DNA from: Pontibacter flavimaris
GTDB lineage: Bacteria; Bacteroidota; Bacteroidia; Cytophagales; Hymenobacteraceae
Assembly: GCF_001907195.1 (NCBI RefSeq)
Contig: NZ_LVWA01000004.1
Location: forward strand, 310,001-374,000
Direction of reading: 5' to 3'
Length of the DNA stretch: 64,000 nucleotides
The position numbers and the translations under genes are program-made. The notes under the pieces were generated by a model. That model saw only the letters and a list, made by a program, of their open reading frames with translations. It had not been told where the DNA came from and did not search any database. This document shows, one piece after another, positions 1 to 64,000 of the stretch (positions are counted from its first letter, which is position 1; each line of letters begins with the position of its first letter).

Positions 1-112
1 ACAAGTACCCGTAGCGCAGGAAGTATAATTTGGAGATATGGAGATGACTTCATGCTTTCAGCGTATCCTATAACCCGCCCATTCACTCAATCACTCATTC
101 AAAATTAATCAA

Positions 113-1492
113 GTGGCTAAGATAAAGACATCCTACTTCTGTCAGAACTGCGGCGCCCAATCGGCTAAGTGGATCGGCAAGTGCCCGGCCTGCGGCGAGT
201 GGAACACCTACGTGGAGGAAGTGGTGCAGCGCGAGGAGGTAACGCCCACCACCGCCTGGAAAGTGGGCAGCAGTTCGGCGCAGGTAGCCAACAAGCCCAA
301 GCCCATTGCCGACATCAGCTATCAGGAGCAGCAGCGCGTCGTAACGCAGGACCAGGAGTTGAACCGGGTGCTGGGCGGCGGCATTGTGCCCGGCTCCATG
401 GTATTGATCGGCGGCGAGCCGGGCATCGGCAAGAGCACGCTGATGCTGCAGATCGCCCTGAGCCTGCAGGGGCTGAAGGTGCTGTACGTGAGCGGCGAGG
501 AGAGCGAGCAGCAGATAAAGATGCGCGCCGAGCGCCTCATGGCCCAAACCTCCGACTGCTTTATACTGACCGAGACCGGCACCCAGAACATCTTTAAGCA
601 AATAGAGCTGGTGCGGCCGCAGGTGCTCATCATCGACTCCATCCAGACCCTCCACTCCTCTTTTATAGAGGCGGGCGCGGGCAGCGTGAGTCAGGTGCGC
701 GAGTGCACTGCTGAGCTGCTCAAGTTTGCCAAAGAGAGCGGCACGCCGGTCTTCCTGATCGGCCACATCACTAAAGAGGGTAACTTGGCCGGGCCTAAGA
801 TTCTGGAGCACATGGTAGACACGGTACTGCAGTTTGAGGGCGATCGCCACATGACTTACCGCATCCTGCGCACCACCAAAAACCGCTTCGGCTCCACCTC
901 AGAGCTGGGTATTTACGAGATGATGGGCTCGGGCCTGCGTGAGGTGAGCAACCCGTCGGAGATCCTGATCTCGCAGCGCGAGGATGCCTTTAGCGGCATC
1001 AGTATAGGCGCCACGCTGGAGGGCAACCGCCCGCTGCTGATAGAGGTGCAGAGCCTGGTGAGCCCGGCCACCTATGGCACGCCGCAACGCACCAGCACCG
1101 GCTTCGATGCCAAGCGCCTGAACATGCTGCTGGCCGTGCTGGAGAAACGCGGCGGCTACCGCCTCGGTGCCCAGGACGTGTTCCTGAACATTGCCGGCGG
1201 CCTGAAAGTAGAGGACCCTGCGCTGGACCTGGCCGTGTGCGCCTCCATCCTCTCCTCTTTCGAGGACATGCCGATCTCCAACACCGCATGCTTTGCCGCT
1301 GAGGTGGGCCTGGGCGGTGAGGTGCGCGCCGTGAACCGCGTGGAGAACCGCATCACGGAGGCCGAGAAACTGGGCTTTACTGATATCTACATCTCCAAGT
1401 ACAACAAGAAAGGTGTGGATCTGAGCAAGTTCTCCATCAACGTGCATGCCTATGGGCGGTTGGAGGAGGTGTTCGCGAGTCTTTTCGGCTAG
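113..1492 (+). CDS. radA: DNA repair protein RadA (Sms)
   Basis: RadA is a RecA-like ATPase that helps process recombination intermediates and extends heteroduplex DNA during repair. The N-terminus carries the RadA zinc finger (C10, C13, C24, C27). A Walker A motif GEPGIGKST lies near residues 101-109, and the RadA-specific KNRFG motif follows near residue 255. The C-terminal third is the Lon-protease-like domain, with text such as FLNIAGGLKVEDPALDLAV. The 459-residue length is normal for the family. The start is GTG; no in-frame ATG fits better, because translation from this GTG begins directly with the conserved finger. A strong hairpin terminator follows, so it looks monocistronic. Confidence 0.97.
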   Translation: MAKIKTSYFCQNCGAQSAKWIGKCPACGEWNTYVEEVVQREEVTPTTAWKVGSSSAQVANKPKPIADISYQEQQRVVTQDQELNRVLGGGIVPGSMVLIGGEPGIGKSTLMLQIALSLQGLKVLYVSGEESEQQIKMRAERLMAQTSDCFILTETGTQNIFKQIELVRPQVLIIDSIQTLHSSFIEAGAGSVSQVRECTAELLKFAKESGTPVFLIGHITKEGNLAGPKILEHMVDTVLQFEGDRHMTYRILRTTKNRFGSTSELGIYEMMGSGLREVSNPSEILISQREDAFSGISIGATLEGNRPLLIEVQSLVSPATYGTPQRTSTGFDAKRLNMLLAVLEKRGGYRLGAQDVFLNIAGGLKVEDPALDLAVCASILSSFEDMPISNTACFAAEVGLGGEVRAVNRVENRITEAEKLGFTDIYISKYNKKGVDLSKFSINVHAYGRLEEVFASLFG

Positions 1493-1533
1493 GCGCCCTG
1501 TAAAGTATAAAATTGGCTATTTCTTAGCCGCAA

Positions 1534-1580
1534 GTACAAAAAACGCAGGCATAACAGCCTGCGTTTTTTGTACTGTTTTT
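1534..1580 (+). terminator. Rho-independent terminator after radA
   Basis: A perfect 17-bp inverted repeat (1534-1550 with 1557-1573) has a 6-nt loop, ATAACA. The right arm includes a run of six T and more T follow. It sits about 40 nt after the radA stop. Confidence 0.9.
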
Positions 1581-1926
1581 GGTCAATATTTTTCCTTCTG
1601 ATAAGACTGAAGCTTGATTGAGTGCAAGTATATTGAAACAGAAGTGTTAACCCTGTTTATACTTTGCTTTGCCTTTATCGGTGAATGGAGTTGGTGTAGG
1701 CCTGCTTTAGAAGTATAAACTAGCAATTAATAGTGCTGCTGGTCTAGCTTACATAAAGGCTTTTGCTCGTTAATTCCTGTAAAACTATAAATTTAACACT
1801 GCTCCGGAATTTTGTTATTGGTTTATGTTGTTCAAAGTTATATTATTACTGCTGCGGGTGCTGTGTGCAGGGTGATAATAGTATAATGGTAAGATTCCTT
1901 TAGCCAATGAACAACAATACCTCCTG
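1581..1926. other. AT-rich intergenic region without a gene
   Basis: About 350 bases between the radA terminator and the next start contain no credible ORF. The stretch is clearly more AT-rich than the flanking genes and holds several copies of AAGTATA/TATACTT (near 1626, 1657 and 1711). It presumably contains the promoter of the downstream gene, but I see no convincing -33/-7 pair. Confidence 0.5.
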
Positions 1927-3345
1927 ATGAAACAGATTTACATGTTGCTCCCAGCCTTTCTCCTGCTGGCCGCCAATCAACTCTTCGCCCAGAACACGGC
2001 CGTCATCACCGGCAAAATTTCCAACCCCCTCTCCGATCAGGTGGAGCTCATCATCTATCCCAATCCGCTGTTGCCGGAGGAGGTGAAAACGGAGGTAAAG
2101 CTTGATAGGAATACCTTTCGGATGGAAGTGCCGGTGCAGAAAGCCCTGGTAGCCGAGCTGGTGCACGGCGATGAGGTGGCGCAAGTATACCTGGAGCCTG
2201 GCTATGAGCTGCAGCTGAGCACCAATGGCAAAAGTTTCCTGAAGTCGCTGACCTATAAAGGCAAGGGCGCTAACGAGAACAACTACCTGGCTAAGTATAC
2301 CTATCGTTTCGAGGAAGAGGAGGAGTACCAGGTGCTGCCGGATAACATCAAGCTACAGGAAAAAGAGTTTACGCAGTTTCTGGATTACCGCCGCGAGGAC
2401 CAGCAGAGCAGCTTTGAGAAGTATACCGGTAAAAGGGACGTCTCGGACGAGTTCAGGGGATTTCTGCTGGCCGAGATCGACTTTAGCTATGCCCTGGATA
2501 AGCTGGGCTACCACCCGCTGCGCCAGCAGATCATGCAGGTAGCGCTCACCAGGCCATCGGCGGCTTTTTACGAATACCTCCACGACCTGGACCTGCAGAG
2601 CCCCGCTAACCTGCTAAGCCCGTCTTTCCTGAACTTCCTGCGCTCTTACACGGCCTACTTTGCAAAAGAGGTAGGCTACACGGAGAAGGATCCGCTGTAC
2701 TACAAGGCGCGCTACGATGTGGCCGGGCAGAAGCTGCAGGGGCCGGTAAAGCTGCTGGCGCAGGCGCAGGTGCTCAGGCAGTCGGTGCAGCAGGGCCATC
2801 TGAAGTATACCGAGCTGATGTTGCAGGACTTCAAAGCCAGGAACCAGGAGGAAGCCGTGAGCGCCTACCTCACCCGCCTGCACAGTGAGAACAGCACCCT
2901 GGTAACCGGCGGGCAAGCCCCCGACTTTGAGCTGAAAGACATCAACGGAGACACCATTTCGCTGAGCGATTTTAAAGGAAGTTTGGTGTATCTGAACTTT
3001 TGGCGTAGCGATTGTGGTTTGTGCCACGTGGAACTGCCGCACCTGCAGCGCCTTACAAGTAAAATGGGCAACCATAAGATCGTGTTCCTGAACGTGGCCA
3101 TAGGCGACAACGAGGAGCAGTGGCGGCAGTTGGTAGTGAAAAAGGAGCTGCAGGGCGAGCATGTGCTGGCAAAAGGCGCAGAGGCAGAAGTGGCAAAGCG
3201 TTATGGCCTGAAAGATGTGCCTGCCTATTTCCTCCTGGATGAGGAAGGCCGGTTTATCGCTCTCAAAGCGCGCCGCCCCAGCGACCACGAGGCCGCCAAC
3301 GACATTCTCCAGCACCTGGAGGTGCGGCAGGCCTCTCTTAAATAG
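1927..3345 (+). CDS. Secreted TlpA-like thioredoxin-fold protein
   Basis: This is a 472-residue exported redox protein. A signal peptide ends in LLAANQLFAQ near residue 22. Residues about 30-320 form a mostly helical region of the kind found in Bacteroidota AhpC/TSA-TlpA proteins (DUF4369-like start). A C-terminal thioredoxin/TlpA domain begins near GQAPDFELKDING. Its redox motif is C363-G-L-C366, preceded by NFWRSD and followed by HVELP. Such proteins act in the periplasm as thiol-disulfide reductases; the substrate is unknown. The ATG at 1927 is used because the earlier ATG at 1906 is closed by a TGA after six codons. A hairpin terminator follows. Confidence 0.85.
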   Translation: MKQIYMLLPAFLLLAANQLFAQNTAVITGKISNPLSDQVELIIYPNPLLPEEVKTEVKLDRNTFRMEVPVQKALVAELVHGDEVAQVYLEPGYELQLSTNGKSFLKSLTYKGKGANENNYLAKYTYRFEEEEEYQVLPDNIKLQEKEFTQFLDYRREDQQSSFEKYTGKRDVSDEFRGFLLAEIDFSYALDKLGYHPLRQQIMQVALTRPSAAFYEYLHDLDLQSPANLLSPSFLNFLRSYTAYFAKEVGYTEKDPLYYKARYDVAGQKLQGPVKLLAQAQVLRQSVQQGHLKYTELMLQDFKARNQEEAVSAYLTRLHSENSTLVTGGQAPDFELKDINGDTISLSDFKGSLVYLNFWRSDCGLCHVELPHLQRLTSKMGNHKIVFLNVAIGDNEEQWRQLVVKKELQGEHVLAKGAEAEVAKRYGLKDVPAYFLLDEEGRFIALKARRPSDHEAANDILQHLEVRQASLK

Positions 3346-3369
3346 ACATTTCGTTCACAGTTTATACCC

Positions 3370-3404
3370 AAGCCCGGCTTCCTGACAGGAGCCGGGCTTT
3401 CTTT
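3370..3404 (+). terminator. Terminator after the TlpA-like gene
   Basis: Inverted repeat AAGCCCGGCT (3370-3379) pairs with AGCCGGGCTT (3390-3399), followed by TCTTTG. It lies 25 nt after the stop codon. Confidence 0.8.
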
Positions 3405-3501
3405 GTATGTGGTTGTAGTACCGGATCCAACCACTCCCGGTTTAACCCCACCCCAGCCCTCCCCTAAAAACAGGGCAGGGAGTTCGGTTCATGTTGTATA
3501 A

Positions 3502-4066
3502 GCGGCAGCTATCGAAGTAATACCCAGTCCTTGGGTTGAGCGCCTATGCGAGTTTTTCCGGTGCCGAACGCCAGTGAGGCATTGCGACGCAGGAGCAAAG
3601 GAAAAGCTCCCAGCGCGATGCCCAAGGACGAGCCCTCTCGGGCTTGAGAGCACCAAAGTATGAGATGCAACAGTAGGTAAGTATAGTCTGGAGGATCAGC
3701 AGCAGCTAGAAAGGATAGCTTGTGTCGAGTTGTAGGAAGCAGCGGATAAGAGAGGCACAAGCGGACGCTTGCGCCAGCGGAAGTATGGGATAAGAACCGC
3801 CAAAGTATAGCCTAAGTATAGAGTATTGGCTTTTCAAGCCAGTCGGGTCGCAAGCCCGACGCCATGGCAGGATACAAGTCTGAAGACTTGCACCATAGAA
3901 AAGGGCAAGTATAAAAGTATAGCTGAAGTATAAACTACATCCCTTCATCCCGTAAGTCCCGATAACCTAAAGTATAGCCAAAGTATAAAGTAAGGCTCTC
4001 CAAGCCAATCGAGTTGCAGACGCAACATCACAGTAAGGACACGAGCTTGAAGATTTGCGCCAGAGG
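3502..4066. repeat. Dispersed composite non-coding repeat, copy A
   Basis: This occupies most of an 890-bp gene-free gap (3346-4235). It matches a second copy at 39037-39436 in the same orientation. The order of blocks is shared: GCAGCTATCGAA; a CCCAGTCCTTGGG hairpin; a 67-nt core at 3611-3677 that differs from copy B (39146-39212) at one base; then a series of short palindromes. These are CAAGCGGACGCTTG, GGCTTTTCAAGCC, GTCGGG..CCCGAC and CAAGTCTGAAGACTTG, most followed by GCRCCA or GACGCCA. Copy A carries extra degenerate palindromes at about 3990-4066. The short palindromic units resemble REP sequences, but no RAYT transposase is in the window. Small ORFs across it look spurious. Confidence 0.75.
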
Positions 4067-4235
4067 GGTATAAAAGTATACAACCTTCTTCAACCGCTGC
4101 GCCAGCAAAGGCAGCCCCTCAAAATAACCGTTGAATGTTTTGCTGCGTACTTAAACCCTACACCTCCGTATGGTTCGGGGTGCTATGAAAGCAAATGTGA
4201 AGCAATAAATACCCTACTTTTTAACCCCAAAAAAT

Positions 4236-5417
4236 ATGGCATTAATCAATAAGAGCGACATTGAGAAGCTGCTGAATGTGCAGAACAACGCAAAGAACGC
4301 TTTGTGTATCTCTCTCTACATCCCCACGCATCGTGCAGGGCACGAAACCCTCAATGGTCAGGACCATATCTTGTTCAAGAACAAACTTAGGGAGGCACGC
4401 ACCCTGCTGCAAAGGCACGATGTGCCCGAGGCAGAGATGGACCAGTACCTGAAGCCGGCCGAAGACCTCCTGAACGACACCGGTTTCTGGCGCCACCAGG
4501 CAGAGGGCCTGGCCGTGTTCCTTACCAAAGGCTTCTCGGCCCACTATACCCTGCCCTTCACCATGCCGGAGGTGGTGTACGTGCTCGACCAGTTCTACCT
4601 GACACCCATGTTGCCGATCCTGAGCCAGAACGGCCGCTTTTTCATACTTAGCTTATACCGCGAGAAAGTGGCGTTCTTTGAGGCGACCATTGAGCGAATC
4701 AGACCAATAGACATCAGCTCGTTTGTGCCGGAGACGATGAACAAGGCCCTGAGGTTCGACGTGAAAGGCAACGATCAGGACTTTACCAACTCCACCACCA
4801 CCGTGAACGGCTCCAACATTGTGCACGGCCCGGGTAGCACAAAAGGCGACGAGGAGCACGAACGTGTGCGTGAGTTTGTGATAGAGATAGACAACAGCAT
4901 ACAAAAGATACTGCACGATGCGCATGAGCCCCTCGTGCTAGCCGGGGTAGACCATTACTGCAGCCTTTACAGGCAGCACAGCAAGTATAAGCACATCGTG
5001 CCCCAGAACATCAATATAAACGAGGGCGCTGATAACATGAACGCGCTGCACGAGAAGGCACTGGCTATCATGAAGCCGATGATGCAGCAGGGCCACAACG
5101 ACTCCCTGACCCGCTACCAGAACGTGGCCGGGACAGGCGCCACCTCCGAGGATGTGGCCACGGTGGCGGCAGAGGCCGTGCATGGCCGCGTGGACACGCT
5201 GTTCATTACGCCTAGCCAGCCCGTTTGGGGCAGGTATGACGCTAAGAGCGCCACGGCCGAGGTGCACAACGAGTACAAGCGCGGCGATGATGATTTGATC
5301 AACCTGGCAGCCATCAAAACCTTGGCGCAGGGCGGCAAAGTGTTCGTGGGCAGCTATAATGGATTATCAGAGTCTGCTGATGGAAGTGCCCGTGTGAAGG
5401 CGCTTTTCAGGTACTAG
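4236..5417 (+). CDS. baeRF-domain protein (eRF1-like fold)
   Basis: The 393-residue protein resembles the bacterial/archaeal release-factor-related (baeRF) families. These share the fold of eukaryotic eRF1/Pelota domains and are suspected, but not proven, to act on ribosomes. Visible hallmarks are the N-terminal ISLYIPTHRAG, a central FFILSLYREKVAFFE, PLVLAGVDHYCSLYR in the middle domain, and a C-terminal GGKVFVGSYNGLSES region ending in ALFRY. There is no signal peptide or membrane segment, so it should be cytosolic. It sits alone between a repeat-filled gap and a terminator. The family assignment is from recall of motif style and could be off at subfamily level. Confidence 0.7.
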   Translation: MALINKSDIEKLLNVQNNAKNALCISLYIPTHRAGHETLNGQDHILFKNKLREARTLLQRHDVPEAEMDQYLKPAEDLLNDTGFWRHQAEGLAVFLTKGFSAHYTLPFTMPEVVYVLDQFYLTPMLPILSQNGRFFILSLYREKVAFFEATIERIRPIDISSFVPETMNKALRFDVKGNDQDFTNSTTTVNGSNIVHGPGSTKGDEEHERVREFVIEIDNSIQKILHDAHEPLVLAGVDHYCSLYRQHSKYKHIVPQNININEGADNMNALHEKALAIMKPMMQQGHNDSLTRYQNVAGTGATSEDVATVAAEAVHGRVDTLFITPSQPVWGRYDAKSATAEVHNEYKRGDDDLINLAAIKTLAQGGKVFVGSYNGLSESADGSARVKALFRY

Positions 5418-5461
5418 AATTCCTCTCTTTTGGCTGTTAGCGGCAGAAAGTATAAATTAGC

Positions 5462-5490
5462 GGGGCAGCCAGAGCGGCTGCCCCTTTTTT
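5462..5490 (+). terminator. Terminator after the baeRF gene
   Basis: The stem GGGGCAGCC (5462-5470) pairs perfectly with GGCTGCCCC (5476-5484), followed by six T. Confidence 0.9.
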
Positions 5491-5538
5491 GGCGGATAGC
5501 CGTGATTCTGGCCGCTGCCGTAGCACCTGCATACTTCT

Positions 5539-6561
5539 ATGGCACTTCACTTAGCCGATGGGCTTAACTTTTTAGCAAAGCTGACGCCGCTGCGCGCACT
5601 GAACGCGCTGCAGGTGGTAAGCAGTTACCTGTACTCCAAGTTTACCGGCCGGGCAACACACTGGGGGTATCCACTCAGCATCTCGCTGGAGCCCACCACC
5701 TCCTGCAACCTGCGCTGTCCCGAGTGCCCCAGCGGCCTGCGCTCGTTCTCCCGCCCCACGGGCATGCTGCAGAACGAGCTTTTTAAAAGCACTATAGACC
5801 AGCTGCACCGCCGGCTGCTGTACCTGATCTTCTATTTTCAGGGGGAGCCCTACCTGCACAAGAGCTTTCTGGGGCTGGTCAAGTATGCCTCAGACCGCGG
5901 CATCTACACGGCCACCTCTACCAACGCGCACTTCCTCGACGACGCCACCGCGCGTAAAACCGTGGAGTCGGGCCTGGACAGGCTGATCGTGTCTATCGAC
6001 GGTACCACACAGGAGACCTATGCGGCTTATAGAGTAGGCGGCAAGCTGGATAAGGTGCTGGAGGGCACGCGCAACGTGGTGAAGTGGAAGAGGGAGCTCA
6101 AATCGCGCACGCCGCATATCATGTTCCAGTTCCTGGTGGTGCGCCCCAACGAGCACCAACTGGAGGAGGTGAAAGAATTGGCAAAGGGTTTGGGCGTGGA
6201 TGAGGTGGTGTTCAAAACGGCGCAGATCTACGACTACGCGAACGGTTCGCCGCTCATCCCGACGATAGACTATTACTCCAGGTACCAGAGCAGCGGGGAC
6301 GGCAGCTACAGCATCAAAAACAAACTGCTGAACCACTGCTGGAAGATGTGGCACTCCTGCGTGATCACCTGGGACGGCTTGGTGGTGCCCTGCTGCTTTG
6401 ATAAGGATGCTGAGTACCGCCAGGGCGACCTGCAGCAGCAAAGCTTTGCCCAGGTATGGCGCGGCGAGAAGTATAACGCCTTCAGGCAGCAGGTGCTGCG
6501 CTCCCGCAGCGAGGTGGAGATGTGCCGAAACTGCACCGAAGGCACCAAGGTATGGGCCTGA
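5539..6561 (+). CDS. Radical SAM/SPASM domain enzyme
   Basis: This 340-residue radical SAM enzyme is of unknown substrate. The [4Fe-4S]-SAM motif is CNLRCPEC (CxxxCxxC), preceded by SLEPTTS as in SPASM-family proteins. A C-terminal SPASM-type cysteine cluster is visible: HCWKMWHSC, then VPCCFDKD, then MCRNC near the end. Such enzymes modify peptides or small molecules and the auxiliary cluster typically helps bind the substrate. No precursor peptide gene is evident next to it, so a RiPP role is not supported. The mscS gene follows after 35 nt with no terminator between them, suggesting co-transcription. Confidence 0.88.
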   Translation: MALHLADGLNFLAKLTPLRALNALQVVSSYLYSKFTGRATHWGYPLSISLEPTTSCNLRCPECPSGLRSFSRPTGMLQNELFKSTIDQLHRRLLYLIFYFQGEPYLHKSFLGLVKYASDRGIYTATSTNAHFLDDATARKTVESGLDRLIVSIDGTTQETYAAYRVGGKLDKVLEGTRNVVKWKRELKSRTPHIMFQFLVVRPNEHQLEEVKELAKGLGVDEVVFKTAQIYDYANGSPLIPTIDYYSRYQSSGDGSYSIKNKLLNHCWKMWHSCVITWDGLVVPCCFDKDAEYRQGDLQQQSFAQVWRGEKYNAFRQQVLRSRSEVEMCRNCTEGTKVWA

Positions 6562-6596
6562 TCAACATACCCTGAAAATCAACCTGATTTTATACT

Positions 6597-7532
6597 ATGA
6601 GAGACATAAACGACGCCATGGACCTGCTGCTAAGTAAGCTGGAAGCCTGGGGCAGGCAAGCCGTGCTGCTGCTGCCCAACATCCTTGTGGCCCTGCTGGT
6701 GCTGGTGCTAACCTTCTTCCTGGCCAGAATCATCCGCAACTGGCTGGAGAAGTTTATGGGGCGCTTTTCGCATAGTGCGGCCCTCAACAACCTGGCCCTG
6801 ACGATCATCTATGTTATCATGCTTGCCATTGGGTTCTTTATGGCGCTCAATGTGGTGGGCTTAGACAAGCTGGTTGTCTCGCTGCTGGCTGGTGTGGGTA
6901 TCATAGGACTGGCGCTGGGCTTTGCCTTCCAGGATATTGCCGCCAACTTTATAGCAGGAATTATTATTGCCGTACGCAAGCCTTTCAGGGTCGGCGACCT
7001 GATTGAGACCAACGATTACGTTGGCACCATTGAGCACATCACGCTGCGCACCATCGACATACGGCAGGTAACCGGCGAGATGGTTTGGCTGCCAAACAAA
7101 ATGGTGTTCGAGAACCCGGTTACCAACTTCTCCGTGCTCGGCTCCCGTCGGGTAGACCTGGAGGTTGGGATATCGTACGGGGAGGACCTGGAGCAGGTGC
7201 AGCAGGTGGTGATAGAGGCGCTGCAGGAGGTGAAAAACCGTATGGGAGACAGAGAGATTCAGGTGATGTATGATGCCTTCGGCGACAGCTCCATCAACTT
7301 TAAGGCCCGTTTCTGGATACACTATGAAAAGCAGATAGACTACGTTTCAGCGAAAAGCGACGCCATCATCCGGATAAAGAAGGCCTTTGATGAGAATAAC
7401 ATCCTGATCCCATTCCCGATTCGCACGCTGGACTTTGCTATTAAGGGAGGCGATAAGCTAAGCGAGGAACTAAAGACCGCCCTCAGTGCCTCCGGTAAAA
7501 ACGGGCAGCAGCTTGGCGATAGCGGGCAATAA
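6597..7532 (+). CDS. Small-conductance mechanosensitive channel (MscS family)
   Basis: The 311-residue inner-membrane channel opens on membrane tension and releases solutes during osmotic downshock. Three N-terminal hydrophobic segments are visible (residues about 22-45, 60-85 and 90-120). The pore-lining TM3 motif GIIGLALGFAFQDIAANFIAGI and the start of the beta domain, KPFRVGDLI, are clear MscS signatures. The C-terminal part has the alpha/beta domain ending near PFPIRTLDF. The length is typical of a minimal MscS. It is probably co-transcribed with the upstream radical SAM gene and ends in a bidirectional terminator shared with the converging gene. Confidence 0.95.
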   Translation: MRDINDAMDLLLSKLEAWGRQAVLLLPNILVALLVLVLTFFLARIIRNWLEKFMGRFSHSAALNNLALTIIYVIMLAIGFFMALNVVGLDKLVVSLLAGVGIIGLALGFAFQDIAANFIAGIIIAVRKPFRVGDLIETNDYVGTIEHITLRTIDIRQVTGEMVWLPNKMVFENPVTNFSVLGSRRVDLEVGISYGEDLEQVQQVVIEALQEVKNRMGDREIQVMYDAFGDSSINFKARFWIHYEKQIDYVSAKSDAIIRIKKAFDENNILIPFPIRTLDFAIKGGDKLSEELKTALSASGKNGQQLGDSGQ

Positions 7533-7555
7533 GCAGGTTTATACTTTAGCAGCAA

Positions 7556-7592
7556 CAGGAAGGGCCGATATCGCATCGGCCCTTCCTGTTTT
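7556..7592. terminator. Bidirectional terminator, mscS and the converging gene
   Basis: A perfect 14-bp stem (7556-7569 with 7575-7588), loop ATCGC, has TTTTATTT on the plus side. On the minus side it directly follows the stop of the opposing gene at 7591. Confidence 0.88.
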
Positions 7593-7929
7593 ATTTGTCT
7601 TTCTTATCCAGGTTCTTGCCCAGATCCTCCACCTGCTTCAGAAACGTGTCCACACCCTCGTCGGCGTACGGGCCATACGAGTTGGAGATGGTTCCTTTCA
7701 GGCCGTTGGCGGTTTCCACCGCGTAAAGTATAGACATGTCGTCCGGGTTGCTCTCGCCCTCAAAGCGATAGTGGTCCACGATACGCACCTGGTCCGGGGC
7801 AAACGACTCCTTCTCCTCCATGGTACAGAGCTTTCCGTCCTGCCCTACCTTAAAATCATACTTGTAGCCATCTTTGCGAAGGCGGTTCAGCACGTTCACC
7901 AAAGATCTCTCTTCAACTTTGTCTTGCAT
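7591..7929 (-). CDS. Conserved small Bacteroidota protein of unknown function
   Basis: This is a 112-residue soluble protein without signal or membrane segments. It shows a pattern that I associate with a widespread small Bacteroidota family (RLRKDGYKYDF, RIVDHYRFEG, ILYAVETANGLKGT, NSYGPYADEG). Members are often labelled phosphoribosylpyrophosphate synthetase in databases. That name is almost certainly wrong, as no PRPP-synthetase motif is present and the protein is a third of the enzyme's length. No function can be assigned. It converges on mscS, and a 155-bp gap with AAGTATA copies separates it from the next minus-strand gene. Confidence 0.8.
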   Translation of the reverse strand: MQDKVEERSLVNVLNRLRKDGYKYDFKVGQDGKLCTMEEKESFAPDQVRIVDHYRFEGESNPDDMSILYAVETANGLKGTISNSYGPYADEGVDTFLKQVEDLGKNLDKKDK

Positions 7930-8084
7930 AGTATATCGTTTTAAGTGGTTCTACTCCTAAGTATAGAACTATACGCAAAAACAAAGTTTAGATACAGATT
8001 TATGATGAGTAGCGCGTGCTGATCAACGCATAATGGTAGGAAACGGGGCTCCTCTGTTTCTTAATTCTTGCTGATTGCCAGGTG

Positions 8085-8261
8085 TTATGCCTTTGCCTGC
8101 CGCTTCTCCAGTTCCTGCTGTATCTTCTTCAGGTCGATGGAGGAGCAGGCGCCGCAGCTCTTGGCGCAGCCGCTCTTGGCCGAAAACACCTGGTAAAGCA
8201 TGCGCAGCATGTAGGCTACCGCGGCCAGGAAAACGAGCAGAATGACGATTTGCTGAATCAT
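8085..8261 (-). CDS. FeoB-associated Cys-rich membrane protein-like (58 aa)
   Basis: Reading the minus strand from ATG at 8261 to TAA at 8085 gives 58 residues. A single N-terminal membrane helix (IVILLVFLAAVAYMLRML) is followed by a cysteine cluster SGCAKSCGACSS and a charged helical tail. This matches the layout of the small FeoB-associated Cys-rich membrane family, proposed to assist ferrous iron uptake. No feoA or feoB lies in the window, so the iron link rests only on family resemblance. It is 31 nt downstream of the IMPase gene on the same strand and is probably the last gene of that operon. Confidence 0.72.
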   Translation of the reverse strand: MIQQIVILLVFLAAVAYMLRMLYQVFSAKSGCAKSCGACSSIDLKKIQQELEKRQAKA

Positions 8262-8292
8262 ACTTTAGAAACCTTTATGAAGTATAAAAAGT

Positions 8293-9096
8293 TTAGGCCA
8301 CCGGCTTTTTCCAGAACTCGCCGATGGTCTGCAGCATCTCCGGGTGCACGCTGCCGTTGCTGGCTACAATCTCCCGCCCGAAAACAACGTCGCCCTCCCC
8401 AGTAAACTTGCTGAGCCTGCCGCCCGCCTCCTGCACGATGATAACGCCTGCCGCCACGTCCCACGCGTTCAGGTTGTACTCGAAAAATCCCTCGAAACGG
8501 CCACAAGCCACGTACACCAGGTCCAGCGCGGCAGAGCCGATGCGCCGTATCCCGTGCGAGCGCGACATGAAAGCGCCCAGTACCTGCAGGTACTGCTGCG
8601 TGAGGCCAAAGTCAAAGTATGGGAAGCCGGTGGCGATGAGGCCGTCCTTCAGGGCTGGCGCGTCCGATACCTTTATGGACGATCCGTTGCAGAAAGCGCC
8701 GCCGCCTTTGTAAGCCCAGAAGCACTCGTCGCGGTTCGGGTCGAACACCGTGCCCAGTACTACTTCGTCGCCGTCCATCAGGCCCACGCTCACGCAGTAA
8801 GCCGGCAGGCCATGTATAAAGTTGGTCGTACCATCCAGCGGGTCTATCACCCAGTTAAAGCGCTCGCCGCGGGTGGTGTCGGTACCTTCCTCGGTGACAA
8901 AGCCGGCCTCGGGCAGCAGTTGGCGCAGGCCTTCCACCAGCTTCTGCTCTGCTTCCTTGTCCACATAGGAAACCAAGTCGTTGAAGCCCTTCTGCTCGAT
9001 GCTGGAGCGCTCAAAGCCCTCTCCCTCCTTCTTTATAAATGCACCGACGCTGCGGCAAAGTATGTTCAGGTTGTTAGCCAGTTGGTTCAGGTTCAT
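8293..9096 (-). CDS. Inositol monophosphatase family protein
   Basis: A 267-residue Mg2+-dependent phosphatase of the IMPase/FIG superfamily. The metal-binding motif WVIDPLDGTTNFIHG and the second signature WDVAAGVIIVQEAGG are intact. The upstream metal-ligand region reads FVTEEG. Substrates in bacteria include inositol-1-phosphate, 3'-phosphoadenosine 5'-phosphate or histidinol phosphate; the sequence alone does not decide, so I give no symbol. Its ATG overlaps the TGA of the upstream DUF4105 gene (ATGA at 9096-9093), which indicates translational coupling. It belongs to the minus-strand operon that starts with rsmI. Confidence 0.92.
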   Translation of the reverse strand: MNLNQLANNLNILCRSVGAFIKKEGEGFERSSIEQKGFNDLVSYVDKEAEQKLVEGLRQLLPEAGFVTEEGTDTTRGERFNWVIDPLDGTTNFIHGLPAYCVSVGLMDGDEVVLGTVFDPNRDECFWAYKGGGAFCNGSSIKVSDAPALKDGLIATGFPYFDFGLTQQYLQVLGAFMSRSHGIRRIGSAALDLVYVACGRFEGFFEYNLNAWDVAAGVIIVQEAGGRLSKFTGEGDVVFGREIVASNGSVHPEMLQTIGEFWKKPVA

Positions 9097-10328
9097 ATCT
9101 TTTGTGCTATACTTTGTGGATGTTCCAGGGCTTGTGCCCTTTTAGAGAACCATACGGCGTAGGCCCCTCTAAGTACGGCCGCCACCATGATGGGCAGGAA
9201 AGCAGTATGGTACATTTGCGGCCACAGCGGCCACCCGATGAGCGCCACGGTGGTGATGATAGCGGTAGCCAGCATATACTTGCGCACCCACTCCGGAAGT
9301 ATGATGTGGCCCAGAAAGAAGGCAACCACGGCATGCGTGGGGATGGCCCAGAGCAGGTTAAAGTTATAGGCCGTGGCCTGGTGGTCGGTGGCAAACCAGA
9401 GCAGCACCACCACAATGCCCAGCACGCCCAGCATGAAGAAGAACGCCATGTCGAACACGCGGCTGCGGCGGCGCTTGATGAAATCCATCACCGTGAGCGC
9501 TACCACTACCACTAAAAAAGTCCAGAACACGAGCTGCGGCGTCAGCCAGCCGGCCTCCAGCGGCTGCGAAGGATCGCGTTCGAAAATCGTCTTTGTCTCC
9601 AGCATCAGTGGCGCGGTTTTGCCATTCCGGGCGATGGTGGCGCTGGCCAGGCCTTTGGCCAGGTAATCCGGCAGGAACATGTACTGGTAAGGTGTGGCCT
9701 TTTGGTCGATACGGGCGCCCAGCGCCAGGTCGATGCCAAAATCACCCCAGGGCTGTGGCCCTAAGTATAAATCAATGAGGTTGCGGAAGCTGTAGTCCTT
9801 GTCGAAGTGGCTGATGTTGAAGGCCAGTTGATTGGGGAAAGTGGCCTCCACGCCGTCACGGATGCGGGTGGCGCAGTTATCGAAGAAAAAGTCGTAGAGG
9901 TAGAAGCGGTTCTCGGGCAGGTAGTTGTGCGTCAGAAAGCCCCAGTACTGCTGCTTCTGCTCCTCGGTAAAATTGAAGTCCTGCTCATACACCGAGCGGT
10001 TCTCCATGGTATAGCTGTACACAAAGTCCTGGAAGTGCGCCGCTGAGAGCTTATACCGGAGCTTGCCCTGCGCGAACTTGAGATAGAAGTTGGGCTCGTC
10101 GAAATCGAAGGTGCCGTAGTTGAACACCACGTCCATGCCGGTTACGGGGTCGTTTACGCGCACGGCGCTGTGCCCGAAGATGGCGTACAGATCCGGTCCT
10201 GGCGAGCAGGTGATGAGACTGATCTTGGCCTCCGGCGAGAGTTGCACGCCTTCGAACTGCGCCCAGGCCGGCAGGGTGAACACGCTGAGCAGCAGCGCCA
10301 GCGCGAGTTTCTTTACGAATGCTTTCAT
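9093..10328 (-). CDS. DUF4105 domain membrane protein
   Basis: This 411-residue protein has a signal peptide (LLLSVFTLPAWAQ). A periplasmic DUF4105 / Lnb-N-terminal-like domain spans about residues 30-200, with DLYAIFGHSAVRVND, VFNYGTFDFDEPNFYLKFAQG and YDFFFDNCATRIRD. The conserved H and the DNCATR cysteine resemble the catalytic layout of NlpC/P60-like folds, so a hydrolase or transferase role is possible but unproven. About five hydrophobic helices follow (residues 260-400), so it is anchored in the inner membrane. It begins 2 nt after rsmI and overlaps the IMPase gene by four bases. Confidence 0.85.
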   Translation of the reverse strand: MKAFVKKLALALLLSVFTLPAWAQFEGVQLSPEAKISLITCSPGPDLYAIFGHSAVRVNDPVTGMDVVFNYGTFDFDEPNFYLKFAQGKLRYKLSAAHFQDFVYSYTMENRSVYEQDFNFTEEQKQQYWGFLTHNYLPENRFYLYDFFFDNCATRIRDGVEATFPNQLAFNISHFDKDYSFRNLIDLYLGPQPWGDFGIDLALGARIDQKATPYQYMFLPDYLAKGLASATIARNGKTAPLMLETKTIFERDPSQPLEAGWLTPQLVFWTFLVVVVALTVMDFIKRRRSRVFDMAFFFMLGVLGIVVVLLWFATDHQATAYNFNLLWAIPTHAVVAFFLGHIILPEWVRKYMLATAIITTVALIGWPLWPQMYHTAFLPIMVAAVLRGAYAVWFSKRAQALEHPQSIAQKI

Positions 10329-10329
10329 C

Positions 10330-11040
10330 TTATTCTTTATCGGCTTTGCCCGCCTTAGCGGCTCCGGAAACCACTACTACAAACTCTCCTTTTATACTTT
10401 TGTTGTTGAAAATCTCCAGCAGCTCCTCCAGGGTGCCGTTGATGGTTTCCTCAAACATCTTCGATATTTCACGTGAAACAGAAGCCTCCCGCTCGGCGCC
10501 AAACACCTCCTTAAACTGCGCAAGTGTCTTGAGCAGGCGGTGCGGCGACTCGTAGAAAATCATGGTGCGCTCCTCCTCGGCCAGGCTCTGCAGGCGCGTC
10601 TGGCGACCTTTCTTTATCGGCAGAAATCCCTCAAAGGTAAAACGGTCGGTGCTGAAACCGGACTTGACCAGCGCCGGCACAAAGGCCGTGGCCCCCGGCA
10701 GGCACTCTACCTTAATGTCGTTTTTGAGGCACTCGCGCACCAGGAAAAAGCCGGGGTCCGAGATGCCGGGCGTGCCCGCGTCCGAAATCAGCGCCATCAC
10801 CTCGCCTGCCTTCAGGCGATCCACGAGGTGGGCCGTGGCCTTGTGCTCGTTGTGCAGGTGGTGGCTGTGCATGCGCTTTTCGATGCCCAGGTGCTGCAGC
10901 AGCTTGCCGCTGGTGCGCGTATCCTCGGCCAGTATCACGTCCACCTCCTTTAAAATGCGTATGGCCCGCAGCGTGATATCCTCTAAGTTGCCGATGGGTG
11001 TCGGCACCAGGTATAAACTTGTTTTTTCCGGTTCCTGCAT
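10330..11040 (-). CDS. rsmI: 16S rRNA (cytidine(1402)-2'-O)-methyltransferase RsmI
   Basis: RsmI 2'-O-methylates C1402 of 16S rRNA in the decoding centre using SAM. The 236-residue protein carries the family signatures GNLEDITLRAIRILKEVD, LAEDTRTSGKLLQHLG, ALISDAGTPGISDPGF and GATAFVPALVKSG, typical of the tetrapyrrole-methylase fold. The length is slightly shorter than the E. coli enzyme, as is usual in this phylum. It is the first gene of the minus-strand operon rsmI, DUF4105, IMPase, FeoB-associated. A -7-like box TATCTTTA ends only four nt upstream of the ATG, suggesting a leaderless or nearly leaderless mRNA. Confidence 0.96.
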   Translation of the reverse strand: MQEPEKTSLYLVPTPIGNLEDITLRAIRILKEVDVILAEDTRTSGKLLQHLGIEKRMHSHHLHNEHKATAHLVDRLKAGEVMALISDAGTPGISDPGFFLVRECLKNDIKVECLPGATAFVPALVKSGFSTDRFTFEGFLPIKKGRQTRLQSLAEEERTMIFYESPHRLLKTLAQFKEVFGAEREASVSREISKMFEETINGTLEELLEIFNNKSIKGEFVVVVSGAAKAGKADKE

Positions 11041-11044
11041 GGCG

Positions 11045-11052
11045 TAAAGATA
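11045..11052 (-). promoter_or_regulatory. Possible -7 box of rsmI, leaderless arrangement
   Basis: The minus strand reads TATCTTTA, one mismatch from the Bacteroidota -7 consensus TAnnTTTG, followed by CGCC and the rsmI ATG. The start point expected about 7 nt after the box would fall at or next to the start codon. No clear -33 element was seen. Confidence 0.4.
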
Positions 11053-11202
11053 CTATAGATAAGGGAGAAAGGTAAAAGGGAAGCCATACTTATACTTTTA
11101 TACTTTAAGGAGGCGCTGCTGAAGTATAGGTAACATCATTTTATACTTTAAGTGGTGGGCAGGCAAAGTATAAACCTGTGCTAAATCTTACCTTTTTGCA
11201 TC

Positions 11203-11514
11203 TTATACTTTAAGAACGGCCCTCAACAATCGGCTAATTCTGCGATCGGACAGGAGGCTGGCAAAGTGCGGCAACAGCATTATTGTTCTGTTGTAATCCC
11301 ATGCTGATCTATCCAGCAAAGACATCAGTATTAGTTCCGCACAGACATAGGGTACAAGTACAGAGAGCAACAAGGCCTTTAGGTATACCCACACCCAGTC
11401 GGCAGCGTTGGAAGGAGTTCCCATAAACCGTTCAAACGGTAACCTGAGCGCGCGGCTGTAGAGCACGTAGAAACAAAGCGCCAAGGTAATGTGCAGGAAT
11501 AAAGCCATGCTCAT
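11203..11514 (-). CDS. Hypothetical small membrane protein
   Basis: The 103-residue ORF has two strongly hydrophobic stretches: residues about 3-22 (ALFLHITLALCFYVLY) and about 46-68 (LKALLLSVLVPYVCAELILM). Between them is a short amphipathic link, and the C-terminus is basic. I do not recognise the family. Its flanks (11041-11202 and 11515-11619) are gene-free and dense in TATACTT copies. The reading frame is free of stop codons over a region of lower GC, and the membrane-like composition argues for a real gene, but with no neighbours in the same operon the call stays moderate. Confidence 0.55.
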   Translation of the reverse strand: MSMALFLHITLALCFYVLYSRALRLPFERFMGTPSNAADWVWVYLKALLLSVLVPYVCAELILMSLLDRSAWDYNRTIMLLPHFASLLSDRRISRLLRAVLKV

Positions 11515-11619
11515 TGTACGTTAAGTTTATCCGATCTTCTTTATTGCTTGCTACCTGCTTTGCAGAGCGGTTGTGATAAAGTATGGCTTCCTAAGGTATA
11601 AGCCTAGGCAAGTATAGCC

Positions 11620-11871
11620 TTACTCCTCCGCCATCATCCTGTCATAAATCTCATCGATGCGCTGGGCCAGCTCCAGGTCTTTCTCGGTGACGGTGTTGCC
11701 GGCGTCGTGGGTGGTAAGCTCTATTTCTACCTTGTTGTACACGTTGCTCCACCAGGGATGATGGTTTAGCTCCTCGGCCACCTCGCCTACCGTGTTCATA
11801 AAGGACAGCGCCTGTTTAAAGTCCTTAAACGTGAGGCTGCGCGTTAACTTGTTGTCTTCTTCTCTCCACAT
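11620..11871 (-). CDS. phhB: Pterin-4a-carbinolamine dehydratase
   Basis: This 83-residue enzyme dehydrates 4a-hydroxytetrahydrobiopterin to the quinonoid dihydropterin. It regenerates the cofactor of aromatic amino-acid hydroxylases. The family core is visible: LTRSLTFKDFKQALSFMNTV, then EELNHHPWWSNVYNKVEIEL (the HHP-W active-site region), then TTHDAGNTVTEKDLELAQRID. The compact length is typical, and no extra domain is present. No phenylalanine hydroxylase gene is in the window. The leader between about 11876 and 11920 contains four AGTATAA-type words on the plus strand. Confidence 0.92.
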   Translation of the reverse strand: MWREEDNKLTRSLTFKDFKQALSFMNTVGEVAEELNHHPWWSNVYNKVEIELTTHDAGNTVTEKDLELAQRIDEIYDRMMAEE

Positions 11872-11991
11872 AATGTATAAGTATAAAGTATAAACGGCTC
11901 CTGAAAGTATAAGATTAGGAGCCGGGATAACCAGCCTGAAAACGCAGGCGTATAGTAGGGAACTGCCCCGGTGGCAGCCTCACATAAAACT

Positions 11992-12861
11992 ATGAAAACT
12001 ATGGCAAACAAACCAACCAAGCTGCCTGCGCAGGAGCAGGCCAAGCAGCCTGGCAAAGAACATAAGATGACCCCGCAGCCCGAGTACATCCGCGACAACT
12101 ACAAAGGCAGCGACAAGCTGAAAGGCAAAAAAGCCCTGATCACAGGCGGTGACAGTGGCATAGGTCGTGCCGTGGCCGTGCACTTTGCCCGCGAGGGGGC
12201 CGATGTGGCCATTGTATACCTCAACGAGGATAAGGACGCCAAAGACACCCTGCAGTTGATAGAGCAGGAAGGACGAAAAGGACTTATTATCTCCGGAGAC
12301 ATTGGCGATGAGAAATTCTGCCAGAAAGCTGTGCAGCAGGCCGTGAAGGAACTGGGGGGCCTTGATATACTGGTGAACAACGCTGCCGAGCAGCACGAGC
12401 AGACCGACCTGCAGGACATCTCGCAGGAGCAGCTGCAGCGCACGTTCAAGACCAACATTTTCTCGATGTTCTACATCACCAAAGCCGCTCTGGAGCACCT
12501 CAAGGAGGGCAGCGCCATCGTCAACTCCACCTCCGTTACCTCCTACCGCGGCAGCGACCACCTCATGGACTATGCCGCTACCAAAGGCGCTATCACCTCT
12601 TTTACCCGGTCGCTTTCCTCTAACCTGGCCGATAAAAAAATACGCGTCAATGCCGTGGCCCCCGGCCCTATCTGGACCCCGCTCATACCGGCCTCTTTTG
12701 ATGCGGAGAAAGTAAAGGAATTCGGGCAGAATGTGCCGCTGAAACGTCCCGGACAGCCCTCGGAGGTGGCCCCGGCCTACGTGTTCCTGGCCTCCGACGA
12801 TGGCTCTTACGTTACCGGTCAAGTCATCCACGTAAATGGGGGCGAACTGGTGGGCAGCTAA
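11992..12861 (+). CDS. SDR family oxidoreductase (YghA / general stress protein 39 type)
   Basis: The 289-residue NAD(P)-dependent short-chain dehydrogenase has the Rossmann motif ALITGGDSGIGRAVA, then VNNAAEQH. The catalytic residues are S in NSTSVTSYRG and YAATK (YxxxK), and the end is YVTGQVIHVNGG. The N-terminal extension rich in K, Q and P before the Rossmann fold, with MTPQPEYI, is typical of the YghA/GSP39 subgroup linked to general stress. Start choice: ATG 11992 or ATG 12001 are both plausible; a GTG at 11971 is less likely. Two very hydrophilic small proteins follow on the same strand, which fits a stress-response cluster (inference). Confidence 0.92.
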   Translation: MKTMANKPTKLPAQEQAKQPGKEHKMTPQPEYIRDNYKGSDKLKGKKALITGGDSGIGRAVAVHFAREGADVAIVYLNEDKDAKDTLQLIEQEGRKGLIISGDIGDEKFCQKAVQQAVKELGGLDILVNNAAEQHEQTDLQDISQEQLQRTFKTNIFSMFYITKAALEHLKEGSAIVNSTSVTSYRGSDHLMDYAATKGAITSFTRSLSSNLADKKIRVNAVAPGPIWTPLIPASFDAEKVKEFGQNVPLKRPGQPSEVAPAYVFLASDDGSYVTGQVIHVNGGELVGS

Positions 12862-12941
12862 ACCTAAGCGGCCTGAAAAGAGTAAAACCAGGTATAAGCG
12901 CTTTGGCAACAGGGCGCAGTGTTAATTAAAAGAATGCAATT

Positions 12942-13244
12942 ATGGCTGAAGATAGAGATGACAAGAACAAAGTGCAGAACCAGCTGCCCAACAAGCGTGG
13001 TTTCCGCGAGATAGAAGAAGACACGGGTGACGAGGAGATGCGTGCCGGGCATATTATCCCAGGTGCCGACCCACCAAAGAACGAGCACCAGCGCGGCGGC
13101 TTCGGCAACCGCGACGGCAAGGAAGGCTACGGCAGCGACACCGCCTCAGAGGGCCCAAGCGCCACCGGCGTAAACGACTATGCCGACGACGGCACTCCGC
13201 CGCCAGACAACATGCGCACCGAAGACGAAGGTCGCGGTACCTGA
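12942..13244 (+). CDS. Small hydrophilic, disordered protein (100 aa)
   Basis: No known family was recognised. The protein is extremely polar: rich in D, E, G, N, K and R, with almost no hydrophobic clusters (for example GFREIEEDTGDEEMRAGH and YADDGTPPPDNMR). It should be intrinsically disordered, like hydrophilin-type stress proteins. It lies 80 nt after the stress-type SDR and before another disordered small protein, so a protective role under drying or osmotic stress is a reasonable inference. The codon pattern matches neighbouring genes, supporting that it is translated. Confidence 0.75.
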   Translation: MAEDRDDKNKVQNQLPNKRGFREIEEDTGDEEMRAGHIIPGADPPKNEHQRGGFGNRDGKEGYGSDTASEGPSATGVNDYADDGTPPPDNMRTEDEGRGT

Positions 13245-13327
13245 GTTATAAAGTATAAAGTATAAGGTTGATAGGAAAGTATGGCAGGCAAGTATAATGC
13301 TTGTTTGCCGGGATTTGAATTTAAAAA

Positions 13328-13335
13328 AAGGAGGA
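13328..13335 (+). promoter_or_regulatory. Strong Shine-Dalgarno site
   Basis: AAGGAGGA lies 4 nt before the ATG at 13340. Clear SD sites are uncommon in this phylum and in this window, so this marks the start and hints at high expression of the small downstream protein. Confidence 0.75.
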
Positions 13336-13339
13336 CATC

Positions 13340-13579
13340 ATGCCATCATACAAGCACACACAGCCCGGCGGTGAAAACAAAGGCAAGCCAACCGGAGAAG
13401 GACAGAACAAGGCAGCGGGCGGAAAACCGGTAGACCCAGGCCAGACCCGCGCGGAACACGAGGAGCTGAAGAAAAAGCACACCGACGGGCCTGACAAGGC
13501 GGCGGGAAAGAACACAACAACAAACAACCCTAACCGCAACACCAACAAGCCAGAAATTGATAACAACAAGTATAATTAG
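13340..13579 (+). CDS. Small hydrophilic, disordered protein (79 aa)
   Basis: This 79-residue protein consists almost wholly of polar and small residues (G, K, N, T, P, E). Examples are HTQPGGENKGKPTGEGQNKA and NTTTNNPNRNTNKPE. It has no hydrophobic core, so it should be disordered, as in hydrophilins and desiccation-linked proteins. The family is not recognised. A near-perfect SD site precedes it and a clear terminator follows, which together support a real and possibly abundant product. It is the third gene of the proposed stress cluster after the SDR and the 100-residue hydrophilic protein. Confidence 0.72.
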   Translation: MPSYKHTQPGGENKGKPTGEGQNKAAGGKPVDPGQTRAEHEELKKKHTDGPDKAAGKNTTTNNPNRNTNKPEIDNNKYN

Positions 13580-13599
13580 AATACCTAACATTGCTTAAG

Positions 13600-13636
13600 C
13601 AGAAATAGCACCCGTGTACCACGAGTGCTATTTCTG
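13600..13636 (+). terminator. Terminator after the 79-aa protein
   Basis: CAGAAATAGCAC (13600-13611) pairs perfectly with GTGCTATTTCTG (13625-13636); the right arm is T-rich. It ends 45 nt before the next start codon. Confidence 0.75.
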
Positions 13637-13680
13637 TGTTATCTTTACGGTGCCGCCACGGCTGCGATAACTTACGACCT

Positions 13681-14376
13681 ATGCCCCGTTACGCCCTAAC
13701 AGACATCCATGGCTGCGCCCGCACATTCAAAGCCATGGTGCACGATAAGCTCCAACTCTCCCGCCATGATGCGTTATACCTGCTCGGGGATTTTGTGAAC
13801 AAAGGCCCGGACTCCAAAGGGGTGATCGATTTTATACTTCATCTCCGGAAGCAGGGCTACCAGGTGCATTGCCTGCGCGGTAACCACGACCAGATGCTGC
13901 TGAAGTCGGTAAAGAAAGGCAGAAAAGCACTCACCCTCACGCCAACCGAGCAGGAACAGGTGTTGCAGAGCTTTGGCATCCATGGTTTTGAGTACCTGCC
14001 GGAGAAGTATACCAGTTTCCTCGACAGCCTCCCCTATTACCTCGAACTCCCCGATTACTTCCTGGTGCACGCCGGTTTCGATTTTAAGCAAGATGATATC
14101 TTCTCGGATAAAGAGGCCATGCTCAACATCCGGGGCTATACACCCGACTGGAAGCGCCTTGGCAACAAGCGGCTGCTGCACGGCCATACCCCCACCTCGC
14201 TCCACGCCATCAAAAAAGCTACCTCCCACAAAGCCCAGCGGCTAAACCTCGACGCTGGCTGTGTCTATTACAAAAATGCCGCCTACGGCAACCTAGTAGC
14301 CATAGACATGGATTCGCAGGCTCTTTTTATCCAGCCAAACATAGACCGCCCCTATCCGGTGGCACGCAAAGGGTAG
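13681..14376 (+). CDS. PPP-family metallophosphoesterase
   Basis: A 231-residue calcineurin-like phosphatase of the PPP type (protein phosphatase / diadenosine tetraphosphatase group). All metal motifs are present: DIHG near residue 8, GDFVNKGPDS, RGNHDQM, LVHAGF and HGHTPT. It would hydrolyse phosphoprotein or nucleotide phosphoesters in the cytosol; the exact substrate is unknown. The reading frame is open from 13636, but the ATG at 13681 gives the family-typical MPRYALTDIHG start, and the earlier codons fall in the preceding terminator. A long AT-rich region follows. Confidence 0.9.
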   Translation: MPRYALTDIHGCARTFKAMVHDKLQLSRHDALYLLGDFVNKGPDSKGVIDFILHLRKQGYQVHCLRGNHDQMLLKSVKKGRKALTLTPTEQEQVLQSFGIHGFEYLPEKYTSFLDSLPYYLELPDYFLVHAGFDFKQDDIFSDKEAMLNIRGYTPDWKRLGNKRLLHGHTPTSLHAIKKATSHKAQRLNLDAGCVYYKNAAYGNLVAIDMDSQALFIQPNIDRPYPVARKG

Positions 14377-14820
14377 AATTAATTCTATCTGCCCCTTTCC
14401 TATCTATACTCCTGTTTAGACATTATAAAGCAGCAAAGTTGTACTGCTTTATACCTATTTTCTAATATAAACGTAATATGTTGTGCTGTAATATATTGCA
14501 TTCTGCCTGATGAGGTTATAAATTGTTCTTTTTTAAGAAATAGGACTGCTTTAAGGAGTACATGAGCATGCTAATTCGTGGCCTATGCATAACTTTACAC
14601 CAAAAGCCCCTTTTTATTTAGTGGATGCGTGTAACTCCGCTGCCAAGAGCAGACTACATGTAAAAATCCTGTTATATCTTTTTATAAGTATTTTATTAGA
14701 ATTATATAAAAAAATAGAGCAGGATGTTGCTTAAATGATAGATAAATTATCTTATTTTGTGGCAATTATACTTTCTTTAAAATAGCACAGGAAATTTTTT
14801 TAAATACTTATAGTTCAGCT
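14377..14820. other. AT-rich leader of the giant adhesin gene
   Basis: This 444-bp region has no credible ORF and is much more AT-rich than average, with several T and A runs. It probably holds the promoter and a long 5' leader for the 6-kb downstream gene. A TATACTT copy lies at about 14768, 50 nt before the start. No clear hairpin or riboswitch was recognised. Confidence 0.5.
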
Positions 14821-17800
14821 ATGGCACAACTCTACAATCTCCCTATTACACGACTCCTCAGATCACTGCTCTTGCAGTGCGTTTTCCTGCTCGGGATAGT
14901 CTCCGTTGGTGTGGCGCAGGCTACAGTTACGTACGATGGCCCTTGGCGAATGTCACCGCCTACGAATGTAAAGACTAGTGGCTTGGTTGCGGATGGCGCT
15001 AATATTGCGCCGGGCAGTGCTGGTGGCTCAGCCCAATTCAGAACCACCTCTGCTTATGTCGACATCAAACTACAGGATAATGACCTAACAGGTTATAAGC
15101 TGAGCTACAGTTTGGTGGCTACTACGCCTGGGGGAGGCTCTGCTAACATGACAGTGAGCTACAGCACCGACGGCGGTCAGACCTTTGGCAGCGGAGTTTC
15201 TACGGCTGTGCCAACAGAGGCATCCCGCGAAGAGTTATACTTGCCAGCTACTGCAACAGATGTAAGGTTCCAACTAGCGGATATATCAAATGCCTATGTG
15301 TTCCTGGATGCGGTAACAGTATCGCAGCAACCTGAGTTTGAAAGTTTCTCTCCAGACAAGGGAGTGCCGGGCACACAGGTTACAATTACAGGAAAGCACT
15401 TGAACGAGACTTCAGCAGTATACTTTGGCGACGTGCCAGCTGAAAGTATAGCGGTTAATGAGGAAGGAACAGAACTTACAACGGCCGTGCCAATAGGTGC
15501 ATCAAGTAATTACATAAAAGTAGTAACCCCTTACGGGGAGGCCGTAAGCGCCACAGAGTTTGTAGTGCCAGCTCCTGTGTTTTCTGCCGATGTTCAATTC
15601 AGCCCAGGCGCCGCAGGTGCGGGTGAGACAATCACACTGTTCGGCCAGTACTTCACTGGTGTAAATCAAGTGCTGTTTAACGGAGCGGCGGCAGACCCTG
15701 CAACAATTGTATTTGTAAGTGACAGCGAAATAAAAGTGACGGTACCTAAGGGCGCCAGTTCAGGACCTATCATGGCCATGAGCCCGGCCGGTAATGGTAC
15801 AAGTGCGACATTTACAGTTTACGGCCCGCAGATCATAGCCCAGTCAGAAGGGGAAGAAAATGCAGGCTTAGAGTTTGCTCCAACGGAAGGCCCTGCCCTT
15901 ACTACCGTAGTTACCATTTATGGAAATTACTTTACAGCCGTAAATGAGGTGCTCTTTAACGGAGTAAAAGCAACTAGCTTTACTGTAGTAAACGACGAAC
16001 AGATAACAGCAACCGTTCCGCTGGGCGCGGGTACAGGCCCGATCACGGTGAAAAGCCCGGCGGGAGAGGCGGTAAGCACAGCTGTCTTCAACGTGCCGGC
16101 CCCTCAGTTTGTCGCGTATGATGGCGTAGATTCTCAGTTTAAGCCAACCTCTGCCGGACCAAACATGCAGATAACGCTGTATGGTGTGAACCTGGCCAGC
16201 GTAAGCAGCGTGGTGTTCCTGGGAGCAGACGGTGACGAAACAGATAATGTAGAGGCTACTTTTGCTGCGCCAACAAAAGATACTGAATTGGTAGTAACGG
16301 TGCCAGCTGATGCCAAGACAGGAAAAATCCAGTTGATCGCTCCAGGTGGAAAAACAGCCACCAGCGAGCAGACCTTTACGTTTGTTCCTGCCCCAGTTAT
16401 TGCCAGTGTAGCAAATACAACAGCAACGGACGGGAGAACCTATGGCCTTGTGGGGAATCAGATCACCATCACTGGCGAAAACTTTGGAACAGCGCAGACG
16501 GTAACTCTAGGAAATACAACACTTAGCCCTACTGCCGAAACCAACACAGCTGGCTTTGTAGTAAATGCAGAAGGTACCGCTATTACGTTTAACATTCCAG
16601 ACGGAGCAGCATCAGGTAGCGTAACAGTAACTACACAAGGTGGAGAGGTTACCTGGGAGGGGCCGTTCGACGTAATCTACGCTCCTGTCATTGCAAGCAT
16701 CAGCCCAACGAAGGGGCCAATCGGTCAGGTAATCACCATTACAGGCAATTACCTAAAGTATGTTTCTGAGGTGGTGTTCCTTGGCAGCAGCGAGAAAGAG
16801 GGTGATAACCAAACAGTTGCCCTCACCGCCCCTCATGAAAGCGATACAGAGATTAAGGTGATTGTGCCAACTGGTGCCGAAACAGGCTTGTTGAGTGTTA
16901 CCAACCCGGCAAACACCACCACTTCAGCAGATGAGTTTGAAGTAGTACGTACACCGGTTATACTTTCTTTTACGCCAGCTCAGGGTATAGCAAGTACAGT
17001 AGTTACTATTGAAGGCTATAACTTCATAAATGAGGGTGTTCTAACGAGCGTAACGTTTGCCGGTGCAAACGGAGGCGTAGTTACTGCAGCGTATGAGGTA
17101 ACCAGCGATACTACCTTAACGGCGACAGTGCCGGCAGGTGCCATCACCGGCCGCATTACTGTTTCAAACACGAACGGTTCTGGTGAAAGCCCCTCAAACT
17201 TCACCATTACTCAGATACCAACTATTACAGGCATTTCGCCTCTTAAAGGAGTAGCAGGCTCAAAAGTGGTAATTGAAGGTACAGAGTTTGTGGGTGATAT
17301 AGTTGTGACTTTCCTCGGTACAGAAGCAGAGGGAGATGAGGCGACAGTACAAATCACAGGCAACTCTTCAACACAGATTACTACGACTGTACCTACTGAT
17401 GCTGTAACAGGCAAACTGATGGTAACAAACGCTGCCGGAGACAGTGAGCCAAGCGCGGATACGTACACGGTTGTGACAAGTCCTGAGATTATCAGCTTTA
17501 ACCCATTTGAAGGTAAAGCGGATGATAAGGTTATTATTAAGGGCTGGCTGCTGAACCAGGTTGATTCAGTAGGTTTCAATGGTGTACTGGCAGTTCCAAC
17601 TTACAATGCTGCTGATAGCACGATCACAGTAGCTGTGCCAACGAATGCTACGACTGGAACTCTAACTTTAATAGTGAACGAGGAAGTAGTATTTACAAGT
17701 GAAGATGTCTTCACCGTTATCCCTGCTCCAACCATCGTTTCTTTCACGCCTACACAAGGCGTAGCAGGAACACCAGTGACAATTAGAGGTACCAACTTCG

Positions 17801-20800
17801 AAGGCCTGTCGGAGGTTGTGTTCAATAAGGCTAAAGTGGAGGACTTGACAGGAGTAACAATTTCCACAGTTGAAGATGGCGGAGTTTCTTACCAGGAATT
17901 TACCGTTGCGGTGCCAGATAGCGCAACTACTGGCCCTATAACAGTAACAGCAGATGGTGGTACAGCTAATAGCGGGGAGAACGTGTTTACAGTTCCAGTA
18001 CCAGCAAATATTGCTTTCACCCCAACTACTAGCTATGCTAACCAGCAAGTGGTTATTACTGGTGATTACTTTAAGAACGTAACCAAAGTAACCTTCAACG
18101 GCGAAGAGGCAGAGGTAGTAAGCAAGGATGAAGTAGCAGGCACAATTACTGTGAAAGCTCCATTTGATGCGGGTACAGGCCCTGTTGTTGTTACTACGTT
18201 GGCAGGTGAGGGTACAAGCGCTGATAATTATAGCGTAATTGAGCCGATAATTACCAATTTAAGTGCCGAGGACGGTACAGCCAAAGGGTATGCTGACAAA
18301 ACGCTTTTAACTATTACAGGCCAGAACTTTAGCGCTTACTATAACGAAGCCACTGGAGCTGTTGAGCACAAGGCTCCTGAGGTGGTGTTTAATGGAGCCC
18401 GGGTTACAGCAACCACCTATACCAACGAAAAGATTGAGGTGGTAGTGCCAACCAACGCACGAACAGGCAATGTGATTGTAATATCTGGAAGCGGCGAAAG
18501 CGAACCTAAGCCGTTCCAGGTTTTAGCTCCAATTATTACTGCAGTGAATCCAAGCGCAGTATACGCTGGTCAATCTGTAACGGTAACAGGTGCTAATTTT
18601 ATAGATGTACTGTCTGTGAGTTACGGTGGTATTCAAATTACTAAAAGCGAGTATTTCGTTAGATCTGAAACGGAGCTAGTATTCAGGGCTCCGGTAATGA
18701 ATGCAAACTCGACTAATACTCTAAGTATTACTTCAAAAAGTGGCACAGGTACATCAACACTATTAACTGTTCATAAGCCGATTATCACTAGTGTGTCTAG
18801 GACTAGAGTATACGCCGGTGTAAGTACGCTTAAAATCTCAGGTACTAGATTTGATGAATATTATAATGCCTTCACTACGGATGTTCAACGGTCCGCACCT
18901 ACAGTAAGCTTTGTGGGAGCAGCTGGCGCAAGAGTAAATGCTACAATACAATCAACTGCTTCTGCCTACAGTACAACAGAGGAAGGTATAGATGAGGTTG
19001 TAGTAACGGTTCCAAGCACGGCAACGACAGGAAGAATCAGAGTAGCAAGCGAAAGTGGTACGGGTGAATGGAGCCAGAATATAATCGTCATTGGTGCGCC
19101 AACTATCACTAGTTTCTCTGCTAACTCAGGATTAGTGGGTTCTACATTCACAATAACTGGTACCAATTTAGATGAAGCAACTAAAGTAGCTTTCCTGGGA
19201 ACTGATGCAGCCGGCGACGAGGTATCCTTAACAACAGGTTATACAATTAATGCAGGAGGTACACAGATCACATTGACTGTACCTGCAGGTGCTATAACTG
19301 GTAAGATAGCTGTAACGACCCCATATGGTGGAGTAGAAGGTCCAACAGCTATCAGCTCAGGCATCTTCAGAGTAGTATACGCGCCGACAATTGCAGAATT
19401 TATACCTACCTCAGGGGCGTCTGGTGAAACGATTAGAATTACCGGTATAAACCTTTGGGATCTGTTCGGTACAGGTAGCTCGCCAGACGGTGCCATAGAA
19501 GTATACTTCAACAGACACGAGGGAGCTAACATTCCTTCAGTTGGAGTAATAGACCTGAGAGCAGTCGTGACAGCCTATGACGAAGTAGGTGGAACATGGG
19601 TTGACGTGACAGTGCCTAATAATGCTATCACTGGTAACATTACTGTAGTGAACAGAGCAGGCAACGCAACGTCAGGAAGCACATTCGAAGTTACCAGCCC
19701 AGTTCTTATTAGATTTGAGCATATCGATGGTAGCCTTATCACTGACCAAAGCCCAGCCCGAATCAAGGAAAGGGTATTGCTGAGAGGCTATAACCTGGAG
19801 GGAATCGGAACAGTGAAGATCGGAGGTGTATTTGCTACGAACTTCTATGAGCCTATAGAGCCTATAGATGACACCAAGTTAGAAGTGGTAGTGCCACGAC
19901 TAGCCAGAACAAACACTGTTTCGATAACAGCTGCTGGCGGCGATGACACAAGTACTGAGAAGCTTTACATTGCCGTTCCGACTATTAATGTAGATCCAAC
20001 GCTCCTATCTTTCAAGGTAGAGGCAGGTAAGTCTTCGCGGCAGTCTTATGCAGTGAGTGCAACGAACCTGGCTGTTGGGGAGAACCTGACATTTACCTTA
20101 GCGACAACCGACAACTTCCTGATGTCAAGGGATACAACCAATTGGAGCAGAACACTTCCAGCACTTGGAGCTGATGAATTTGGTAATATTGCAGAAACTA
20201 CCATTTATGTGAAAAACGAGCCGGGTGTGGATTCTGATCCTGAACAGTCGGGCACCATTACGCACAGCTCTTTTGATGCAACATCTCGTGTGGTTAACCT
20301 GGACTCAGATGTTCTTCCACTTCCAGTAGAGCTGATGGCCTTCAACGCGGCGCTGCAGAACAACAACGTGCTGCTGACGTGGGCAACGGCTTCGGAACAA
20401 AACAACTCACACTTCGAGGTGGAGTTGTCGAGAGATCCGAAGAAGGGCTTTGAGAAGGTGGGCCGTGTAGACAGCAAAGGTGCTAACAGCTCGGTGAGAT
20501 TAGACTACCAGTACGCACACAAGCTGGGCAACGAGACAGGCACGATCTACTTCCGTTTGAAGCAGGTTGACCTGGATGGCACCACAGACTACAGCAAAGT
20601 GGTAGCGGTAAACGTGAAGGCCCGTGAGCTGGTACAGCAACTGCTGGTAGCCCCGAACCCGATCAACTACAACTCTAAGCTGTACTTTACAGCCGAAGTA
20701 AGCGGCAAGGCCACACTGGTACTGCACAACATGACCGGTAAGAAAGTATACAGCAAGGTGGTAGAGGTGCAGGAAGGTTCGAACGAAGTGCAACTGCCGG

Positions 20801-20886
20801 TATACGGCAAACTGTCGAAAGGCATGTATGTGCTGCGCGTAGAACTTAACGGCCAGGTAAGCCAGATTAAAGTGATGAAAGAATAG
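14821..20886 (+). CDS. Giant IPT/TIG-repeat surface protein with T9SS sorting domain
   Basis: A 2,021-residue secreted protein. The signal peptide covers about residues 1-33. A galactose-binding-like region (about 34-170) is followed by, on my count, 17 consecutive IPT/TIG Ig-like repeats of about 80-105 residues each. The repeat pattern is PTITSFSP..G..G..VTITG.NF..V..V.FNG and later VP..A.TGPITV...G. Then come a beta domain, a module starting LPLPVELMAFNA, and a C-terminal T9SS type A sorting domain (VAPNP to IKVMKE). It is probably exported by the type IX system and bound to the surface as an adhesin; the ligand is unknown. The repeat part is AT-richer than the last 550 bp, whose codon use matches the host. 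A terminator follows. Confidence 0.93.
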   Translation: MAQLYNLPITRLLRSLLLQCVFLLGIVSVGVAQATVTYDGPWRMSPPTNVKTSGLVADGANIAPGSAGGSAQFRTTSAYVDIKLQDNDLTGYKLSYSLVATTPGGGSANMTVSYSTDGGQTFGSGVSTAVPTEASREELYLPATATDVRFQLADISNAYVFLDAVTVSQQPEFESFSPDKGVPGTQVTITGKHLNETSAVYFGDVPAESIAVNEEGTELTTAVPIGASSNYIKVVTPYGEAVSATEFVVPAPVFSADVQFSPGAAGAGETITLFGQYFTGVNQVLFNGAAADPATIVFVSDSEIKVTVPKGASSGPIMAMSPAGNGTSATFTVYGPQIIAQSEGEENAGLEFAPTEGPALTTVVTIYGNYFTAVNEVLFNGVKATSFTVVNDEQITATVPLGAGTGPITVKSPAGEAVSTAVFNVPAPQFVAYDGVDSQFKPTSAGPNMQITLYGVNLASVSSVVFLGADGDETDNVEATFAAPTKDTELVVTVPADAKTGKIQLIAPGGKTATSEQTFTFVPAPVIASVANTTATDGRTYGLVGNQITITGENFGTAQTVTLGNTTLSPTAETNTAGFVVNAEGTAITFNIPDGAASGSVTVTTQGGEVTWEGPFDVIYAPVIASISPTKGPIGQVITITGNYLKYVSEVVFLGSSEKEGDNQTVALTAPHESDTEIKVIVPTGAETGLLSVTNPANTTTSADEFEVVRTPVILSFTPAQGIASTVVTIEGYNFINEGVLTSVTFAGANGGVVTAAYEVTSDTTLTATVPAGAITGRITVSNTNGSGESPSNFTITQIPTITGISPLKGVAGSKVVIEGTEFVGDIVVTFLGTEAEGDEATVQITGNSSTQITTTVPTDAVTGKLMVTNAAGDSEPSADTYTVVTSPEIISFNPFEGKADDKVIIKGWLLNQVDSVGFNGVLAVPTYNAADSTITVAVPTNATTGTLTLIVNEEVVFTSEDVFTVIPAPTIVSFTPTQGVAGTPVTIRGTNFEGLSEVVFNKAKVEDLTGVTISTVEDGGVSYQEFTVAVPDSATTGPITVTADGGTANSGENVFTVPVPANIAFTPTTSYANQQVVITGDYFKNVTKVTFNGEEAEVVSKDEVAGTITVKAPFDAGTGPVVVTTLAGEGTSADNYSVIEPIITNLSAEDGTAKGYADKTLLTITGQNFSAYYNEATGAVEHKAPEVVFNGARVTATTYTNEKIEVVVPTNARTGNVIVISGSGESEPKPFQVLAPIITAVNPSAVYAGQSVTVTGANFIDVLSVSYGGIQITKSEYFVRSETELVFRAPVMNANSTNTLSITSKSGTGTSTLLTVHKPIITSVSRTRVYAGVSTLKISGTRFDEYYNAFTTDVQRSAPTVSFVGAAGARVNATIQSTASAYSTTEEGIDEVVVTVPSTATTGRIRVASESGTGEWSQNIIVIGAPTITSFSANSGLVGSTFTITGTNLDEATKVAFLGTDAAGDEVSLTTGYTINAGGTQITLTVPAGAITGKIAVTTPYGGVEGPTAISSGIFRVVYAPTIAEFIPTSGASGETIRITGINLWDLFGTGSSPDGAIEVYFNRHEGANIPSVGVIDLRAVVTAYDEVGGTWVDVTVPNNAITGNITVVNRAGNATSGSTFEVTSPVLIRFEHIDGSLITDQSPARIKERVLLRGYNLEGIGTVKIGGVFATNFYEPIEPIDDTKLEVVVPRLARTNTVSITAAGGDDTSTEKLYIAVPTINVDPTLLSFKVEAGKSSRQSYAVSATNLAVGENLTFTLATTDNFLMSRDTTNWSRTLPALGADEFGNIAETTIYVKNEPGVDSDPEQSGTITHSSFDATSRVVNLDSDVLPLPVELMAFNAALQNNNVLLTWATASEQNNSHFEVELSRDPKKGFEKVGRVDSKGANSSVRLDYQYAHKLGNETGTIYFRLKQVDLDGTTDYSKVVAVNVKARELVQQLLVAPNPINYNSKLYFTAEVSGKATLVLHNMTGKKVYSKVVEVQEGSNEVQLPVYGKLSKGMYVLRVELNGQVSQIKVMKE

Positions 20887-20910
20887 CGACAAAAGTATAA
20901 GCTATACCAT

Positions 20911-20946
20911 AAAGGCCCGGTGCAAAAGCGCCGGGCCTTTATTTTT
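20911..20946 (+). terminator. Terminator after the giant adhesin
   Basis: AAAGGCCCGGTGC (20911-20923) pairs with GCGCCGGGCCTTT (20928-20940) with loop AAAA, followed by ATTTTTG. Confidence 0.88.
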
Positions 20947-21011
20947 GCCTCCTGCAAAGCAGATCATACTTTGGAGGTCAGGGGATGCCACGGATATAAA
21001 CTTCTGAAACA

Positions 21012-21042
21012 TTGGTTTATTCGGGTGCATACTTTAATTTTG
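21012..21042 (+). promoter_or_regulatory. Bacteroidota-type promoter of glyA
   Basis: TTG at 21012-21014, a 20-nt spacer, then TAATTTTG at 21035-21042, an exact TAnnTTTG -7 box. Transcription would start near 21049, 17 nt before the glyA ATG. This excludes the longer in-frame start inside the promoter. Confidence 0.75.
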
Positions 21043-21065
21043 GGAGCTTAACATTCCGAAGACTG

Positions 21066-22340
21066 ATGCAAAGAGATACCGCTATATTCGACCTGATTAA
21101 TAAGGAAAAAGCACGCCAGACGCATGGCATAGAACTGATCGCCTCTGAGAACTTTGTTTCGGAGCAGGTGATGCAGGCCATGGGCAGCGTGATGACAAAC
21201 AAGTATGCCGAGGGCCTACCAGGCAAGCGCTACTACGGCGGCTGCGAGATTGTAGACCAATCGGAGCAGTTGGCGATTGACCGCGCCAAGGAGCTGTTTG
21301 GCGTGGAGTGGGTAAACGTGCAGCCGCACTCAGGCGCGCAGGCCAACTCGGCTGTCATGCTGGCGGTGCTGCAGCCGGGCGATAAGATCCTGGGTTTCGA
21401 CCTCTCCCACGGCGGCCACCTGACGCACGGCTCTCCCGTGAACTTCTCCGGAAAGCTTTACAACCCGAGCTTCTACGGGGTGGAAAAAGAAACCGGCCTG
21501 ATCGACTTTGACAAAATAGTAGAGACAGCCCGCCGTGAGCAACCGAAGCTCATCATCTGCGGCGCCTCTGCCTACAGCCGCGACTGGGACTACAAGAAGC
21601 TGCGCCAGGCCGCTGACGAGGTAGGCGCCTTGTTGCTGGCTGATATCTCCCATCCGTCCGGACTCATCGCTCGCGGTTTGCTGAACAGCCCGTTTGAGCA
21701 CTGTCACATCGTAACCACCACTACCCACAAGACCTTACGCGGCCCACGTGGCGGCATGATCATGATGGGTAAAGACTTCGAGAACCCCTTCGGCCTGAAG
21801 ACACCAAAGGGCGAGACACGCATGATGTCGGCTGTATTGGACGGCGCGGTATTCCCCGGAACGCAGGGCGGGCCGCTGGAGCACGTGATCGCGGCGAAGG
21901 CGGTGGCTTACTTTGAGGCGCTTTCGGACGAATACCTCACCTATATAAAGCAGGTACAGCAAAACGCACAGGCCATGGCCAAGGCGTTTGTGGAGCGCGG
22001 CTACGACATCATCTCGGGTGGTACCGAGAACCACATGATGCTGATCGACCTGCGCTCAAAAGGATTAACCGGTAAACTGGCCGAGAACACGCTGGTAAAA
22101 GCCGATATCACCATCAACAAGAACATGGTGCCATTTGATGACAAGTCGCCGTTCGTTACCTCGGGTATGCGCGTGGGCACGGCTGCCATCACCACGCGTG
22201 GCCTGAAAGAGCAGGACATGGTGCGCATTGTGGAGTACATCGACCAGGTGCTGATGAACCACGACAATGAGAGCATGCTCAGCAGCGTGCGCAGCGACAT
22301 TAATGACTGGATGCAGGCGTATCCGCTTTTCGCGTATTAA
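21066..22340 (+). CDS. glyA: Serine hydroxymethyltransferase
   Basis: This PLP enzyme converts serine and tetrahydrofolate to glycine and 5,10-methylene-THF, feeding one-carbon metabolism. The 424-residue protein has [11 protein letters not shown], the [11 protein letters not shown] signature, [10 protein letters not shown], and the PLP-binding lysine K222 in [14 protein letters not shown]. The ATG at 21066 follows a well-placed promoter; an in-frame extension to 21012 would lie in that promoter and is rejected. It heads an apparent operon with tatC and rpiB (37 nt to the tatC start, with an SD site between). Confidence 0.97.
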
Positions 22341-22376
22341 CAGTAAGAGAAAGAATTGAAGGAGGACCAGCTTTTG

Positions 22377-23222
22377 ATGGATCAACCATTTGTGGAGGAA
22401 GAAGAGCCGCAGGAGATGTCCTTTGTGGACCACCTGGAGGAGTTAAGATGGCATATCATCAGGGCATTGGGCTCCATCTTCGTGTTTGCGACCATTGCTT
22501 TTCTGGCGAAGGGCTTCGTGTTTCATGACATCATACTTGCCCCTTCGCGCACTGATTTTCTGAGCTACCAGGTGATGTGCCAGGTAGGCCAGTACTTCGG
22601 CTCGGACGGGCTTTGCTTTGACGATATGGGCTTTACCATCCAAAGCAGGCAGATGAGCGGGCAGTTTACGATGCACCTGCTGGTGTCGGCGGTGCTGGGG
22701 TTGGCGTGTGCCTTCCCCTATGCGTTCTGGGAGATCTGGCGTTTCGTAAGTCCCGGGCTATACCCGCAGGAGCGTAAAAACTCGCGGGGAGCCGTGTTCT
22801 TTGTGTCGGTACTGTTCATGCTGGGCCTGTTGTTCGGGTACTATGTGGTGTCGCCCATTTCGATCAACTTCCTGGCAGGCTACCAGGTAGATCCGAGCAT
22901 CCTGAATGAGTTTGACCTGTCGTCCTACATCTCCACGCTCACCACGCTTTGCCTGGCCTGTGCCATCATGTTCGAGATGCCCGTGATCGTGTTCTTTCTG
23001 ACGAAGGCGGGGCTGATTACACCGGAAACGATGAAGCTGTACCGGCGCCATGCCCTGGTGATCATACTCGTGGTGGGCGCTATCATCACACCGCCGGATG
23101 TTGTGAGCCAGTTACTGATCTCGTTGCCGCTGATGCTCCTGTACGAGGTAAGCATCCACGTTTCGCATAACATACGTAAAAAAGACCTGAAGCGACTGAA
23201 CGAACAAAACACCCAAGCATAA
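22377..23222 (+). CDS. tatC: Twin-arginine translocase subunit TatC
   Basis: TatC is the substrate-recognising core of the Tat pathway, which exports folded proteins. The 281-residue protein has the N-terminal motif MSFVDHLEELRWHIIRAL (conserved F-HLxELR) and six hydrophobic helices. The last part reads YRRHALVIILVVGAIITPPDVVSQLLIS, the conserved TatC end. The ATG at 22377 is preceded by AAGGAGGA about 10 nt upstream; a TTG at 22356 is an unlikely start. No tatA or tatB gene is in the window. The TAA overlaps the rpiB ATG by one base (TAATG). Confidence 0.96.
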   Translation: MDQPFVEEEEPQEMSFVDHLEELRWHIIRALGSIFVFATIAFLAKGFVFHDIILAPSRTDFLSYQVMCQVGQYFGSDGLCFDDMGFTIQSRQMSGQFTMHLLVSAVLGLACAFPYAFWEIWRFVSPGLYPQERKNSRGAVFFVSVLFMLGLLFGYYVVSPISINFLAGYQVDPSILNEFDLSSYISTLTTLCLACAIMFEMPVIVFFLTKAGLITPETMKLYRRHALVIILVVGAIITPPDVVSQLLISLPLMLLYEVSIHVSHNIRKKDLKRLNEQNTQA

Positions 23223-23659
23223 TGGCACTTAATATAGCGATTGGCGGCGACCACGCCGGTTATACTTATAAAAGCATGCTGAAGGAGCTGCTGGCGGAGC
23301 TTGGTCATCAGGTGCAGGATTTCGGACCCGACTCCGAGGCGTCGGTAGATTACCCGGACCACGTGCACCCGCTGGCGAAGGCCGTGGTAAGCAAGGAGGC
23401 TTATTTTGGCATCCTGATCTGCGGAAGCGGCAACGGTGTGGCCATCACAGCAAACAAGTACCAGGAGATACGCGCGGCACTCTGCTGGCTGCCCGAGCTG
23501 GCGAAGCTGGCGCGGGAGCACAACAACGCCAACATCCTGTGCATACCGGCCAGGTTTGTGTCGGAGGAGGTGGCCAGGGAGATGGTGAAGACCTTCCTGA
23601 GCACGGACTTTGAGGGAGGCCGCCACCTGAACAGGGTGAACAAGATCGCCGCCTGCTAA
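23222..23659 (+). CDS. rpiB: Ribose 5-phosphate isomerase B
   Basis: RpiB interconverts ribose 5-phosphate and ribulose 5-phosphate in the pentose phosphate pathway. The 145-residue protein shows the RpiB/LacAB signatures: IAIGGDHAGY at the N-terminus, ILICGSGNGVAITANK (catalytic Cys region) and AREHNNANILCIPARF. The start codon overlaps the tatC stop, indicating translational coupling within glyA-tatC-rpiB. Several AGTATAA words follow the stop at 23662-23692, then a terminator shared with the converging gene. Confidence 0.96.
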   Translation: MALNIAIGGDHAGYTYKSMLKELLAELGHQVQDFGPDSEASVDYPDHVHPLAKAVVSKEAYFGILICGSGNGVAITANKYQEIRAALCWLPELAKLAREHNNANILCIPARFVSEEVAREMVKTFLSTDFEGGRHLNRVNKIAAC

Positions 23660-23698
23660 GCAAAGTATAAGCAAGTATAAAGTATAAGTATAACAACA

Positions 23699-23733
23699 GA
23701 GGAGCCGTTCTGAAAAGAGCGGCTCCTCTTATT
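23699..23733. terminator. Bidirectional terminator between rpiB and the membrane protein
   Basis: GAGGAGCCG (23699-23707) pairs with CGGCTCCTC (23720-23728), with further pairing inside the loop, followed by TTATTTT. The opposing gene's stop is at 23729. Confidence 0.8.
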
Positions 23734-25129
23734 TTAGCCTGTAAACCCCGGCGTCTCCTGTCTTTTCATACTTACCGAAGATGTCCGGGAGCTTGTAAGA
23801 AAGCTCCGGCATCAGTCCGGTTTTATCCACCAGGTATTGCGGCATCTCGTGCCTGAAGTTCTCGTGCAGCTGGAACACCGCCTGGTACTCATCAAGTCTG
23901 CCGAAGTGGCGCTGCGCCAGGTTCCAGTTCAGGTAGGGCGTAACGGGCTTGTTGTGCAGGTAATAACTGATGTCGCTGCCCAGCACCAGCACCGTGCTGT
24001 TTTGCATAGGCACAGCGGCCTGCTCGGGCAGTAGCAGCGGCGACTCATCCATCTGCATAAACTGGTTAATGCCCAGCACCAGCCGGTAGCGCAGCAGCAG
24101 CGTTCCGGCCAGCATCACCAGGAAAAACGTATTCAGGATCCAGCCTTTGCGGTTAGAAGTGAAGAAGAACTGACCGAAGTAGGCCACCGGCGGAAGTATG
24201 AGCACGAAAGTGGCCGCCGAAATCTCATCCCTTGTGAAAATAACCAGCAGGCTCGTGAGCAGCCATACCCACATCAGTTGCTGGAACTTAACCTGGAACA
24301 CGAGGCGCTGCGGCAGAGAGGCGGCGCTGAGCAAAGAAAGCACAAGTATGATGCCGGGGATTATCATGAGCTTGGCCACATCGGAGGGCGGGCGCAGAAA
24401 GGCCACCTGCAGGTGCCAGGGGCGCAGCAGGTGCAGCTCCAGGAACTCCTGCGTGGTGTTGGTGTACATGTAGTAGGTCATCAGCACCGCGTACGGGAAG
24501 AGGAAACCACACAGCATGAGCATGGTGCTGCGGAAGGTGTTGGAGGCAAAGAAGATGACCGCGAAAACGCCCACCAGCAGGAACACCGCCAGCGGCAGGT
24601 AGCTCAAGGCCGCCAGGCCCAGCATAAAGCCGCCCACGAAAAGCCGGTTATTCTCGAATCCCTCGCGGTTAAGCGTGATGATGTAGGGCAGCGAAAGTAT
24701 AAGAAACGTGTTGCCGATGAGCAGCGGCGTGAGCATGTTGAACTCAAAGGAGAGGCTGCCCAGGATCAGGTACAGCAGCGCCGGCAGGTAGTTCTTGGTG
24801 GCATACACGCTGTGGTGGTTCAGGGTACTGTTAAGAAGTAGCCCCTGCAGCAGGATAAGCCCCATAGCCGTAAGCCGGTACGCCAGGAAAGAGCGCCCCG
24901 CCGCCACATCCAGCAGCCAGTAAACGAAGGCCGAGATGGGCGCCGTGTTATCGTAGATATCGCGGTACATGTTATAGCCGTCGGCCAGACGCTCCCCCAC
25001 CAGCATGTGCAGCAGCTCGGGCGCCGTTGGCCGTATGCCGAGCAGCACCAGTGGCAGCTGTATCCCCACAAACAGCAAAATCAACAGGAAAAGGCGCGAT
25101 GGCAGTATGCTACGGAAGTAACTTATCAA
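23729..25129 (-). CDS. Multi-pass membrane protein (DUF6427-like)
   Basis: This 466-residue integral membrane protein has about ten hydrophobic helices. The N-terminus (SRLFLLILLFVGIQLPLVLLG) and segments such as LLYLILGSLSFEFNML recall the DUF6427 membrane family of Bacteroidota, and the ground plan also resembles GT-C glycosyltransferases or O-antigen-type proteins. The loop after helix 1 (PTAPELLHMLVGERLADGYNMYRDIYDNTAPISA) is acidic and aromatic, as in GT-C enzymes, so a lipid-linked sugar transferase is one possibility. The function is not established. It stands alone between a bidirectional terminator and the rbfA promoter. Confidence 0.75.
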   Translation of the reverse strand: MISYFRSILPSRLFLLILLFVGIQLPLVLLGIRPTAPELLHMLVGERLADGYNMYRDIYDNTAPISAFVYWLLDVAAGRSFLAYRLTAMGLILLQGLLLNSTLNHHSVYATKNYLPALLYLILGSLSFEFNMLTPLLIGNTFLILSLPYIITLNREGFENNRLFVGGFMLGLAALSYLPLAVFLLVGVFAVIFFASNTFRSTMLMLCGFLFPYAVLMTYYMYTNTTQEFLELHLLRPWHLQVAFLRPPSDVAKLMIIPGIILVLSLLSAASLPQRLVFQVKFQQLMWVWLLTSLLVIFTRDEISAATFVLILPPVAYFGQFFFTSNRKGWILNTFFLVMLAGTLLLRYRLVLGINQFMQMDESPLLLPEQAAVPMQNSTVLVLGSDISYYLHNKPVTPYLNWNLAQRHFGRLDEYQAVFQLHENFRHEMPQYLVDKTGLMPELSYKLPDIFGKYEKTGDAGVYRLK

Positions 25130-25282
25130 GTAAAGACGGAGTTAGAAAAACGGTATTCAAGTATAAAGAGGCACGCGGGCAAGTATAAAAGCTGTCTTAC
25201 GTTACCCCAGCAAGGGAAAGCCTAGATTAAAACAGCAGAAGCCCCTGCCCCGGTGCTGCCCTACCTGAAATGAGTAGGGCAG

Positions 25283-25318
25283 TTTTGGGGTAAAAATGCG
25301 AAATTAATATGATATTTG
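25283..25318 (+). promoter_or_regulatory. Likely rbfA promoter
   Basis: TTTTG at 25283-25287, a 23-nt spacer, then GATATTTG at 25311-25318, one mismatch from TAnnTTTG. The -7 box ends nine nt before the ATG at 25328, so the leader would be very short. Confidence 0.55.
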
Positions 25319-25327
25319 CATCTTCGT

Positions 25328-25723
25328 ATGGAAAGTAAAAGACAACAGAAATTCTCGCGCCTGATTCAGAAAGAACTGGCAGACATCTTCCAAAGGGAGG
25401 TGCCGCACCTGTTCGGGGGCGCTTATATAGGGGTGAGCGTGGTGCGCGTATCGCCGGATCTGGGGGTGGCCAAGGTATACCTGAGCGTCATGATGGCCCA
25501 GAACAACGAGGTGGTGCTGCAGGAGGTGCGCGTGAACGCCAAAACCATCCGCCACCAGCTGGCGCAGCGCATCAAGAACCAGGTGCGCATCATCCCGGAG
25601 CTTATCTTCTACCTGGATGATACCGCCGAGTATGCCGCCAAGATCGATAAGCTGTTCGAGAACATAGACATCCCGCCACCTCGGGAAGACGACGAGGACG
25701 ACGAAACATACCCTAACAAGTAG
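25328..25723 (+). CDS. rbfA: Ribosome-binding factor A
   Basis: RbfA binds the 30S subunit and helps 16S rRNA 5'-end maturation, especially in the cold. The 131-residue protein has the KH-like fold signatures QRKFSRLIQKELADIFQRE-type start, VSVVRVSPDLGVAKVYLSV and LRHQLAQRI-like RHQLAQRIKNQ, then RIIPELIFYLDDTAEYAAKIDKL. The acidic tail DDEDDET is common in this phylum. The ATG at 25328 fits the family; the frame extends four codons upstream only through a TTG inside the promoter. A methyltransferase gene and an ABC permease follow, an arrangement common in Bacteroidota. Confidence 0.96.
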   Translation: MESKRQQKFSRLIQKELADIFQREVPHLFGGAYIGVSVVRVSPDLGVAKVYLSVMMAQNNEVVLQEVRVNAKTIRHQLAQRIKNQVRIIPELIFYLDDTAEYAAKIDKLFENIDIPPPREDDEDDETYPNK

Positions 25724-25746
25724 GCTTAAAGCCGCACACCACCCTT

Positions 25747-26556
25747 ATGCAGTACGACCCTATCAAGCGGGTGCTTGGCGACGTGTTCAACAAGACACCG
25801 TTCCTGCGCCGCGTATTCTACAACCTGCTGGACCTGCTGTTGCTGCGCGCCTGGCACGTGCACAAAGAGCTGAACGAGTGGGCCGGCAACCGCCGCGGCA
25901 GGGAGCAGCACATCCTGGACGCCGGCTCCGGCTTCGGGCAGTACACGTACAAGCTCTCAGGCATGAGCAGCAAATGGAACATCCTGGCTGTGGACGTGAA
26001 GGAGGAGCAGGTATCGGACTGTAACCGCTTTATGCGCGCCATCGGCCGCCAAAACGTGTTGTTCAGGATTGCCGACCTGGTGAAGTTCCGCGACCCTAAG
26101 AGCTACGACCTTATACTTTCGGTGGATGTGATGGAGCACATTCTGGAGGATGTGGAGGTGTTCCGCAACTTCCAGGCCTCGCTGCGCCCGGGCGGCATGC
26201 TGCTGATCTCCACACCCTCAGACCAGGGCGGCTCCGATGTGCACGGCGACGATGAGACCTCGTTTATAGAGGAGCACGTGCGCGATGGCTACAACATCAA
26301 AGAGATAGAGGACAAGCTGAAGCTGGCAGGGTTTAGCAAGGTAGACGCGCGCTACTCCTACGGCAAGCCAGGGCAAATCTCCTGGCGCCTGTCCATGAAG
26401 TATCCGCTGCTGATGCTGAACGCCTCTAAAATTTTCTTCGTGCTGCTGCCGTTCTATTACCTGGTTACCTTCCCGGTGAGCCTGGTGCTGAACCGGCAGG
26501 ACGTGAACGGCAAACACCCCTCAGGCACCGGCCTGATCGTGAAAGCGTGGAAGTAG
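25747..26556 (+). CDS. Class I SAM-dependent methyltransferase
   Basis: A 269-residue Rossmann-fold methyltransferase. SAM motif I is ILDAGSGFGQYTY (about residues 57-69), the acidic motif II is ILAVDVKEEQV, and the later motifs LILSVDVMEHILEDVEVFRN and LRPGGMLLISTP are typical of UbiE/COQ5-like enzymes. The C-terminus has one hydrophobic stretch (IFFVLLPFYYLVTFPVSLVL), suggesting membrane association and perhaps a lipid or quinone-like substrate. The target is unknown. It lies 23 nt after rbfA and 76 nt before the LolC/E-type permease, consistent with a single transcript. Confidence 0.9.
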   Translation: MQYDPIKRVLGDVFNKTPFLRRVFYNLLDLLLLRAWHVHKELNEWAGNRRGREQHILDAGSGFGQYTYKLSGMSSKWNILAVDVKEEQVSDCNRFMRAIGRQNVLFRIADLVKFRDPKSYDLILSVDVMEHILEDVEVFRNFQASLRPGGMLLISTPSDQGGSDVHGDDETSFIEEHVRDGYNIKEIEDKLKLAGFSKVDARYSYGKPGQISWRLSMKYPLLMLNASKIFFVLLPFYYLVTFPVSLVLNRQDVNGKHPSGTGLIVKAWK

Positions 26557-26632
26557 GTTTAATTGTTAAGTTGTTACATTGCTTAATTGTTGGTCTCGGA
26601 TAACTAGTAACGATCAACGAATAACGAAATAC

Positions 26633-27856
26633 ATGAACGTACCTTTTCTCATAGCGAAGCGATATTTTTTCTCCAGGAAGAAGAGGAACATCATCAGTAT
26701 TATCTCCAATATTGCCATGATTGGGGTGGCTGTGGGTTCGGCGGCGCTCATTATCGTGCTGTCGGTGTTCAACGGCCTGGAGGACCTGATCCGGGAGATC
26801 TACTCCAGCTTTGACCCGGACCTGAAGGTTACGGCCGCAGAAGGCAAATCCTTTGAGACGGACACGGAGTTCATGAACCGCATCCGCAACACGCCGGGAG
26901 TGGCCGTGGTGTCGGAGGTGATAGAGGACAATGCCCTGCTGCGCTACAACGAGCGCCAGATGGTGGTGAAGGTGAAGGGCGTGAGCGAGAACTTCTTTGA
27001 GCAGAACGAGATCGGCGCCTCGGTGGTGGAGGGCTCCAGCGATCTATACTTTAACAAGACCTACCGCGCCCTGGTGGGCCGCGGCGTGCAGTACCAACTC
27101 TCTATCCGGCCGGGCAACCAGTTTGTGCCGATGCAGTTCCTCTACCCGCGCAATGTCAAGTTCAACCCGCTTAACCCGGAGGGCTCCTTCAACAGCCTCA
27201 ACATTCTGCCGGGGGGCATTTTCGCCATCGAGCGCCAGTACGACGATGCCTACGTGTTTGTGCCCCTCAACTTCGCCGAAGAACTGTTGGATTATGGCCG
27301 TCGCCGCACCGCCCTGGAGATAAAGGTGGCCGAGGGCACCCAAATAGATCAGGTGAAGCGCGAGTTGCAGCAGCTGCTGGGCGAGGGCTTTAAGGTGCAG
27401 AACTCGGATGAGCAGCACACCAGCCTGCTGCGCGCCGTGAAGGTGGAGAAGCTGTTTGTCTTCATCACCTTTGCATTTATACTTGGCATCGCCTCCCTCA
27501 ACATCTTCTTCTCCCTCTCCATGCTCGTCATCGACAAGAAGAAGGACATTGCCATACTTGCCTCCATGGGTGCCACGGCCAAAACCATCCGTAACATTTT
27601 CCTGCTGGAGGGGGCGCTGGTGGCCTTTATCGGGGCTGCTTACGGCCTTACCATCGGCATGCTGATCGGCAACCTGCAGCAAACGTTCGGGCTGGTAAGT
27701 ATGGGCATGGCCACCTCGGTGGTGGAGGCGTACCCGGTTAAGATGGAGGTGGCGGACTTTGTCTTTACCGGCCTGGCGATCATCGTCATCACGCTGCTGG
27801 TATCCATCCGTCCGGCCAATAAGGCCGCGGCCATGTCTGTTACCGATAACATTTAG
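26633..27856 (+). CDS. ABC transporter permease, LolC/LolE (FtsX) family
   Basis: This 407-residue inner-membrane permease resembles LolC/LolE, which extract lipoproteins for transfer to the outer membrane. The N-terminus has the family start FLIAKRYFFSRKKRNIISIISNIAMIGVAVGSAALIIVLSVFNGLE, split here only by the quoted text. After a MacB-like periplasmic domain (about 60-270) come three helices of the FtsX domain, with ASLNIFFSLSMLVIDKKKDIAILASMGA. The ATP-binding partner is not adjacent. The ATG at 26633 is preceded by an AACGA-rich AT leader similar to the one before the gene at 36834. Confidence 0.9.
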   Translation: MNVPFLIAKRYFFSRKKRNIISIISNIAMIGVAVGSAALIIVLSVFNGLEDLIREIYSSFDPDLKVTAAEGKSFETDTEFMNRIRNTPGVAVVSEVIEDNALLRYNERQMVVKVKGVSENFFEQNEIGASVVEGSSDLYFNKTYRALVGRGVQYQLSIRPGNQFVPMQFLYPRNVKFNPLNPEGSFNSLNILPGGIFAIERQYDDAYVFVPLNFAEELLDYGRRRTALEIKVAEGTQIDQVKRELQQLLGEGFKVQNSDEQHTSLLRAVKVEKLFVFITFAFILGIASLNIFFSLSMLVIDKKKDIAILASMGATAKTIRNIFLLEGALVAFIGAAYGLTIGMLIGNLQQTFGLVSMGMATSVVEAYPVKMEVADFVFTGLAIIVITLLVSIRPANKAAAMSVTDNI

Positions 27857-27996
27857 CTCCCCTCCCTCCCACAGTACAATTCCTGTATTTCGGAAACATC
27901 CGAGGCGCGTGCCTGTTTCTGCATAAAATTTAGCCGGTCTTACCAAAGTACAAGCCAAACCACCTGTTTCTGATAGGAAATGAGCGGTTTTTTGGC

Positions 27997-28004
27997 TAAA
28001 TTTG
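27997..28004 (+). promoter_or_regulatory. -7 box of the Snf2 helicase gene
   Basis: TAAATTTG is an exact TAnnTTTG match, 21 nt before the ATG at 28026. No clear TTG is seen at the -33 position. Confidence 0.5.
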
Positions 28005-28025
28005 AAGTCCAAAAATGTCTTCGGC

Positions 28026-30950
28026 ATGAATGTTTATACCACGCAGCCTTTTCAGGTAGTCTATTCGCTCTTCGAGCACGAATACCTGGGTTACCTGTTT
28101 GAGTCGTATGTGGTACAGGTAAACTCCAAAGGGCAACTCACCCTGCAGCACCAGAACATCTCGGCAAAGAACGCCGACGAGTTCAGGGCCCGCCTTGACG
28201 CGGATGACTTTAAGCTCATCGCCATGATGGACCAGATACAGCAGGACGCTGTACTGAGGAAGTTCTCGCCGAAGAAGAAGCTCTCCGCCGCCGATTTCTT
28301 CCTGAAGGTATATGACCCCGAGAGGGGCGACAAGGCGCTGCAGGAGGCCATCAGCAGGCACATGCAAACCCAGATGGGCAAGATACTGGAGCTGCTGCGC
28401 AACGGCAAAACGACCTTCATTATGGGCAAGGACGGGGACCCTACCTGGCGGCAGATACACATCGCCCCGGAGCGGGCCACGGTGCTGTTTCATTTCAGGC
28501 GCAATGCCGACAATACCCACTATTTCCCGACGGTGAAGTATGCCGGACAGAAGCTCGAGTTTCAGTATAAGAATGCAACCCTGATCTGCCACACGCCTGC
28601 CTGGCTGCTGCTGAATGACCAGGTATACAGCTTTGAGAAGAACGTGGACGGCAAGAAGCTGCAGCCCTTCCTCAACAAGAAGTTCATTGTGGTGCCCCGC
28701 TCGGTGGAAGAGAACTACTACAGCAAGTTTGTGGCCCCGCTGGTGGAGCAGTTCGACGTACACGCCAAAGGCTTTGATATCCGGGACGAGAAGTATGTGC
28801 CCAGCCCATACCTTACCTTCTCGGAGATAGCCGCCACCGAGGCGCCCGCCACCGTGGCCGGCAGGGACGAGGCCGCAGCCCAGGAGAAGGGCCGGATCCT
28901 CTTCGACCTCTCGTTCAAGTATGGCGATTACATGGTGGAGACGCGTGAGGCCAAGCGCATCAGCGTGAGCATGGAGAAAACCCCGGACTCCTACGTTTTC
29001 CATAAACTGATACGGGATGTGAGCACCGAGAAGAAGTTTCTGAAGGAACTGGGCAAACGCTCCCTGGAGGTAAAGAACGGCCACGCGGTGCTGGAGAAGA
29101 GCGAGGCGTTCTCGTGGCTGAACAGCAACCTGCAGGGGCTGGAGGAGATAGGCTTCACCGTGCAGCAGAGCCAACGGGACGGGAAGAACTACTTTATCGG
29201 CGATATTACGCTGGATGTAGGCATCACGGAGAAAAACGACTGGTTTGACATTTATGGTACCGTGCGCTTCGGCGAGTTTGAGGTCCCGTTTATCAGGCTC
29301 AAAAACAACATCCTCACCCGGAACAGCGAGTTTATACTTCCCAACGGGCAGGTGGCCATTATCCCGGAGGAGTGGTTTACGCAGTACATAGAACTGTTTG
29401 CCTTTGCCGAGGGCGAGGAGCACCTGACGCTGCGCAGGCACCACATGGCGTTGGTAAACGATTTGCAGAATGGCAACCTGGCCACCGTAACCATGAGCCG
29501 CAGGCTGGAGAAGCTGCGCGGGTTCGAAACGATAGAGGATCAGCCCATGCCGGCCGGCTTCAGGGGCGAGCTGCGCCCTTACCAGAAGGCTGGCTACAAC
29601 TGGCTCCACTTTGTGCAGAACTATAAGTTCGGCGGCTGCCTGGCCGACGACATGGGCCTGGGCAAAACCGTGCAGACGCTGGCCATGCTGCAGCACCGCA
29701 AGGAGAATGGGGCCGAAAGCGCGACGCTGCTGGTGATGCCCACCTCGCTGGTGTACAACTGGATGAACGAGGCCCAGAAGTTCACGCCGAGCCTGCGCAT
29801 CCTCAACTACACCGGCACCTACCGCGAGAAGAACGTAGAGCTTTTCTCGGAGTACGACGTGGTCCTGACCTCCTACGGCATCGTGCGCCTGGACGCGGAG
29901 CTGCTTAAAACGTATTATTTCGATTATATCATACTGGATGAGTCGCAGGCCATTAAAAACCCCGACTCCAACACCTCGCGCTCGGTCCGGGAGCTCAAGT
30001 CGCGGCACCGGCTCATACTTACGGGCACGCCTGTGGAGAACAGCACCATGGACCTGTGGGCGCAGATGTCGTTCATAAACCCGGGGCTGCTGGGCTCCCA
30101 GCATTTCTTCCGCAACGAGTTCCTCAAGCCGATCGAGAAGGAGAAGGACGAGCAGAAAACGCGCCGCCTGCACGCGCTCATCAAGCCGTTCATACTTCGC
30201 AGGCACAAGTCGCAGGTGGCCAAGGAGCTGCCTGAGAAGATAGAGAACACCACCTTCTGCAAGATGACGGAGGAGCAGGAGCACGCCTACGAGGAAACAA
30301 AGTCCTACTACCGCAACAAGATCCTAACGAACCTGGAGGAGAACGGGCCGGGCAACACCCAGTTCATGCTCCTGCAGGGCCTCACCAAGCTGCGCCAGAT
30401 CGCCAACCACCCCCTGATGACGGACCCGGGCTACGAAGGCAGCTCCGGCAAGCTGAAGGAGGTGGTCCATAAGACTACCGATGTGGTGAGCAAGGGGCAC
30501 AAGGTGTTAATATTCAGCCAGTTTGTGAAGCATTTGGAGATCATCAAAAGGTCTCTGGACAAGCGGGAGATAAAGTATACGTACCTGGACGGCAACACCA
30601 AGAACCGCCACGAGCAGGTGGAGCGCTTCCAACAGGATGAGAGCATACAGGTGTTCCTGATCTCGCTGAAGGCCGGCGGCGTGGGCCTGAACCTGACCGC
30701 CGCCGACTACGTGTTTATACTTGACCCCTGGTGGAACCCCGCCGTGGAGGCGCAGGCCATAGACCGTGCGCACCGCATCGGGCAGCAGAACACGGTGTTC
30801 ACCTATAAGTTCATCACCAAGGATACCGTGGAGGAGAAGATACTGGCACTGCAGAACCGCAAGATCCGGCTCGTTACCGACCTCATCAGTACCGACGAGA
30901 CTGTGATCAAGAGCCTCACCAAAGAGGACATCGACAACCTGTTAAGCTAA
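28026..30950 (+). CDS. Swi2/Snf2-family DEAD-like helicase/translocase
   Basis: A 974-residue SF2 ATPase of the Swi2/Snf2 class (bacterial RapA/HepA-like relatives). These translocate on double-stranded DNA and remodel protein-DNA complexes. The Walker A motif is CLADDMGLGKT (K547), motif II is LDESQAIKN, motif III is LILTGTPVENS, and the C-terminal helicase lobe has VLIFSQFVKHLE, GGVGLNLTAADYVFILDPWWNPA and the motif VI stretch QAIDRAHRIGQ. The first 500 residues form an N-terminal region without a recognised zinc or SWIM motif. The start is the ATG at 28026, 21 nt after a -7 box. The long open frame on the opposite strand is a shadow. Confidence 0.95.
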   Translation: MNVYTTQPFQVVYSLFEHEYLGYLFESYVVQVNSKGQLTLQHQNISAKNADEFRARLDADDFKLIAMMDQIQQDAVLRKFSPKKKLSAADFFLKVYDPERGDKALQEAISRHMQTQMGKILELLRNGKTTFIMGKDGDPTWRQIHIAPERATVLFHFRRNADNTHYFPTVKYAGQKLEFQYKNATLICHTPAWLLLNDQVYSFEKNVDGKKLQPFLNKKFIVVPRSVEENYYSKFVAPLVEQFDVHAKGFDIRDEKYVPSPYLTFSEIAATEAPATVAGRDEAAAQEKGRILFDLSFKYGDYMVETREAKRISVSMEKTPDSYVFHKLIRDVSTEKKFLKELGKRSLEVKNGHAVLEKSEAFSWLNSNLQGLEEIGFTVQQSQRDGKNYFIGDITLDVGITEKNDWFDIYGTVRFGEFEVPFIRLKNNILTRNSEFILPNGQVAIIPEEWFTQYIELFAFAEGEEHLTLRRHHMALVNDLQNGNLATVTMSRRLEKLRGFETIEDQPMPAGFRGELRPYQKAGYNWLHFVQNYKFGGCLADDMGLGKTVQTLAMLQHRKENGAESATLLVMPTSLVYNWMNEAQKFTPSLRILNYTGTYREKNVELFSEYDVVLTSYGIVRLDAELLKTYYFDYIILDESQAIKNPDSNTSRSVRELKSRHRLILTGTPVENSTMDLWAQMSFINPGLLGSQHFFRNEFLKPIEKEKDEQKTRRLHALIKPFILRRHKSQVAKELPEKIENTTFCKMTEEQEHAYEETKSYYRNKILTNLEENGPGNTQFMLLQGLTKLRQIANHPLMTDPGYEGSSGKLKEVVHKTTDVVSKGHKVLIFSQFVKHLEIIKRSLDKREIKYTYLDGNTKNRHEQVERFQQDESIQVFLISLKAGGVGLNLTAADYVFILDPWWNPAVEAQAIDRAHRIGQQNTVFTYKFITKDTVEEKILALQNRKIRLVTDLISTDETVIKSLTKEDIDNLLS

Positions 30951-31003
30951 GTTGTTGGATGGCTGAATGGTTAGTTTGTTGTTCAGCAGAAAGTATAAAG
31001 TAT

Positions 31004-31043
31004 AAAATGGCCGCTGCAAGTATACATGTAGCGGCCATTTTAT
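31004..31043 (+). terminator. Terminator after the Snf2 helicase
   Basis: AAAATGGCCGC (31004-31014) pairs with GCGGCCATTTT (31031-31041). It lies about 55 nt after the stop. The loop contains an AAGTATA copy. Confidence 0.8.
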
Positions 31044-31180
31044 TGCCGGAAGTATAACTTTAATGTCCGGGGGAGGTTTTAAGTAGTAAGTAAGAAAACT
31101 CTCCTCCTTGGTTAAGGAGGGAGGGGTGGTTTGACCTGGCACTGCAAAAGCCAGCAATTTAACAATTCAACAATTAACCC

Positions 31181-31621
31181 ATGCAGCTCCACCTCAGCAC
31201 CTACGTCAGCCAGAATTACCTGCAGGTCTTTAATGCCTTTGATGAGCAGCTGTTCTGGAAGCTGTCGCCGACTTACCCTAAGCTAAAGCTGCTGCGCTTC
31301 GATGGCTCCGAGCCCGGCGATGTGGTGGAGGTGGAGCTGCAGACAGGCATCAAATCCTTCCGCTGGACCAGCCTGATCACCGAGAGAAGTATAACCGAAA
31401 CCGAGGCGTACTTTGTAGACCAGGGCCAGGAACTGCCGCCGCCGCTAAAAGTATGGCACCACAAGCACCTGGTTTCCAAAAACGGCAGCGGCGCCGTGAT
31501 CCACGACATCATCACCTACAGCACCGGCTTCAAACCGCTGGATTTGCTGCTCTACCCGCTCATCAAGGTGCAATTCGGGATGCGGAAGCCGGTTTACCAG
31601 CGGGAGTTCGGGAAAGTATAA
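31181..31621 (+). CDS. SRPBCC-like ligand-binding protein
   Basis: The 146-residue cytosolic protein has the size and pattern of START/SRPBCC (Bet v1-like) proteins of Bacteroidota: an N-terminal MQLHLSTYVSQNYLQVFNAF-type segment, alternating beta strands (GDVVEVELQTG, SFRWTSLITE), HHKHLVSKNGSGAVIHD, and a C-terminal helix (DLLLYPLIKVQF). Such proteins often sit next to carotenoid genes; here the CrtD-like desaturase begins 60 nt downstream. A role in carotenoid handling is inferred from that context only. It contains AAGTATA at 31387, encoding Ser-Ile with AGT-ATA. Confidence 0.7.
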   Translation: MQLHLSTYVSQNYLQVFNAFDEQLFWKLSPTYPKLKLLRFDGSEPGDVVEVELQTGIKSFRWTSLITERSITETEAYFVDQGQELPPPLKVWHHKHLVSKNGSGAVIHDIITYSTGFKPLDLLLYPLIKVQFGMRKPVYQREFGKV

Positions 31622-31681
31622 AAACCTTTCCCCCACCCCATCAGTTTACTGCACAAAAAGTATAAAACCGTATAGCAAAGT

Positions 31682-33184
31682 ATGAGGAAGGCAGCCATCA
31701 TCGGGGCGGGAATCGGGGGCATTGCCACAGCCGTGCGCCTGGCCGTGAAAGGCTACGGGGTCACGGTGCTGGAGGCCAACCCTACGTTTGGCGGCAAGAT
31801 GCAGGAGTTCTGGCTGGGCAAGTATAGGTTCGATGCCGGTCCCTCGCTGTTCACGCTGCCGCACCTGGTGGATGAGCTGTTCACGCTGGCTGGCCGCACC
31901 CCCTCCGACTACTTCCGCTACAGCCGCCTCGACCCGATCACGCACTACTTCTGGCCTGACGGCAGCCACGTAAAAGCCTGGGCCGACGCCGATAAGTTTG
32001 CAGGGGAGGCCGAGCGGCAACTGGGGGTGCCAGGGCAGGCGGTGCGGGAGGCGCTGCAGAAAAGCGCGCGCCTCTACCGGGGCACCGCCGGCACGTTCCT
32101 GCAGAAGTCGCTGCACCGACTCGATACCTACCTGAGCCCCGACGTGCTGAAGGCGCTTGGCTGCCTCTCCGACCTCGGCCTGACCACCACCATGCATCAG
32201 GAAAATACCCGCCAGTTCTCCGACTCGCGCTTTGTGCAGTTGCTCGACAGGTTTGCCACCTACAACGGCTCCGACCCGTACCAGGCGCCCGGCACGCTCA
32301 ACATCATCCCGCACCTGGAGCACAACATCGGCGCCTTTTACCCGGGGGGGGGCATGTATAGTATAGCCGCGAGCCTGGTGAAGCTGGCGGAGGAACTAGG
32401 GGTAGCATTCAAGTATAACGAACCCGTAAAACAGATCTTAACCTCAGGTAAACGTATAACCGGCGTAGAAACCAGCCATGCAACGTATAAAGCCGATGTG
32501 GTGGTGAGCAACATGGATGTGGTGCCCACGTACCGCCGGCTCCTGCCCCACCAGAAAGCGCCGGAGCAAACGCTGCAACAGCCACGCTCCAGCTCGGCGC
32601 TCATCTTCTACTGGGGCATTAAAAAGGAGTTTGAGCAGCTGCACGTGCACAACATCTTCTTCAGCCAGGACTATAAAGCCGAGTTCGAGCACATCTTCAA
32701 GTATAAAACCGTTAGCCCCGACCCTACCGTGTACCTCAACATCACCTCCAAAGCCGACCCGCAGGATGCGCCTGCCGGCGGCGAGAACTGGTTTGTGATG
32801 GTGAATGTGCCCCATAACCAGGGGCAGGACTGGCAGCAGCTAACCACAGACACCCGGCAGGCGGTGCTGCAGAAACTGAGCAAAATGCTGGGCACCAATA
32901 TAGAATCGCTGATAGAGCAGGAGCAGGTGCTGGACCCACTGCTGATCGAAAGCCGCACCTCCTCGTTTGGCGGGGCCTTGTACGGCAGCAGCTCCAACAA
33001 CCGCATGGCTGCCTTCCTGCGCCACCCTAACTTCAGCTCCAAACTAAAAGGATTATACTTTTGCGGCGGCAGTGTGCATCCCGGCGGCGGCATTCCGTTG
33101 TGCCTGCTCTCTGCCAAGATCGTGGGCGAGTTGGTGCCTGCCGTTGCCCCCTCACCTGCTAAACCACATCAACCCCATGCCTGA
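31682..33184 (+). CDS. CrtI/CrtD-family carotenoid desaturase
   Basis: A 500-residue FAD-dependent desaturase of the phytoene desaturase family. The N-terminal FAD fold is IGAGIGGIATAVRLAVKGY with VLEANPTFGGKM. The FDAGPSLFTLPHLVDELF segment and the C-terminal CGGSVHPGGGIPLCLLSAKI are strong family marks. Together with the CruF-type hydratase that overlaps its end, the best reading is a 1-hydroxycarotenoid 3,4-desaturase (CrtD) rather than phytoene desaturase itself, in a route to pink or red monocyclic carotenoids. No crtB or crtY is in the window. The last 8 nt overlap the next gene. Confidence 0.85.
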   Translation: MRKAAIIGAGIGGIATAVRLAVKGYGVTVLEANPTFGGKMQEFWLGKYRFDAGPSLFTLPHLVDELFTLAGRTPSDYFRYSRLDPITHYFWPDGSHVKAWADADKFAGEAERQLGVPGQAVREALQKSARLYRGTAGTFLQKSLHRLDTYLSPDVLKALGCLSDLGLTTTMHQENTRQFSDSRFVQLLDRFATYNGSDPYQAPGTLNIIPHLEHNIGAFYPGGGMYSIAASLVKLAEELGVAFKYNEPVKQILTSGKRITGVETSHATYKADVVVSNMDVVPTYRRLLPHQKAPEQTLQQPRSSSALIFYWGIKKEFEQLHVHNIFFSQDYKAEFEHIFKYKTVSPDPTVYLNITSKADPQDAPAGGENWFVMVNVPHNQGQDWQQLTTDTRQAVLQKLSKMLGTNIESLIEQEQVLDPLLIESRTSSFGGALYGSSSNNRMAAFLRHPNFSSKLKGLYFCGGSVHPGGGIPLCLLSAKIVGELVPAVAPSPAKPHQPHA

Positions 33185-33857
33185 CACCACGACTGCACCT
33201 ACAACAGCACCCGTTGCCGCCAAGTATAAAAAGTATGCGTTGCCGCTTGCTGTGGCTATACTTGTCATTTTTCATGCGGTGGGGTTCTGGGGGCTGCTGT
33301 TCAGCGGGAGGCCGACGTATTTCCAGAACCTCACGCCCATGAACCTGCTGCTCACCAACACGCTGCTCTTTGCCTTCCACCGCCGCTGGAACGCCGCATT
33401 TATACTTTTTGCCGTGGTGGTGTGGGCCGTGGGCTTCTTCTCGGAGGTGCTGGGCGTGCACACCGGCCTGCTGTTCGGGGAATATACGTACGGTGCGGCG
33501 ATGGGCCTTAAAGTATGGGAGGTGCCCCTGCTGATTGGTCTGAACTGGCTGATGCTGGTCTACAGCACCGGGCACATCAGCAACTACACGCGGCTGCCGT
33601 GGTGGGCAAAAGCCCTGCTAGGCACGCTGCTCATGCTGCTGCTTGATTTTTTTATTGAGCCGGTGGCCATGCGCTTCGACTTCTGGGACTGGCAGGGCGG
33701 GCAGATACCGCTGAGCAACTTCGTAGGCTGGTTTTTGGTGGCGCTGGGGCTGCAGGTATACTTCCAGCGGGCAGCCATCTACAAGAAAAACCGGCTGGCC
33801 CCTTTCGTGTACCTGGTGCAGCTGCTCTTTTTTATGGGTATTTTCTTACTGCTGTAA
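33177..33857 (+). CDS. cruF: CruF-type carotenoid 1,2-hydratase
   Basis: A 226-residue membrane protein of the carotenoid biosynthesis family (DUF422), whose CruF members hydrate the psi end of carotenoids. Six to seven hydrophobic helices are visible. Signature stretches are GFFSEVLGVHTGLLFGEYTYG, PLLIGLNWLMLVYSTG and LLDFFIEPVAMRFDFWDW, with acidic residues in the membrane as expected. The ATG at 33177 overlaps the desaturase stop by 8 nt, so the two are translated together. The pair would convert a gamma-carotene-type precursor to a 1-hydroxy-3,4-didehydro end group; this step order is inference. Confidence 0.85.
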   Translation: MPDTTTAPTTAPVAAKYKKYALPLAVAILVIFHAVGFWGLLFSGRPTYFQNLTPMNLLLTNTLLFAFHRRWNAAFILFAVVVWAVGFFSEVLGVHTGLLFGEYTYGAAMGLKVWEVPLLIGLNWLMLVYSTGHISNYTRLPWWAKALLGTLLMLLLDFFIEPVAMRFDFWDWQGGQIPLSNFVGWFLVALGLQVYFQRAAIYKKNRLAPFVYLVQLLFFMGIFLLL

Positions 33858-33890
33858 TTTTCTGTTTCCCATGATAGAAAAAAAAATATG

Positions 33891-33898
33891 TACCTTTG
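33891..33898 (+). promoter_or_regulatory. Possible -7 box of the TetR gene
   Basis: TACCTTTG matches TAnnTTTG exactly, with TTTC 22 nt upstream as a weak -33 element. It would give a leader of about 90 nt before the ATG at 33996. Confidence 0.4.
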
Positions 33899-33995
33899 GA
33901 AAAGGGTAACCTGTGTTAAAGACACCTTTACCAAAAGAAAAGGTCATCAGAAAACAGGCTATGCTATTGCTGCGGGATAGGGTATTTTTACATAC

Positions 33996-34607
33996 ATGGG
34001 TATACCAGAAACGATTTTAGGCCAGCTAGTACAGGTGTTCAAGAGTGAGGGGATAGAGCGCCATACGGAAGAGGAGCTAATGGAGCGCCTGGGGATACAG
34101 CAGAGCGACTACAACGCCCTGTTCTCCGGCAAAGCCGACATGGTGCGGCAGGTGGTGCAACACGACCTGTACCTGGGCGAGCAGCGCGACCAGGAGCTGT
34201 TGCAAAGTGCCAGGAACCCGGTGGAGGAGATCATCCTGTTGCTGCTGCACGGCATCAAGGAGCTGCAGGCAATCAGCCCGGCCTATATCTACGACATGCA
34301 GCAGTACCACCCGCAGGTATGGCAGTTGTGCCTGGACCACCTCAACTCCTATAACCACGACCTGAATTTCGGGGTGCTAAACAAAGGAGTGGTGCAGGGA
34401 TACTTCCGCAAGGACATCAACCTGCAGCTGGTTACCAAGATCATCCTGGAGCAGTTTAACCTCATCATCAACCCGCACGTTTTCCCGCCAGACCGCTACG
34501 ACATGGGCGAGGTTTTCCGGAGCATCTACCTATACTATGTACGCGGCCTCTGCACCGACAAAGGCAGCCGGTTGGCAGAGGAATACTTCTCGAAGAACAA
34601 TATTTAG
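33996..34607 (+). CDS. TetR/AcrR-family transcriptional regulator
   Basis: The 203-residue protein has a TetR-like helix-turn-helix region in the first 50 residues (ILGQLVQVFKSEGIERHTEEELMERLGIQQSDYNALFSGKADMVRQV, here described by its ends) with the usual pattern of a last recognition helix ending in a FSGKADMV stretch. The remainder is helical (ligand and dimer domain), with YIYDMQQYHPQVW and a C-terminal YLYYVRGLCTDKG as seen in Bacteroidota TetR proteins. It lies 138 nt after cruF on the same strand and has its own likely promoter. Control of the carotenoid genes is possible but not shown. Confidence 0.8.
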   Translation: MGIPETILGQLVQVFKSEGIERHTEEELMERLGIQQSDYNALFSGKADMVRQVVQHDLYLGEQRDQELLQSARNPVEEIILLLLHGIKELQAISPAYIYDMQQYHPQVWQLCLDHLNSYNHDLNFGVLNKGVVQGYFRKDINLQLVTKIILEQFNLIINPHVFPPDRYDMGEVFRSIYLYYVRGLCTDKGSRLAEEYFSKNNI

Positions 34608-34624
34608 GAAGCCATCACAACGTA

Positions 34625-34671
34625 AAAAGCGCTGCGGCCAAGATTTTATACGTTGGCCGCAGCGCTTTTAA
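34625..34671. terminator. Terminator between the TetR gene and the DUF6952 gene
   Basis: A perfect 16-bp stem (34625-34640 with 34654-34669) has A-run and T-run edges, so it can act in both directions. Confidence 0.88.
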
Positions 34672-34688
34672 GCTATAGTAATTTGCCC

Positions 34689-34931
34689 TTAGCTGATGGA
34701 AACGCGCACCTTCTGCGTGTAGGAGCGCAGGGCGGTTTTAAAGTCGGTGCCGTTGTCCTCCATGTCGTTCAGAATCCAGACGGCGGCCAGCACGTGCGTC
34801 AGCTGCTCGCCCTCATCGTCGCCCCCCACCTCAATGGCGGGCTGCTGCTCGTCCACAATCGCGGCCTCCGCGGCCATCAACTCGTCCAGGTTATGGTTCT
34901 CAACCAGTTTCTTTATCGCAGGTATCTTCAT
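34689..34931 (-). CDS. DUF6952-like small protein
   Basis: An 80-residue protein: MKIPAIKKLVENHNLDEL, then AAEAAIVDEQQPAIEVGGDDEGEQLTHVLAA and WILNDMEDNG, which resembles the small DUF6952 family of Bacteroidota. These genes recur directly downstream of a thioredoxin gene, as here (7 nt after the thioredoxin stop). No cysteines, signal peptide or membrane segments are present. The function is unknown; the fixed linkage suggests a role tied to the thioredoxin-peroxiredoxin system. Confidence 0.75.
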   Translation of the reverse strand: MKIPAIKKLVENHNLDELMAAEAAIVDEQQPAIEVGGDDEGEQLTHVLAAVWILNDMEDNGTDFKTALRSYTQKVRVSIS

Positions 34932-34938
34932 GGTATGG

Positions 34939-35259
34939 TTAGGCGTCTAGTTTATGGATCAGTTCACGAACGGCTTCCTCCTTGCTGGCAGCCACAGAGT
35001 CTACCAGCTGGCCATTTTTAAAGATGGCGAAAGTGGGCAGGTTGTTCACGTTGGCCAGCTTGCGCGCTTCCGGGCTGGTCTCGGCGTTCACATCCACAAA
35101 AGCCACGTTGGCAAATGCCTCGTCGTCGGACATACGCTTGAACTTAGGCGAGAACAGGCGGCAGCTGCCACACCAGTCGGCGTAGTATTTCACCACCACT
35201 TTCTGGTTTGCGTTCAGTACTTCGTTAAAATCGTTGTCAGTTGCTACTATAACAGCCAT
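34939..35259 (-). CDS. Thioredoxin family protein with WCGSC active site
   Basis: The 106-residue cytosolic thioredoxin-fold protein has the active site YADWCGSCRLFSPKF (C30 and C33), where the usual Pro of WCGPC is replaced by Ser. This replacement tends to raise redox potential and lower reductase strength in studied thioredoxins. The cis-Pro loop VNNLPTFAIFKNGQ is intact. The gene has a good Bacteroidota promoter upstream and is followed after 7 nt by the DUF6952-like gene, giving a two-gene operon. It is probably a specialised partner of a peroxiredoxin rather than the main thioredoxin; this is an inference. Confidence 0.93.
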   Translation of the reverse strand: MAVIVATDNDFNEVLNANQKVVVKYYADWCGSCRLFSPKFKRMSDDEAFANVAFVDVNAETSPEARKLANVNNLPTFAIFKNGQLVDSVAASKEEAVRELIHKLDA

Positions 35260-35312
35260 ATTGCTTCTTTTTTGAGTTACGTAAAATGGTTCTATCCCTT
35301 TATAACCAATGT

Positions 35313-35345
35313 CAAAAGTAAATGTTTCGGCCGGAAGTATGGCAA
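35313..35345 (-). promoter_or_regulatory. Promoter of the thioredoxin-DUF6952 operon
   Basis: On the minus strand TTG (35345-35343), a 22-nt spacer, then TACTTTTG (35320-35313), an exact TAnnTTTG. The leader to the ATG at 35259 would be about 45 nt. Confidence 0.7.
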
Positions 35346-35529
35346 TAGTTTAGATAGATTTAATTTATCCGTTTATAGACAGAGGCTATAACGTTGTTTC
35401 CCCGCGCATCCTCCCCTTCCTCCTGAAACTATACCCGCGGCTTTAAAGTTATAGCTTAGAGTATAGTATGGCGATAAAATTATACTTAAAGCGGTAACGG
35501 AGGATAATAAAACCTACGGCCCAATTTTG

Positions 35530-35537
35530 TATCTTTG
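35530..35537 (+). promoter_or_regulatory. -7 box of prfA
   Basis: TATCTTTG is an exact TAnnTTTG match, 23 nt before the prfA ATG. No TTG lies at the expected -33 position. Confidence 0.5.
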
Positions 35538-35560
35538 CAGCCTAAAACCAGGAAAGTACG

Positions 35561-36637
35561 ATGTTAGATAAGTTAGAAGCCATCAATCAGCGTTTTGAGG
35601 AGGTAAGCCAGTTGCTTATCCAGCCGGATGTGGCCAGCGACATGAAGAAATTCAAGGCGCTGAACAAAGAGTATAAGGACCTTGACAAGATAGTAGTTGA
35701 ATATAAGAAGTACCTCAACATCCTGAGCAACATCGACAATGCCAAGCAGGTGATTGCCACGGAGAAGGACGAGGATTTCAGGCAGATGGCCAAGGAGGAG
35801 TTGGACGAGCTGCTGCCGCAGCGCGAGGCCATGGAGGACACCCTGAAGGAGCTGCTGATCCCGAAAGACCCGAACGACAGCAAGGACATCATCATGGAGA
35901 TCCGCGCGGGTGCGGGCGGCGACGAGGCCTCCATCTTTGCCGGCGACCTGTACCGCATGTACATCCGCTTTGCAGAGCGCATGGGCTGGCGTGTTGAGAT
36001 GATCGATGCCACCGAGGGTACTTCCGGCGGTTATAAAGAGATCATCGTGAACATGTCTGGCGAGGATGTGTATGGCAAGCTGAAGTTTGAGTCGGGGGTG
36101 CACCGCGTGCAGCGCGTTCCGGCCACCGAGACTCAGGGCCGTATCCATACTTCCGTGGCCTCTGTGGTGGTGCTGCCGGAGGTGGAAGAACTGGACGTGG
36201 AGATCGATATGAACGATGTGCGCAAAGACCTCTTCATGTCATCAGGTCCGGGCGGTCAGTCCGTAAACACAACTTACTCTGCCGTGCGCCTGACGCACAT
36301 CCCAACTGGTATCGTGGCCCAGTGCCAGGACCAGAAATCGCAGCTGAAGAATTTTGATAAAGCCCTGGCTGTACTTCGCTCACGCCTCTACGAGATTGAG
36401 CTGGCCAAGAAGCAGGAAGCGGAAGGCGCCCAGCGCAAGAGCATGGTGGGCAGCGGCGATCGCTCTGATAAGATCCGTACCTACAACTACCCGCAGGGCC
36501 GCGTAACCGATCACCGCATCGGCTACACCGTGTATAACCTGCCCAACGTAATGGATGGTGGCATAGAGGACTTTGTAGAGGAGCTTCGTATTGCCGAGAA
36601 CGCCGAAAGACTGAAAGAAGGCGCCACCGCCGAATAA
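35561..36637 (+). CDS. prfA: Peptide chain release factor 1
   Basis: RF1 recognises UAA and UAG stop codons and triggers peptide release. The 358-residue protein has the catalytic GGQ at residues 231-233 ([20 protein letters not shown]) and the stop-codon-reading motif PAT within [16 protein letters not shown]. Pro-Ala-Thr is the RF1 signature, which separates it from RF2 (SPF). The N-terminal helical domain and the C-terminal [16 protein letters not shown] are normal. It appears monocistronic, with a -7 box 23 nt upstream. Confidence 0.98.
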
Positions 36638-36833
36638 GAAAGTATAAAAGTATAAGCTGAAGGGATGTAGTGAGCAAGTATAGCGGCGCTGCATCCTTTT
36701 TCTTTTTTTAATTGCTACATTGTTGAGCAGTTAAATTGTATAACGGAGGACTTGGCAGTATGATAATTTCCGAGTTTGCAACAGTTATACTTTGAACATC
36801 CAATAACGGACAACGATTAACGAACAACGAAAC

Positions 36834-38204
36834 GTGAAGCTCCTGCTCGCCATACTGCCCCTGTTGCTGCTGCTGTCGGTATTCGGCTGTGAGCCCAGGG
36901 AGGAGGTGACTACCACCGACCCGGGGGCGCTGCTGGCTTTCTCGGCAGACACGGTGCTGTTTGATACCGTTTTCGTGAGCCGTGGCAGCGTTACCAAGCG
37001 TCTGAAAGTATACAACCGCCATGAGAAGGCCGTGCGCATCAGCGAGATCACGCTGGCGGGTGCTGCTTCCTCCCCTTACCAGCTCACTATTAACGGGGTG
37101 CAGGCGCCGCTGGCAAATAACCTGGAGCTGCGCGGCGGCGACAGCCTGTACGTGCTCGTAAAGGCCAACATCAACCCTACAGACCAGAACCAGCCGTTCC
37201 TGGCGGCCGACTCCATCCTTTTCACCACCAACGGGCAGCAGCAGCAGGTAAAGCTGGTGGCCTACGGGCAGAACGCCTACTTCCACCGCAAAGGCAGCAT
37301 CGGCACCGCCACCTGGCCTGCCGATAAGCCGCACGTGCTGCTGGATTCGGTGCTGGTGCCCGAGGGGGCCGTACTTACCATTGAGAAGGGAGCGCGCATT
37401 TACGGCTACAACAAGTCGGTGCTGCTGGTGGCGGGGCAGCTGCAGGTGCAGGGTACGCCGCAGGAAAGGGTAATCTTCCGTGGCTTCCGCCGCGAGGAGG
37501 AGTACCACACTGCGCCCGGCCAGTGGGAAGGCATTCGGATCCTGGCCACCAGTGGGGGCAATAGTATAAAGTATGCGGATGTGAAGAACACCGTCTACGG
37601 CCTGCGCATCGGCAACCCGGGCAAGGCCGGCACGCTGCTGGAGGGGAGCATCGTGGCGCATGCCCAATTGGGCGGCGTGGTGGCCTTTACCTCGGAAGTG
37701 CGGCTGGTGAACACGCTCATCTATAACTGCGGACAGTACGGCTTCGGCGGGTTGGGCGGCGGCAAGTATGAGTTGCTCTACTCGACCATTGTCAGCTACC
37801 AAAACCCGCTGCAGCGCGAAACACCCCTGCTTGCCGTAGTCGATTTTATACCTGAAACGGAGATTGTGGACCAGCCCACTTCGCTGCGGATGGTGAACTC
37901 CATTGTGTATTCGGATGGCTACAGCACAGCGGACGAGGTGCTGGTAGAGCCGGCCACTGCCGCCACGGAGGTGGCCAACAACCTGCTGCGCACCGAAAGG
38001 CACAAAGCACAGTTCTCCGGAAGCAATATCCTGAACACCGATCCGAAGTTTAAGGCACCTGCCAAGTATGATTTCAGCCTCGACACCCTCTCCCCTGCCA
38101 GCGGCGCGGCCAAAGCTCTGCCAGCCATACGCCAGGACATGAAAGGGACCACCCGCAGCAGCACCCATCCGGACGCAGGCGCGTATGAACGTACGTTAGA
38201 TTAA
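36834..38204 (+). CDS. Lipoprotein with right-handed beta-helix domain
   Basis: The 456-residue protein has a lipoprotein signal (LLLLLSVFGC, lipobox Cys at residue 19). An Ig-like domain (about residues 30-150, with SRGSVTKRLKVYNRHEKAVRI) is followed by right-handed parallel beta-helix repeats (about 160-440: GAVLTIEKGARIYGYN, QWEGIRIL, NSIKYADVKNTVYGLRIG, AQLGGVVAFTSEVRLVNTLIYN). Such lipoproteins lie on the outer membrane or cell surface and may bind or cleave polysaccharide; no catalytic residues can be assigned. The GTG start follows an AACGA-rich AT leader. The gene is preceded by a 190-bp gap and followed by a 170-bp gap with an inverted repeat. Confidence 0.82.
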   Translation: MKLLLAILPLLLLLSVFGCEPREEVTTTDPGALLAFSADTVLFDTVFVSRGSVTKRLKVYNRHEKAVRISEITLAGAASSPYQLTINGVQAPLANNLELRGGDSLYVLVKANINPTDQNQPFLAADSILFTTNGQQQQVKLVAYGQNAYFHRKGSIGTATWPADKPHVLLDSVLVPEGAVLTIEKGARIYGYNKSVLLVAGQLQVQGTPQERVIFRGFRREEEYHTAPGQWEGIRILATSGGNSIKYADVKNTVYGLRIGNPGKAGTLLEGSIVAHAQLGGVVAFTSEVRLVNTLIYNCGQYGFGGLGGGKYELLYSTIVSYQNPLQRETPLLAVVDFIPETEIVDQPTSLRMVNSIVYSDGYSTADEVLVEPATAATEVANNLLRTERHKAQFSGSNILNTDPKFKAPAKYDFSLDTLSPASGAAKALPAIRQDMKGTTRSSTHPDAGAYERTLD

Positions 38205-38213
38205 AGTTAATGC

Positions 38214-38362
38214 TGAATGAGTGGGTGCGTGAATGAGAGTTGCTGGTAATCTTAACCCTATACTTATACTTGCACATGCAGGGTGTAGCCATTCATAAAG
38301 TATAAAGTGGCTGCTCTGATCCCTCAAAAAATCATTCACTCATTCACACATCCACTCATTCA
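38214..38362. repeat. Inverted CATTCA-type repeat flanking a 100-bp spacer
   Basis: The 23-nt arm at 38214-38236 is nearly the reverse complement of 38340-38362 (about 20 of 23 positions). The spacer holds TATACTT copies. A similar CACTCAATCACTCATTCA stretch precedes radA (83-99), so this is a word family placed before start codons. Confidence 0.6.
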
Positions 38363-38374
38363 AAATTATACTTT

Positions 38375-38794
38375 ATGTGGTTTCAGAAAGAGATAAGGCT
38401 GCCGGCCGTTAAGCGCGGGTTTCATTTGATAACGGATCTGCTGGAGGCGCACCTGCCTGAGCTTGAAAGTATAAACGTGGGCCTGGCGCACATCTTCATC
38501 AAGCATACTTCGGCCAGTTTAACGATCAACGAAAACGCCGACTCTACCGTGCGGCAGGACTTCGAGCGCCACTTCAATCACATGGTGCCCGAGAACCAGC
38601 CTTACTACCGCCATACCTTAGAGGGCGCCGATGACATGCCGGCTCACCTGAAAGCGGCCATACTTGGCACCTCCGTTACCATACCTATTCGCAACGGCGC
38701 GTTTAACCTGGGCACCTGGCAGGGCGTCTACCTCTGCGAGCACCGCGACAATGCCTCCAAACGCACGGTGGTTGTCACGCTGCAGGGCGAATAG
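38375..38794 (+). CDS. yjbQ: YjbQ family (UPF0047), secondary thiamine-phosphate synthase-type
   Basis: A 139-residue protein of the YjbQ/UPF0047 family. Some members show weak thiamine phosphate synthase activity in E. coli, but the real role is unsettled. Family marks are IFIKHTSASLTINENAD, the MVPENQPYYRHTLEGADDMPAHLKAAILG stretch (seen through PYYRHTLEGADDM), the H-containing GTWQGVYLCEHRDNA and the final RTVVVTLQGE. The three conserved histidines are present. The start ATG follows an intergenic region rich in CATTCA repeats. Confidence 0.93.
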   Translation: MWFQKEIRLPAVKRGFHLITDLLEAHLPELESINVGLAHIFIKHTSASLTINENADSTVRQDFERHFNHMVPENQPYYRHTLEGADDMPAHLKAAILGTSVTIPIRNGAFNLGTWQGVYLCEHRDNASKRTVVVTLQGE

Positions 38795-39036
38795 TTACTG
38801 GTTGTTCGTTAGCGGTTAGTAGAGTGTTGAGCATGTATAAAGATGGACTGTGATGCGCGGTTTATACTTTGAGATATTCCCCCAGCAACCAGTAAATAGC
38901 AACTAAAAAACCAAGGTGCGATTGCCCTGCTACCCGGAGGGGAACAATCGGAAATTCTGGACGAAGGACTATTTTCCAAGCGATAGAGTATAAAACCACC
39001 TGTACTTCTCATACTTATACTTGTGGCAAAGCTAAA

Positions 39037-39436
39037 GCCGCAGCTATCGAATCTGATCCCAGTCCTTGGGCTGAGCGCCTTGTAGATTTCCGGTTTCGCT
39101 TTAGCGAAATTGCGGAGACCGCAGGTCAAGCAAAGGAAATGTACACAGCGCGATGCCAAAGGACGAGCCCTCTCGGGCTTGAGAGCACCAAAGTATGAGA
39201 TGCAACAGTAGGTTTGTGGGAACTACAGGATCAGCGGTAGCTAGTAAGGATAGCTTGTGTCAAGTTGCAGGAAGCAGCGGCAGGGAAAGTATGGCTAAAG
39301 TATAAAAAGGCACAAGCGGACGCTTGCGCCAGGATAAGCCTGGAAGTATAGCCAAAGTATAAGTATGGCTCTGCGAGCCAGCCGGGTTGCAAACCCGACG
39401 CCATTGTAGGATACAAGTCTGAAGACTTGCACCATG
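39037..39436. repeat. Dispersed composite non-coding repeat, copy B
   Basis: This is the second copy of the element at 3502-4066, in the same orientation, in a 728-bp gap (38795-39522). The 67-nt core at 39146-39212 differs at one base from 3611-3677. Flanking blocks are diverged but in the same order. The palindromes CAAGCGGACGCTTG, GGCTCTGCGAGCC, CGGGTTGCAAACCCG and CAAGTCTGAAGACTTG are conserved with compensating changes: CGGGTYGCAARCCCG pairs in both copies. The region between the CCCAGTCCTTGGG hairpin and the core is unrelated in the two copies. No coding potential is apparent. Confidence 0.75.
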
Positions 39437-39522
39437 AAAGATTGGGAAAGTTAGCGGGATATAGAGCCATACTTTTGATCTCTTTACCTGACATCTAATA
39501 ACGAACAGCTAATAACTAACTC

Positions 39523-41025
39523 CTACCGCACTATACTTATCCTCCTGATCTCGGTACCGTTGGTGCTGGTTAAGCGGAGGAAGTATACGCCGGGTGGCAG
39601 GTGCTGCACATCCAGTTGCAGGGCACGGTGGCGGGTCTCGGCGGTGAGCACGGTCTTGCCCACACTGTTGACCAGCTCTAAGTGCCGCACCACTATGCGC
39701 GCGGGCTGCTCGATGTATATATAATCAGAGGCAGGATTCGGGTAAACCGTCAGGTCGCTTACCGTTACGTGCACGAAATCCTCCTTCACTTCCGTATCGC
39801 TGGTGCTGCCGTTGCGCACCGTCAGCTTCACGTTATACTTCCCAGGTTGCGGGTAGGTAACAGTAGGACTCTCCTGCGTGGAAGTGGCCGGCACGCCTCC
39901 CTCAAACTCCCAGAGCCACTCCGTTGCCCGCACTCCCTCAGGGGCAGCGGCAAACTGTATGCTTTCCCCGGCCACCACCAGGCTGTCGGCCTCCAGCGCC
40001 ATTCCGAAGTCGGAGCGGATGGCAGCGGAGCAGGCCAGCGAGGACAGCAGCCGGCTGCGGCTGGTACTGACAACGGCGTTCATGTAGGCGGCCTGGCCGT
40101 GGGTGAACAGGTTCATGCAGGCATCAGCGCTGTAATCCATGTAGTTCTGGTACATGTCGCCGTAGGGGCCGTTGTCGCAGGAAACCCGTATGCCGCCTTC
40201 GCAGTCTGTGGAATAGTACTCCTGGTTAGGGGTGTCGCTGATGCCGTCGGAGTCAGAGCAACTGGCCGCGTCATCGCCCCAGATGTGGCTCAGCCCGAGC
40301 CAGTGCCCCACCTCATGCGTGGCGGTGCGACCCATATTATACTCCGTGCCGAACTTGTTAGCCGGCGCGGCCCCCACGGCCGTGTAATGCAGCACCACGC
40401 CGTCCAGGTGCGGCAAGGTGGTACCCGGCATGGAGGCATAGCCCAGCACGTTGTCTTTCACGTTTCCTACCCAGATGTTGAGGTAGCGGTTGGTGTCCCA
40501 GGCGTTCGCACCGCCGTTCTCCGGTTTCTTGATGAAATCATACGCATAGTCGAACTCGGTGCGGTAGGTTTGGGTGCGGGTGATGCCGGTGGTCGGGTCG
40601 CCGTTGGGGTCGGTAATGGCCAGGCAGAACTCGATGCGGGTGTCGGCGGCGTAGGGCGAAAAGTAGGAAGGGGTGTTCGCGGCATCCGCGTTGCGCCTCC
40701 TGAAGTCGGCATTCAGCACCGCCAGCTGCGACAGGATCTGCTCGTCCGAAATGTTCTGTGCCTCCTCACTGTACAGTACATGAAACACCACCGGGATGGT
40801 GATGGTGGTCGCGGCGCGCAGGTGCTGCCACTGGCGCTGCTCCTGTAGTTTCTGCTGCACGGCCTGCTGCACCCGCTGCTGCTGCTTTCCCAGCGATGGA
40901 TGCTGTGCCCGCATGGCCTCCGCGTAGCTGTTGGTGGCGCAGCTGCGGTTACCCGTTAGATGCTGGGCAAGGCCGGGGAAGGCTACGCCAAGGCAAAGAA
41001 CGGCCGAAAGGGCAAGCGTACGCAT
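39523..41025 (-). CDS. Secreted M43-type zinc metalloprotease with PKD and T9SS domains
   Basis: The 500-residue exported protease of the cytophagalysin/pappalysin (M43) family has a signal peptide ending AFPGLAQ, a propeptide-like region, and the zinc site H237-E-V-G-H241-W-L-G-L-S-H247, followed by a methionine turn in NYMDYSADACMN. A PKD-type Ig domain (about 335-420, ATEWLWEFEGG and PQPGKYNVKLTVRNG) precedes the T9SS sorting domain (VYPNPASDYIYI to RRISIVR). The product should be secreted and cleave extracellular proteins. The gene lies next to repeat copy B and ends in a short gap. Confidence 0.94.
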   Translation of the reverse strand: MRTLALSAVLCLGVAFPGLAQHLTGNRSCATNSYAEAMRAQHPSLGKQQQRVQQAVQQKLQEQRQWQHLRAATTITIPVVFHVLYSEEAQNISDEQILSQLAVLNADFRRRNADAANTPSYFSPYAADTRIEFCLAITDPNGDPTTGITRTQTYRTEFDYAYDFIKKPENGGANAWDTNRYLNIWVGNVKDNVLGYASMPGTTLPHLDGVVLHYTAVGAAPANKFGTEYNMGRTATHEVGHWLGLSHIWGDDAASCSDSDGISDTPNQEYYSTDCEGGIRVSCDNGPYGDMYQNYMDYSADACMNLFTHGQAAYMNAVVSTSRSRLLSSLACSAAIRSDFGMALEADSLVVAGESIQFAAAPEGVRATEWLWEFEGGVPATSTQESPTVTYPQPGKYNVKLTVRNGSTSDTEVKEDFVHVTVSDLTVYPNPASDYIYIEQPARIVVRHLELVNSVGKTVLTAETRHRALQLDVQHLPPGVYFLRLTSTNGTEIRRISIVR

Positions 41026-41123
41026 GAGGTAAAGGGTTAGCAGGTTTTACGGGCAGCCCATGTGCCTGTAGCCATGCAAGATAAGGAAAATCAGGAAAGG
41101 GAAAAGGCTTTTGTGAGCACCCG

Positions 41124-41702
41124 CTAGAGGTTGGCCTTCACCTCGTAGCGCAGCGTGTCCCCGAAGATCATTTTCTGCACGCCCTCCACCTGGTAGCTAG
41201 AGATGTCGCCGGTTCGGGAATCGGTGCTGAGCTCTATGACGCGGTTTGAGAAAAAGATGATGTTCTCGTCCTGCAGGCGCGCGTTAAGCTGCTTCAGCCT
41301 GCCGTCGGGTGCCATGATGAGGCGCAGGTAGTGCACCAAGGTAGAGGCATCCTCCAGCTTGGTGAACTCCACAGCTACAGCGCCATCCTCCAGCACCTGC
41401 TCCCGGCGGGTATAGAACTCCTGCAGCGCGGGGCGGCTCAGGTCGGCCTGCTCAAATATAGCCAGCTCATCCTCCCAGTCAATGTCCGGCGTCTCCACCA
41501 CCTCCGGCTCCCGACCCTGCGCCGCCACGGATTTCAACACCATGGGCTGTTCCGTCTCCAGCTTCTGCCGTTGCTCGTGCAGGTAGGTCGTCAGGTTAAA
41601 AGCGTCCTGTCCCACCTCGTTGGTAACAGGCGGGACAGGACGTTCACAGGCAACAGTGGCCAGTAAAAGGCCCATCCATAAGAGCGGTTTATACTTGGCC
41701 AC
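41124..41702 (-). CDS. Hypothetical lipoprotein (192 aa)
   Basis: A lipoprotein signal (WMGLLLATVACERP, Cys at residue 19) is followed by a soluble domain of about 170 residues without a recognised family. Charged helical text (QDAFNLTTYLHEQRQKLETEQ) gives way to alternating strands (RSYHYLR-like LVHYLRLIMAPDGRLKQLNARLQDENIIFFSNRVIEL). It sits 10 nt downstream of gpmI on the same strand and may be co-transcribed. A role cannot be assigned; the beta-rich half resembles ligand-binding or sensor-like lipoproteins. Confidence 0.7.
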   Translation of the reverse strand: MAKYKPLLWMGLLLATVACERPVPPVTNEVGQDAFNLTTYLHEQRQKLETEQPMVLKSVAAQGREPEVVETPDIDWEDELAIFEQADLSRPALQEFYTRREQVLEDGAVAVEFTKLEDASTLVHYLRLIMAPDGRLKQLNARLQDENIIFFSNRVIELSTDSRTGDISSYQVEGVQKMIFGDTLRYEVKANL

Positions 41703-41712
41703 GGCGGTAGGG

Positions 41713-43239
41713 TTAGTGGTTTATCAATGTTTCGCCGGTCATTTCCTCCGGCTTCTGCAGGTGCATCAGCTCCAGAATGGTGGGGGCGATATCACCCAGC
41801 TTGCCCGGGTGCAGCGTGCCTTTAAAATCACCGCTCACCAGCACGAACGGCACCAGGTTGGTGGTGTGGGCCGTGTTGGGCGTGCCATCCGGGTTAATCA
41901 TCATATCCGCGTTGCCGTGGTCGGCGACCACGATGGTGTCGTAGCCGTTCTCCAGGGCCGTAGTGATCACCTTTGCCGCGCATTCGTCTACCACCTCGCA
42001 TGCCTTAACGGCGGCCTCAAACACGCCGGTGTGGCCCACCATGTCCGGGTTAGCGAAATTCAGGCAGATAAAGTCGGCACTTTTCTTCTCCAATTCCGGC
42101 ACAATGGCGTCGCGGATGTCATATGCGCTCATTTCCGGCATCAGGTCGTAGGTGGCCACTTTAGGGGAAGGGCACATCAGGCGGCTTTCGCCCTCGAACT
42201 GCGTTTCGCGGCCCCCTGAGAAGAAGAAGGTAACGTGCGGGTACTTCTCCGTCTCAGCAATGCGGATCTGCTTTTTGCCGGCCTTGGACAGCACCTCGCC
42301 CAGTGTGTTGTTCAGGTTGTCCTTCTCGAAGATGGCCTCTGTGTTCAGGAAGCTGTCGTCGTAGTTGGTCATCATCACGTAGTGCAGGTCCAGCTTATGC
42401 ATGTCCTGCTCCGGGAAGTCGCGCTGCGTCAGGGCCTGGGTAATCTCGCGGCCGCGGTCAGTGCGGAAGTTGAAGCAGATCACCACGTCGCCGTTCTTGA
42501 TCGTGGCAATGGGCTCCTGGCGGTCGTTCACCTTCACGATCGGCTTGATGAACTCATCCGTAACACCGGCGTTATAAGAATCGAGCATGGATTTGATCAG
42601 GTTCTGCGACGGCTCGCCCTCCCCTTTCACCATCAGGTCGTAGGCCAGCTTTACGCGCTCCCAGCGGTTGTCGCGGTCCATGGCGTAGTAGCGGCCCACA
42701 ATCGAGGCGATGGTGCCGGTGGTGTTCTCCAGGTGCTCCTCCAACTCGTTAATATACTTGACGCCGCCCTTCGGGTCGGTGTCGCGGCCATCGGTAAAGG
42801 CATGGATGTATACTTCGTGCAGTTCCTGGTCGTAAGCCACGGTGCAAAGCGCCTTCAGGTGGTCTATGTGCGAGTGCACGCCGCCATCAGACACAAGCCC
42901 GATAAGGTGGACAGGCCGCTTGTTTTCTTTGGCATAGGAGAAAGCGTTGGCAAGCGCCGGCATGGCCGCCAGCTTGCGCTCGGCAATGGCTTTGTTGATG
43001 CGCACCAGGTCCTGGTACACCACGCGGCCGGCGCCAATGTTCATGTGCCCTACCTCGGAGTTGCCCATCTGCCCCTCCGGTAATCCAACGGCCTCGCCGG
43101 AAGCCTGCAGGGTGGTGGTGGGGTATTTGTCGAAAATAGAATCAATAAAAGGAGTGCTGGCTTTATTAATGGCCGAAACCGCCACATCGGTGGCAATTCC
43201 CCACCCGTCTAGAATCACTAAGAGTACCTTCTTATCCAT
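41713..43239 (-). CDS. gpmI: 2,3-bisphosphoglycerate-independent phosphoglycerate mutase
   Basis: This glycolytic enzyme interconverts 3- and 2-phosphoglycerate using two Mn2+ and a phosphoserine intermediate. The 508-residue protein has LLVILDGWGI, the catalytic Ser61 in QMGNSEVGHMNIGAGR, GVHSHIDHLKAL, NFRTDRGREITQAL and the metal site VVADHGNADMM. The length is typical. A -7 box TATATTTG ends four nt before the ATG, suggesting a leaderless transcript. A lipoprotein gene follows closely on the same strand. Confidence 0.98.
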   Translation of the reverse strand: MDKKVLLVILDGWGIATDVAVSAINKASTPFIDSIFDKYPTTTLQASGEAVGLPEGQMGNSEVGHMNIGAGRVVYQDLVRINKAIAERKLAAMPALANAFSYAKENKRPVHLIGLVSDGGVHSHIDHLKALCTVAYDQELHEVYIHAFTDGRDTDPKGGVKYINELEEHLENTTGTIASIVGRYYAMDRDNRWERVKLAYDLMVKGEGEPSQNLIKSMLDSYNAGVTDEFIKPIVKVNDRQEPIATIKNGDVVICFNFRTDRGREITQALTQRDFPEQDMHKLDLHYVMMTNYDDSFLNTEAIFEKDNLNNTLGEVLSKAGKKQIRIAETEKYPHVTFFFSGGRETQFEGESRLMCPSPKVATYDLMPEMSAYDIRDAIVPELEKKSADFICLNFANPDMVGHTGVFEAAVKACEVVDECAAKVITTALENGYDTIVVADHGNADMMINPDGTPNTAHTTNLVPFVLVSGDFKGTLHPGKLGDIAPTILELMHLQKPEEMTGETLINH

Positions 43240-43243
43240 GGCG

Positions 43244-43251
43244 CAAATATA
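43244..43251 (-). promoter_or_regulatory. -7 box of gpmI, leaderless arrangement
   Basis: The minus strand reads TATATTTG (exact TAnnTTTG), then CGCC, then the gpmI ATG. The expected start point coincides with the start codon. Confidence 0.55.
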
Positions 43252-43463
43252 ACTATAATCTTTAAAGCTGCAGGCGCTAATTGGGCTGTCCTTGCGGCGC
43301 GCAGGGAGCTAATGCTCTGCCTGGCAGCTATAAAAGTATACGTGTGGCGGGGCGCGGGTTCTTTCTTTATAGGTATAATCGTGTTATATTAGAGACCCGG
43401 AATCTCCCTCATTACTTGGCATAGTTTTGGCTCATGAGAGAGCGAGTATTACAAACAGCATTT

Positions 43464-43877
43464 ATGAAAAACTTTAAACACTTTGCAGTTGCCTTCTCGA
43501 TGTTATTAGTGGCCGTTTTACTGACGGCAGGGCCGGCTGTGGCGCAGGGCGATGCGATGAATTCTGTGAAGCAGGCGATGAAGGCCGGCTCGGCCAAGGA
43601 TCTTTCCAGGAGCTTTGGCAGCATGGTGGAAATTACCCTTGACGGCGCGGAGGCGACCAGCTACAGCAGCACGCAGGCAGAGTTCGTGATGAAGAACTTC
43701 TTCTCCAAAAACGCGCCGGTAGATTTTAGCGTGAACCACAACGGCACCTCCGACAAAGGCCAGCTATACGCCATCGGTACCTATGCCTCCAAGGGTGGTT
43801 CCTATACGGTGCTGATCCGGATGAAGTCCTCCGGAGGGAAATACCTCATCCATTCGATGAACTTTATAAAAGATTAA
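43464..43877 (+). CDS. DUF4783 secreted small protein
   Basis: The 137-residue protein has a signal peptide (HFAVAFSMLLVAVLLTAGPAVAQG) and a single domain similar to DUF4783 of Bacteroidota, related to the NTF2/SnoaL-like fold: MNSVKQAMKAGSAKDLSRSFG, then SSTQAEFVMKNFFSKN, then YAIGTYASKGGSYTVLIRM. The function is unknown. The ATG at 43464 is preferred over a GTG 10 codons earlier because the signal peptide then begins normally. A -7 box TAGTTTTG lies at 43422-43429. It is followed by nadC, which is a recurring neighbour in this phylum. Confidence 0.85.
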   Translation: MKNFKHFAVAFSMLLVAVLLTAGPAVAQGDAMNSVKQAMKAGSAKDLSRSFGSMVEITLDGAEATSYSSTQAEFVMKNFFSKNAPVDFSVNHNGTSDKGQLYAIGTYASKGGSYTVLIRMKSSGGKYLIHSMNFIKD

Positions 43878-43900
43878 GACAATACTAATGAGATTTTTAC

Positions 43901-43935
43901 AAAGGCTCGGGTTTATACCGGGCCTTTTTTTATTT
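43901..43935 (+). terminator. Terminator after the DUF4783 gene
   Basis: AAAGGCTCGG (43901-43910) pairs with CCGGGCCTTT (43918-43927, one G-T pair), followed by a T run that merges with the nadC -7 box. Confidence 0.75.
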
Positions 43936-43938
43936 TTG
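43931..43938 (+). promoter_or_regulatory. -7 box of nadC inside the terminator T tract
   Basis: TATTTTTG is an exact TAnnTTTG. It is followed by CACC and the GTG start of nadC at 43943, so the mRNA should be leaderless. No good -33 TTG is present. Confidence 0.5.
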
Positions 43939-43942
43939 CACC

Positions 43943-44800
43943 GTGAAACCGACATACCTGACCGAAAAAAGTATAAACGCGTTCATCGCCGCGGCGCTGG
44001 CCGAGGACGTAGGCGACGGAGATCACTCCTCGCTGGCGGCCATTCCTGCCGACGCGCAGAACCAGGCGCGCCTGCTGGTGAAAGGCGAAGGTGTACTGGC
44101 CGGCGTAGAGCTGGCGGGCTATATCTTTAAGGCCGTGGACCCGGAGCTGCAGCTGGACGTGCTGATGCATGACGGTGACCGGATGAAGTATGGCGACGTG
44201 GCCTTTACCGTGAAGGGGAAGGCCCAAAGTATACTTACCGCCGAGCGCCTGGTGCTTAACTGCATGCAGCGCATGAGCGGTATCGCCACATATACCAATT
44301 ATATGGCAGGCCTGATTGCGGGCACCGGCGCCAAACTGTTGGATACCCGCAAAACAACGCCTAACTTCCGCCTTATGGAGAAATGGGCTGTGGTAATAGG
44401 CGGCGGCCACAACCACCGCTTTGGCCTGTACGACATGATCATGCTGAAGGACAACCACGTGGATTATGCCGGCGGCGTGCGCGAAGCCATCACCGCCACG
44501 CAAAAGTACCTGCAGGAGAAAGGTAAGGACCTGAAAATTGAGATAGAGACACGCAACCTGCAGGAAGTGCGGGAGGCGCTGGAGACGGGCGGTATCCACC
44601 GCATCATGCTCGACAACATGAGCACGGAGGTGATGCGGGAGGCCGTGGCCATGATCGGCGGGAAGTATGAGGTGGAGGCCTCGGGCGGGATCACGGAGGA
44701 AACCATCCGGGCCGTGGCCGAGTGCGGCGTGGACTTCATCTCGGTGGGCGCGCTGACGCACTCCAACAGAAGCATCGACCTGAGCCTGAAGGCTTTTTAA
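43943..44800 (+). CDS. nadC: Nicotinate-nucleotide pyrophosphorylase (QPRTase)
   Basis: NadC makes nicotinate mononucleotide from quinolinate and PRPP, a step in NAD biosynthesis. The 285-residue protein shows LAEDVGDGDHSS, LTAERLVLNCMQRMSGIAT, KLLDTRKTTPNFRLMEKWAV, GGHNHRFGLYDMIMLKDNHV and EASGGITEETIRAVAECGVDFISVGALTHS, all standard QPRTase motifs. The start is GTG; no later Met is usable without losing conserved text. The -7 box four nt upstream implies a leaderless message. No nadA or nadB is in the window. Confidence 0.97.
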   Translation: MKPTYLTEKSINAFIAAALAEDVGDGDHSSLAAIPADAQNQARLLVKGEGVLAGVELAGYIFKAVDPELQLDVLMHDGDRMKYGDVAFTVKGKAQSILTAERLVLNCMQRMSGIATYTNYMAGLIAGTGAKLLDTRKTTPNFRLMEKWAVVIGGGHNHRFGLYDMIMLKDNHVDYAGGVREAITATQKYLQEKGKDLKIEIETRNLQEVREALETGGIHRIMLDNMSTEVMREAVAMIGGKYEVEASGGITEETIRAVAECGVDFISVGALTHSNRSIDLSLKAF

Positions 44801-44910
44801 GAATGCGTTGCCCTCTATTGAAGGGGGATTTTATACTTGACACTTGCTCTGCAGGCCTGGCCGGAGGGGCTGGGAAAGAGGAAGACAGAGATTTTATACT
44901 TATACTATTT

Positions 44911-45498
44911 ATGCAGCAACCAAACCAAAGAGGTCGGCGGATGGCGCAGGGGGCGAACCCGCTCGCGATCCGTACCAAGAAGTACCAGCTAGACAAGAAT
45001 GACTATACCCGCATGGCCCTGGGCCAGGTGTGGCGCAAAAGCTGGTGGCAGGCGCTTATTCCGCTGGTGCTGTTCCTGCTGCCGGCTGTTTTCAGCTTTT
45101 CGTGGTGGTGGGTGGCCGGCGCTGTTATCGTAACGCTGCTGTTCGTGCTGCTGCGCTCGGCGCAGGTAATGAGCGTGACGCAGGTGGAGCAGGGCAGCCC
45201 GCTGTTCGAGAAACTGACGTACGAGGTAGACCCGCGCCAGATCCTGCTCAGGCGCAACGAGCGCGAGGGCATGGCCCTGACCTGGGACATGATCGGGCGG
45301 GCGCAGAAGAAAGACAACGGCTACATGCTGTGGCTGCAGCCGCCATCAAAGGAGCAACTGCCCGGCGGCTGGAAAGGCTGGGTGGCTCGTACCTTCCAGG
45401 TACCGGTGTTCATCTTCATGCCGTTCCGTATCTTTAACAGCCCCAACGACCTGAAGCTGATGGAGAGCTACCTGCGCCGCAAAAGCCTGATCGCTTAA
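44911..45498 (+). CDS. YcxB-like membrane protein
   Basis: The 195-residue protein has two hydrophobic helices in the first third (LIPLVLFLLPAVFSFSWWW and VAGAVIVTLLFVLLR). A soluble C-terminal YcxB-like domain follows: LTYEVDPRQILLRRNEREGMALTWDMIGRAQKKDNGYMLWL and IFMPFRIFNSPNDLKLMESYLR. The YcxB domain is PH-like in pattern and of unknown role. The frame is open further upstream, but the ATG at 44911 is chosen because the earlier part overlaps nadC and lacks family likeness. Confidence 0.8.
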   Translation: MQQPNQRGRRMAQGANPLAIRTKKYQLDKNDYTRMALGQVWRKSWWQALIPLVLFLLPAVFSFSWWWVAGAVIVTLLFVLLRSAQVMSVTQVEQGSPLFEKLTYEVDPRQILLRRNEREGMALTWDMIGRAQKKDNGYMLWLQPPSKEQLPGGWKGWVARTFQVPVFIFMPFRIFNSPNDLKLMESYLRRKSLIA

Positions 45499-45610
45499 CA
45501 CGGCGGTATAACCCGTCTCGGGCGCTTTAACGTAAAATATTAACAATTAAAGCTTTGCCGCACCAGTTGCGGGCTAGGCTTTTAAAGGGAAAGTATAAAA
45601 ACGTACAAAA

Positions 45611-45907
45611 ATGAATAAGAACGTAACAGCAGTATTTGCCGCCGCATGCGGTATGTTCATGGCTTCCTGCGGAGCACCATCAGACCTGAGACCGGAGGAA
45701 AAGGTGTCAATAGATACGGTAGAGCCGGGAACACGTAAGACCTATAACGTTTCTGATGCCGGTACTTTTGGCGAAGGCGTGGAGGATGAGGTGAAGGCGG
45801 AGCAGGTGATGCCCAATCATGACGCGGGTGCCAACTCCATACAGCCTGGCGACAGCGTGAAAGAGAAAGCAGAGATAAACTCTGAGGCAGGCGCTGTAAA
45901 GCGATAG
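45611..45907 (+). CDS. Small hypothetical lipoprotein (98 aa)
   Basis: The lipoprotein signal MNKNVTAVFAAACGMFMASC has a lipobox cysteine at residue 20. The mature part of about 78 residues is acidic and polar (LRPEEKVSIDTVEPGTRKTY, EDEVKAEQVMPNHDAG), without strong secondary structure. No family was recognised. A strong terminator follows and the start is preceded by an AGTATAAA copy at 45592. It is probably a small outer-membrane lipoprotein of unknown role. Confidence 0.7.
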   Translation: MNKNVTAVFAAACGMFMASCGAPSDLRPEEKVSIDTVEPGTRKTYNVSDAGTFGEGVEDEVKAEQVMPNHDAGANSIQPGDSVKEKAEINSEAGAVKR

Positions 45908-45920
45908 AAAGCCGCAGTAC

Positions 45921-45968
45921 AAGGCCTGCCGCTGCTGTTACATCAGCAGCGGCAGGCCTTTTTTTTGC
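45921..45968 (+). terminator. Terminator after the 98-aa lipoprotein
   Basis: A perfect 17-bp stem (45921-45937 with 45944-45960), loop TTACAT, is followed by a run of T. Confidence 0.92.
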
Positions 45969-46051
45969 CTCTCGGTAATTATCCAGCCCTTATACCGGGG
46001 TTAGGTTTATTTCTTCTATATTTGCAACACTATTGCTTTTAGCCCCCTCAC

Positions 46052-46795
46052 ATGGCAGCACAACAGGACGCAGCATCATGGTTTAGTACCTGGTTCGACT
46101 CGCCGTACTACCACATCCTTTACCAGCACCGCGATATGCAGGAAGCGCAGCACTTTATGGACAGGCTGCTGGCTTACCTGCACCCCAAGCCGAATGACAG
46201 GATATTGGATCTGGCCTGTGGAAAGGGGCGCCACTCGCGCTACCTGAGCCAGAAGGGCTTTGACGTGACCGGCATCGACCTCTCGGAGCGAAGTATAAAC
46301 CACGCCAAAAAGTATGAGAGCGAGCGTCTGCGCTTTGAGCGCCATGACATGCGCGAGGTATTCAGGCCCGGCTACTTCGACTTTATCCTGAACCTGTTCA
46401 CCAGCTTTGGCTACTTCGACAACGAGACGGAGAATGTAGTGGCGCTTCGTGCCACTGCCGAGAGCCTGAAGCATGGCGGCAAGCTGGTGATCGACTTCAT
46501 GAATACCGATCAGGTGATCGACGAGTTGGTGGCCGAGGAGGAGAAGCAGGTGGAGGGAATAAACTTTAAAATAACGCGCGGCGTAGAGAATGGCTTTATT
46601 GTGAAAAATATCCGCTTCCACAGCGATGGCAAGGAGCACAGCTTTGTGGAGCGCGTGCGGGCGCTACGGCAGGAGGACTTCCTGGAGTACTTCGGCATGG
46701 CGCAGCTGCGCCTGGTTGATACCTTCGGGGACTATGCGCTAAACCCATACAACCAGGCCACCAGCGACCGGATGATATTTGTGCTAAAAAAATAA
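46052..46795 (+). CDS. Class I SAM-dependent methyltransferase
   Basis: The 247-residue enzyme has motif I ILDLACGKGRHSRYL, motif II VTGIDLSERSI, and the later text FDFILNLFTSFGYFDNETEN, LKHGGKLVIDFMNTDQVI. It resembles small Bacteroidota methyltransferases of the Methyltransf_25/11 type. The N-terminus (WFSTWFDSPYYHILYQHRD) is a common subgroup start. The substrate is unknown. A -7-like box TATATTTG lies at 46017-46024. The ZIP transporter begins 9 nt after the stop, so the two are probably co-transcribed. Confidence 0.9.
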   Translation: MAAQQDAASWFSTWFDSPYYHILYQHRDMQEAQHFMDRLLAYLHPKPNDRILDLACGKGRHSRYLSQKGFDVTGIDLSERSINHAKKYESERLRFERHDMREVFRPGYFDFILNLFTSFGYFDNETENVVALRATAESLKHGGKLVIDFMNTDQVIDELVAEEEKQVEGINFKITRGVENGFIVKNIRFHSDGKEHSFVERVRALRQEDFLEYFGMAQLRLVDTFGDYALNPYNQATSDRMIFVLKK

Positions 46796-46804
46796 CGGCT
46801 CTGC

Positions 46805-47563
46805 ATGATCATAGCTATACTCGCGCTTTTCTTTACGGTAGTGCTCTCCGGCTTTTTGGTAAAGGTTTTCCCTCCTACCAATATTAAGTGGCTGAAGATG
46901 GCGCTGGCCTTTAGCGGGGCTTACCTGTTCACCATCACCATTATTCACCTCCTGCCTGATGTGCTGCTGAACAGCCACGAGAGCTCCTACCAGGTAGGTT
47001 ATTGGGTGCTGGCTGGCTTCTTTCTGCAGCTGGTGCTGGAGCTGTTCTCGCATGGCGTGGAGCACGGGCACATCCATCACCACCATGGCCGCACCGACAC
47101 GATGCCGTTCCTGTTGCTGGGCTCTCTGTTTGTGCACTCTTTCCTGGAGGGAAGCATCCTGGTCGACCAGGGCCACGCGCACAGCCACGCAGGGGGGCAT
47201 GCCCATGCGTCCGACAACTTTTATATCGTGCTGCTGGGCATCGCGCTGCACCATATACCAGCGGCATTTGCGCTAATGTCGGTGTTGATGTCGCGGCTGG
47301 AGAACTTCCGGAAGGCTTTTCTGTGGTTGCTGATCTTTGCGGTAGGCTCGCCGCTGGGCATTATCGTGAGCAACACGGTGCTGTCGGAGGCGGCGCCTAA
47401 TGGGCTGCTCTTCACGGCGCTGACGGGTTTGGTGGCCGGTAACTTCCTGCACATCTCCACCACCATCCTCTTCGAGACCAGCCCTGACCATCATTTTAAC
47501 CGGAACAAGCTTGTTGCCACGCTGCTGGGGCTTGTGCTGGCCCTGCTGAGTGATTTTGTATAG
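46805..47563 (+). CDS. ZIP family divalent metal transporter
   Basis: The 252-residue permease belongs to the ZIP (ZupT/SLC39) family, which imports Zn2+ and related ions. About eight hydrophobic helices are present. Metal-binding features are the histidine-rich loops (HGVEHGHIHHHHGR and DQGHAHSHAGGHAHA) and the conserved helix motifs SLFVHSFLEGSIL and IALHHIPAAFALMS (HxxxE and HH-P). The family and His-rich loops are clear; the preferred ion is not. It lies 9 nt after the methyltransferase gene and is followed by a weak hairpin at 47586-47608. Confidence 0.93.
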   Translation: MIIAILALFFTVVLSGFLVKVFPPTNIKWLKMALAFSGAYLFTITIIHLLPDVLLNSHESSYQVGYWVLAGFFLQLVLELFSHGVEHGHIHHHHGRTDTMPFLLLGSLFVHSFLEGSILVDQGHAHSHAGGHAHASDNFYIVLLGIALHHIPAAFALMSVLMSRLENFRKAFLWLLIFAVGSPLGIIVSNTVLSEAAPNGLLFTALTGLVAGNFLHISTTILFETSPDHHFNRNKLVATLLGLVLALLSDFV

Positions 47564-48071
47564 GCGGAAGCAGGTATAAAAAGAATGGCCGGGGTATAAG
47601 CCCGGCCAAACTCACCTTAAAACACATGCAGCATCTCTGCTGCACAAATTGTAATAGTCTTCTCAAGGGGATAGACTGTGGGCTAGGGCAAAGGTTTAAA
47701 GCGAAGTATAAATTTCGTCTTCTGCCCTTAACTTAAACTACCGGAGGAAAGAGTGTGCAGGCGCATCGGTTTATACTTGCTGCCCCGAAAAACTAAGCGC
47801 CTGGCTAGGATATAACCCTACCCCGGGAGCTTAAGCCGCCGCTACCCGCAACCAAGTCATTTCAGGATGATAAAAAACTGGCCCTGCCCCTTCGGGAGTG
47901 TTTTCATGGCTGGGATGAAGCCCATAGGTTCGTAAAGTTGAGAATCGGAGGGTAGCCCGCAAGTATAACCGCAAAAGTATAAAAGAAGTCGTGCCGGCTA
48001 AAGTACACAGAAAAGCAACCTAAGCCTGCTATACGCTAAGGAGAAGTATAAAGTGGTAAGAAAGAGCAAGG
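47564..48071. other. Gene-free gap with AAGTATA copies and a possible gene remnant
   Basis: The 508-bp gap has a hairpin TGGCCGGG/CCCGGCCA (47586-47608) with no T tract, AGTATAA-type words (near 47704, 47962, 47974 and 48043), and a possible broken gene on the minus strand (listed separately). No intact ORF is credible. Confidence 0.5.
47857..47967 (-). pseudogene. Possible C-terminal remnant of a GNAT-like acetyltransferase
   Basis: The minus-strand frame ending at TGA 47857-47859 reads SDSQLYEPMGFIPAM, then TLPKGQGQFFIILK. This resembles the final strand-helix-strand of GNAT acetyltransferases (LYExxGF, then a hydrophobic last strand). The frame is closed by a TAG about 45 nt further upstream and has no start codon, so it would be a remnant. 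The likeness is short and could be chance. Confidence 0.25.
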
Positions 48072-48467
48072 TTAAATAACAGTAGAAAGCAGCGTAGCGA
48101 TAAGGGCCTTTAGGGTAACCACTACTGCGTTAGATCCCGTGGCTGTGTCAGACTCCTCTCCTTCTGAGGAAAAGGCATCGCGGAAATAAGCCAGCGGGCT
48201 TTCCAGAACCTCGGCATCCAGAACGGAGCGCTCACGGGGTTTAGTGGTGGTCGCCTTAGGCTTCTCCTTATCGGGGGTGGTGCCCTGCGCGGTAACCGTC
48301 TGGGGGGCGGCAGCGTCCTGCATCACCTGCTGTGCGGCGGCAGCAGAGGTGCCGTTGCTGGTTTCCGCGTAAGCTTGGGTGGTAGGCATGATAACCATGC
48401 ACAGCAGCAGGATAGCTACCATGGGCAATAGATCACGCACTTTTCCCCAAGTTTTAGTCATGCACAA
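48072..48467 (-). CDS. Hypothetical exported protein (131 aa)
   Basis: A hydrophobic N-terminal segment (LLPMVAILLLCMVIMPTTQAYA) looks like a signal peptide. A low-complexity A/T/Q/K/P-rich stretch follows (residues about 40-80), then ERSVLDAEVLESPLAYFRDAF and a hydrophobic C-terminal end (NAVVVTLKALIATLLSTVI). No family was recognised. The two hydrophobic ends with a polar middle suggest a protein inserted in or held at the membrane. It stands alone, with about 120 bp of AT-rich DNA downstream of the next gene. Confidence 0.6.
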   Translation of the reverse strand: MCMTKTWGKVRDLLPMVAILLLCMVIMPTTQAYAETSNGTSAAAAQQVMQDAAAPQTVTAQGTTPDKEKPKATTTKPRERSVLDAEVLESPLAYFRDAFSSEGEESDTATGSNAVVVTLKALIATLLSTVI

Positions 48468-48591
48468 ACTTATACATAAAACAAATAAAAGCCAAGAGCC
48501 TGCGGCAGTGATTTAGAGAAAATCATATAATACAGGGTGAACGTATATGGTTGAGGCCGTGTAGGTTAAAAATAGCGCGGCGGCACCCTGT

Positions 48592-49029
48592 TTATTTGCT
48601 TCTGGTTGGCCTTACAACCTCCAATCGAACGGGCACCACGCCTTTTTTGATCATGCCCACGCGCTTCGCCGCAGCCTCCGAAAGGTCCACGATGCGGCCA
48701 CGGACAAAGGGGCCGCGATCTGTAATCTCCACCCGCACCGATTTGTTGTTTTGCAGGTTGGTAACCTCTACCTGGGTGCCGAAGGGAAGCTTTCTGTGCG
48801 CCGCGGTTAGCTTACTGCGTTTGTAGCGCTCGCCATTGGCCATTTTGCGCCCCTGGAACTTGCGCCCGTAGTAAGAGGCCTTGCCTCGCTCGGTATAGCC
48901 TTTCTCCCCGAAGCTGGGGGCAGTGGGGGCGCAGGAACTCAGGCAAATGGCCATTGCGGCGGCAGCCAGGGCGCTCTTAGCGGCTCTGGAAAGTATGGAA
49001 AGGGGTGATGCGGGTAAAAAAGGAAGCAT
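48592..49029 (-). CDS. RlpA-like double-psi beta-barrel lipoprotein
   Basis: A 145-residue lipoprotein (lipobox AICLSSC) has the RlpA double-psi beta-barrel domain: GKASYYGRKFQGRKMANGERY, LTAAHRKLPFGTQVEVTNLQN, VRVEITDRGPFVRGRIVDLS and AAKRVGM. RlpA proteins bind or cleave denuded peptidoglycan glycans at the septum; the key D of the barrel (TDRGPF) is present. There is no SPOR domain, which is common in this phylum. The true start may be at 49029 or slightly downstream. The alpha/beta hydrolase gene ends 22 nt upstream on the same strand. Confidence 0.92.
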   Translation of the reverse strand: MLPFLPASPLSILSRAAKSALAAAAMAICLSSCAPTAPSFGEKGYTERGKASYYGRKFQGRKMANGERYKRSKLTAAHRKLPFGTQVEVTNLQNNKSVRVEITDRGPFVRGRIVDLSEAAAKRVGMIKKGVVPVRLEVVRPTRSK

Positions 49030-49051
49030 AATCTACTCTTTAGCTGTTGGG

Positions 49052-49750
49052 TTAACGGTCAACCTGGCTGATGAATTGCCCGATGTGTTGGCTTAAATCC
49101 TGCAGCGGGAGCGTTTCGAGCGGGTGGCGGGTGTTGGGCAGCACCTGCAGGCGCGCGTTTGGCAGCAGCCGGTAGGCCCACAGCGTCTCCTCCACCGTTA
49201 CCATGTTATCGCGGTCGCCGACGGCCACCTGCACGGGTAGCTGCAGCTGGGGCAGTGTGTCGGGGGTAAGGATGGGGCTTTGGCCGAGCTGGCGCATCAT
49301 ACCTGCGGTTTGCTGCATCACCTGCTTCCAGTCCTGCGGGGCGTGGCGCTGGGCCAGTGCAGCGGCAAAGGCCGGCACCTTCTCCTCCACCCGCTCCGGG
49401 TTCAGTAGCTTTGTCTCCCGCTCCGCCGCCTCCACCGACCAGGCAAATTTGGTGGCCAGCGTATAAATGCTGCGGATGCGCTGTGGGTGGTGCAGGGCAA
49501 GGCTCAGGGCTGCGTAGCCGCCCATGCTATAACCGAACACATGCGTGCTTTCCAGCTGCTGCTGCTCCAGGAAATCAAGTATATCCTGCACAAACAGCTG
49601 CATCGTGAACGGCTCCCGCGGCAGCGGCTTGCCCCCGTGGCCCGAGAAATCCAAGGTATGAACCCGGTAAGTATGCTGCAGCGCCTGCTTTAGCGGCTGC
49701 AGCATAGTGGCAGCGCCCAGGGCGCCATGCAGCAGTAGTAGGTTTTCCAT
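49052..49750 (-). CDS. Alpha/beta hydrolase
   Basis: A 232-residue alpha/beta-hydrolase-fold enzyme starts MENLLLLHGALGAATML, with the oxyanion motif LHGALG. The nucleophile elbow is GYSMGG, the acid is in VAVGDRDNMV and the histidine in NTRHPLETLP, giving a full Ser-Asp-His triad. It resembles MenH-like and esterase families; the substrate is unknown. The frame is open a further 33 codons upstream, but the ATG at 49750 begins at the conserved first strand, so it is preferred. The RlpA gene follows after 22 nt. Confidence 0.9.
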   Translation of the reverse strand: MENLLLLHGALGAATMLQPLKQALQHTYRVHTLDFSGHGGKPLPREPFTMQLFVQDILDFLEQQQLESTHVFGYSMGGYAALSLALHHPQRIRSIYTLATKFAWSVEAAERETKLLNPERVEEKVPAFAAALAQRHAPQDWKQVMQQTAGMMRQLGQSPILTPDTLPQLQLPVQVAVGDRDNMVTVEETLWAYRLLPNARLQVLPNTRHPLETLPLQDLSQHIGQFISQVDR

Positions 49751-49851
49751 AGGCAGGGGGTGTCTGGTTAAAGTATGGAAGGTGCCCCGGCCAAATCTAC
49801 GAAAATCACCCCAACCATACCGCCTAAAAGTATAAATTGCCGGCCACATGT

Positions 49852-50220
49852 ATGAAAAGCAAGCCTATGATGATTGAAGACCTGCAGCAACTGTGCCGGC
49901 AGCTGCCCGGCGTAACCGAAAGTATAAAATGGGAGCACGACCTGTGCTTTTGCGTGGCCGACAAGATGTTCCTGGTGGTAGGGCTGGATAAGGCCCCGGT
50001 TTCGGCATCGTTTAAAGTAGCCGCAGAGGAGTTTGAGGAAATGAGCAGCCGTCCTGGCTTTAGCCCCGCGCCCTACCTGGCCAGGTATAAATGGGTGGCG
50101 CTGGACGATATAGGCCGGCTGGCGCCGCAGGAGTGGGAGCAGCGCGTGCGGGCGTCGTATGCGTTGGTGGCTGGCAAGCTGCCGAAGAAGGTGCGGCAGG
50201 GGCTGGGGCTGGAGGCGTAA
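49852..50220 (+). CDS. MmcQ/YjbR family protein
   Basis: The 122-residue protein belongs to the MmcQ/YjbR (CyaY-like fold) family: LCRQLPGVTESIKWEHDLCFCVADKMFLVV, SFKVAAEEFEEM, RPGFSPAPYLARYKWV and YALVAGKLPKK. Proposed to bind DNA, the function is unproven. The conserved W and the final LVAxKLPKK are typical. The ATG at 49852 is used; TTG at 49837 is less likely. The segment ESI is written GAA-AGT-ATA, an in-gene AAGTATA copy at 49920. Confidence 0.92.
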   Translation: MKSKPMMIEDLQQLCRQLPGVTESIKWEHDLCFCVADKMFLVVGLDKAPVSASFKVAAEEFEEMSSRPGFSPAPYLARYKWVALDDIGRLAPQEWEQRVRASYALVAGKLPKKVRQGLGLEA

Positions 50221-50252
50221 AAAAGCCGGAGCTGTGGGCCCCGGCTTTTTTT
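50219..50252. terminator. Bidirectional terminator after the MmcQ/YjbR gene
   Basis: The A run and AAGCCGG (to 50229) pair with CCGGCTTTTTTT (50241-50252). It starts at the stop codon and ends 4 nt before the opposing gene's stop at 50256. Confidence 0.8.
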
Positions 50253-50255
50253 ATG

Positions 50256-51014
50256 CTATTGCTGTAGCTGATAGTTGTAGACTTCCATGGCCTGCGTCAG
50301 CTTGTCTTTCTGAAACAGGTTTACCACCAGTTGCACGCCCAGCACGCCGGCGCCGGCGTACATCAGCGGGTTTATCTTCAGGTTGGTGTTGCCGTTTACC
50401 TCCTGCGAGTTGTTGATGGACTTCACGGCACCCACGGCCAGCAAGCCAACCCCTACGATAGACACCCCCGTGTTGATCAGCTTGTCGCGCTTGTGGCGCT
50501 GCAGCAGCGTCATGCTGGAGGCGTTGTCGGCCAGGGCGGTCTCCAGGTTGTCGAAGTTCATCACGTACAGCGGGCCATTGTCCTTGGAGAAAAAGTAAAT
50601 GCGCTTGCGGCTAGTGCGCGGCATGCCATAGCCGCTGTACCCATACCCGTACGGAGAGTAGCCGTAGCCGCCGTCGTAGTAGGTGCGGGTGGTGTAGAAC
50701 TTATCGATGCGGGGGCCGTCGGTGAGGCGCTTGGCAAAGGCATTGTAGTTGCTGCCGGACTCCACGCGCGCAAAAAAGCCGTCCTCGCTCTGGAACACGT
50801 TCACCATGCTCGGGTTAACCTTCAGGGAATCGTCGAGGAGGAAGTGGTTGGATTTGAAGATGGGCGACTTATACTGCAGCTTGTTGGCATAGTAAATCTG
50901 GCCGTCCTGCAGCTGTATAAAGTAGCGGCCCGGCCCGGTGCCCACCTGCCCCAGGGCGGTATAGCCAAGCAGGAGGCAGAGCATCAGCGGTAATAGGTTC
51001 TTCGTCTTTAGCAT
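50256..51014 (-). CDS. Hypothetical exported protein (252 aa)
   Basis: A signal peptide (LPLMLCLLLGYTALGQ) precedes a domain with YFIQLQDGQIYYANKLQYKSPIFKSNHFLLDD (shown by its start), a Tyr/Gly-rich loop (YYDGGYGYSPYGYGYSGYG) and two C-terminal hydrophobic segments (GVSIVGVGLLAVGAV and MYAGAGVLGVQLVVNLF). I do not recognise a family. The Y/G-rich loop and surface exposure suggest an envelope component. It is followed downstream by a terminator shared with the MmcQ gene. Confidence 0.65.
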   Translation of the reverse strand: MLKTKNLLPLMLCLLLGYTALGQVGTGPGRYFIQLQDGQIYYANKLQYKSPIFKSNHFLLDDSLKVNPSMVNVFQSEDGFFARVESGSNYNAFAKRLTDGPRIDKFYTTRTYYDGGYGYSPYGYGYSGYGMPRTSRKRIYFFSKDNGPLYVMNFDNLETALADNASSMTLLQRHKRDKLINTGVSIVGVGLLAVGAVKSINNSQEVNGNTNLKINPLMYAGAGVLGVQLVVNLFQKDKLTQAMEVYNYQLQQ

Positions 51015-51044
51015 ACTCAGAAGTATAAAATCCGGTGTTTTAGG

Positions 51045-51350
51045 TTAGTACAGGAAAAAAAGCATCACGAACATCCCCAGCAGGGCCAGGTATACCCAGC
51101 GCATGAGCTGGGGGCGGTGCTTGCCGGGTACGGTGCTGCTCACCACCAGCACGGCGGCCAGCAGGCAGAGCAAGTATAGAAGTATAAACGTAACCGCCTT
51201 TACCCAGTTCGGCACAATCGTGTTTTCCGGCTGCACCTGGTTGCTCATGCCCATGCCCGACAGCAGCCACTGCAGCCCGAAGAACACGGCCAGCTCAAAA
51301 ACAACAAAGTATAACAGCCATTTAAGCCAGGTGTTTTTGCCGCTGCTCAT
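51045..51350 (-). CDS. Hypothetical three-helix membrane protein
   Basis: A 101-residue protein has three hydrophobic segments: WLKWLLYFVVFELAVFFGLQWLL, VKAVTFILLYLLCLLAAVLVV, and WVYLALLGMFVMLFFLY at the C-terminal end. The ATG at 51350 gives MSSGKNTWLK; the frame stays open 25 codons further, but that stretch is poor in membrane character. No family was recognised. It lies 30 nt upstream of the exported protein on the same strand, so the two may be co-transcribed. Confidence 0.65.
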   Translation of the reverse strand: MSSGKNTWLKWLLYFVVFELAVFFGLQWLLSGMGMSNQVQPENTIVPNWVKAVTFILLYLLCLLAAVLVVSSTVPGKHRPQLMRWVYLALLGMFVMLFFLY

Positions 51351-51972
51351 GGGTGGTGTACGCTTTAAAATGATGATGTCTCCCGCGTTGGAAACTCCGG
51401 CTGCGGTAAAAGTTGCGTGCGCCACTACGTATAACGTACGCAGCGGGCATTATGGTATAGCCGCCCGCCTGCGCCTCAACTGCTGCGGAGGCATCTTCCC
51501 TCAGTCCTGACGTGCAACGTTTGGCCACCTTCTAAAATCCAGCTAAACCTACGCATTTTTCTGATGCTTAGAAAGTGCCGGGTCCGCCTTAATCTTAGTG
51601 CAGCCTCAGGCAAGACGGCTATACCTTGTTGCCCCAACCAGCTGCGCCTGCAGGGGCCGGAAGAGCGGATGATGAGGTGGTGCTCTTTAAGCTTAAGTGC
51701 TTACACTGAGGGAATAAGGGCACTGCAGCAGGCCAGATATAGAAGTATAACCATATGCTGGTATTGTGGCCTGTTTTTTGCACTACTTTCCGCAGACAGC
51801 AGCAAGGGCCTTTTCCGCGCAGATTCAGGATTTCACCATTTTACTGCAGCTGTAAGGTATAAACCGCTGTTTATCAGGTATGTGAATTTCTGAAGAATAT
51901 AATTGTACTCTTGCCTTTTTTGAAACAAAGGGAATGGTAAGTACCGTTAAAGTACCAGGAGACTGTAGGGAT
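51351..51972. other. Gene-free gap of about 620 bp
   Basis: An ORF of 109 codons (51564-51893) has no protein-like composition and I do not accept it. I see AAGTATAA (51741) and no clear terminator or structured RNA. The last 80 bp are AT-rich and lead into the next gene. Confidence 0.45.
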
Positions 51973-52200
51973 ATGAAGTTAATACGAAATATAACGTTAG
52001 ATAAATATAAATTTTACACCAGTGAGGACGCAAGGAAGATATTCAGCATCGCTTACGAGGACCTCACTACCGTGATCTATTACCAGGACGAAAATAACGA
52101 TTTCAGGTTGGTAGTGGCGAAGGAGGATGACCCTCCTATCATTGTAGAAAAAGGAATAACAAGGGCCGAGGCCTTCCGCTTAATGAACACCCGTCCGTAA
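51973..52200 (+). CDS. Small hypothetical protein (75 aa)
   Basis: MKLIRNITLDKYKFYTSED, then KIFSIAYEDLTTVIYYQDENNDFRLVVAKEDDPPII and the final AEAFRLMNTRP. The balanced charge and beta-rich text suggest a folded cytosolic protein; the family is unknown. The ATG at 51973 is preferred to a start 13 codons earlier, which reads less naturally. Its stop codon lies inside a terminator hairpin that uses the last three sense codons. Confidence 0.6.
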   Translation: MKLIRNITLDKYKFYTSEDARKIFSIAYEDLTTVIYYQDENNDFRLVVAKEDDPPIIVEKGITRAEAFRLMNTRP

Positions 52201-52217
52201 CCCGGACGGGTTTTTTG
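52189..52217 (+). terminator. Terminator overlapping the stop codon
   Basis: ACCCGTCCG (52189-52197) pairs with CGGACGGGT (52203-52211), followed by TTTTT. The left arm is the last three sense codons; the loop holds the TAA stop. Confidence 0.85.
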
Positions 52218-52256
52218 TTTCCGCCATCATGTGCAACTCTCCCCGTTTACAACCCC

Positions 52257-52436
52257 ATGAACCTCAGAAACAAATACTATAGGATTGCCGTGTACGGATT
52301 TGTGCTGAGCCTGCTGCTGCAGCTGGTGCTGTTCTTCGCCGTGGACCCTTACATTGCCTCCGTCATCTCTCCCTTTTACCCTGTCTGGTTCATACTTTTT
52401 GTGGTGGGCTGGCGCCAGGAGCACCCGCGCCGTTAG
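52257..52436 (+). CDS. Small two-helix membrane protein (59 aa)
   Basis: MNLRNKYYRIAVYGFVLS begins a hydrophobic hairpin: VLSLLLQLVLFFAVDPY, then VISPFYPVWFILFVVGWRQ, with a basic C-terminus HPRR. It is 59 residues from the ATG at 52257; 14 extra upstream codons are unlikely. The family is unknown. The previous gene's terminator ends 40 nt upstream, so it has its own start. Confidence 0.55.
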   Translation: MNLRNKYYRIAVYGFVLSLLLQLVLFFAVDPYIASVISPFYPVWFILFVVGWRQEHPRR

Positions 52437-52586
52437 CCGTGGCGGTTTTTATACTTTAGCCTGTTGTACTGAGACCTGAGGGGGCTGTGACAAAATAAAG
52501 AAAATGCCCCAGTGAGGCGCGGGCGCGGCAAAGCGGGCACTTTTTATGCTGTTTTATACTTATAGGGTATAGCCAAAGACGACAGT

Positions 52587-52853
52587 ATGGATAAGACGCA
52601 AGAAAGGATTATGGCCGATGAGAACCATGTGCAGCACATGTTTCTACTGGTGGAGAACGCTGAGATGGTGTGTGTGCTGAACATTGCCGGCCACCCGTAC
52701 CGCCTGCGCGAGCTGATCTTCATGATGATTGAGAGCGGCTGCAGCGTGGTGCAGACCACATCCGACGGGTTTAACACCTTTGAGTACGACCAGGAAACGG
52801 TGGAGGTGCACGATTTCCTGACCTCTATCATCAAGGCAAGGTTTATACAGTAG
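52587..52853 (+). CDS. Small hypothetical protein (88 aa)
   Basis: A soluble 88-residue protein: DENHVQHMFLLVENAEMV, CVLNIAGHPYRLRELIFMMIESGCSVVQTTSDGFNTFEYDQ (shown by its ends), and a helical tail LTSIIKARF. Two cysteines are present but no metal motif is obvious. The family is not recognised; the arrangement of strand and helix resembles small sensor-like folds. It sits between two small hypothetical genes and a terminator shared with Hsp20. Confidence 0.6.
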   Translation: MDKTQERIMADENHVQHMFLLVENAEMVCVLNIAGHPYRLRELIFMMIESGCSVVQTTSDGFNTFEYDQETVEVHDFLTSIIKARFIQ

Positions 52854-52878
52854 GTAAGTTAGGAGGCTGTGAAAATAG

Positions 52879-52910
52879 AAAGGCTACCGTTGCGGCAGCC
52901 TTTTTTTATA
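52879..52910. terminator. Terminator between the 88-aa gene and hsp20
   Basis: AAAGGCT (about 52879-52885) pairs with AGCCTTT (about 52897-52903), followed by TTTTATA. It serves the plus-strand gene and lies just past the Hsp20 stop at 52915. Confidence 0.65.
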
Positions 52911-52914
52911 CTTG

Positions 52915-53301
52915 TTAGCGTTGCTTTATCTCGATTTCGCGGGGCTTGTTGGTGCCTTCAAAGTATGGCAGCCTTACCTGCAGCTGTCCGTCCTCGTGTA
53001 CGGCCTCAATGCGGCCCAGGTCTACCTGCGGGGGCAACACAAATGTCCTGTTAAAGAGCGGAGCAGCCATTTCCGGGTTCTCCTGGTCATGCAGGATCGA
53101 GAAAAGGGTAAGCTGGTTGTTGTGCAGCACTACCTTAAAGGACTCCGGGCTTACGCCGGCAGCCCACACGTTGATCACTGCGCCTTTCTTATACTTCTCA
53201 ATATGCACGTAAGTCTCACTCACGCCACCGCCAATGGTGTTCAGCAGGTCTATCTGGTGTGCGATATTCTTTAAAAACTCTTTATCCTTTATCAATTTCA
53301 T
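52915..53301 (-). CDS. Hsp20/alpha-crystallin family small heat-shock protein
   Basis: The 128-residue protein has the alpha-crystallin core: INVWAAGVSPESFKVVLHNNQLTLFSI (by its ends), FNRTFVLPPQVDLGRIEAVHEDGQLQVRLPYFEG. The VHEDGQLQVRLPY stretch matches the conserved strand with G-L-L. It acts as an ATP-independent holdase binding unfolding proteins. The start ATG at 53301 is preceded on the minus strand by GAAGGAGA, a good SD site. A final I-x-I-like IEIKQR is at the C-terminus. Confidence 0.88.
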   Translation of the reverse strand: MKLIKDKEFLKNIAHQIDLLNTIGGGVSETYVHIEKYKKGAVINVWAAGVSPESFKVVLHNNQLTLFSILHDQENPEMAAPLFNRTFVLPPQVDLGRIEAVHEDGQLQVRLPYFEGTNKPREIEIKQR

Positions 53302-53818
53302 CTCTTTCTCCTTCTTAGTTCTTATAGCTACAAGTATGCAAACCTGGTGCCAAACACTGCAAGGCGCTTGCTCCGGAAGTGTGGGGTGCTCCAGGTGTCA
53401 AAATGGCTCTAATCAGGCTGTTAACATATAATGGAGGTGCCAAGGTGTCACCACGGCCCTAAAAGTATAAGGCATGGCCAGCGTTACGCTGTCTCCTGTT
53501 CCTTCTTTCTGCCTCTGGCAAAGTCTTTCTTTTGCTGATTCCTGTTTTGGGAATAGCCTACTGGCTATATAGTTCAGTTTCCATTTTTGGGAATAATTGG
53601 ATTGGAATTGAACTTGCTAAAGAAGAAAATTGATCTTTTTTATACGCTATGGCTGTTTAATGTTGCAACAGTATAGTGATGAACCTCAATAGGTTACAAA
53701 AGTAGGACAGCTCCGGGTATAGCTATTGTTATATTGTATTGTTTAGGCGAAGTATGATCATTCATGGCCTGGCATGTTTCTTTCTTTATAAGGACCGAAC
53801 GAAACAAAGTATAGTGCC
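53302..53818. other. Gene-free gap of 517 bp before a T9SS gene
   Basis: The gap is AT-rich. It contains a direct repeat TTTTGGGAATA (near 53544 and again near 53585), AAGTATA words (53463 and 53752) and many TATA-rich stretches close to the start at 53819. No credible ORF; a 40-codon hydrophobic frame near 53570-53690 has no start codon. Confidence 0.45.
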
Positions 53819-54982
53819 ATGAAATTCCTCTTTACCCTTATCGCATCCCTTTTCTTTTTTGCTTTTACCGTACAGGCGCAGGAAGTAGTTTTATATGAGC
53901 AGAACTTCACAACTGCCCCATCCACTATTACTACCACAACCTGGACAACGGATAACGTGTACCCGAATGGCACTACCGGAGGACCCTACTACAGAACCAG
54001 AGTCGCCTCCGATACCGGTACCGTAAAGCAGTTTACCCTGAGCAACCCCATCTCTACCATGAACATGGTTGGCCTGATGGTTACCTGGGAAGAGTATAGA
54101 ACACAGCACTGGCGCCACAACGACAACGGACAGACAATCCTGAAACAGCAGCAGAACAGCAATTCCACGAAGATAGATAACATAAAACCGATAGTGCTGG
54201 AGTACAGCCTGGATGGGGTGAACTACTCCTCTAAAGGCATTGGCTTTACGCAGAACACGAGCAGCTTCTACACATGGGCACCCATCAATGGAGGCAGCCC
54301 GATATTCCTTCCCGCTGATGCCCTGAACCAGGAGAAAGTATACCTGCGCTGGACCATTACGGTGGACATTACCAACCAGGATTTCTATGCGATGGACGAC
54401 TTGAGGATAGTTGGCGAGGAAGAGCAGGTGGTGGCCCCCCTTCCGGTAGAGCTGATGTACTTTAAAGGAGCCGTGCAGGGTGCTAATGCTAGTTTAACCT
54501 GGGCCACCGCGCAGGAACTGGACAATGAGAAGTTTGTGGTAGAGCGCAGCCAGGACGGCAAAAGCTTCAGCCAGATTGGGGAGGTACAGGGCCACGGCAA
54601 CAGCAGCATACTTATCAACTATACTTTCACCGACACCAACCCGGGCGTAGGGACCAATTATTACCGCCTGCGCCAGGTAGACTTCGGCGGAACAGAGGAA
54701 ACCTCCAACGTGGTGGCCTTGCAGTTCAAGGGGGGGCAGCACACGCTGAACGGAAACCTGGCCAAAGTATACCCCACCATTGCCGCCACCGAAGTGAACG
54801 TGAGCCTCGCCCTGCACAACGCGCAGGTTACGGTGCTAAACGCCAATGGCCTGCAGGTAGCGCAGTACAGCAGCGCCAGCCAAAACCTGGTACTGCCGGT
54901 AAGCCACCTGCAGCCCGGTATATACTTTATAAACGTAACCGACGGCAAGCAGCAGCAGACGCAGCGTTTCGTGAAGAAATAA
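53819..54982 (+). CDS. Secreted protein with T9SS sorting domain (387 aa)
   Basis: Signal peptide MKFLFTLIASLFFFAFTVQAQ. The first domain (about 25-190) reads like a jelly-roll carbohydrate-binding or discoidin-like module (EVVLYEQNFTTAPSTITTTTW, YYRTRVASDTGTVKQFTLS). It is followed by the PLPVELMYFKGAVQGANAS module and a T9SS sorting domain (VYPTIAATEVNVSLALHNA to TQRFVKK). The PLPVEL module is shared with the giant adhesin. Secretion by the type IX system is expected; the ligand is unknown. A terminator follows. Confidence 0.88.
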   Translation: MKFLFTLIASLFFFAFTVQAQEVVLYEQNFTTAPSTITTTTWTTDNVYPNGTTGGPYYRTRVASDTGTVKQFTLSNPISTMNMVGLMVTWEEYRTQHWRHNDNGQTILKQQQNSNSTKIDNIKPIVLEYSLDGVNYSSKGIGFTQNTSSFYTWAPINGGSPIFLPADALNQEKVYLRWTITVDITNQDFYAMDDLRIVGEEEQVVAPLPVELMYFKGAVQGANASLTWATAQELDNEKFVVERSQDGKSFSQIGEVQGHGNSSILINYTFTDTNPGVGTNYYRLRQVDFGGTEETSNVVALQFKGGQHTLNGNLAKVYPTIAATEVNVSLALHNAQVTVLNANGLQVAQYSSASQNLVLPVSHLQPGIYFINVTDGKQQQTQRFVKK

Positions 54983-55016
54983 GCAAGCATAAAGTGTCTG
55001 ATTCTGAGCTTTCACC

Positions 55017-55055
55017 AGCCCCGGTTCCTCTTCAGGAGCCGGGGCTTTGCTTTTA
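55017..55055 (+). terminator. Terminator after the T9SS protein gene
   Basis: AGCCCCGGTTCCT (55017-55029) pairs with AGGAGCCGGGGCT (55034-55046), one G-T pair, then TTGCTTTT. Confidence 0.85.
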
Positions 55056-55215
55056 CGCACTGCTTGCCGCCGCCTCTTTAAGGTTATCTATACTTTATAC
55101 TTGTGGATGCGGTCACTCCCTGCTTTACATTCTTCGGGGAATGGCCGGGAAAAAATGGCGCAACTATCCTTTCCGCGCCGCGTAACTTTAGGACGAATTT
55201 ATGACTAGATTAACC

Positions 55216-55851
55216 ATGAAAAAGAATGTGATCCTACTACTTTGCGGAATAGGCATACTTGGCGCCTGCAACAGCCCCGAAGGGGGCGTGGACAGAGACA
55301 CCATGGACGAGGCCACCGCCGATACTGCTGTGGCTTATGAAGATGAGCGTGGACGGGTAGAGGCAGATGGCGCTGAGGTAATAACTGTGGAAGAAACCTA
55401 CTGGACTAACATAGACTGGGATGCCCCTGAAACAGACGATGCGGCGATGAAGGAAGCAGGGATAGAGGCGCGCGCCACAAACGAGTACAACATTTATACT
55501 TTAGATGACCGTGTGCTTTTTGATACCGACAAGGCTGAGATCCGGGCCGAAGGCGAGGAGAAGCTGCAGCAAGTAGCTGATGCCCTGAAAAAGCTGCCTC
55601 CAAACGCCGTGATCAGGGTGTTTGGGTACACCGATGCCAGGGCCGGCGCAGCATATAACAAGGAACTCTCTAAGGAACGCGCCAACGCCGTAAAAGACTG
55701 GCTGCAGAACAAGGGCAACGTTGCCGCCAACCGCCTGTCCGTTGGTGCAATGGGCGAGCAGGCACCGCGGGCCACGAATGAGACACCCGAAGGCCGGCAG
55801 CTCAACCGCCGTGTGTCCATCGTCGCAATTACCCGCGCGCCACAGCCTTAA
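55216..55851 (+). CDS. OmpA family lipoprotein
   Basis: A 211-residue lipoprotein with the signal MKKNVILLLCGIGILGAC. An acidic N-terminal linker follows; then an OmpA peptidoglycan-binding domain: VLFDTDKAEIRAEGEEKLQQVA, IRVFGYTDARAGAAYNKELSKERANAVKDWL and NRLSVGAMGEQAP, ending in LNRRVSIVAI. It should link the outer membrane to peptidoglycan. The ATG at 55216 gives a normal signal; ATG 55201 five codons earlier is possible. A terminator follows. Confidence 0.93.
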   Translation: MKKNVILLLCGIGILGACNSPEGGVDRDTMDEATADTAVAYEDERGRVEADGAEVITVEETYWTNIDWDAPETDDAAMKEAGIEARATNEYNIYTLDDRVLFDTDKAEIRAEGEEKLQQVADALKKLPPNAVIRVFGYTDARAGAAYNKELSKERANAVKDWLQNKGNVAANRLSVGAMGEQAPRATNETPEGRQLNRRVSIVAITRAPQP

Positions 55852-55864
55852 ACGGTCATACTTG

Positions 55865-55898
55865 AAAAAAGCCGCTGGTTAGCTCAGCGGCTTTTTTT
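55865..55898 (+). terminator. Terminator after the OmpA lipoprotein gene
   Basis: AAAAAAGCCGCTG (55865-55877) pairs perfectly with CAGCGGCTTTTTT from 55885, with a 7-nt loop GTTAGCT. Confidence 0.9.
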
Positions 55899-56034
55899 GT
55901 AGAGTAGCCTGACGCAGCAGCCGCAGCTTCAGGCGTTCCTGGCCGTGGCTGACGTACCAGGCTTCGGAGGTTACCCTTTTGATTTAAGCCATACTTTCTA
56001 TACCTTTTGCCAGACTTTATCTCACACCGGATTT

Positions 56035-56442
56035 ATGTTCAACCTGTACTTCAGGAATAACTTTGTAAGTATTTATTTCAACAGAGAGCGGCGGTTGGGC
56101 AAGGCTGTCTGGAGCGGCCATTTGAGCGGGGCAGAGTATAGGGAGCTGGTGCTGCTGTGCCTCGACCTCACCGACAGGCACGAGCTGCTGGGCTGGCTCG
56201 GGGATAACCGCAAGATGCACGCCATTGATTCAGCTGACCTGCAATGGAGCCTGGAGGTGTTCGTGCCACAGGTTGTAGCCGGGCCACTGCTGCGCATGGC
56301 CACCCTGCCCTCCGAGTACGAGGAGCACCGGCAGGCAGTAGAGGTGATGCTGGAGAAAAAGGACAAGCTGAACCAGAAGCTGGTTCTCCGCGACTTCGAC
56401 AACGAAGAGGAGGCCATGGCCTGGCTACTGGAAATAGTATAA
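56035..56442 (+). CDS. Hypothetical STAS/SpoIIAA-like protein (135 aa)
   Basis: Soluble 135-residue protein: MFNLYFRNNFVSIYFNRERR, LGKAVWSGHLSGAEYRELVL, LTDRHELLGWLGDNRKMHAI, and a helical end VMLEKKDKLNQKLVLRDFDNEEEAMAWL. The alternation of strands and helices resembles the SpoIIAA/STAS-like family common in Bacteroidota. The function is unknown. The frame is open 30 codons further up, but the ATG at 56035 begins at the first strand. It lies just upstream of the palindrome and the RT gene. Confidence 0.7.
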   Translation: MFNLYFRNNFVSIYFNRERRLGKAVWSGHLSGAEYRELVLLCLDLTDRHELLGWLGDNRKMHAIDSADLQWSLEVFVPQVVAGPLLRMATLPSEYEEHRQAVEVMLEKKDKLNQKLVLRDFDNEEEAMAWLLEIV

Positions 56443-56590
56443 GCAGGAAACAGGGGGCTATAGAGCGTTTTTGTTATTGCCGCGGGTGTAAAGCTGGTAG
56501 AACTTCCCCGGCCCCAGCTGTATCATCTTTTGCAGCTATACTTCTACGAACCAGCAGCAACGTTGGCTCAAAAAGACCTGGCGGCTCAGA

Positions 56591-56734
56591 AGACCTCGCG
56601 GTGTACAGAGACCCGGCGAGTCGGAGATCCCAAACACTTTCGGGGCGTCTGGTGGAAAGGCTACTGCTCTGCTTCGTAGCTGAAGGCGTTGGAGAGGTTA
56701 GACGCTCGCGGGTCGTAAAGACGCCACGAGGTCT
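56591..56734. repeat. Long imperfect palindrome (REP/BIME-like)
   Basis: The left arm 56591-56622 (AGACCTCGCGG...GGCGAGTC) is complementary, with mismatches, to the right arm 56701-56734 (GACGCTCGCGGG...CCACGAGGTCT); the outer 11 bp pair with one mismatch. Each arm can also fold on itself. The GACCTCGCGG-type sequence is like hairpin repeats common in Bacteroidota. It lies in the 373-bp gene-free gap (56443-56816) just past the RT gene's 3' end; a link to the RT is not shown. Confidence 0.6.
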
Positions 56735-56816
56735 GTTGGGTTAAGGAACGCAGATGTAAGTCTCTATACAATCCATTTTTAGAAGCGTTTTCTGATGCTT
56801 AGTTATCTCTTCATTC

Positions 56817-58901
56817 CTACACTGGAACCTGACTTAAAGCATTTACTTTGGAGATAACCTCTAAGTATCCTTCTTTCATCGTTTTCTTGTTCCTCTTGAT
56901 TTCTGCAAAGCGAAGCCTTCTTGTATACTTGTTCGTGCTCTTTTCTAATGGGTGTGACAATTCACTCTTCAACCTTAAGTTGTGCACTATGTCGCATAGT
57001 TTATAAAACTTAGGGTATAAGGTTTGTAACCTTATAGAGTTAAGCACTGAGCCTATTTTTCCTAAAGTATAGCTGCCAAGCTGATTATCTACCTTATATA
57101 GACTATCAAGAAGTAAGTCGTTAAAGACATCTAGTTGGTTAAAGTATGCCGTAGCATCGGTTTGCATATAAGATCTACACATGAACAACTGCCTTTCACA
57201 CTTAGGATGTTTTCTGCCGAATAGTCTTTTCCAATCGCATTCAGGCAGCCGTTCTTTAAGTATTATTTTAAGGCTATCACTTATTGTGCTGTTTCGATAA
57301 ATAGGTGTTTTGATCTTTCCTAGCTTCGATAGCGGAATTTGAGCTAAAGGATTTATTGTATTTTTCTCTACTGTTACTTTCAAATCATTACTTATGCATA
57401 GATAAGCGGCGCTTAGTGCAACATCGCTACTGTCATTGATAAGTAAGCTATTGATGAGTTCTTGGTAAGAAGCAACGCCATAGTGATCTTTTTTTATTTC
57501 ACCAATTATAGATTGTATCGTCCAACTGCTTGATTTAGCTAGTAATCTCTCTAAATCAATGTAAGTAAGTTTAAGATCACATAGCAGCCATGTTAAAATG
57601 ATTGATCTTAAAGTTGGAGATCTTAAAGTGTCAATAATCCTGACATAATTTAGGCATATATTGATGATGTCATCATAGTAGTCTTTATGAATTCGATTCA
57701 GACAACATCTTAAGTACATTGCTGTAGTCTCTTCATATAAGTTGTTTGTTTTTATTTGGTGAACAAGTTCTTCTGACACTCTCTTAGAGAGTTTAGGCAA
57801 ACTTTCATAATATCTAAGAACAGGCTCATATAGATGCTGCTGTTTATTTAATACTTGTAATAGCTTATTATTTAATTGAGTACTAGGAGTAGCAATATTA
57901 AGAAGGTATTTAAACTGAGTCTCATTATTGATCTTGTCTCCTTTTGTTAGCTTGCTAAGCTTATTGAGTACTTTCTCAGCGCTCATGCTTTTTTCTGCCT
58001 CCCTTATTTCTGGGTCTTGGCTAATCGTCTTAATTTCATCGAAGACGTTCGTAATTTCATGTATATCAATTTTAGCCGGCTGGGGGAATAAACCGACTCT
58101 TTTACTTAGAAGGTCTAAGGCTAGCAATCCCTGTTTTACTCCTCGTTCATCGAGAGCCATTAACCTAATGTCATCTACGTATCTAAGATATTTAACAGGA
58201 AGTTTAGACTTCTTAAACTCTTCATCAACATAATGCATCACCACTTCGGCTAATAAGCTAGATGCCATTGGCCCCTGCGGTATGCCATGGCCATGATATA
58301 AACCTTCTCCCGTGTTACAGGTCCATTTCCCTAAGCAGTCTGTTAAAAATTTAATAAAGTCATCACCAAGTCCATGCGTTGAAAGTATATACCCTAAAAC
58401 TTTATGATCTATAGAATCATAAAATGCAGTTAAGTCAAAAGTTGCAGTTGTTGTTAAACCGTTTTGATAAGATTTTATTAGAGTACGATTAAAGAGGCTG
58501 TACCCTTTCTTCCAGTCTTTAAAAAAGAAAGTTGCTTTAGGACCATTGTACCTGTTTCCAAAGTTGACTTTGTTATAGTTGCCTTCAACTTTGGTTAGTA
58601 GCTTATCTGCGATTATGTTTACAAGAGCCTGATAAACAATCTGATCTTCTATTGACAGAAGTGTAAATGGTCTTAGAATGCCGCTTTTTTTGGGAATGTA
58701 TACTTTAGTAGAATGAGAGGGAATATAAGTGCCATCCTTTAGCCTCTTTCTAAGATCTTTGATAGATTCTTCATTAGATAAAGCATAAGCCTTATATAGA
58801 TTTCTAAAATAGCTTTTGTAGTCATATTTAACACTTGTGTTGAGCCATTTCCAACTTTTCTTAAGGTTATCGATTTCGTAAAATCTTCTTAAATCTTTCA
58901 T
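56817..58901 (-). CDS. Solitary reverse transcriptase, Abi/UG (antiviral DRT-like) type
   Basis: The 694-residue protein has a full RT domain. RT1-2 is VYIPKKSGILRPFTLLSIED; motif A is TFDLTAFYDSIDH (D156); motif B is GIPQGPMASSLLAEV (PQG 208-210); motif C is LRYVDDIRLMA (Y241-V-D-D244); motif D/E follows at FPQPAKIDIHEI. No maturase, endonuclease or nitrilase domain is seen, nor a retron msr/msd pattern. Residues about 300-694 are helical and Leu-rich, as in Abi/UG RTs with alpha-repeat tails, and carry R643-x6-H650 near the end. The gene is AT-rich against its flanks, suggesting transfer. Only 82 nt lie between its start and the nrdA terminator. An antiviral role is inferred; the subtype is undecided. 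Confidence 0.85.
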   Translation of the reverse strand: MKDLRRFYEIDNLKKSWKWLNTSVKYDYKSYFRNLYKAYALSNEESIKDLRKRLKDGTYIPSHSTKVYIPKKSGILRPFTLLSIEDQIVYQALVNIIADKLLTKVEGNYNKVNFGNRYNGPKATFFFKDWKKGYSLFNRTLIKSYQNGLTTTATFDLTAFYDSIDHKVLGYILSTHGLGDDFIKFLTDCLGKWTCNTGEGLYHGHGIPQGPMASSLLAEVVMHYVDEEFKKSKLPVKYLRYVDDIRLMALDERGVKQGLLALDLLSKRVGLFPQPAKIDIHEITNVFDEIKTISQDPEIREAEKSMSAEKVLNKLSKLTKGDKINNETQFKYLLNIATPSTQLNNKLLQVLNKQQHLYEPVLRYYESLPKLSKRVSEELVHQIKTNNLYEETTAMYLRCCLNRIHKDYYDDIINICLNYVRIIDTLRSPTLRSIILTWLLCDLKLTYIDLERLLAKSSSWTIQSIIGEIKKDHYGVASYQELINSLLINDSSDVALSAAYLCISNDLKVTVEKNTINPLAQIPLSKLGKIKTPIYRNSTISDSLKIILKERLPECDWKRLFGRKHPKCERQLFMCRSYMQTDATAYFNQLDVFNDLLLDSLYKVDNQLGSYTLGKIGSVLNSIRLQTLYPKFYKLCDIVHNLRLKSELSHPLEKSTNKYTRRLRFAEIKRNKKTMKEGYLEVISKVNALSQVPV

Positions 58902-58982
58902 CGCAAGTGGTGTAGATAATATAATACTACCCGCTAACAGGGCACTAGCAGTAACATAGGACTTATAAGAGGTAGGAAAAAG

Positions 58983-59013
58983 AAGAAGGAGGGCGATGTG
59001 CCCTCCTTCTTTA
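58983..59013 (-). terminator. Terminator of nrdA
   Basis: AAGAAGGAGGGC (58983-58994) pairs with GCCCTCCTTCTT (59000-59011), loop GATGT; on the minus strand it is followed by a T-rich tract (CTTTTTCC). Confidence 0.88.
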
Positions 59014-59018
59014 GTTAT

Positions 59019-61403
59019 TTACGATCCGCAAGCTTCGCAAGCGTCCGGGTTGTCCAGGGAGCAGCTCATGTCGCTGCGGTTCTGATCCTGGTTGCTATAC
59101 ACCGGCGAAAGGGTTTCGGCGGCTTGCTTCTCCACGGTAAACTTAATGGCGTCCACGGCAGATTTGGTGCGCAGGTAGTACATACCTGTTTTCAGTCCGC
59201 GCTTCCAGGCGTGGAAGTGCATCGAGGTCAGCTTGCCGAAGTTCACGTTCTGCACGTGCAGGTTCAGCGACTGGCTCTGGCAAATAAAGGCACCACGGTC
59301 GGCGCTCATGTCAATCACAGCACGCTGGCTGATCTCCCACACGGTTTTGTACAGGTCCTTGATGTGCTGCGGGATGTTCGGGATATCCTGCACAGAGCCA
59401 TTGGCCGCAATGATATCCTGCTTCATCTTATCGTTCCAGATACCCAGCGCGATCAGGTCCTTGAGCAGGTGCTTGTTCACCACCATAAACTCGCCGGAAA
59501 GTACGCGGCGCAGGTAAATGTTAGACGTATAAGGCTCAAACGACTCGTTATTACCCAGTATCTGCGCTGTAGAGGCAGTAGGCATTGGCGCCAGCAGCAG
59601 TGAGTTGCGTGCACCGTGCTCTATTACCTCCTTGCGCAGGCTTTCCCAGTCCCAACGGCCACTCTCCGGCGTTACACCCCACATGTCGAACTGGAACTTG
59701 CCCTCCGACAGTGGAGAGCCTTTAAACGTCTCGTAAGCACCGTTCTTCTTAGCCAGATCCTTAGAGGCCGTCATGGCTGCGAAGTAGATCGTCTCGAAGA
59801 TGTCTTTGTTCAACCCTTTTGCCTCGTCGCTCTCGAACGGCATGCGCAGGTGAATAAAGGTATCGGCCAGGCCCTGCACGCCTAACCCGATTGGGCGGTG
59901 GCGCATGTTCGAGTTCTGCGCCTCCGGCACCGGGTAATAGTTGATATCGATAACCTTGTTCAGGTTGACCGTGGCATGGTAGGTTACGTCGAACAGCTTC
60001 TGGTGGTCGAAGGTCTTGTTGCCTTTATCGTCCTCTTTCACAAAGCGCGGCAGCGCCAGCGAGGCCAGGTTACACACGGCAATCTCGTCTTTGCTGGTGT
60101 ACTCCATGATCTCAGTGCACAGGTTCGAGCTCTTGATGGTGCCCAGGTTCTGCTGGTTAGACTTACAGTTGGCGTGGTCTTTATACAGCATGTACGGCGT
60201 GCCCGTCTCTATCTGCGACTCCAGGATATGGAACCACAGTTCCTGCGCCTTTACCGTTTTGCGGGCACGGCCCTCGCGCTCATACTTCTCGTAGAGGCGC
60301 TCGAAGTCCTTACCCCAGCACTCGCCCAAGCCAGGTGCCTCGTTCGGGCAGAACAGGCTCCAGTCGCCGTTCTCCTCCACGCGCCGCATGAACAGGTCCG
60401 GTGTCCAGAGGGCGTAGAACAGGTCGCGGGCGCGGTTCTCCTCCTTGCCGTGGTTCTTCTTCAACTCCAGGAAATCGAAGATGTCGGCATGCCATGGCTC
60501 CAGGTAAATGGCAAAGGCGCCTTTGCGCTTGCCACCGCCCTGGTCTACGTAGCGGGCCGTGTCGTTAAACACCTTCAGCATCGGGATGATGCCGTTGGAG
60601 GTGCCGTTGGTGCCTTTGATGTAAGAACCCGTGGCACGTACGTTGTGGATGCTCAGGCCGATACCGCCGGCGCTCTGCGAAATCTGCGCGCACTGCTTCA
60701 GCGTGTCGTAAATGCCCGGGATACTGTCGTCCTGCATGGTCAGCAGGAAGCAGGAAGAAAGCTGTGGCTTTGGCGTGCCGGCGTTGAATAAGGTTGGGGT
60801 GGCGTGCGTAAACCACTTCTCAGACATGAGGTTATAAGTCTCAATGGCAGATTCGATGTCCTCCTTGTGGATACCCACGGCCACACGCATCAACATATGC
60901 TGCGGGCGCTCCACGATCTTGCCATCCAGGCGAAGCAGGTAAGAGCGCTCCAGTGTCTTATAGCCAAAGTAATCGTAGTTGTAGTCGCGGTCGTAGATGA
61001 TGGTGGAGTCGAGCAGGGCCGCGTGCTTGCGGATGATCTCATACACATCTTTGGCCAGCAGCGAAGCGTTCTCCCCTGTTTTCGGGTCCTCGTAAGTATA
61101 GAGGCGCTTCATGGTGTTGGAGAATGACTTGCTCGTTACCTTGTGCAGGCTCGAGATGGCCACGCGCGCTGCCAGCACCGCGTAGTCCGGATGCTTGGTG
61201 GTAAGCGATGCAGCCGTCTCGGCAGCCAGGTTGTCCAGCTCCACGGTGGTCACGCCATCGTAAATGCCGTCGATCACCTTTTTGGCCACCTCAATCGGCG
61301 ACACGTAGTCCATGTGCAAACCATAGCACAGCTTCTCGATGCGTGCGGTAATCTTGTCGAATTTGACGGACTCGCGTCGGCCGTCGCGTTTAACTACTAA
61401 CAT
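59019..61403 (-). CDS. nrdA: Ribonucleoside-diphosphate reductase alpha subunit (class I)
   Basis: NrdA reduces ribonucleoside diphosphates to the deoxy forms for DNA synthesis. The 794-residue protein starts with an ATP-cone domain ([21 protein letters not shown]). The catalytic region has [46 protein letters not shown] (active-site cysteine) and [17 protein letters not shown]; the C-terminal redox pair is CEACGS. The text is closer to eukaryotic R1 than to E. coli NrdA. nrdB lies 360 bp upstream on the same strand. Confidence 0.97.
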
Positions 61404-61763
61404 AGCGTATACAATTAGCGGGTGTCAAGGGCCCGGGTGGTTAATTAAATAAACAGGTGTCTGTAAAAAGCCGCTGCCGTTCCGACAGTCGGGTATACTT
61501 TAATATAGCTATACAATCAGCCCATACGCAGATATAAGTATAAGCCGTTGCAGTACAAGTGATTATGCTTAAAGCCAAATGCTTTTGCTATGGAGCAGGG
61601 TTGGGATACCCTGCGGGCGGCGATGATGCCGGCTATTGTTCCGGTGCGGCTTGCGGTCGCCTCTGTTGCTGCTACTGCCGCCCGGCACTGGTAATAAGTA
61701 TAAGTTCAGGGGCCAGGCATGTGCTCCCCTTCTGCCCCTGAACTTACAAAGGAAAATCTGATC
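61404..61763. other. Gap between nrdB and nrdA
   Basis: The 360-bp gap has a terminator-like hairpin near the nrdB end (listed separately), TATACTT/AAGTATA words (near 61494, 61537 and 61696), and no credible gene; a 60-codon ORF at 61559-61741 is Cys/Gly-rich nonsense. It probably holds the nrdA promoter, but I see no clear -7 box or NrdR box. Confidence 0.45.
61702..61745 (-). terminator. Terminator-like hairpin after nrdB
   Basis: A perfect 12-bp stem (61702-61713 with 61734-61745) starts 19 nt past the nrdB stop; on the minus strand it is followed by TTATACTTATTACC. Confidence 0.6.
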
Positions 61764-62723
61764 TTAAAAGTCTTCGTCCAGGCTGAACATCTTTTTATCC
61801 TTATCGCCCAGCACGCCGGCCTTCTGGTACTCGCCCACGCGCTTCTCGAAGAAGTTGGTCTTGCCCTGCAGCGAGATCATCTCCATAAAGTCGAACGGGT
61901 TGGTGGAGTTGTAGATCTTGCTGTAGCCCAGCTCGCCCAGCAGGCGGTCGGCCACAAACTCGATGTACTGGCTCATCAGCTTGGCGTTCATGCCGATCAG
62001 GTCCACGGGCAGGGCGTCGGTCACGAACTCCTGCTCTATCATTACCGCATCTTTTATAATATCGTGCACGCGCTCCTCCGGCAGCTTGTTTACCAGCATA
62101 CGGTACAGCAGGCAGGCAAAGTCGCAGTGCAGGCCTTCGTCTCTGGAGATCAGCTCGTTCGAAAACGTGAGGCCAGGCATCAGGCCGCGCTTCTTCATCC
62201 AGAAGATAGAGCAGAACGAGCCTGAGAAGAAAATGCCTTCCACCGCCGCGAAAGCGATCAGGCGCTCGGTAAAGTTCTCGCTCTCGATCCAGCGCAATGC
62301 CCACTCGCCCTTCTTTTTCACGGCAGGCACGGTTTCCAGGGCGTTAAACAGGAAGTCCTTCTCCGACTGCTTCTTTACATAGGTATCTATAAGGAGGGAG
62401 TAGGTTTCGGCGTGGATGTTCTCCATCATGATCTGGAAGCCATAGAAGCAGCGCGCCTCCGGAATCTGCACCTCGTTCATGAAGTTCACGGCCAGGTTCT
62501 CATTCACGATGCCGTCCGAGGCAGCAAAGAAGGCCAGCACGTGGCTGATAAAGTGGCGCTCGCCGTCGTTCAGGTTCTCCCAGTCCTTCAGGTCCTGGCT
62601 CAGATCAATTTCCTCGGCTGTCCAGAAACTGGCTTCTGCCTTTTTATACATCTGCCATACCTCGTCATGCTGTATCGGGAACAGTACAAAGCGGTTTGGG
62701 TTTTCTTGCAGTATTGGCTCCAT
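61764..62723 (-). CDS. nrdB: Ribonucleoside-diphosphate reductase beta subunit (class I)
   Basis: NrdB holds the diiron centre and tyrosyl radical used by NrdA. In the 319-residue protein the ligands are D70 ([13 protein letters not shown]), E101 and H104 (MENIHAETY), E162, E196 and H199 ([12 protein letters not shown]), and the radical Tyr is Y108, so it is a classic tyrosyl-radical type. The text is strikingly close to eukaryotic R2. The C-terminal tail MFSLDEDF ends in Phe as in R2 peptides that dock on R1. A -7 box lies at 62842-62849. Confidence 0.97.
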
Positions 62724-62841
62724 AATCTTTTAAAATAAGCGTTTTATTGATTGAAGGGGTAAGCTGACTAGCTTAGAAAACACCCCGTTTAAGTTTTGGC
62801 TCAGGTGGAGGTCAGAAGGCCATCCAATAATATCCTGACTT

Positions 62842-62849
62842 CAAATATA
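62842..62849 (-). promoter_or_regulatory. -7 box upstream of nrdB
   Basis: The minus strand reads TATATTTG (exact TAnnTTTG); a weak TTTCG element is 24 nt further up. The leader to the ATG at 62723 would be about 110 nt. Confidence 0.55.
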
Positions 62850-62888
62850 TAGAAATGAACTCGATTTACGGGGCGAAAGTTGTTCAAT

Positions 62889-63252
62889 TTATGCACATGC
62901 CCCTGTGGCGGCGCCTGGGCCGATTTTACCCATAATGCACACGGTTATCCACATTGCAATTAACATATATATTACTCCTGAATATTAGGACAAGTATATA
63001 TGAAATAGCTTGAGTGCAGCAATATAGCTCTTTCGGGCCAATATAGGGCTAAAACCTTAGAGTGGGAGTAGCGGGAGGAAGTTGCCTCAAACAGGCGGCG
63101 CGCAAGGGGATGGTATAAGGCGAGGCGTAGATGATGGTTGTGGAAAAGTAGCCTTGGGCAGGATAACTGTAAGGTGTTGTTGTAAAACCGTTTATGCGAT
63201 TTATCGACAAGAATGAAAAACGCCTATGTGGATATGCACATACTTTTCCACA
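62889..63252. other. DnaA-box cluster (candidate origin or nrd control region)
   Basis: Within the 644-bp gap between nrdB and rplU lie two exact TTATNCACA boxes, TTATGCACA (62889) and TTATCCACA (62945). Six one-mismatch forms accompany them: TAATGCACA (62933), TTTTCCACA (minus, 63147-63139), TTATCGACA (63201), ATATCCACA (minus, 63235-63227), ATATGCACA (63232) and TTTTCCACA (63244). AT-rich stretches lie at 62840-62870 and 62955-63010. The flanking genes diverge. No dnaA gene is in view. Confidence 0.5.
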
Positions 63253-63301
63253 CATATGTATAGGCAAAGTATAGGTGGCGAACAATTTGTTATACAAGCC
63301 G

Positions 63302-63332
63302 TTGCAAATATCAAAACGAAGCCGTACTTTTG
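63302..63332 (+). promoter_or_regulatory. Promoter of rplU-rpmA
   Basis: TTG (63302-63304), a 20-nt spacer and TACTTTTG (63325-63332), an exact Bacteroidota -33/-7 pair. The leader to the ATG at 63368 is about 29 nt. Confidence 0.78.
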
Positions 63333-63367
63333 CGGACTAAATATTTTTTAAACATACATTGAAGCTG

Positions 63368-63676
63368 ATGTACGCAATTGTAGAAATCGCAGGTCAACAG
63401 ACCAAGGTAGAGAGCGGTAAGTTCATCTACGCCAACAAGCTTTCCGGCAATGAAGGTGACGCCGTTGAGTTCGCCAATGTTCTTCTAACTGATGACAACG
63501 GTACTATCACTGTTGGCGCTCCTTTCGTGGATGGTATCAAGGTAATTGGTAAGATCCTGGGTGAGGTAAGAGCCGACAAAGTGCTTATCTTTAAGAAGAA
63601 GAGAAGAAAAGGGTATAAGAAGTCGAGAGGTCATCGTCAGAACTATACCAAAGTTCTTATCGAAAGCATTGGTTAA
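63368..63676 (+). CDS. rplU: 50S ribosomal protein L21
   Basis: Ribosomal protein L21 (102 residues) binds 23S rRNA. Its start MYAIVEIAGQQTKVESGKF is diagnostic, and the end KKKRRKGYKKSRGHRQNYT matches L21. The ATG at 63368 is used; a TTG at 63359 three codons earlier is unlikely. A good promoter lies 36 nt upstream. rpmA follows after 70 nt, the usual L21-L27 pair. Confidence 0.98.
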   Translation: MYAIVEIAGQQTKVESGKFIYANKLSGNEGDAVEFANVLLTDDNGTITVGAPFVDGIKVIGKILGEVRADKVLIFKKKRRKGYKKSRGHRQNYTKVLIESIG

Positions 63677-63746
63677 GCAGTAAGAGGAAATTAATCGTAG
63701 AACCTTTTGGGCTGGCGTAGCTAACCCAACTAAATAGTAAAAGAAA

Positions 63747-64000
63747 ATGGCACACAAAAAAGGAGCTGGTAGTTCTAATAACGGCCGCGAATCGCATTCT
63801 AAACGACTGGGTGTTAAGATTTACGGAGGCCAGGACATTATCGCAGGTAACATCATTGTAAGACAGAGAGGCACTGCGCACCACCCAGGCAAAAACGTGG
63901 GTATCGGCAGAGATCATACTTTGTTCGCGTTGGTTGACGGCGTGGTAGAGTTCAGAAAGAGCGTGAAGAACCGTTCTTTTGTTTCTGTAATACCTAAGGT
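63747..64000 (+). CDS. rpmA: 50S ribosomal protein L27 (partial, cut by window end)
   Basis: Ribosomal protein L27: [20 protein letters not shown], then [20 protein letters not shown] and [19 protein letters not shown]. The first 84 codons and part of the next are present; the end lies beyond the window. The N-terminal tail touches the peptidyl-transferase centre in ribosomes. It follows rplU by 70 nt and is almost surely co-transcribed. Confidence 0.97.

Follow-up and report, generated by a model that had tools for sequence, protein, structure and literature searches.

The reverse transcriptase (RT) gene at positions 56817 to 58901 of the window, the whole 64,000-nucleotide stretch of the Pontibacter flavimaris genome analysed here, encodes a protein that its sequence firmly places in the UG19 family. 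The protein is an ordinary member of a rare and uncharacterised family of defence RTs, but its location is unusual and informative: in this genus the site behind nrdA serves as a recurrent slot for a single gene, which is new in this analysis. The features of the locus are as follows.

56817 to 58901, minus strand: UG19 reverse transcriptase gene, 694 amino acids, one intact open reading frame
58059 to 58697, minus strand: RT (palm/fingers) domain, residues 69-281, from Pfam RVT_1 and structure matches
58434 to 58436 and 58170 to 58181, minus strand: catalytic codons of D156 and of YVDD, respectively, from the sequence
57297 to 58019, minus strand: HEAT/armadillo-like helical solenoid, about residues 295-535, from the predicted structure
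56820 to 57374, minus strand: C-terminal domain, about residues 510-694, putatively HEPN-like, from the models and a motif
56952 to 56975, minus strand: R643-x6-H650 motif, invariant in 4/4 one-gene UG19 proteins
58891 to 58965, minus strand: slot leader, its last 11 nt overlapping the RT start, with a hairpin at 58933-58949
58983 to 59011, minus strand: intrinsic terminator right after the nrdA stop, with a similar hairpin behind nrdA in most congeners
59019 to 61403, minus strand: nrdA, 794 amino acids, the conserved edge of the slot

The family is settled by a full-length match to the PADLOC profile RT_UG19 (E 1.4e-173; residues 2-684 against profile positions 2-560 of 562), far ahead of the next family, UG21 (7.9e-57), and by an NCBIfam intron-RT model, TIGR04416, that reaches only 92.9 bits, its cut-off being 300. 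Pfam recognises RVT_1 alone (residues 69-281, E 6.8e-15). The catalytic motifs described by the first-pass annotation are indeed intact, with F155-D156 and Y241-V242-D243-D244 present, and D156 and the YVDD at 241-244 are invariant across the four one-gene UG19 proteins known here. The same annotation had proposed an Abi/UG-type enzyme belonging to neither a group II intron nor a retron, a placement that now narrows to UG19. Pfam detects no maturase or endonuclease domain in the protein, and Rfam detects no group II intron RNA around the gene in the window. Among the best 25 of 49 PADLOC matches, headed by UG19, there is no retron RT model, and AbiA is absent as well; Rfam, which holds described families only, likewise gives no msr/msd match beside the RT in the window. 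PADLOC lists UG19 as a DRT, and no tested feature of the window protein differs from that family. A literature search found no experimental paper on UG19, and in the excerpted text of one study of bacterial RTs the name occurs a single time, in a table, where it is a candidate label (PMC8934634).

On the minus strand the gene order is nrdB, nrdA and RT, with a gap of 117 bp from the nrdA stop to the RT gene and the terminator inside it. The other flank consists of approximately 370 bp with no convincing gene, followed by small genes; the earlier description of the gene as lying between housekeeping genes therefore holds for the nrdA side only. No partner gene is present at the locus, as had been noted, and in the window no Rfam family attained gathering score and no tRNA was found. 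The RT gene has a GC content of 0.349, whereas the other open reading frames counted in the same 8 kb have a median of 0.544. This difference in base composition had been taken to suggest acquisition by transfer, which is upheld. No UG19-level match occurs in 36 genomes of the same genus, where the matches have 24-30% identity and are confined to residues 13-287, the RT region. The 370-bp stretch behind the RT includes a repeat also seen near nrdA in other genomes; a short repeat at window positions 56645-56738 recurs near nrdA in some congeners.

UG19 is rare wherever it was sought. Six UG19-level RTs were found in total, four of a one-gene form and two of a two-gene form. At E 1e-60, the family occurs in 2/247 genomes of the window's class (one being the genome itself), in 2/391 of the class of genome G135 (one being G135), in 1/32 of the family of G135 (G135 itself) and in 1/29 of the family of G538 (G538 itself). 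A phylum search at E 1e-30 matched 16 of 395 genomes, but only the window's own genome and G135 reach UG19 level, the remaining 14 matches ranging from 8e-31 to 8e-48. Two further searches of genome contigs yielded no confirmed relative. With the window protein alone as query, viral contigs gave no match, and later searches recovered only the same two prophages described below; the two-gene RT and its partner gave no match there. Among 77 plasmid records, none covers 80% of the query in a single stretch, and the best 40 of these show coverage of at most 40%, with 22 annotated as group II intron RTs. The 211-residue partner found no match on plasmids. Phages gave no match to the window protein and only partial matches (at most 38%, 11 records) to the prophage protein, and a DNA-level search of E. 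coli was also negative.

The one-gene form comprises the window protein, one protein from another genome (L025) and two from prophages (L071, L072), all of 686-694 amino acids; identity to the window protein is 40% over the full length for L025 and 38% for the prophage proteins. In the two-gene form (L075, L108), the RTs have 572 amino acids and end where the solenoid ends, and each is overlapped by a downstream partner gene encoding 211 residues. The one-gene proteins carry an extra domain of about 185 residues that the 572-residue RTs lack, and this domain was found in 2/218 phylum genomes, both within UG19. The partner gene of L073/L075 matches PADLOC RTas1465 (7e-12), and both partners carry an R156-x4-H161 motif. 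Since a profile comparison of the extra domain with the partner (four and two sequences, low power) gave no match, the origin of the one-gene form by fusion of RT and partner is no more than a possibility. Directly behind the UG19 RT of G135 lie two AT-rich genes of 232 and 409 amino acids (L074:11400-13548), the first of which has no Pfam or PADLOC match.

In both prophages the RT gene sits between endolysin and integrase, and phage-type matches occur on the same contigs (portal for L071; head and holin for L072). Integrase-adjacent sites of prophages and satellites are described as hotspots of defence genes (PMC9122126). Only 90 bp of free DNA precede each prophage RT gene and 7 bp follow it. 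The two 90-bp upstream stretches agree at 54/90 positions in an ungapped comparison, and the RT genes themselves differ at 18% of bases. The two relatives are under strong purifying selection: dN/dS is 0.057 overall, 0.049 in the RT domain, 0.056 in the solenoid and 0.067 in the C-terminal part, values that are rough, with a dS of 0.97-1.45, near saturation, but clearly low. Low ratios in every part imply that the active site and the C-terminal part are both kept by selection. No plasmid closely matches the prophage region of L072.

The long helical C-terminal half that had been anticipated resolves, in structure prediction, into a HEAT-like solenoid and a second domain with the R-x6-H motif. 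Two models were obtained, the first from a four-sequence alignment (pLDDT 50.5, poor, and too weak for the RT domain) and the second from a 20-row alignment (pLDDT 72.3, moderate, with much of residues 450-590 below 65). For the first model, Foldseek gave nothing beyond weak matches to RTs and helical proteins of a general kind, and the solved structures closest to the second are intron and G2L4 RTs, DRT4, Abi-P2, DRT9, AbiK and AbiA. VIA-align identifies the RT domain clearly (9d4s_A, Z 24.8, 271 residues at rmsd 3.0 A). The alignments of AbiK (7r07_C, 12..501, Z 18.0 over 361 residues at rmsd 5.7 A) and of DRT6 (9wy8_A, 11..524, Z 17.4 over 400 residues at rmsd 7.1 A) extend through the solenoid. 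Residues 295-535 of the first model align to ARM/HEAT chains at Z 8.6-10.3, values that helical repeats can attain through a shared arrangement and that unrelated helical proteins attain as well. An alpha-helical repeat domain of HEAT type is thus predicted behind the RT domain, which is a trait of class 1 UG RTs, and UG19 would belong to that class, as read from the fold rather than from a tree.

The C-terminal domain is likely HEPN-like, as judged from the models and its motif. Among the best 50 entries listed for each model, AbiA alone reaches residue 692. It aligns to the second model at 1..692 against 0..627 (Z 20.6, rmsd 11.8 A, 366 residues, 12% identity) and to the first at 340..692 against 314..627 (Z 8.9, the level of unrelated helical proteins, rmsd 11.4 A, 233 residues); an rmsd above 11 A means that individual parts can be aligned without superposition of the entire protein. 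R643, S646, L648, S649 and H650 are invariant in all four one-gene proteins, and R643 lies 49 residues before the aligned end, where R581 of AbiA lies 46 before its own. The HEPN reading gains weight from the motif's position close to the C-terminus and from the alignment to AbiA. The 185-residue domain contains two invariant arginines and two invariant histidines, and by rough arithmetic the chance of an arginine with a histidine at R-x4-6-H spacing is about 6%. No HEPN match was returned by Pfam or by a profile search of the PDB. The 2022 UG/Abi classification by Mestre et al. may already describe a HEPN-like domain in UG19. The AbiA motif is RNSNPVSH (residues 581-588, hence also R-x6-H), and its HEPN domain is reported to mediate dimers, with its removal abolishing polymerase activity (PMC11077055). 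Because the R581A/H588A substitutions of AbiA left defence intact and RNase activity was not found, in the excerpted text of that report, R-x6-H is not proof of an RNase (PMC11077055).

The enzyme is probably a solitary UG19 defence RT, acquired horizontally, that works by protein-primed and probably untemplated synthesis, bears a HEPN-like domain and is released by phage; its role in defence is the probable part, and its chemistry is drawn from analogy with related systems. DNA synthesis would start on a residue of the enzyme itself, as in AbiA and AbiK, and extension would proceed without an RNA template, probably untemplated. The HEPN-like domain may dimerise the RT or act as an RNA-cutting effector, and phage infection would release the activity and stop phage replication, as in Abi and DRT systems. 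The candidate primers are Y28, followed by the nearby Y31, Y36 and Y39, all four invariant in the one-gene proteins; the two-gene RTs align no tyrosine at these positions. The tyrosine from which AbiK primes is described as lying in an N-terminal loop, and those used by AbiA as lying between the RT and helical domains (PMC11077055). Y28 is named first since it is invariant and is predicted, in the second model, to lie before helix 29-41, in the loop that joins the first long helices of the N-terminus, as the AbiK priming tyrosine does, and since the linker at 290-326 has no invariant tyrosine.

Among characterised antiviral RTs, the Lactococcus protein AbiA (8OZ7) has a similar plan, with an RT, a helical domain and a C-terminal R-x6-H domain in one gene; its sequence identity and end-to-end superposition are nonetheless as poor as given above, and it does not appear among the PADLOC matches listed. 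AbiK and Abi-P2 share the RT and helical repeat domain (structural matches at E 1.9e-9 and 3.9e-10) but, in the excerpted text of the AbiA report, lack the HEPN domain that distinguishes AbiA among Abi polymerases (PMC11077055). DRT3b also joins an RT to an alpha-helical repeat domain and synthesises without a nucleic-acid template; class 1 UG RTs typically carry such a repeat domain, and those studied are described as template-free (PMC13174585). DRT3b, however, requires DRT3a and an RNA, whereas the window gene is solitary. Phages with mutations in nrdA and nrdB are reported to escape DRT9 (PMC12483538), which indicates that enzymes of this kind can be sensitive to the supply of nucleotides. 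The position of the RT behind the host nrdA is nevertheless more likely a matter of site than of function, because the other occupants of the slot are not polymerases.

Several UG RTs, among them DRT2, DRT9 and DRT10, copy a small RNA encoded in cis (PMC12632851, PMC13174585), and the 370 bp with no convincing gene behind the window RT could in principle hold one, with a fold z of -2.0 (3/100 shuffles equally low, a weak signal). Such an RNA is unlikely for UG19, given prophage flanks this small and the lack of an Rfam match in the window; the 90-bp stretches moreover agree no better than stated above, and the leader before the window RT belongs to the nrdA site rather than to the RT. An RNA overlapping a coding sequence is a possible partner. 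The first-pass annotation had left the RT to act either alone or with a small RNA, and of these action alone is now favoured, the small RNA being weakened by the sparse and dissimilar flanks. A template or partner encoded elsewhere in the genome, whether a trans-acting RNA or a toxin, has the precedent of the overlapping partner gene of L075 and L108, but those 572-residue RTs lack the C-terminal domain that the one-gene form carries instead, and dependence in trans appears somewhat less likely again. RTas1465 was found in 0/395 genomes, including the window's own, although this search had no positive control and, with no positive match anywhere, the count proves nothing. That the gene is the remnant of a mobile, group II intron-like RT, now immobile and devoid of a defence role, is highly improbable: the TIGR04416 score and a fold that also matches intron RTs speak for it, but the UG19 match is full-length, neither intron RNA nor a maturase or endonuclease domain accompanies the gene, its prophage relatives are under purifying selection, and its slot is common to defence-like genes. 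The solitary, protein-primed enzyme remains the preferred reading.

The first-pass annotation had pointed to a spot next to nrdA; the location stands, and it sharpens into the recurrent slot. The survey covered approximately 8 kb after nrdA in 30 congeners and the window's own genome (0.8 kb in G027, to the contig end), and a site was counted as occupied when a co-directional gene of at least 140 amino acids starts within 420 bp of the nrdA stop. By this measure the slot is occupied in 24/31 genomes, by genes that fall into 10 groups unrelated by BLAST. Occupant GC is below that of the neighbours in all 23 genomes with data (including G017, with G027 lacking data), by a mean of 0.128. The G017 group is presumably a Y1 transposase and hence is not treated as cargo. 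Of the 23 non-transposase occupants, 13 belong to groups whose scanned representatives have a defence-related match: the UG19 RT (1), SIR2-like (5), Abi_C/AbiJ-like (3), KAP NTPase with a weak PDC-S20 match (2), Mrr-like nuclease (1) and a PDC-M24A/B pair (1). One member of the SIR2-like group, from G006, is itself without a Pfam match. The other 10 comprise eight members of a single family, a Core-2-type glycosyltransferase and one unassigned gene. That family, the largest, occupies 8/31 genomes (L077, L081, L089, L093, L096, L097, L102, L103), its G016 copy being broken at the start. Three representatives gave no match above cut-off in Pfam, PADLOC or NCBIfam, with one sub-cut-off Pfam match, and the family is a candidate new defence family. 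An NCBIfam scan of 10 slot-region proteins was also negative. Among the seven empty sites, G022 keeps a decayed SIR2-like piece and G021 a decayed AbiJ-like piece, and G015, counted as empty, has a 181-residue AT-rich gene on the opposite strand. Small genes that we take to be Y1-type REP transposase-like lie beside the slot at L083, L084, L090, L091, L093, L095, L099, L104 and L105. A literature search of titles and abstract openings found no paper on a gene slot behind nrdA.

Between the nrdA terminator and the occupant, 17/31 genomes share a leader with a 6-pair hairpin; the search expression does not find it in the other 14, of which 10 are occupied. In the hairpin, 94.1% of cells pair, a value as high in 2/500 shuffles and at most 52.5% in slid controls, and the covariation score of 0.488 is equalled in 0/500 shuffles. 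Pair-count and pair-type measures do not rise above shuffles (346 and 235 of 500). A leader model finds one copy per genome in 22/41 genomes of the genus and, across the family, copies in 24/150 genomes, all in this one genus among six (L115-L138); these searches scored only the best first-look candidates under strict filters and could miss weak further copies. Seven of the 24 leader-bearing genomes were not used in building the model. The leader lies directly behind nrdA in all seven, and an AT-rich gene comes next in six. Of these six genes, the three scanned by Pfam are Abi_C (G958, G957) and SIR2_2 (G035), and those of G993, G959 and G956 look SIR2-like, as judged from the first residues only, the last reading in two frames. 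The copy before the window RT is diverged (62.5 bits, against up to 83.9). Tentatively, and with less confidence than attaches to the enzyme, the locus may be a dedicated single-gene immune slot, in which the fixed structured leader would be a shared switch, either a promoter with an operator or an RNA element, for whichever gene is current. Genes would be exchanged between species, and the UG19 RT would be the present occupant, having arrived with its own fused effector domain.

The window RT is a compact one-gene candidate from a rare family of defence RTs, and the residues to test in it are clear. If its C-terminal domain is HEPN, it would join AbiA as a second single-gene RT-HEPN architecture. 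The two-gene relatives provide a natural split version in which to ask whether DNA synthesis controls the second module. The slot behind nrdA is a route to new defence genes in the genus.

The window's own genome (C5) holds further RTs. One, of 793 amino acids (L109:5237-7618), best matches RT-Protease_XI and RT-TIR_XII in PADLOC, both retron types of a single gene; neither of the two genes beside it has a PADLOC match, and genes nearby presumably represent a type I restriction system. Another belongs to a type II-A retron (NDT and RT; L110:4443-8295) with a GC content of approximately 0.29, located directly behind a gene for an AriA/OLD-like ATPase.
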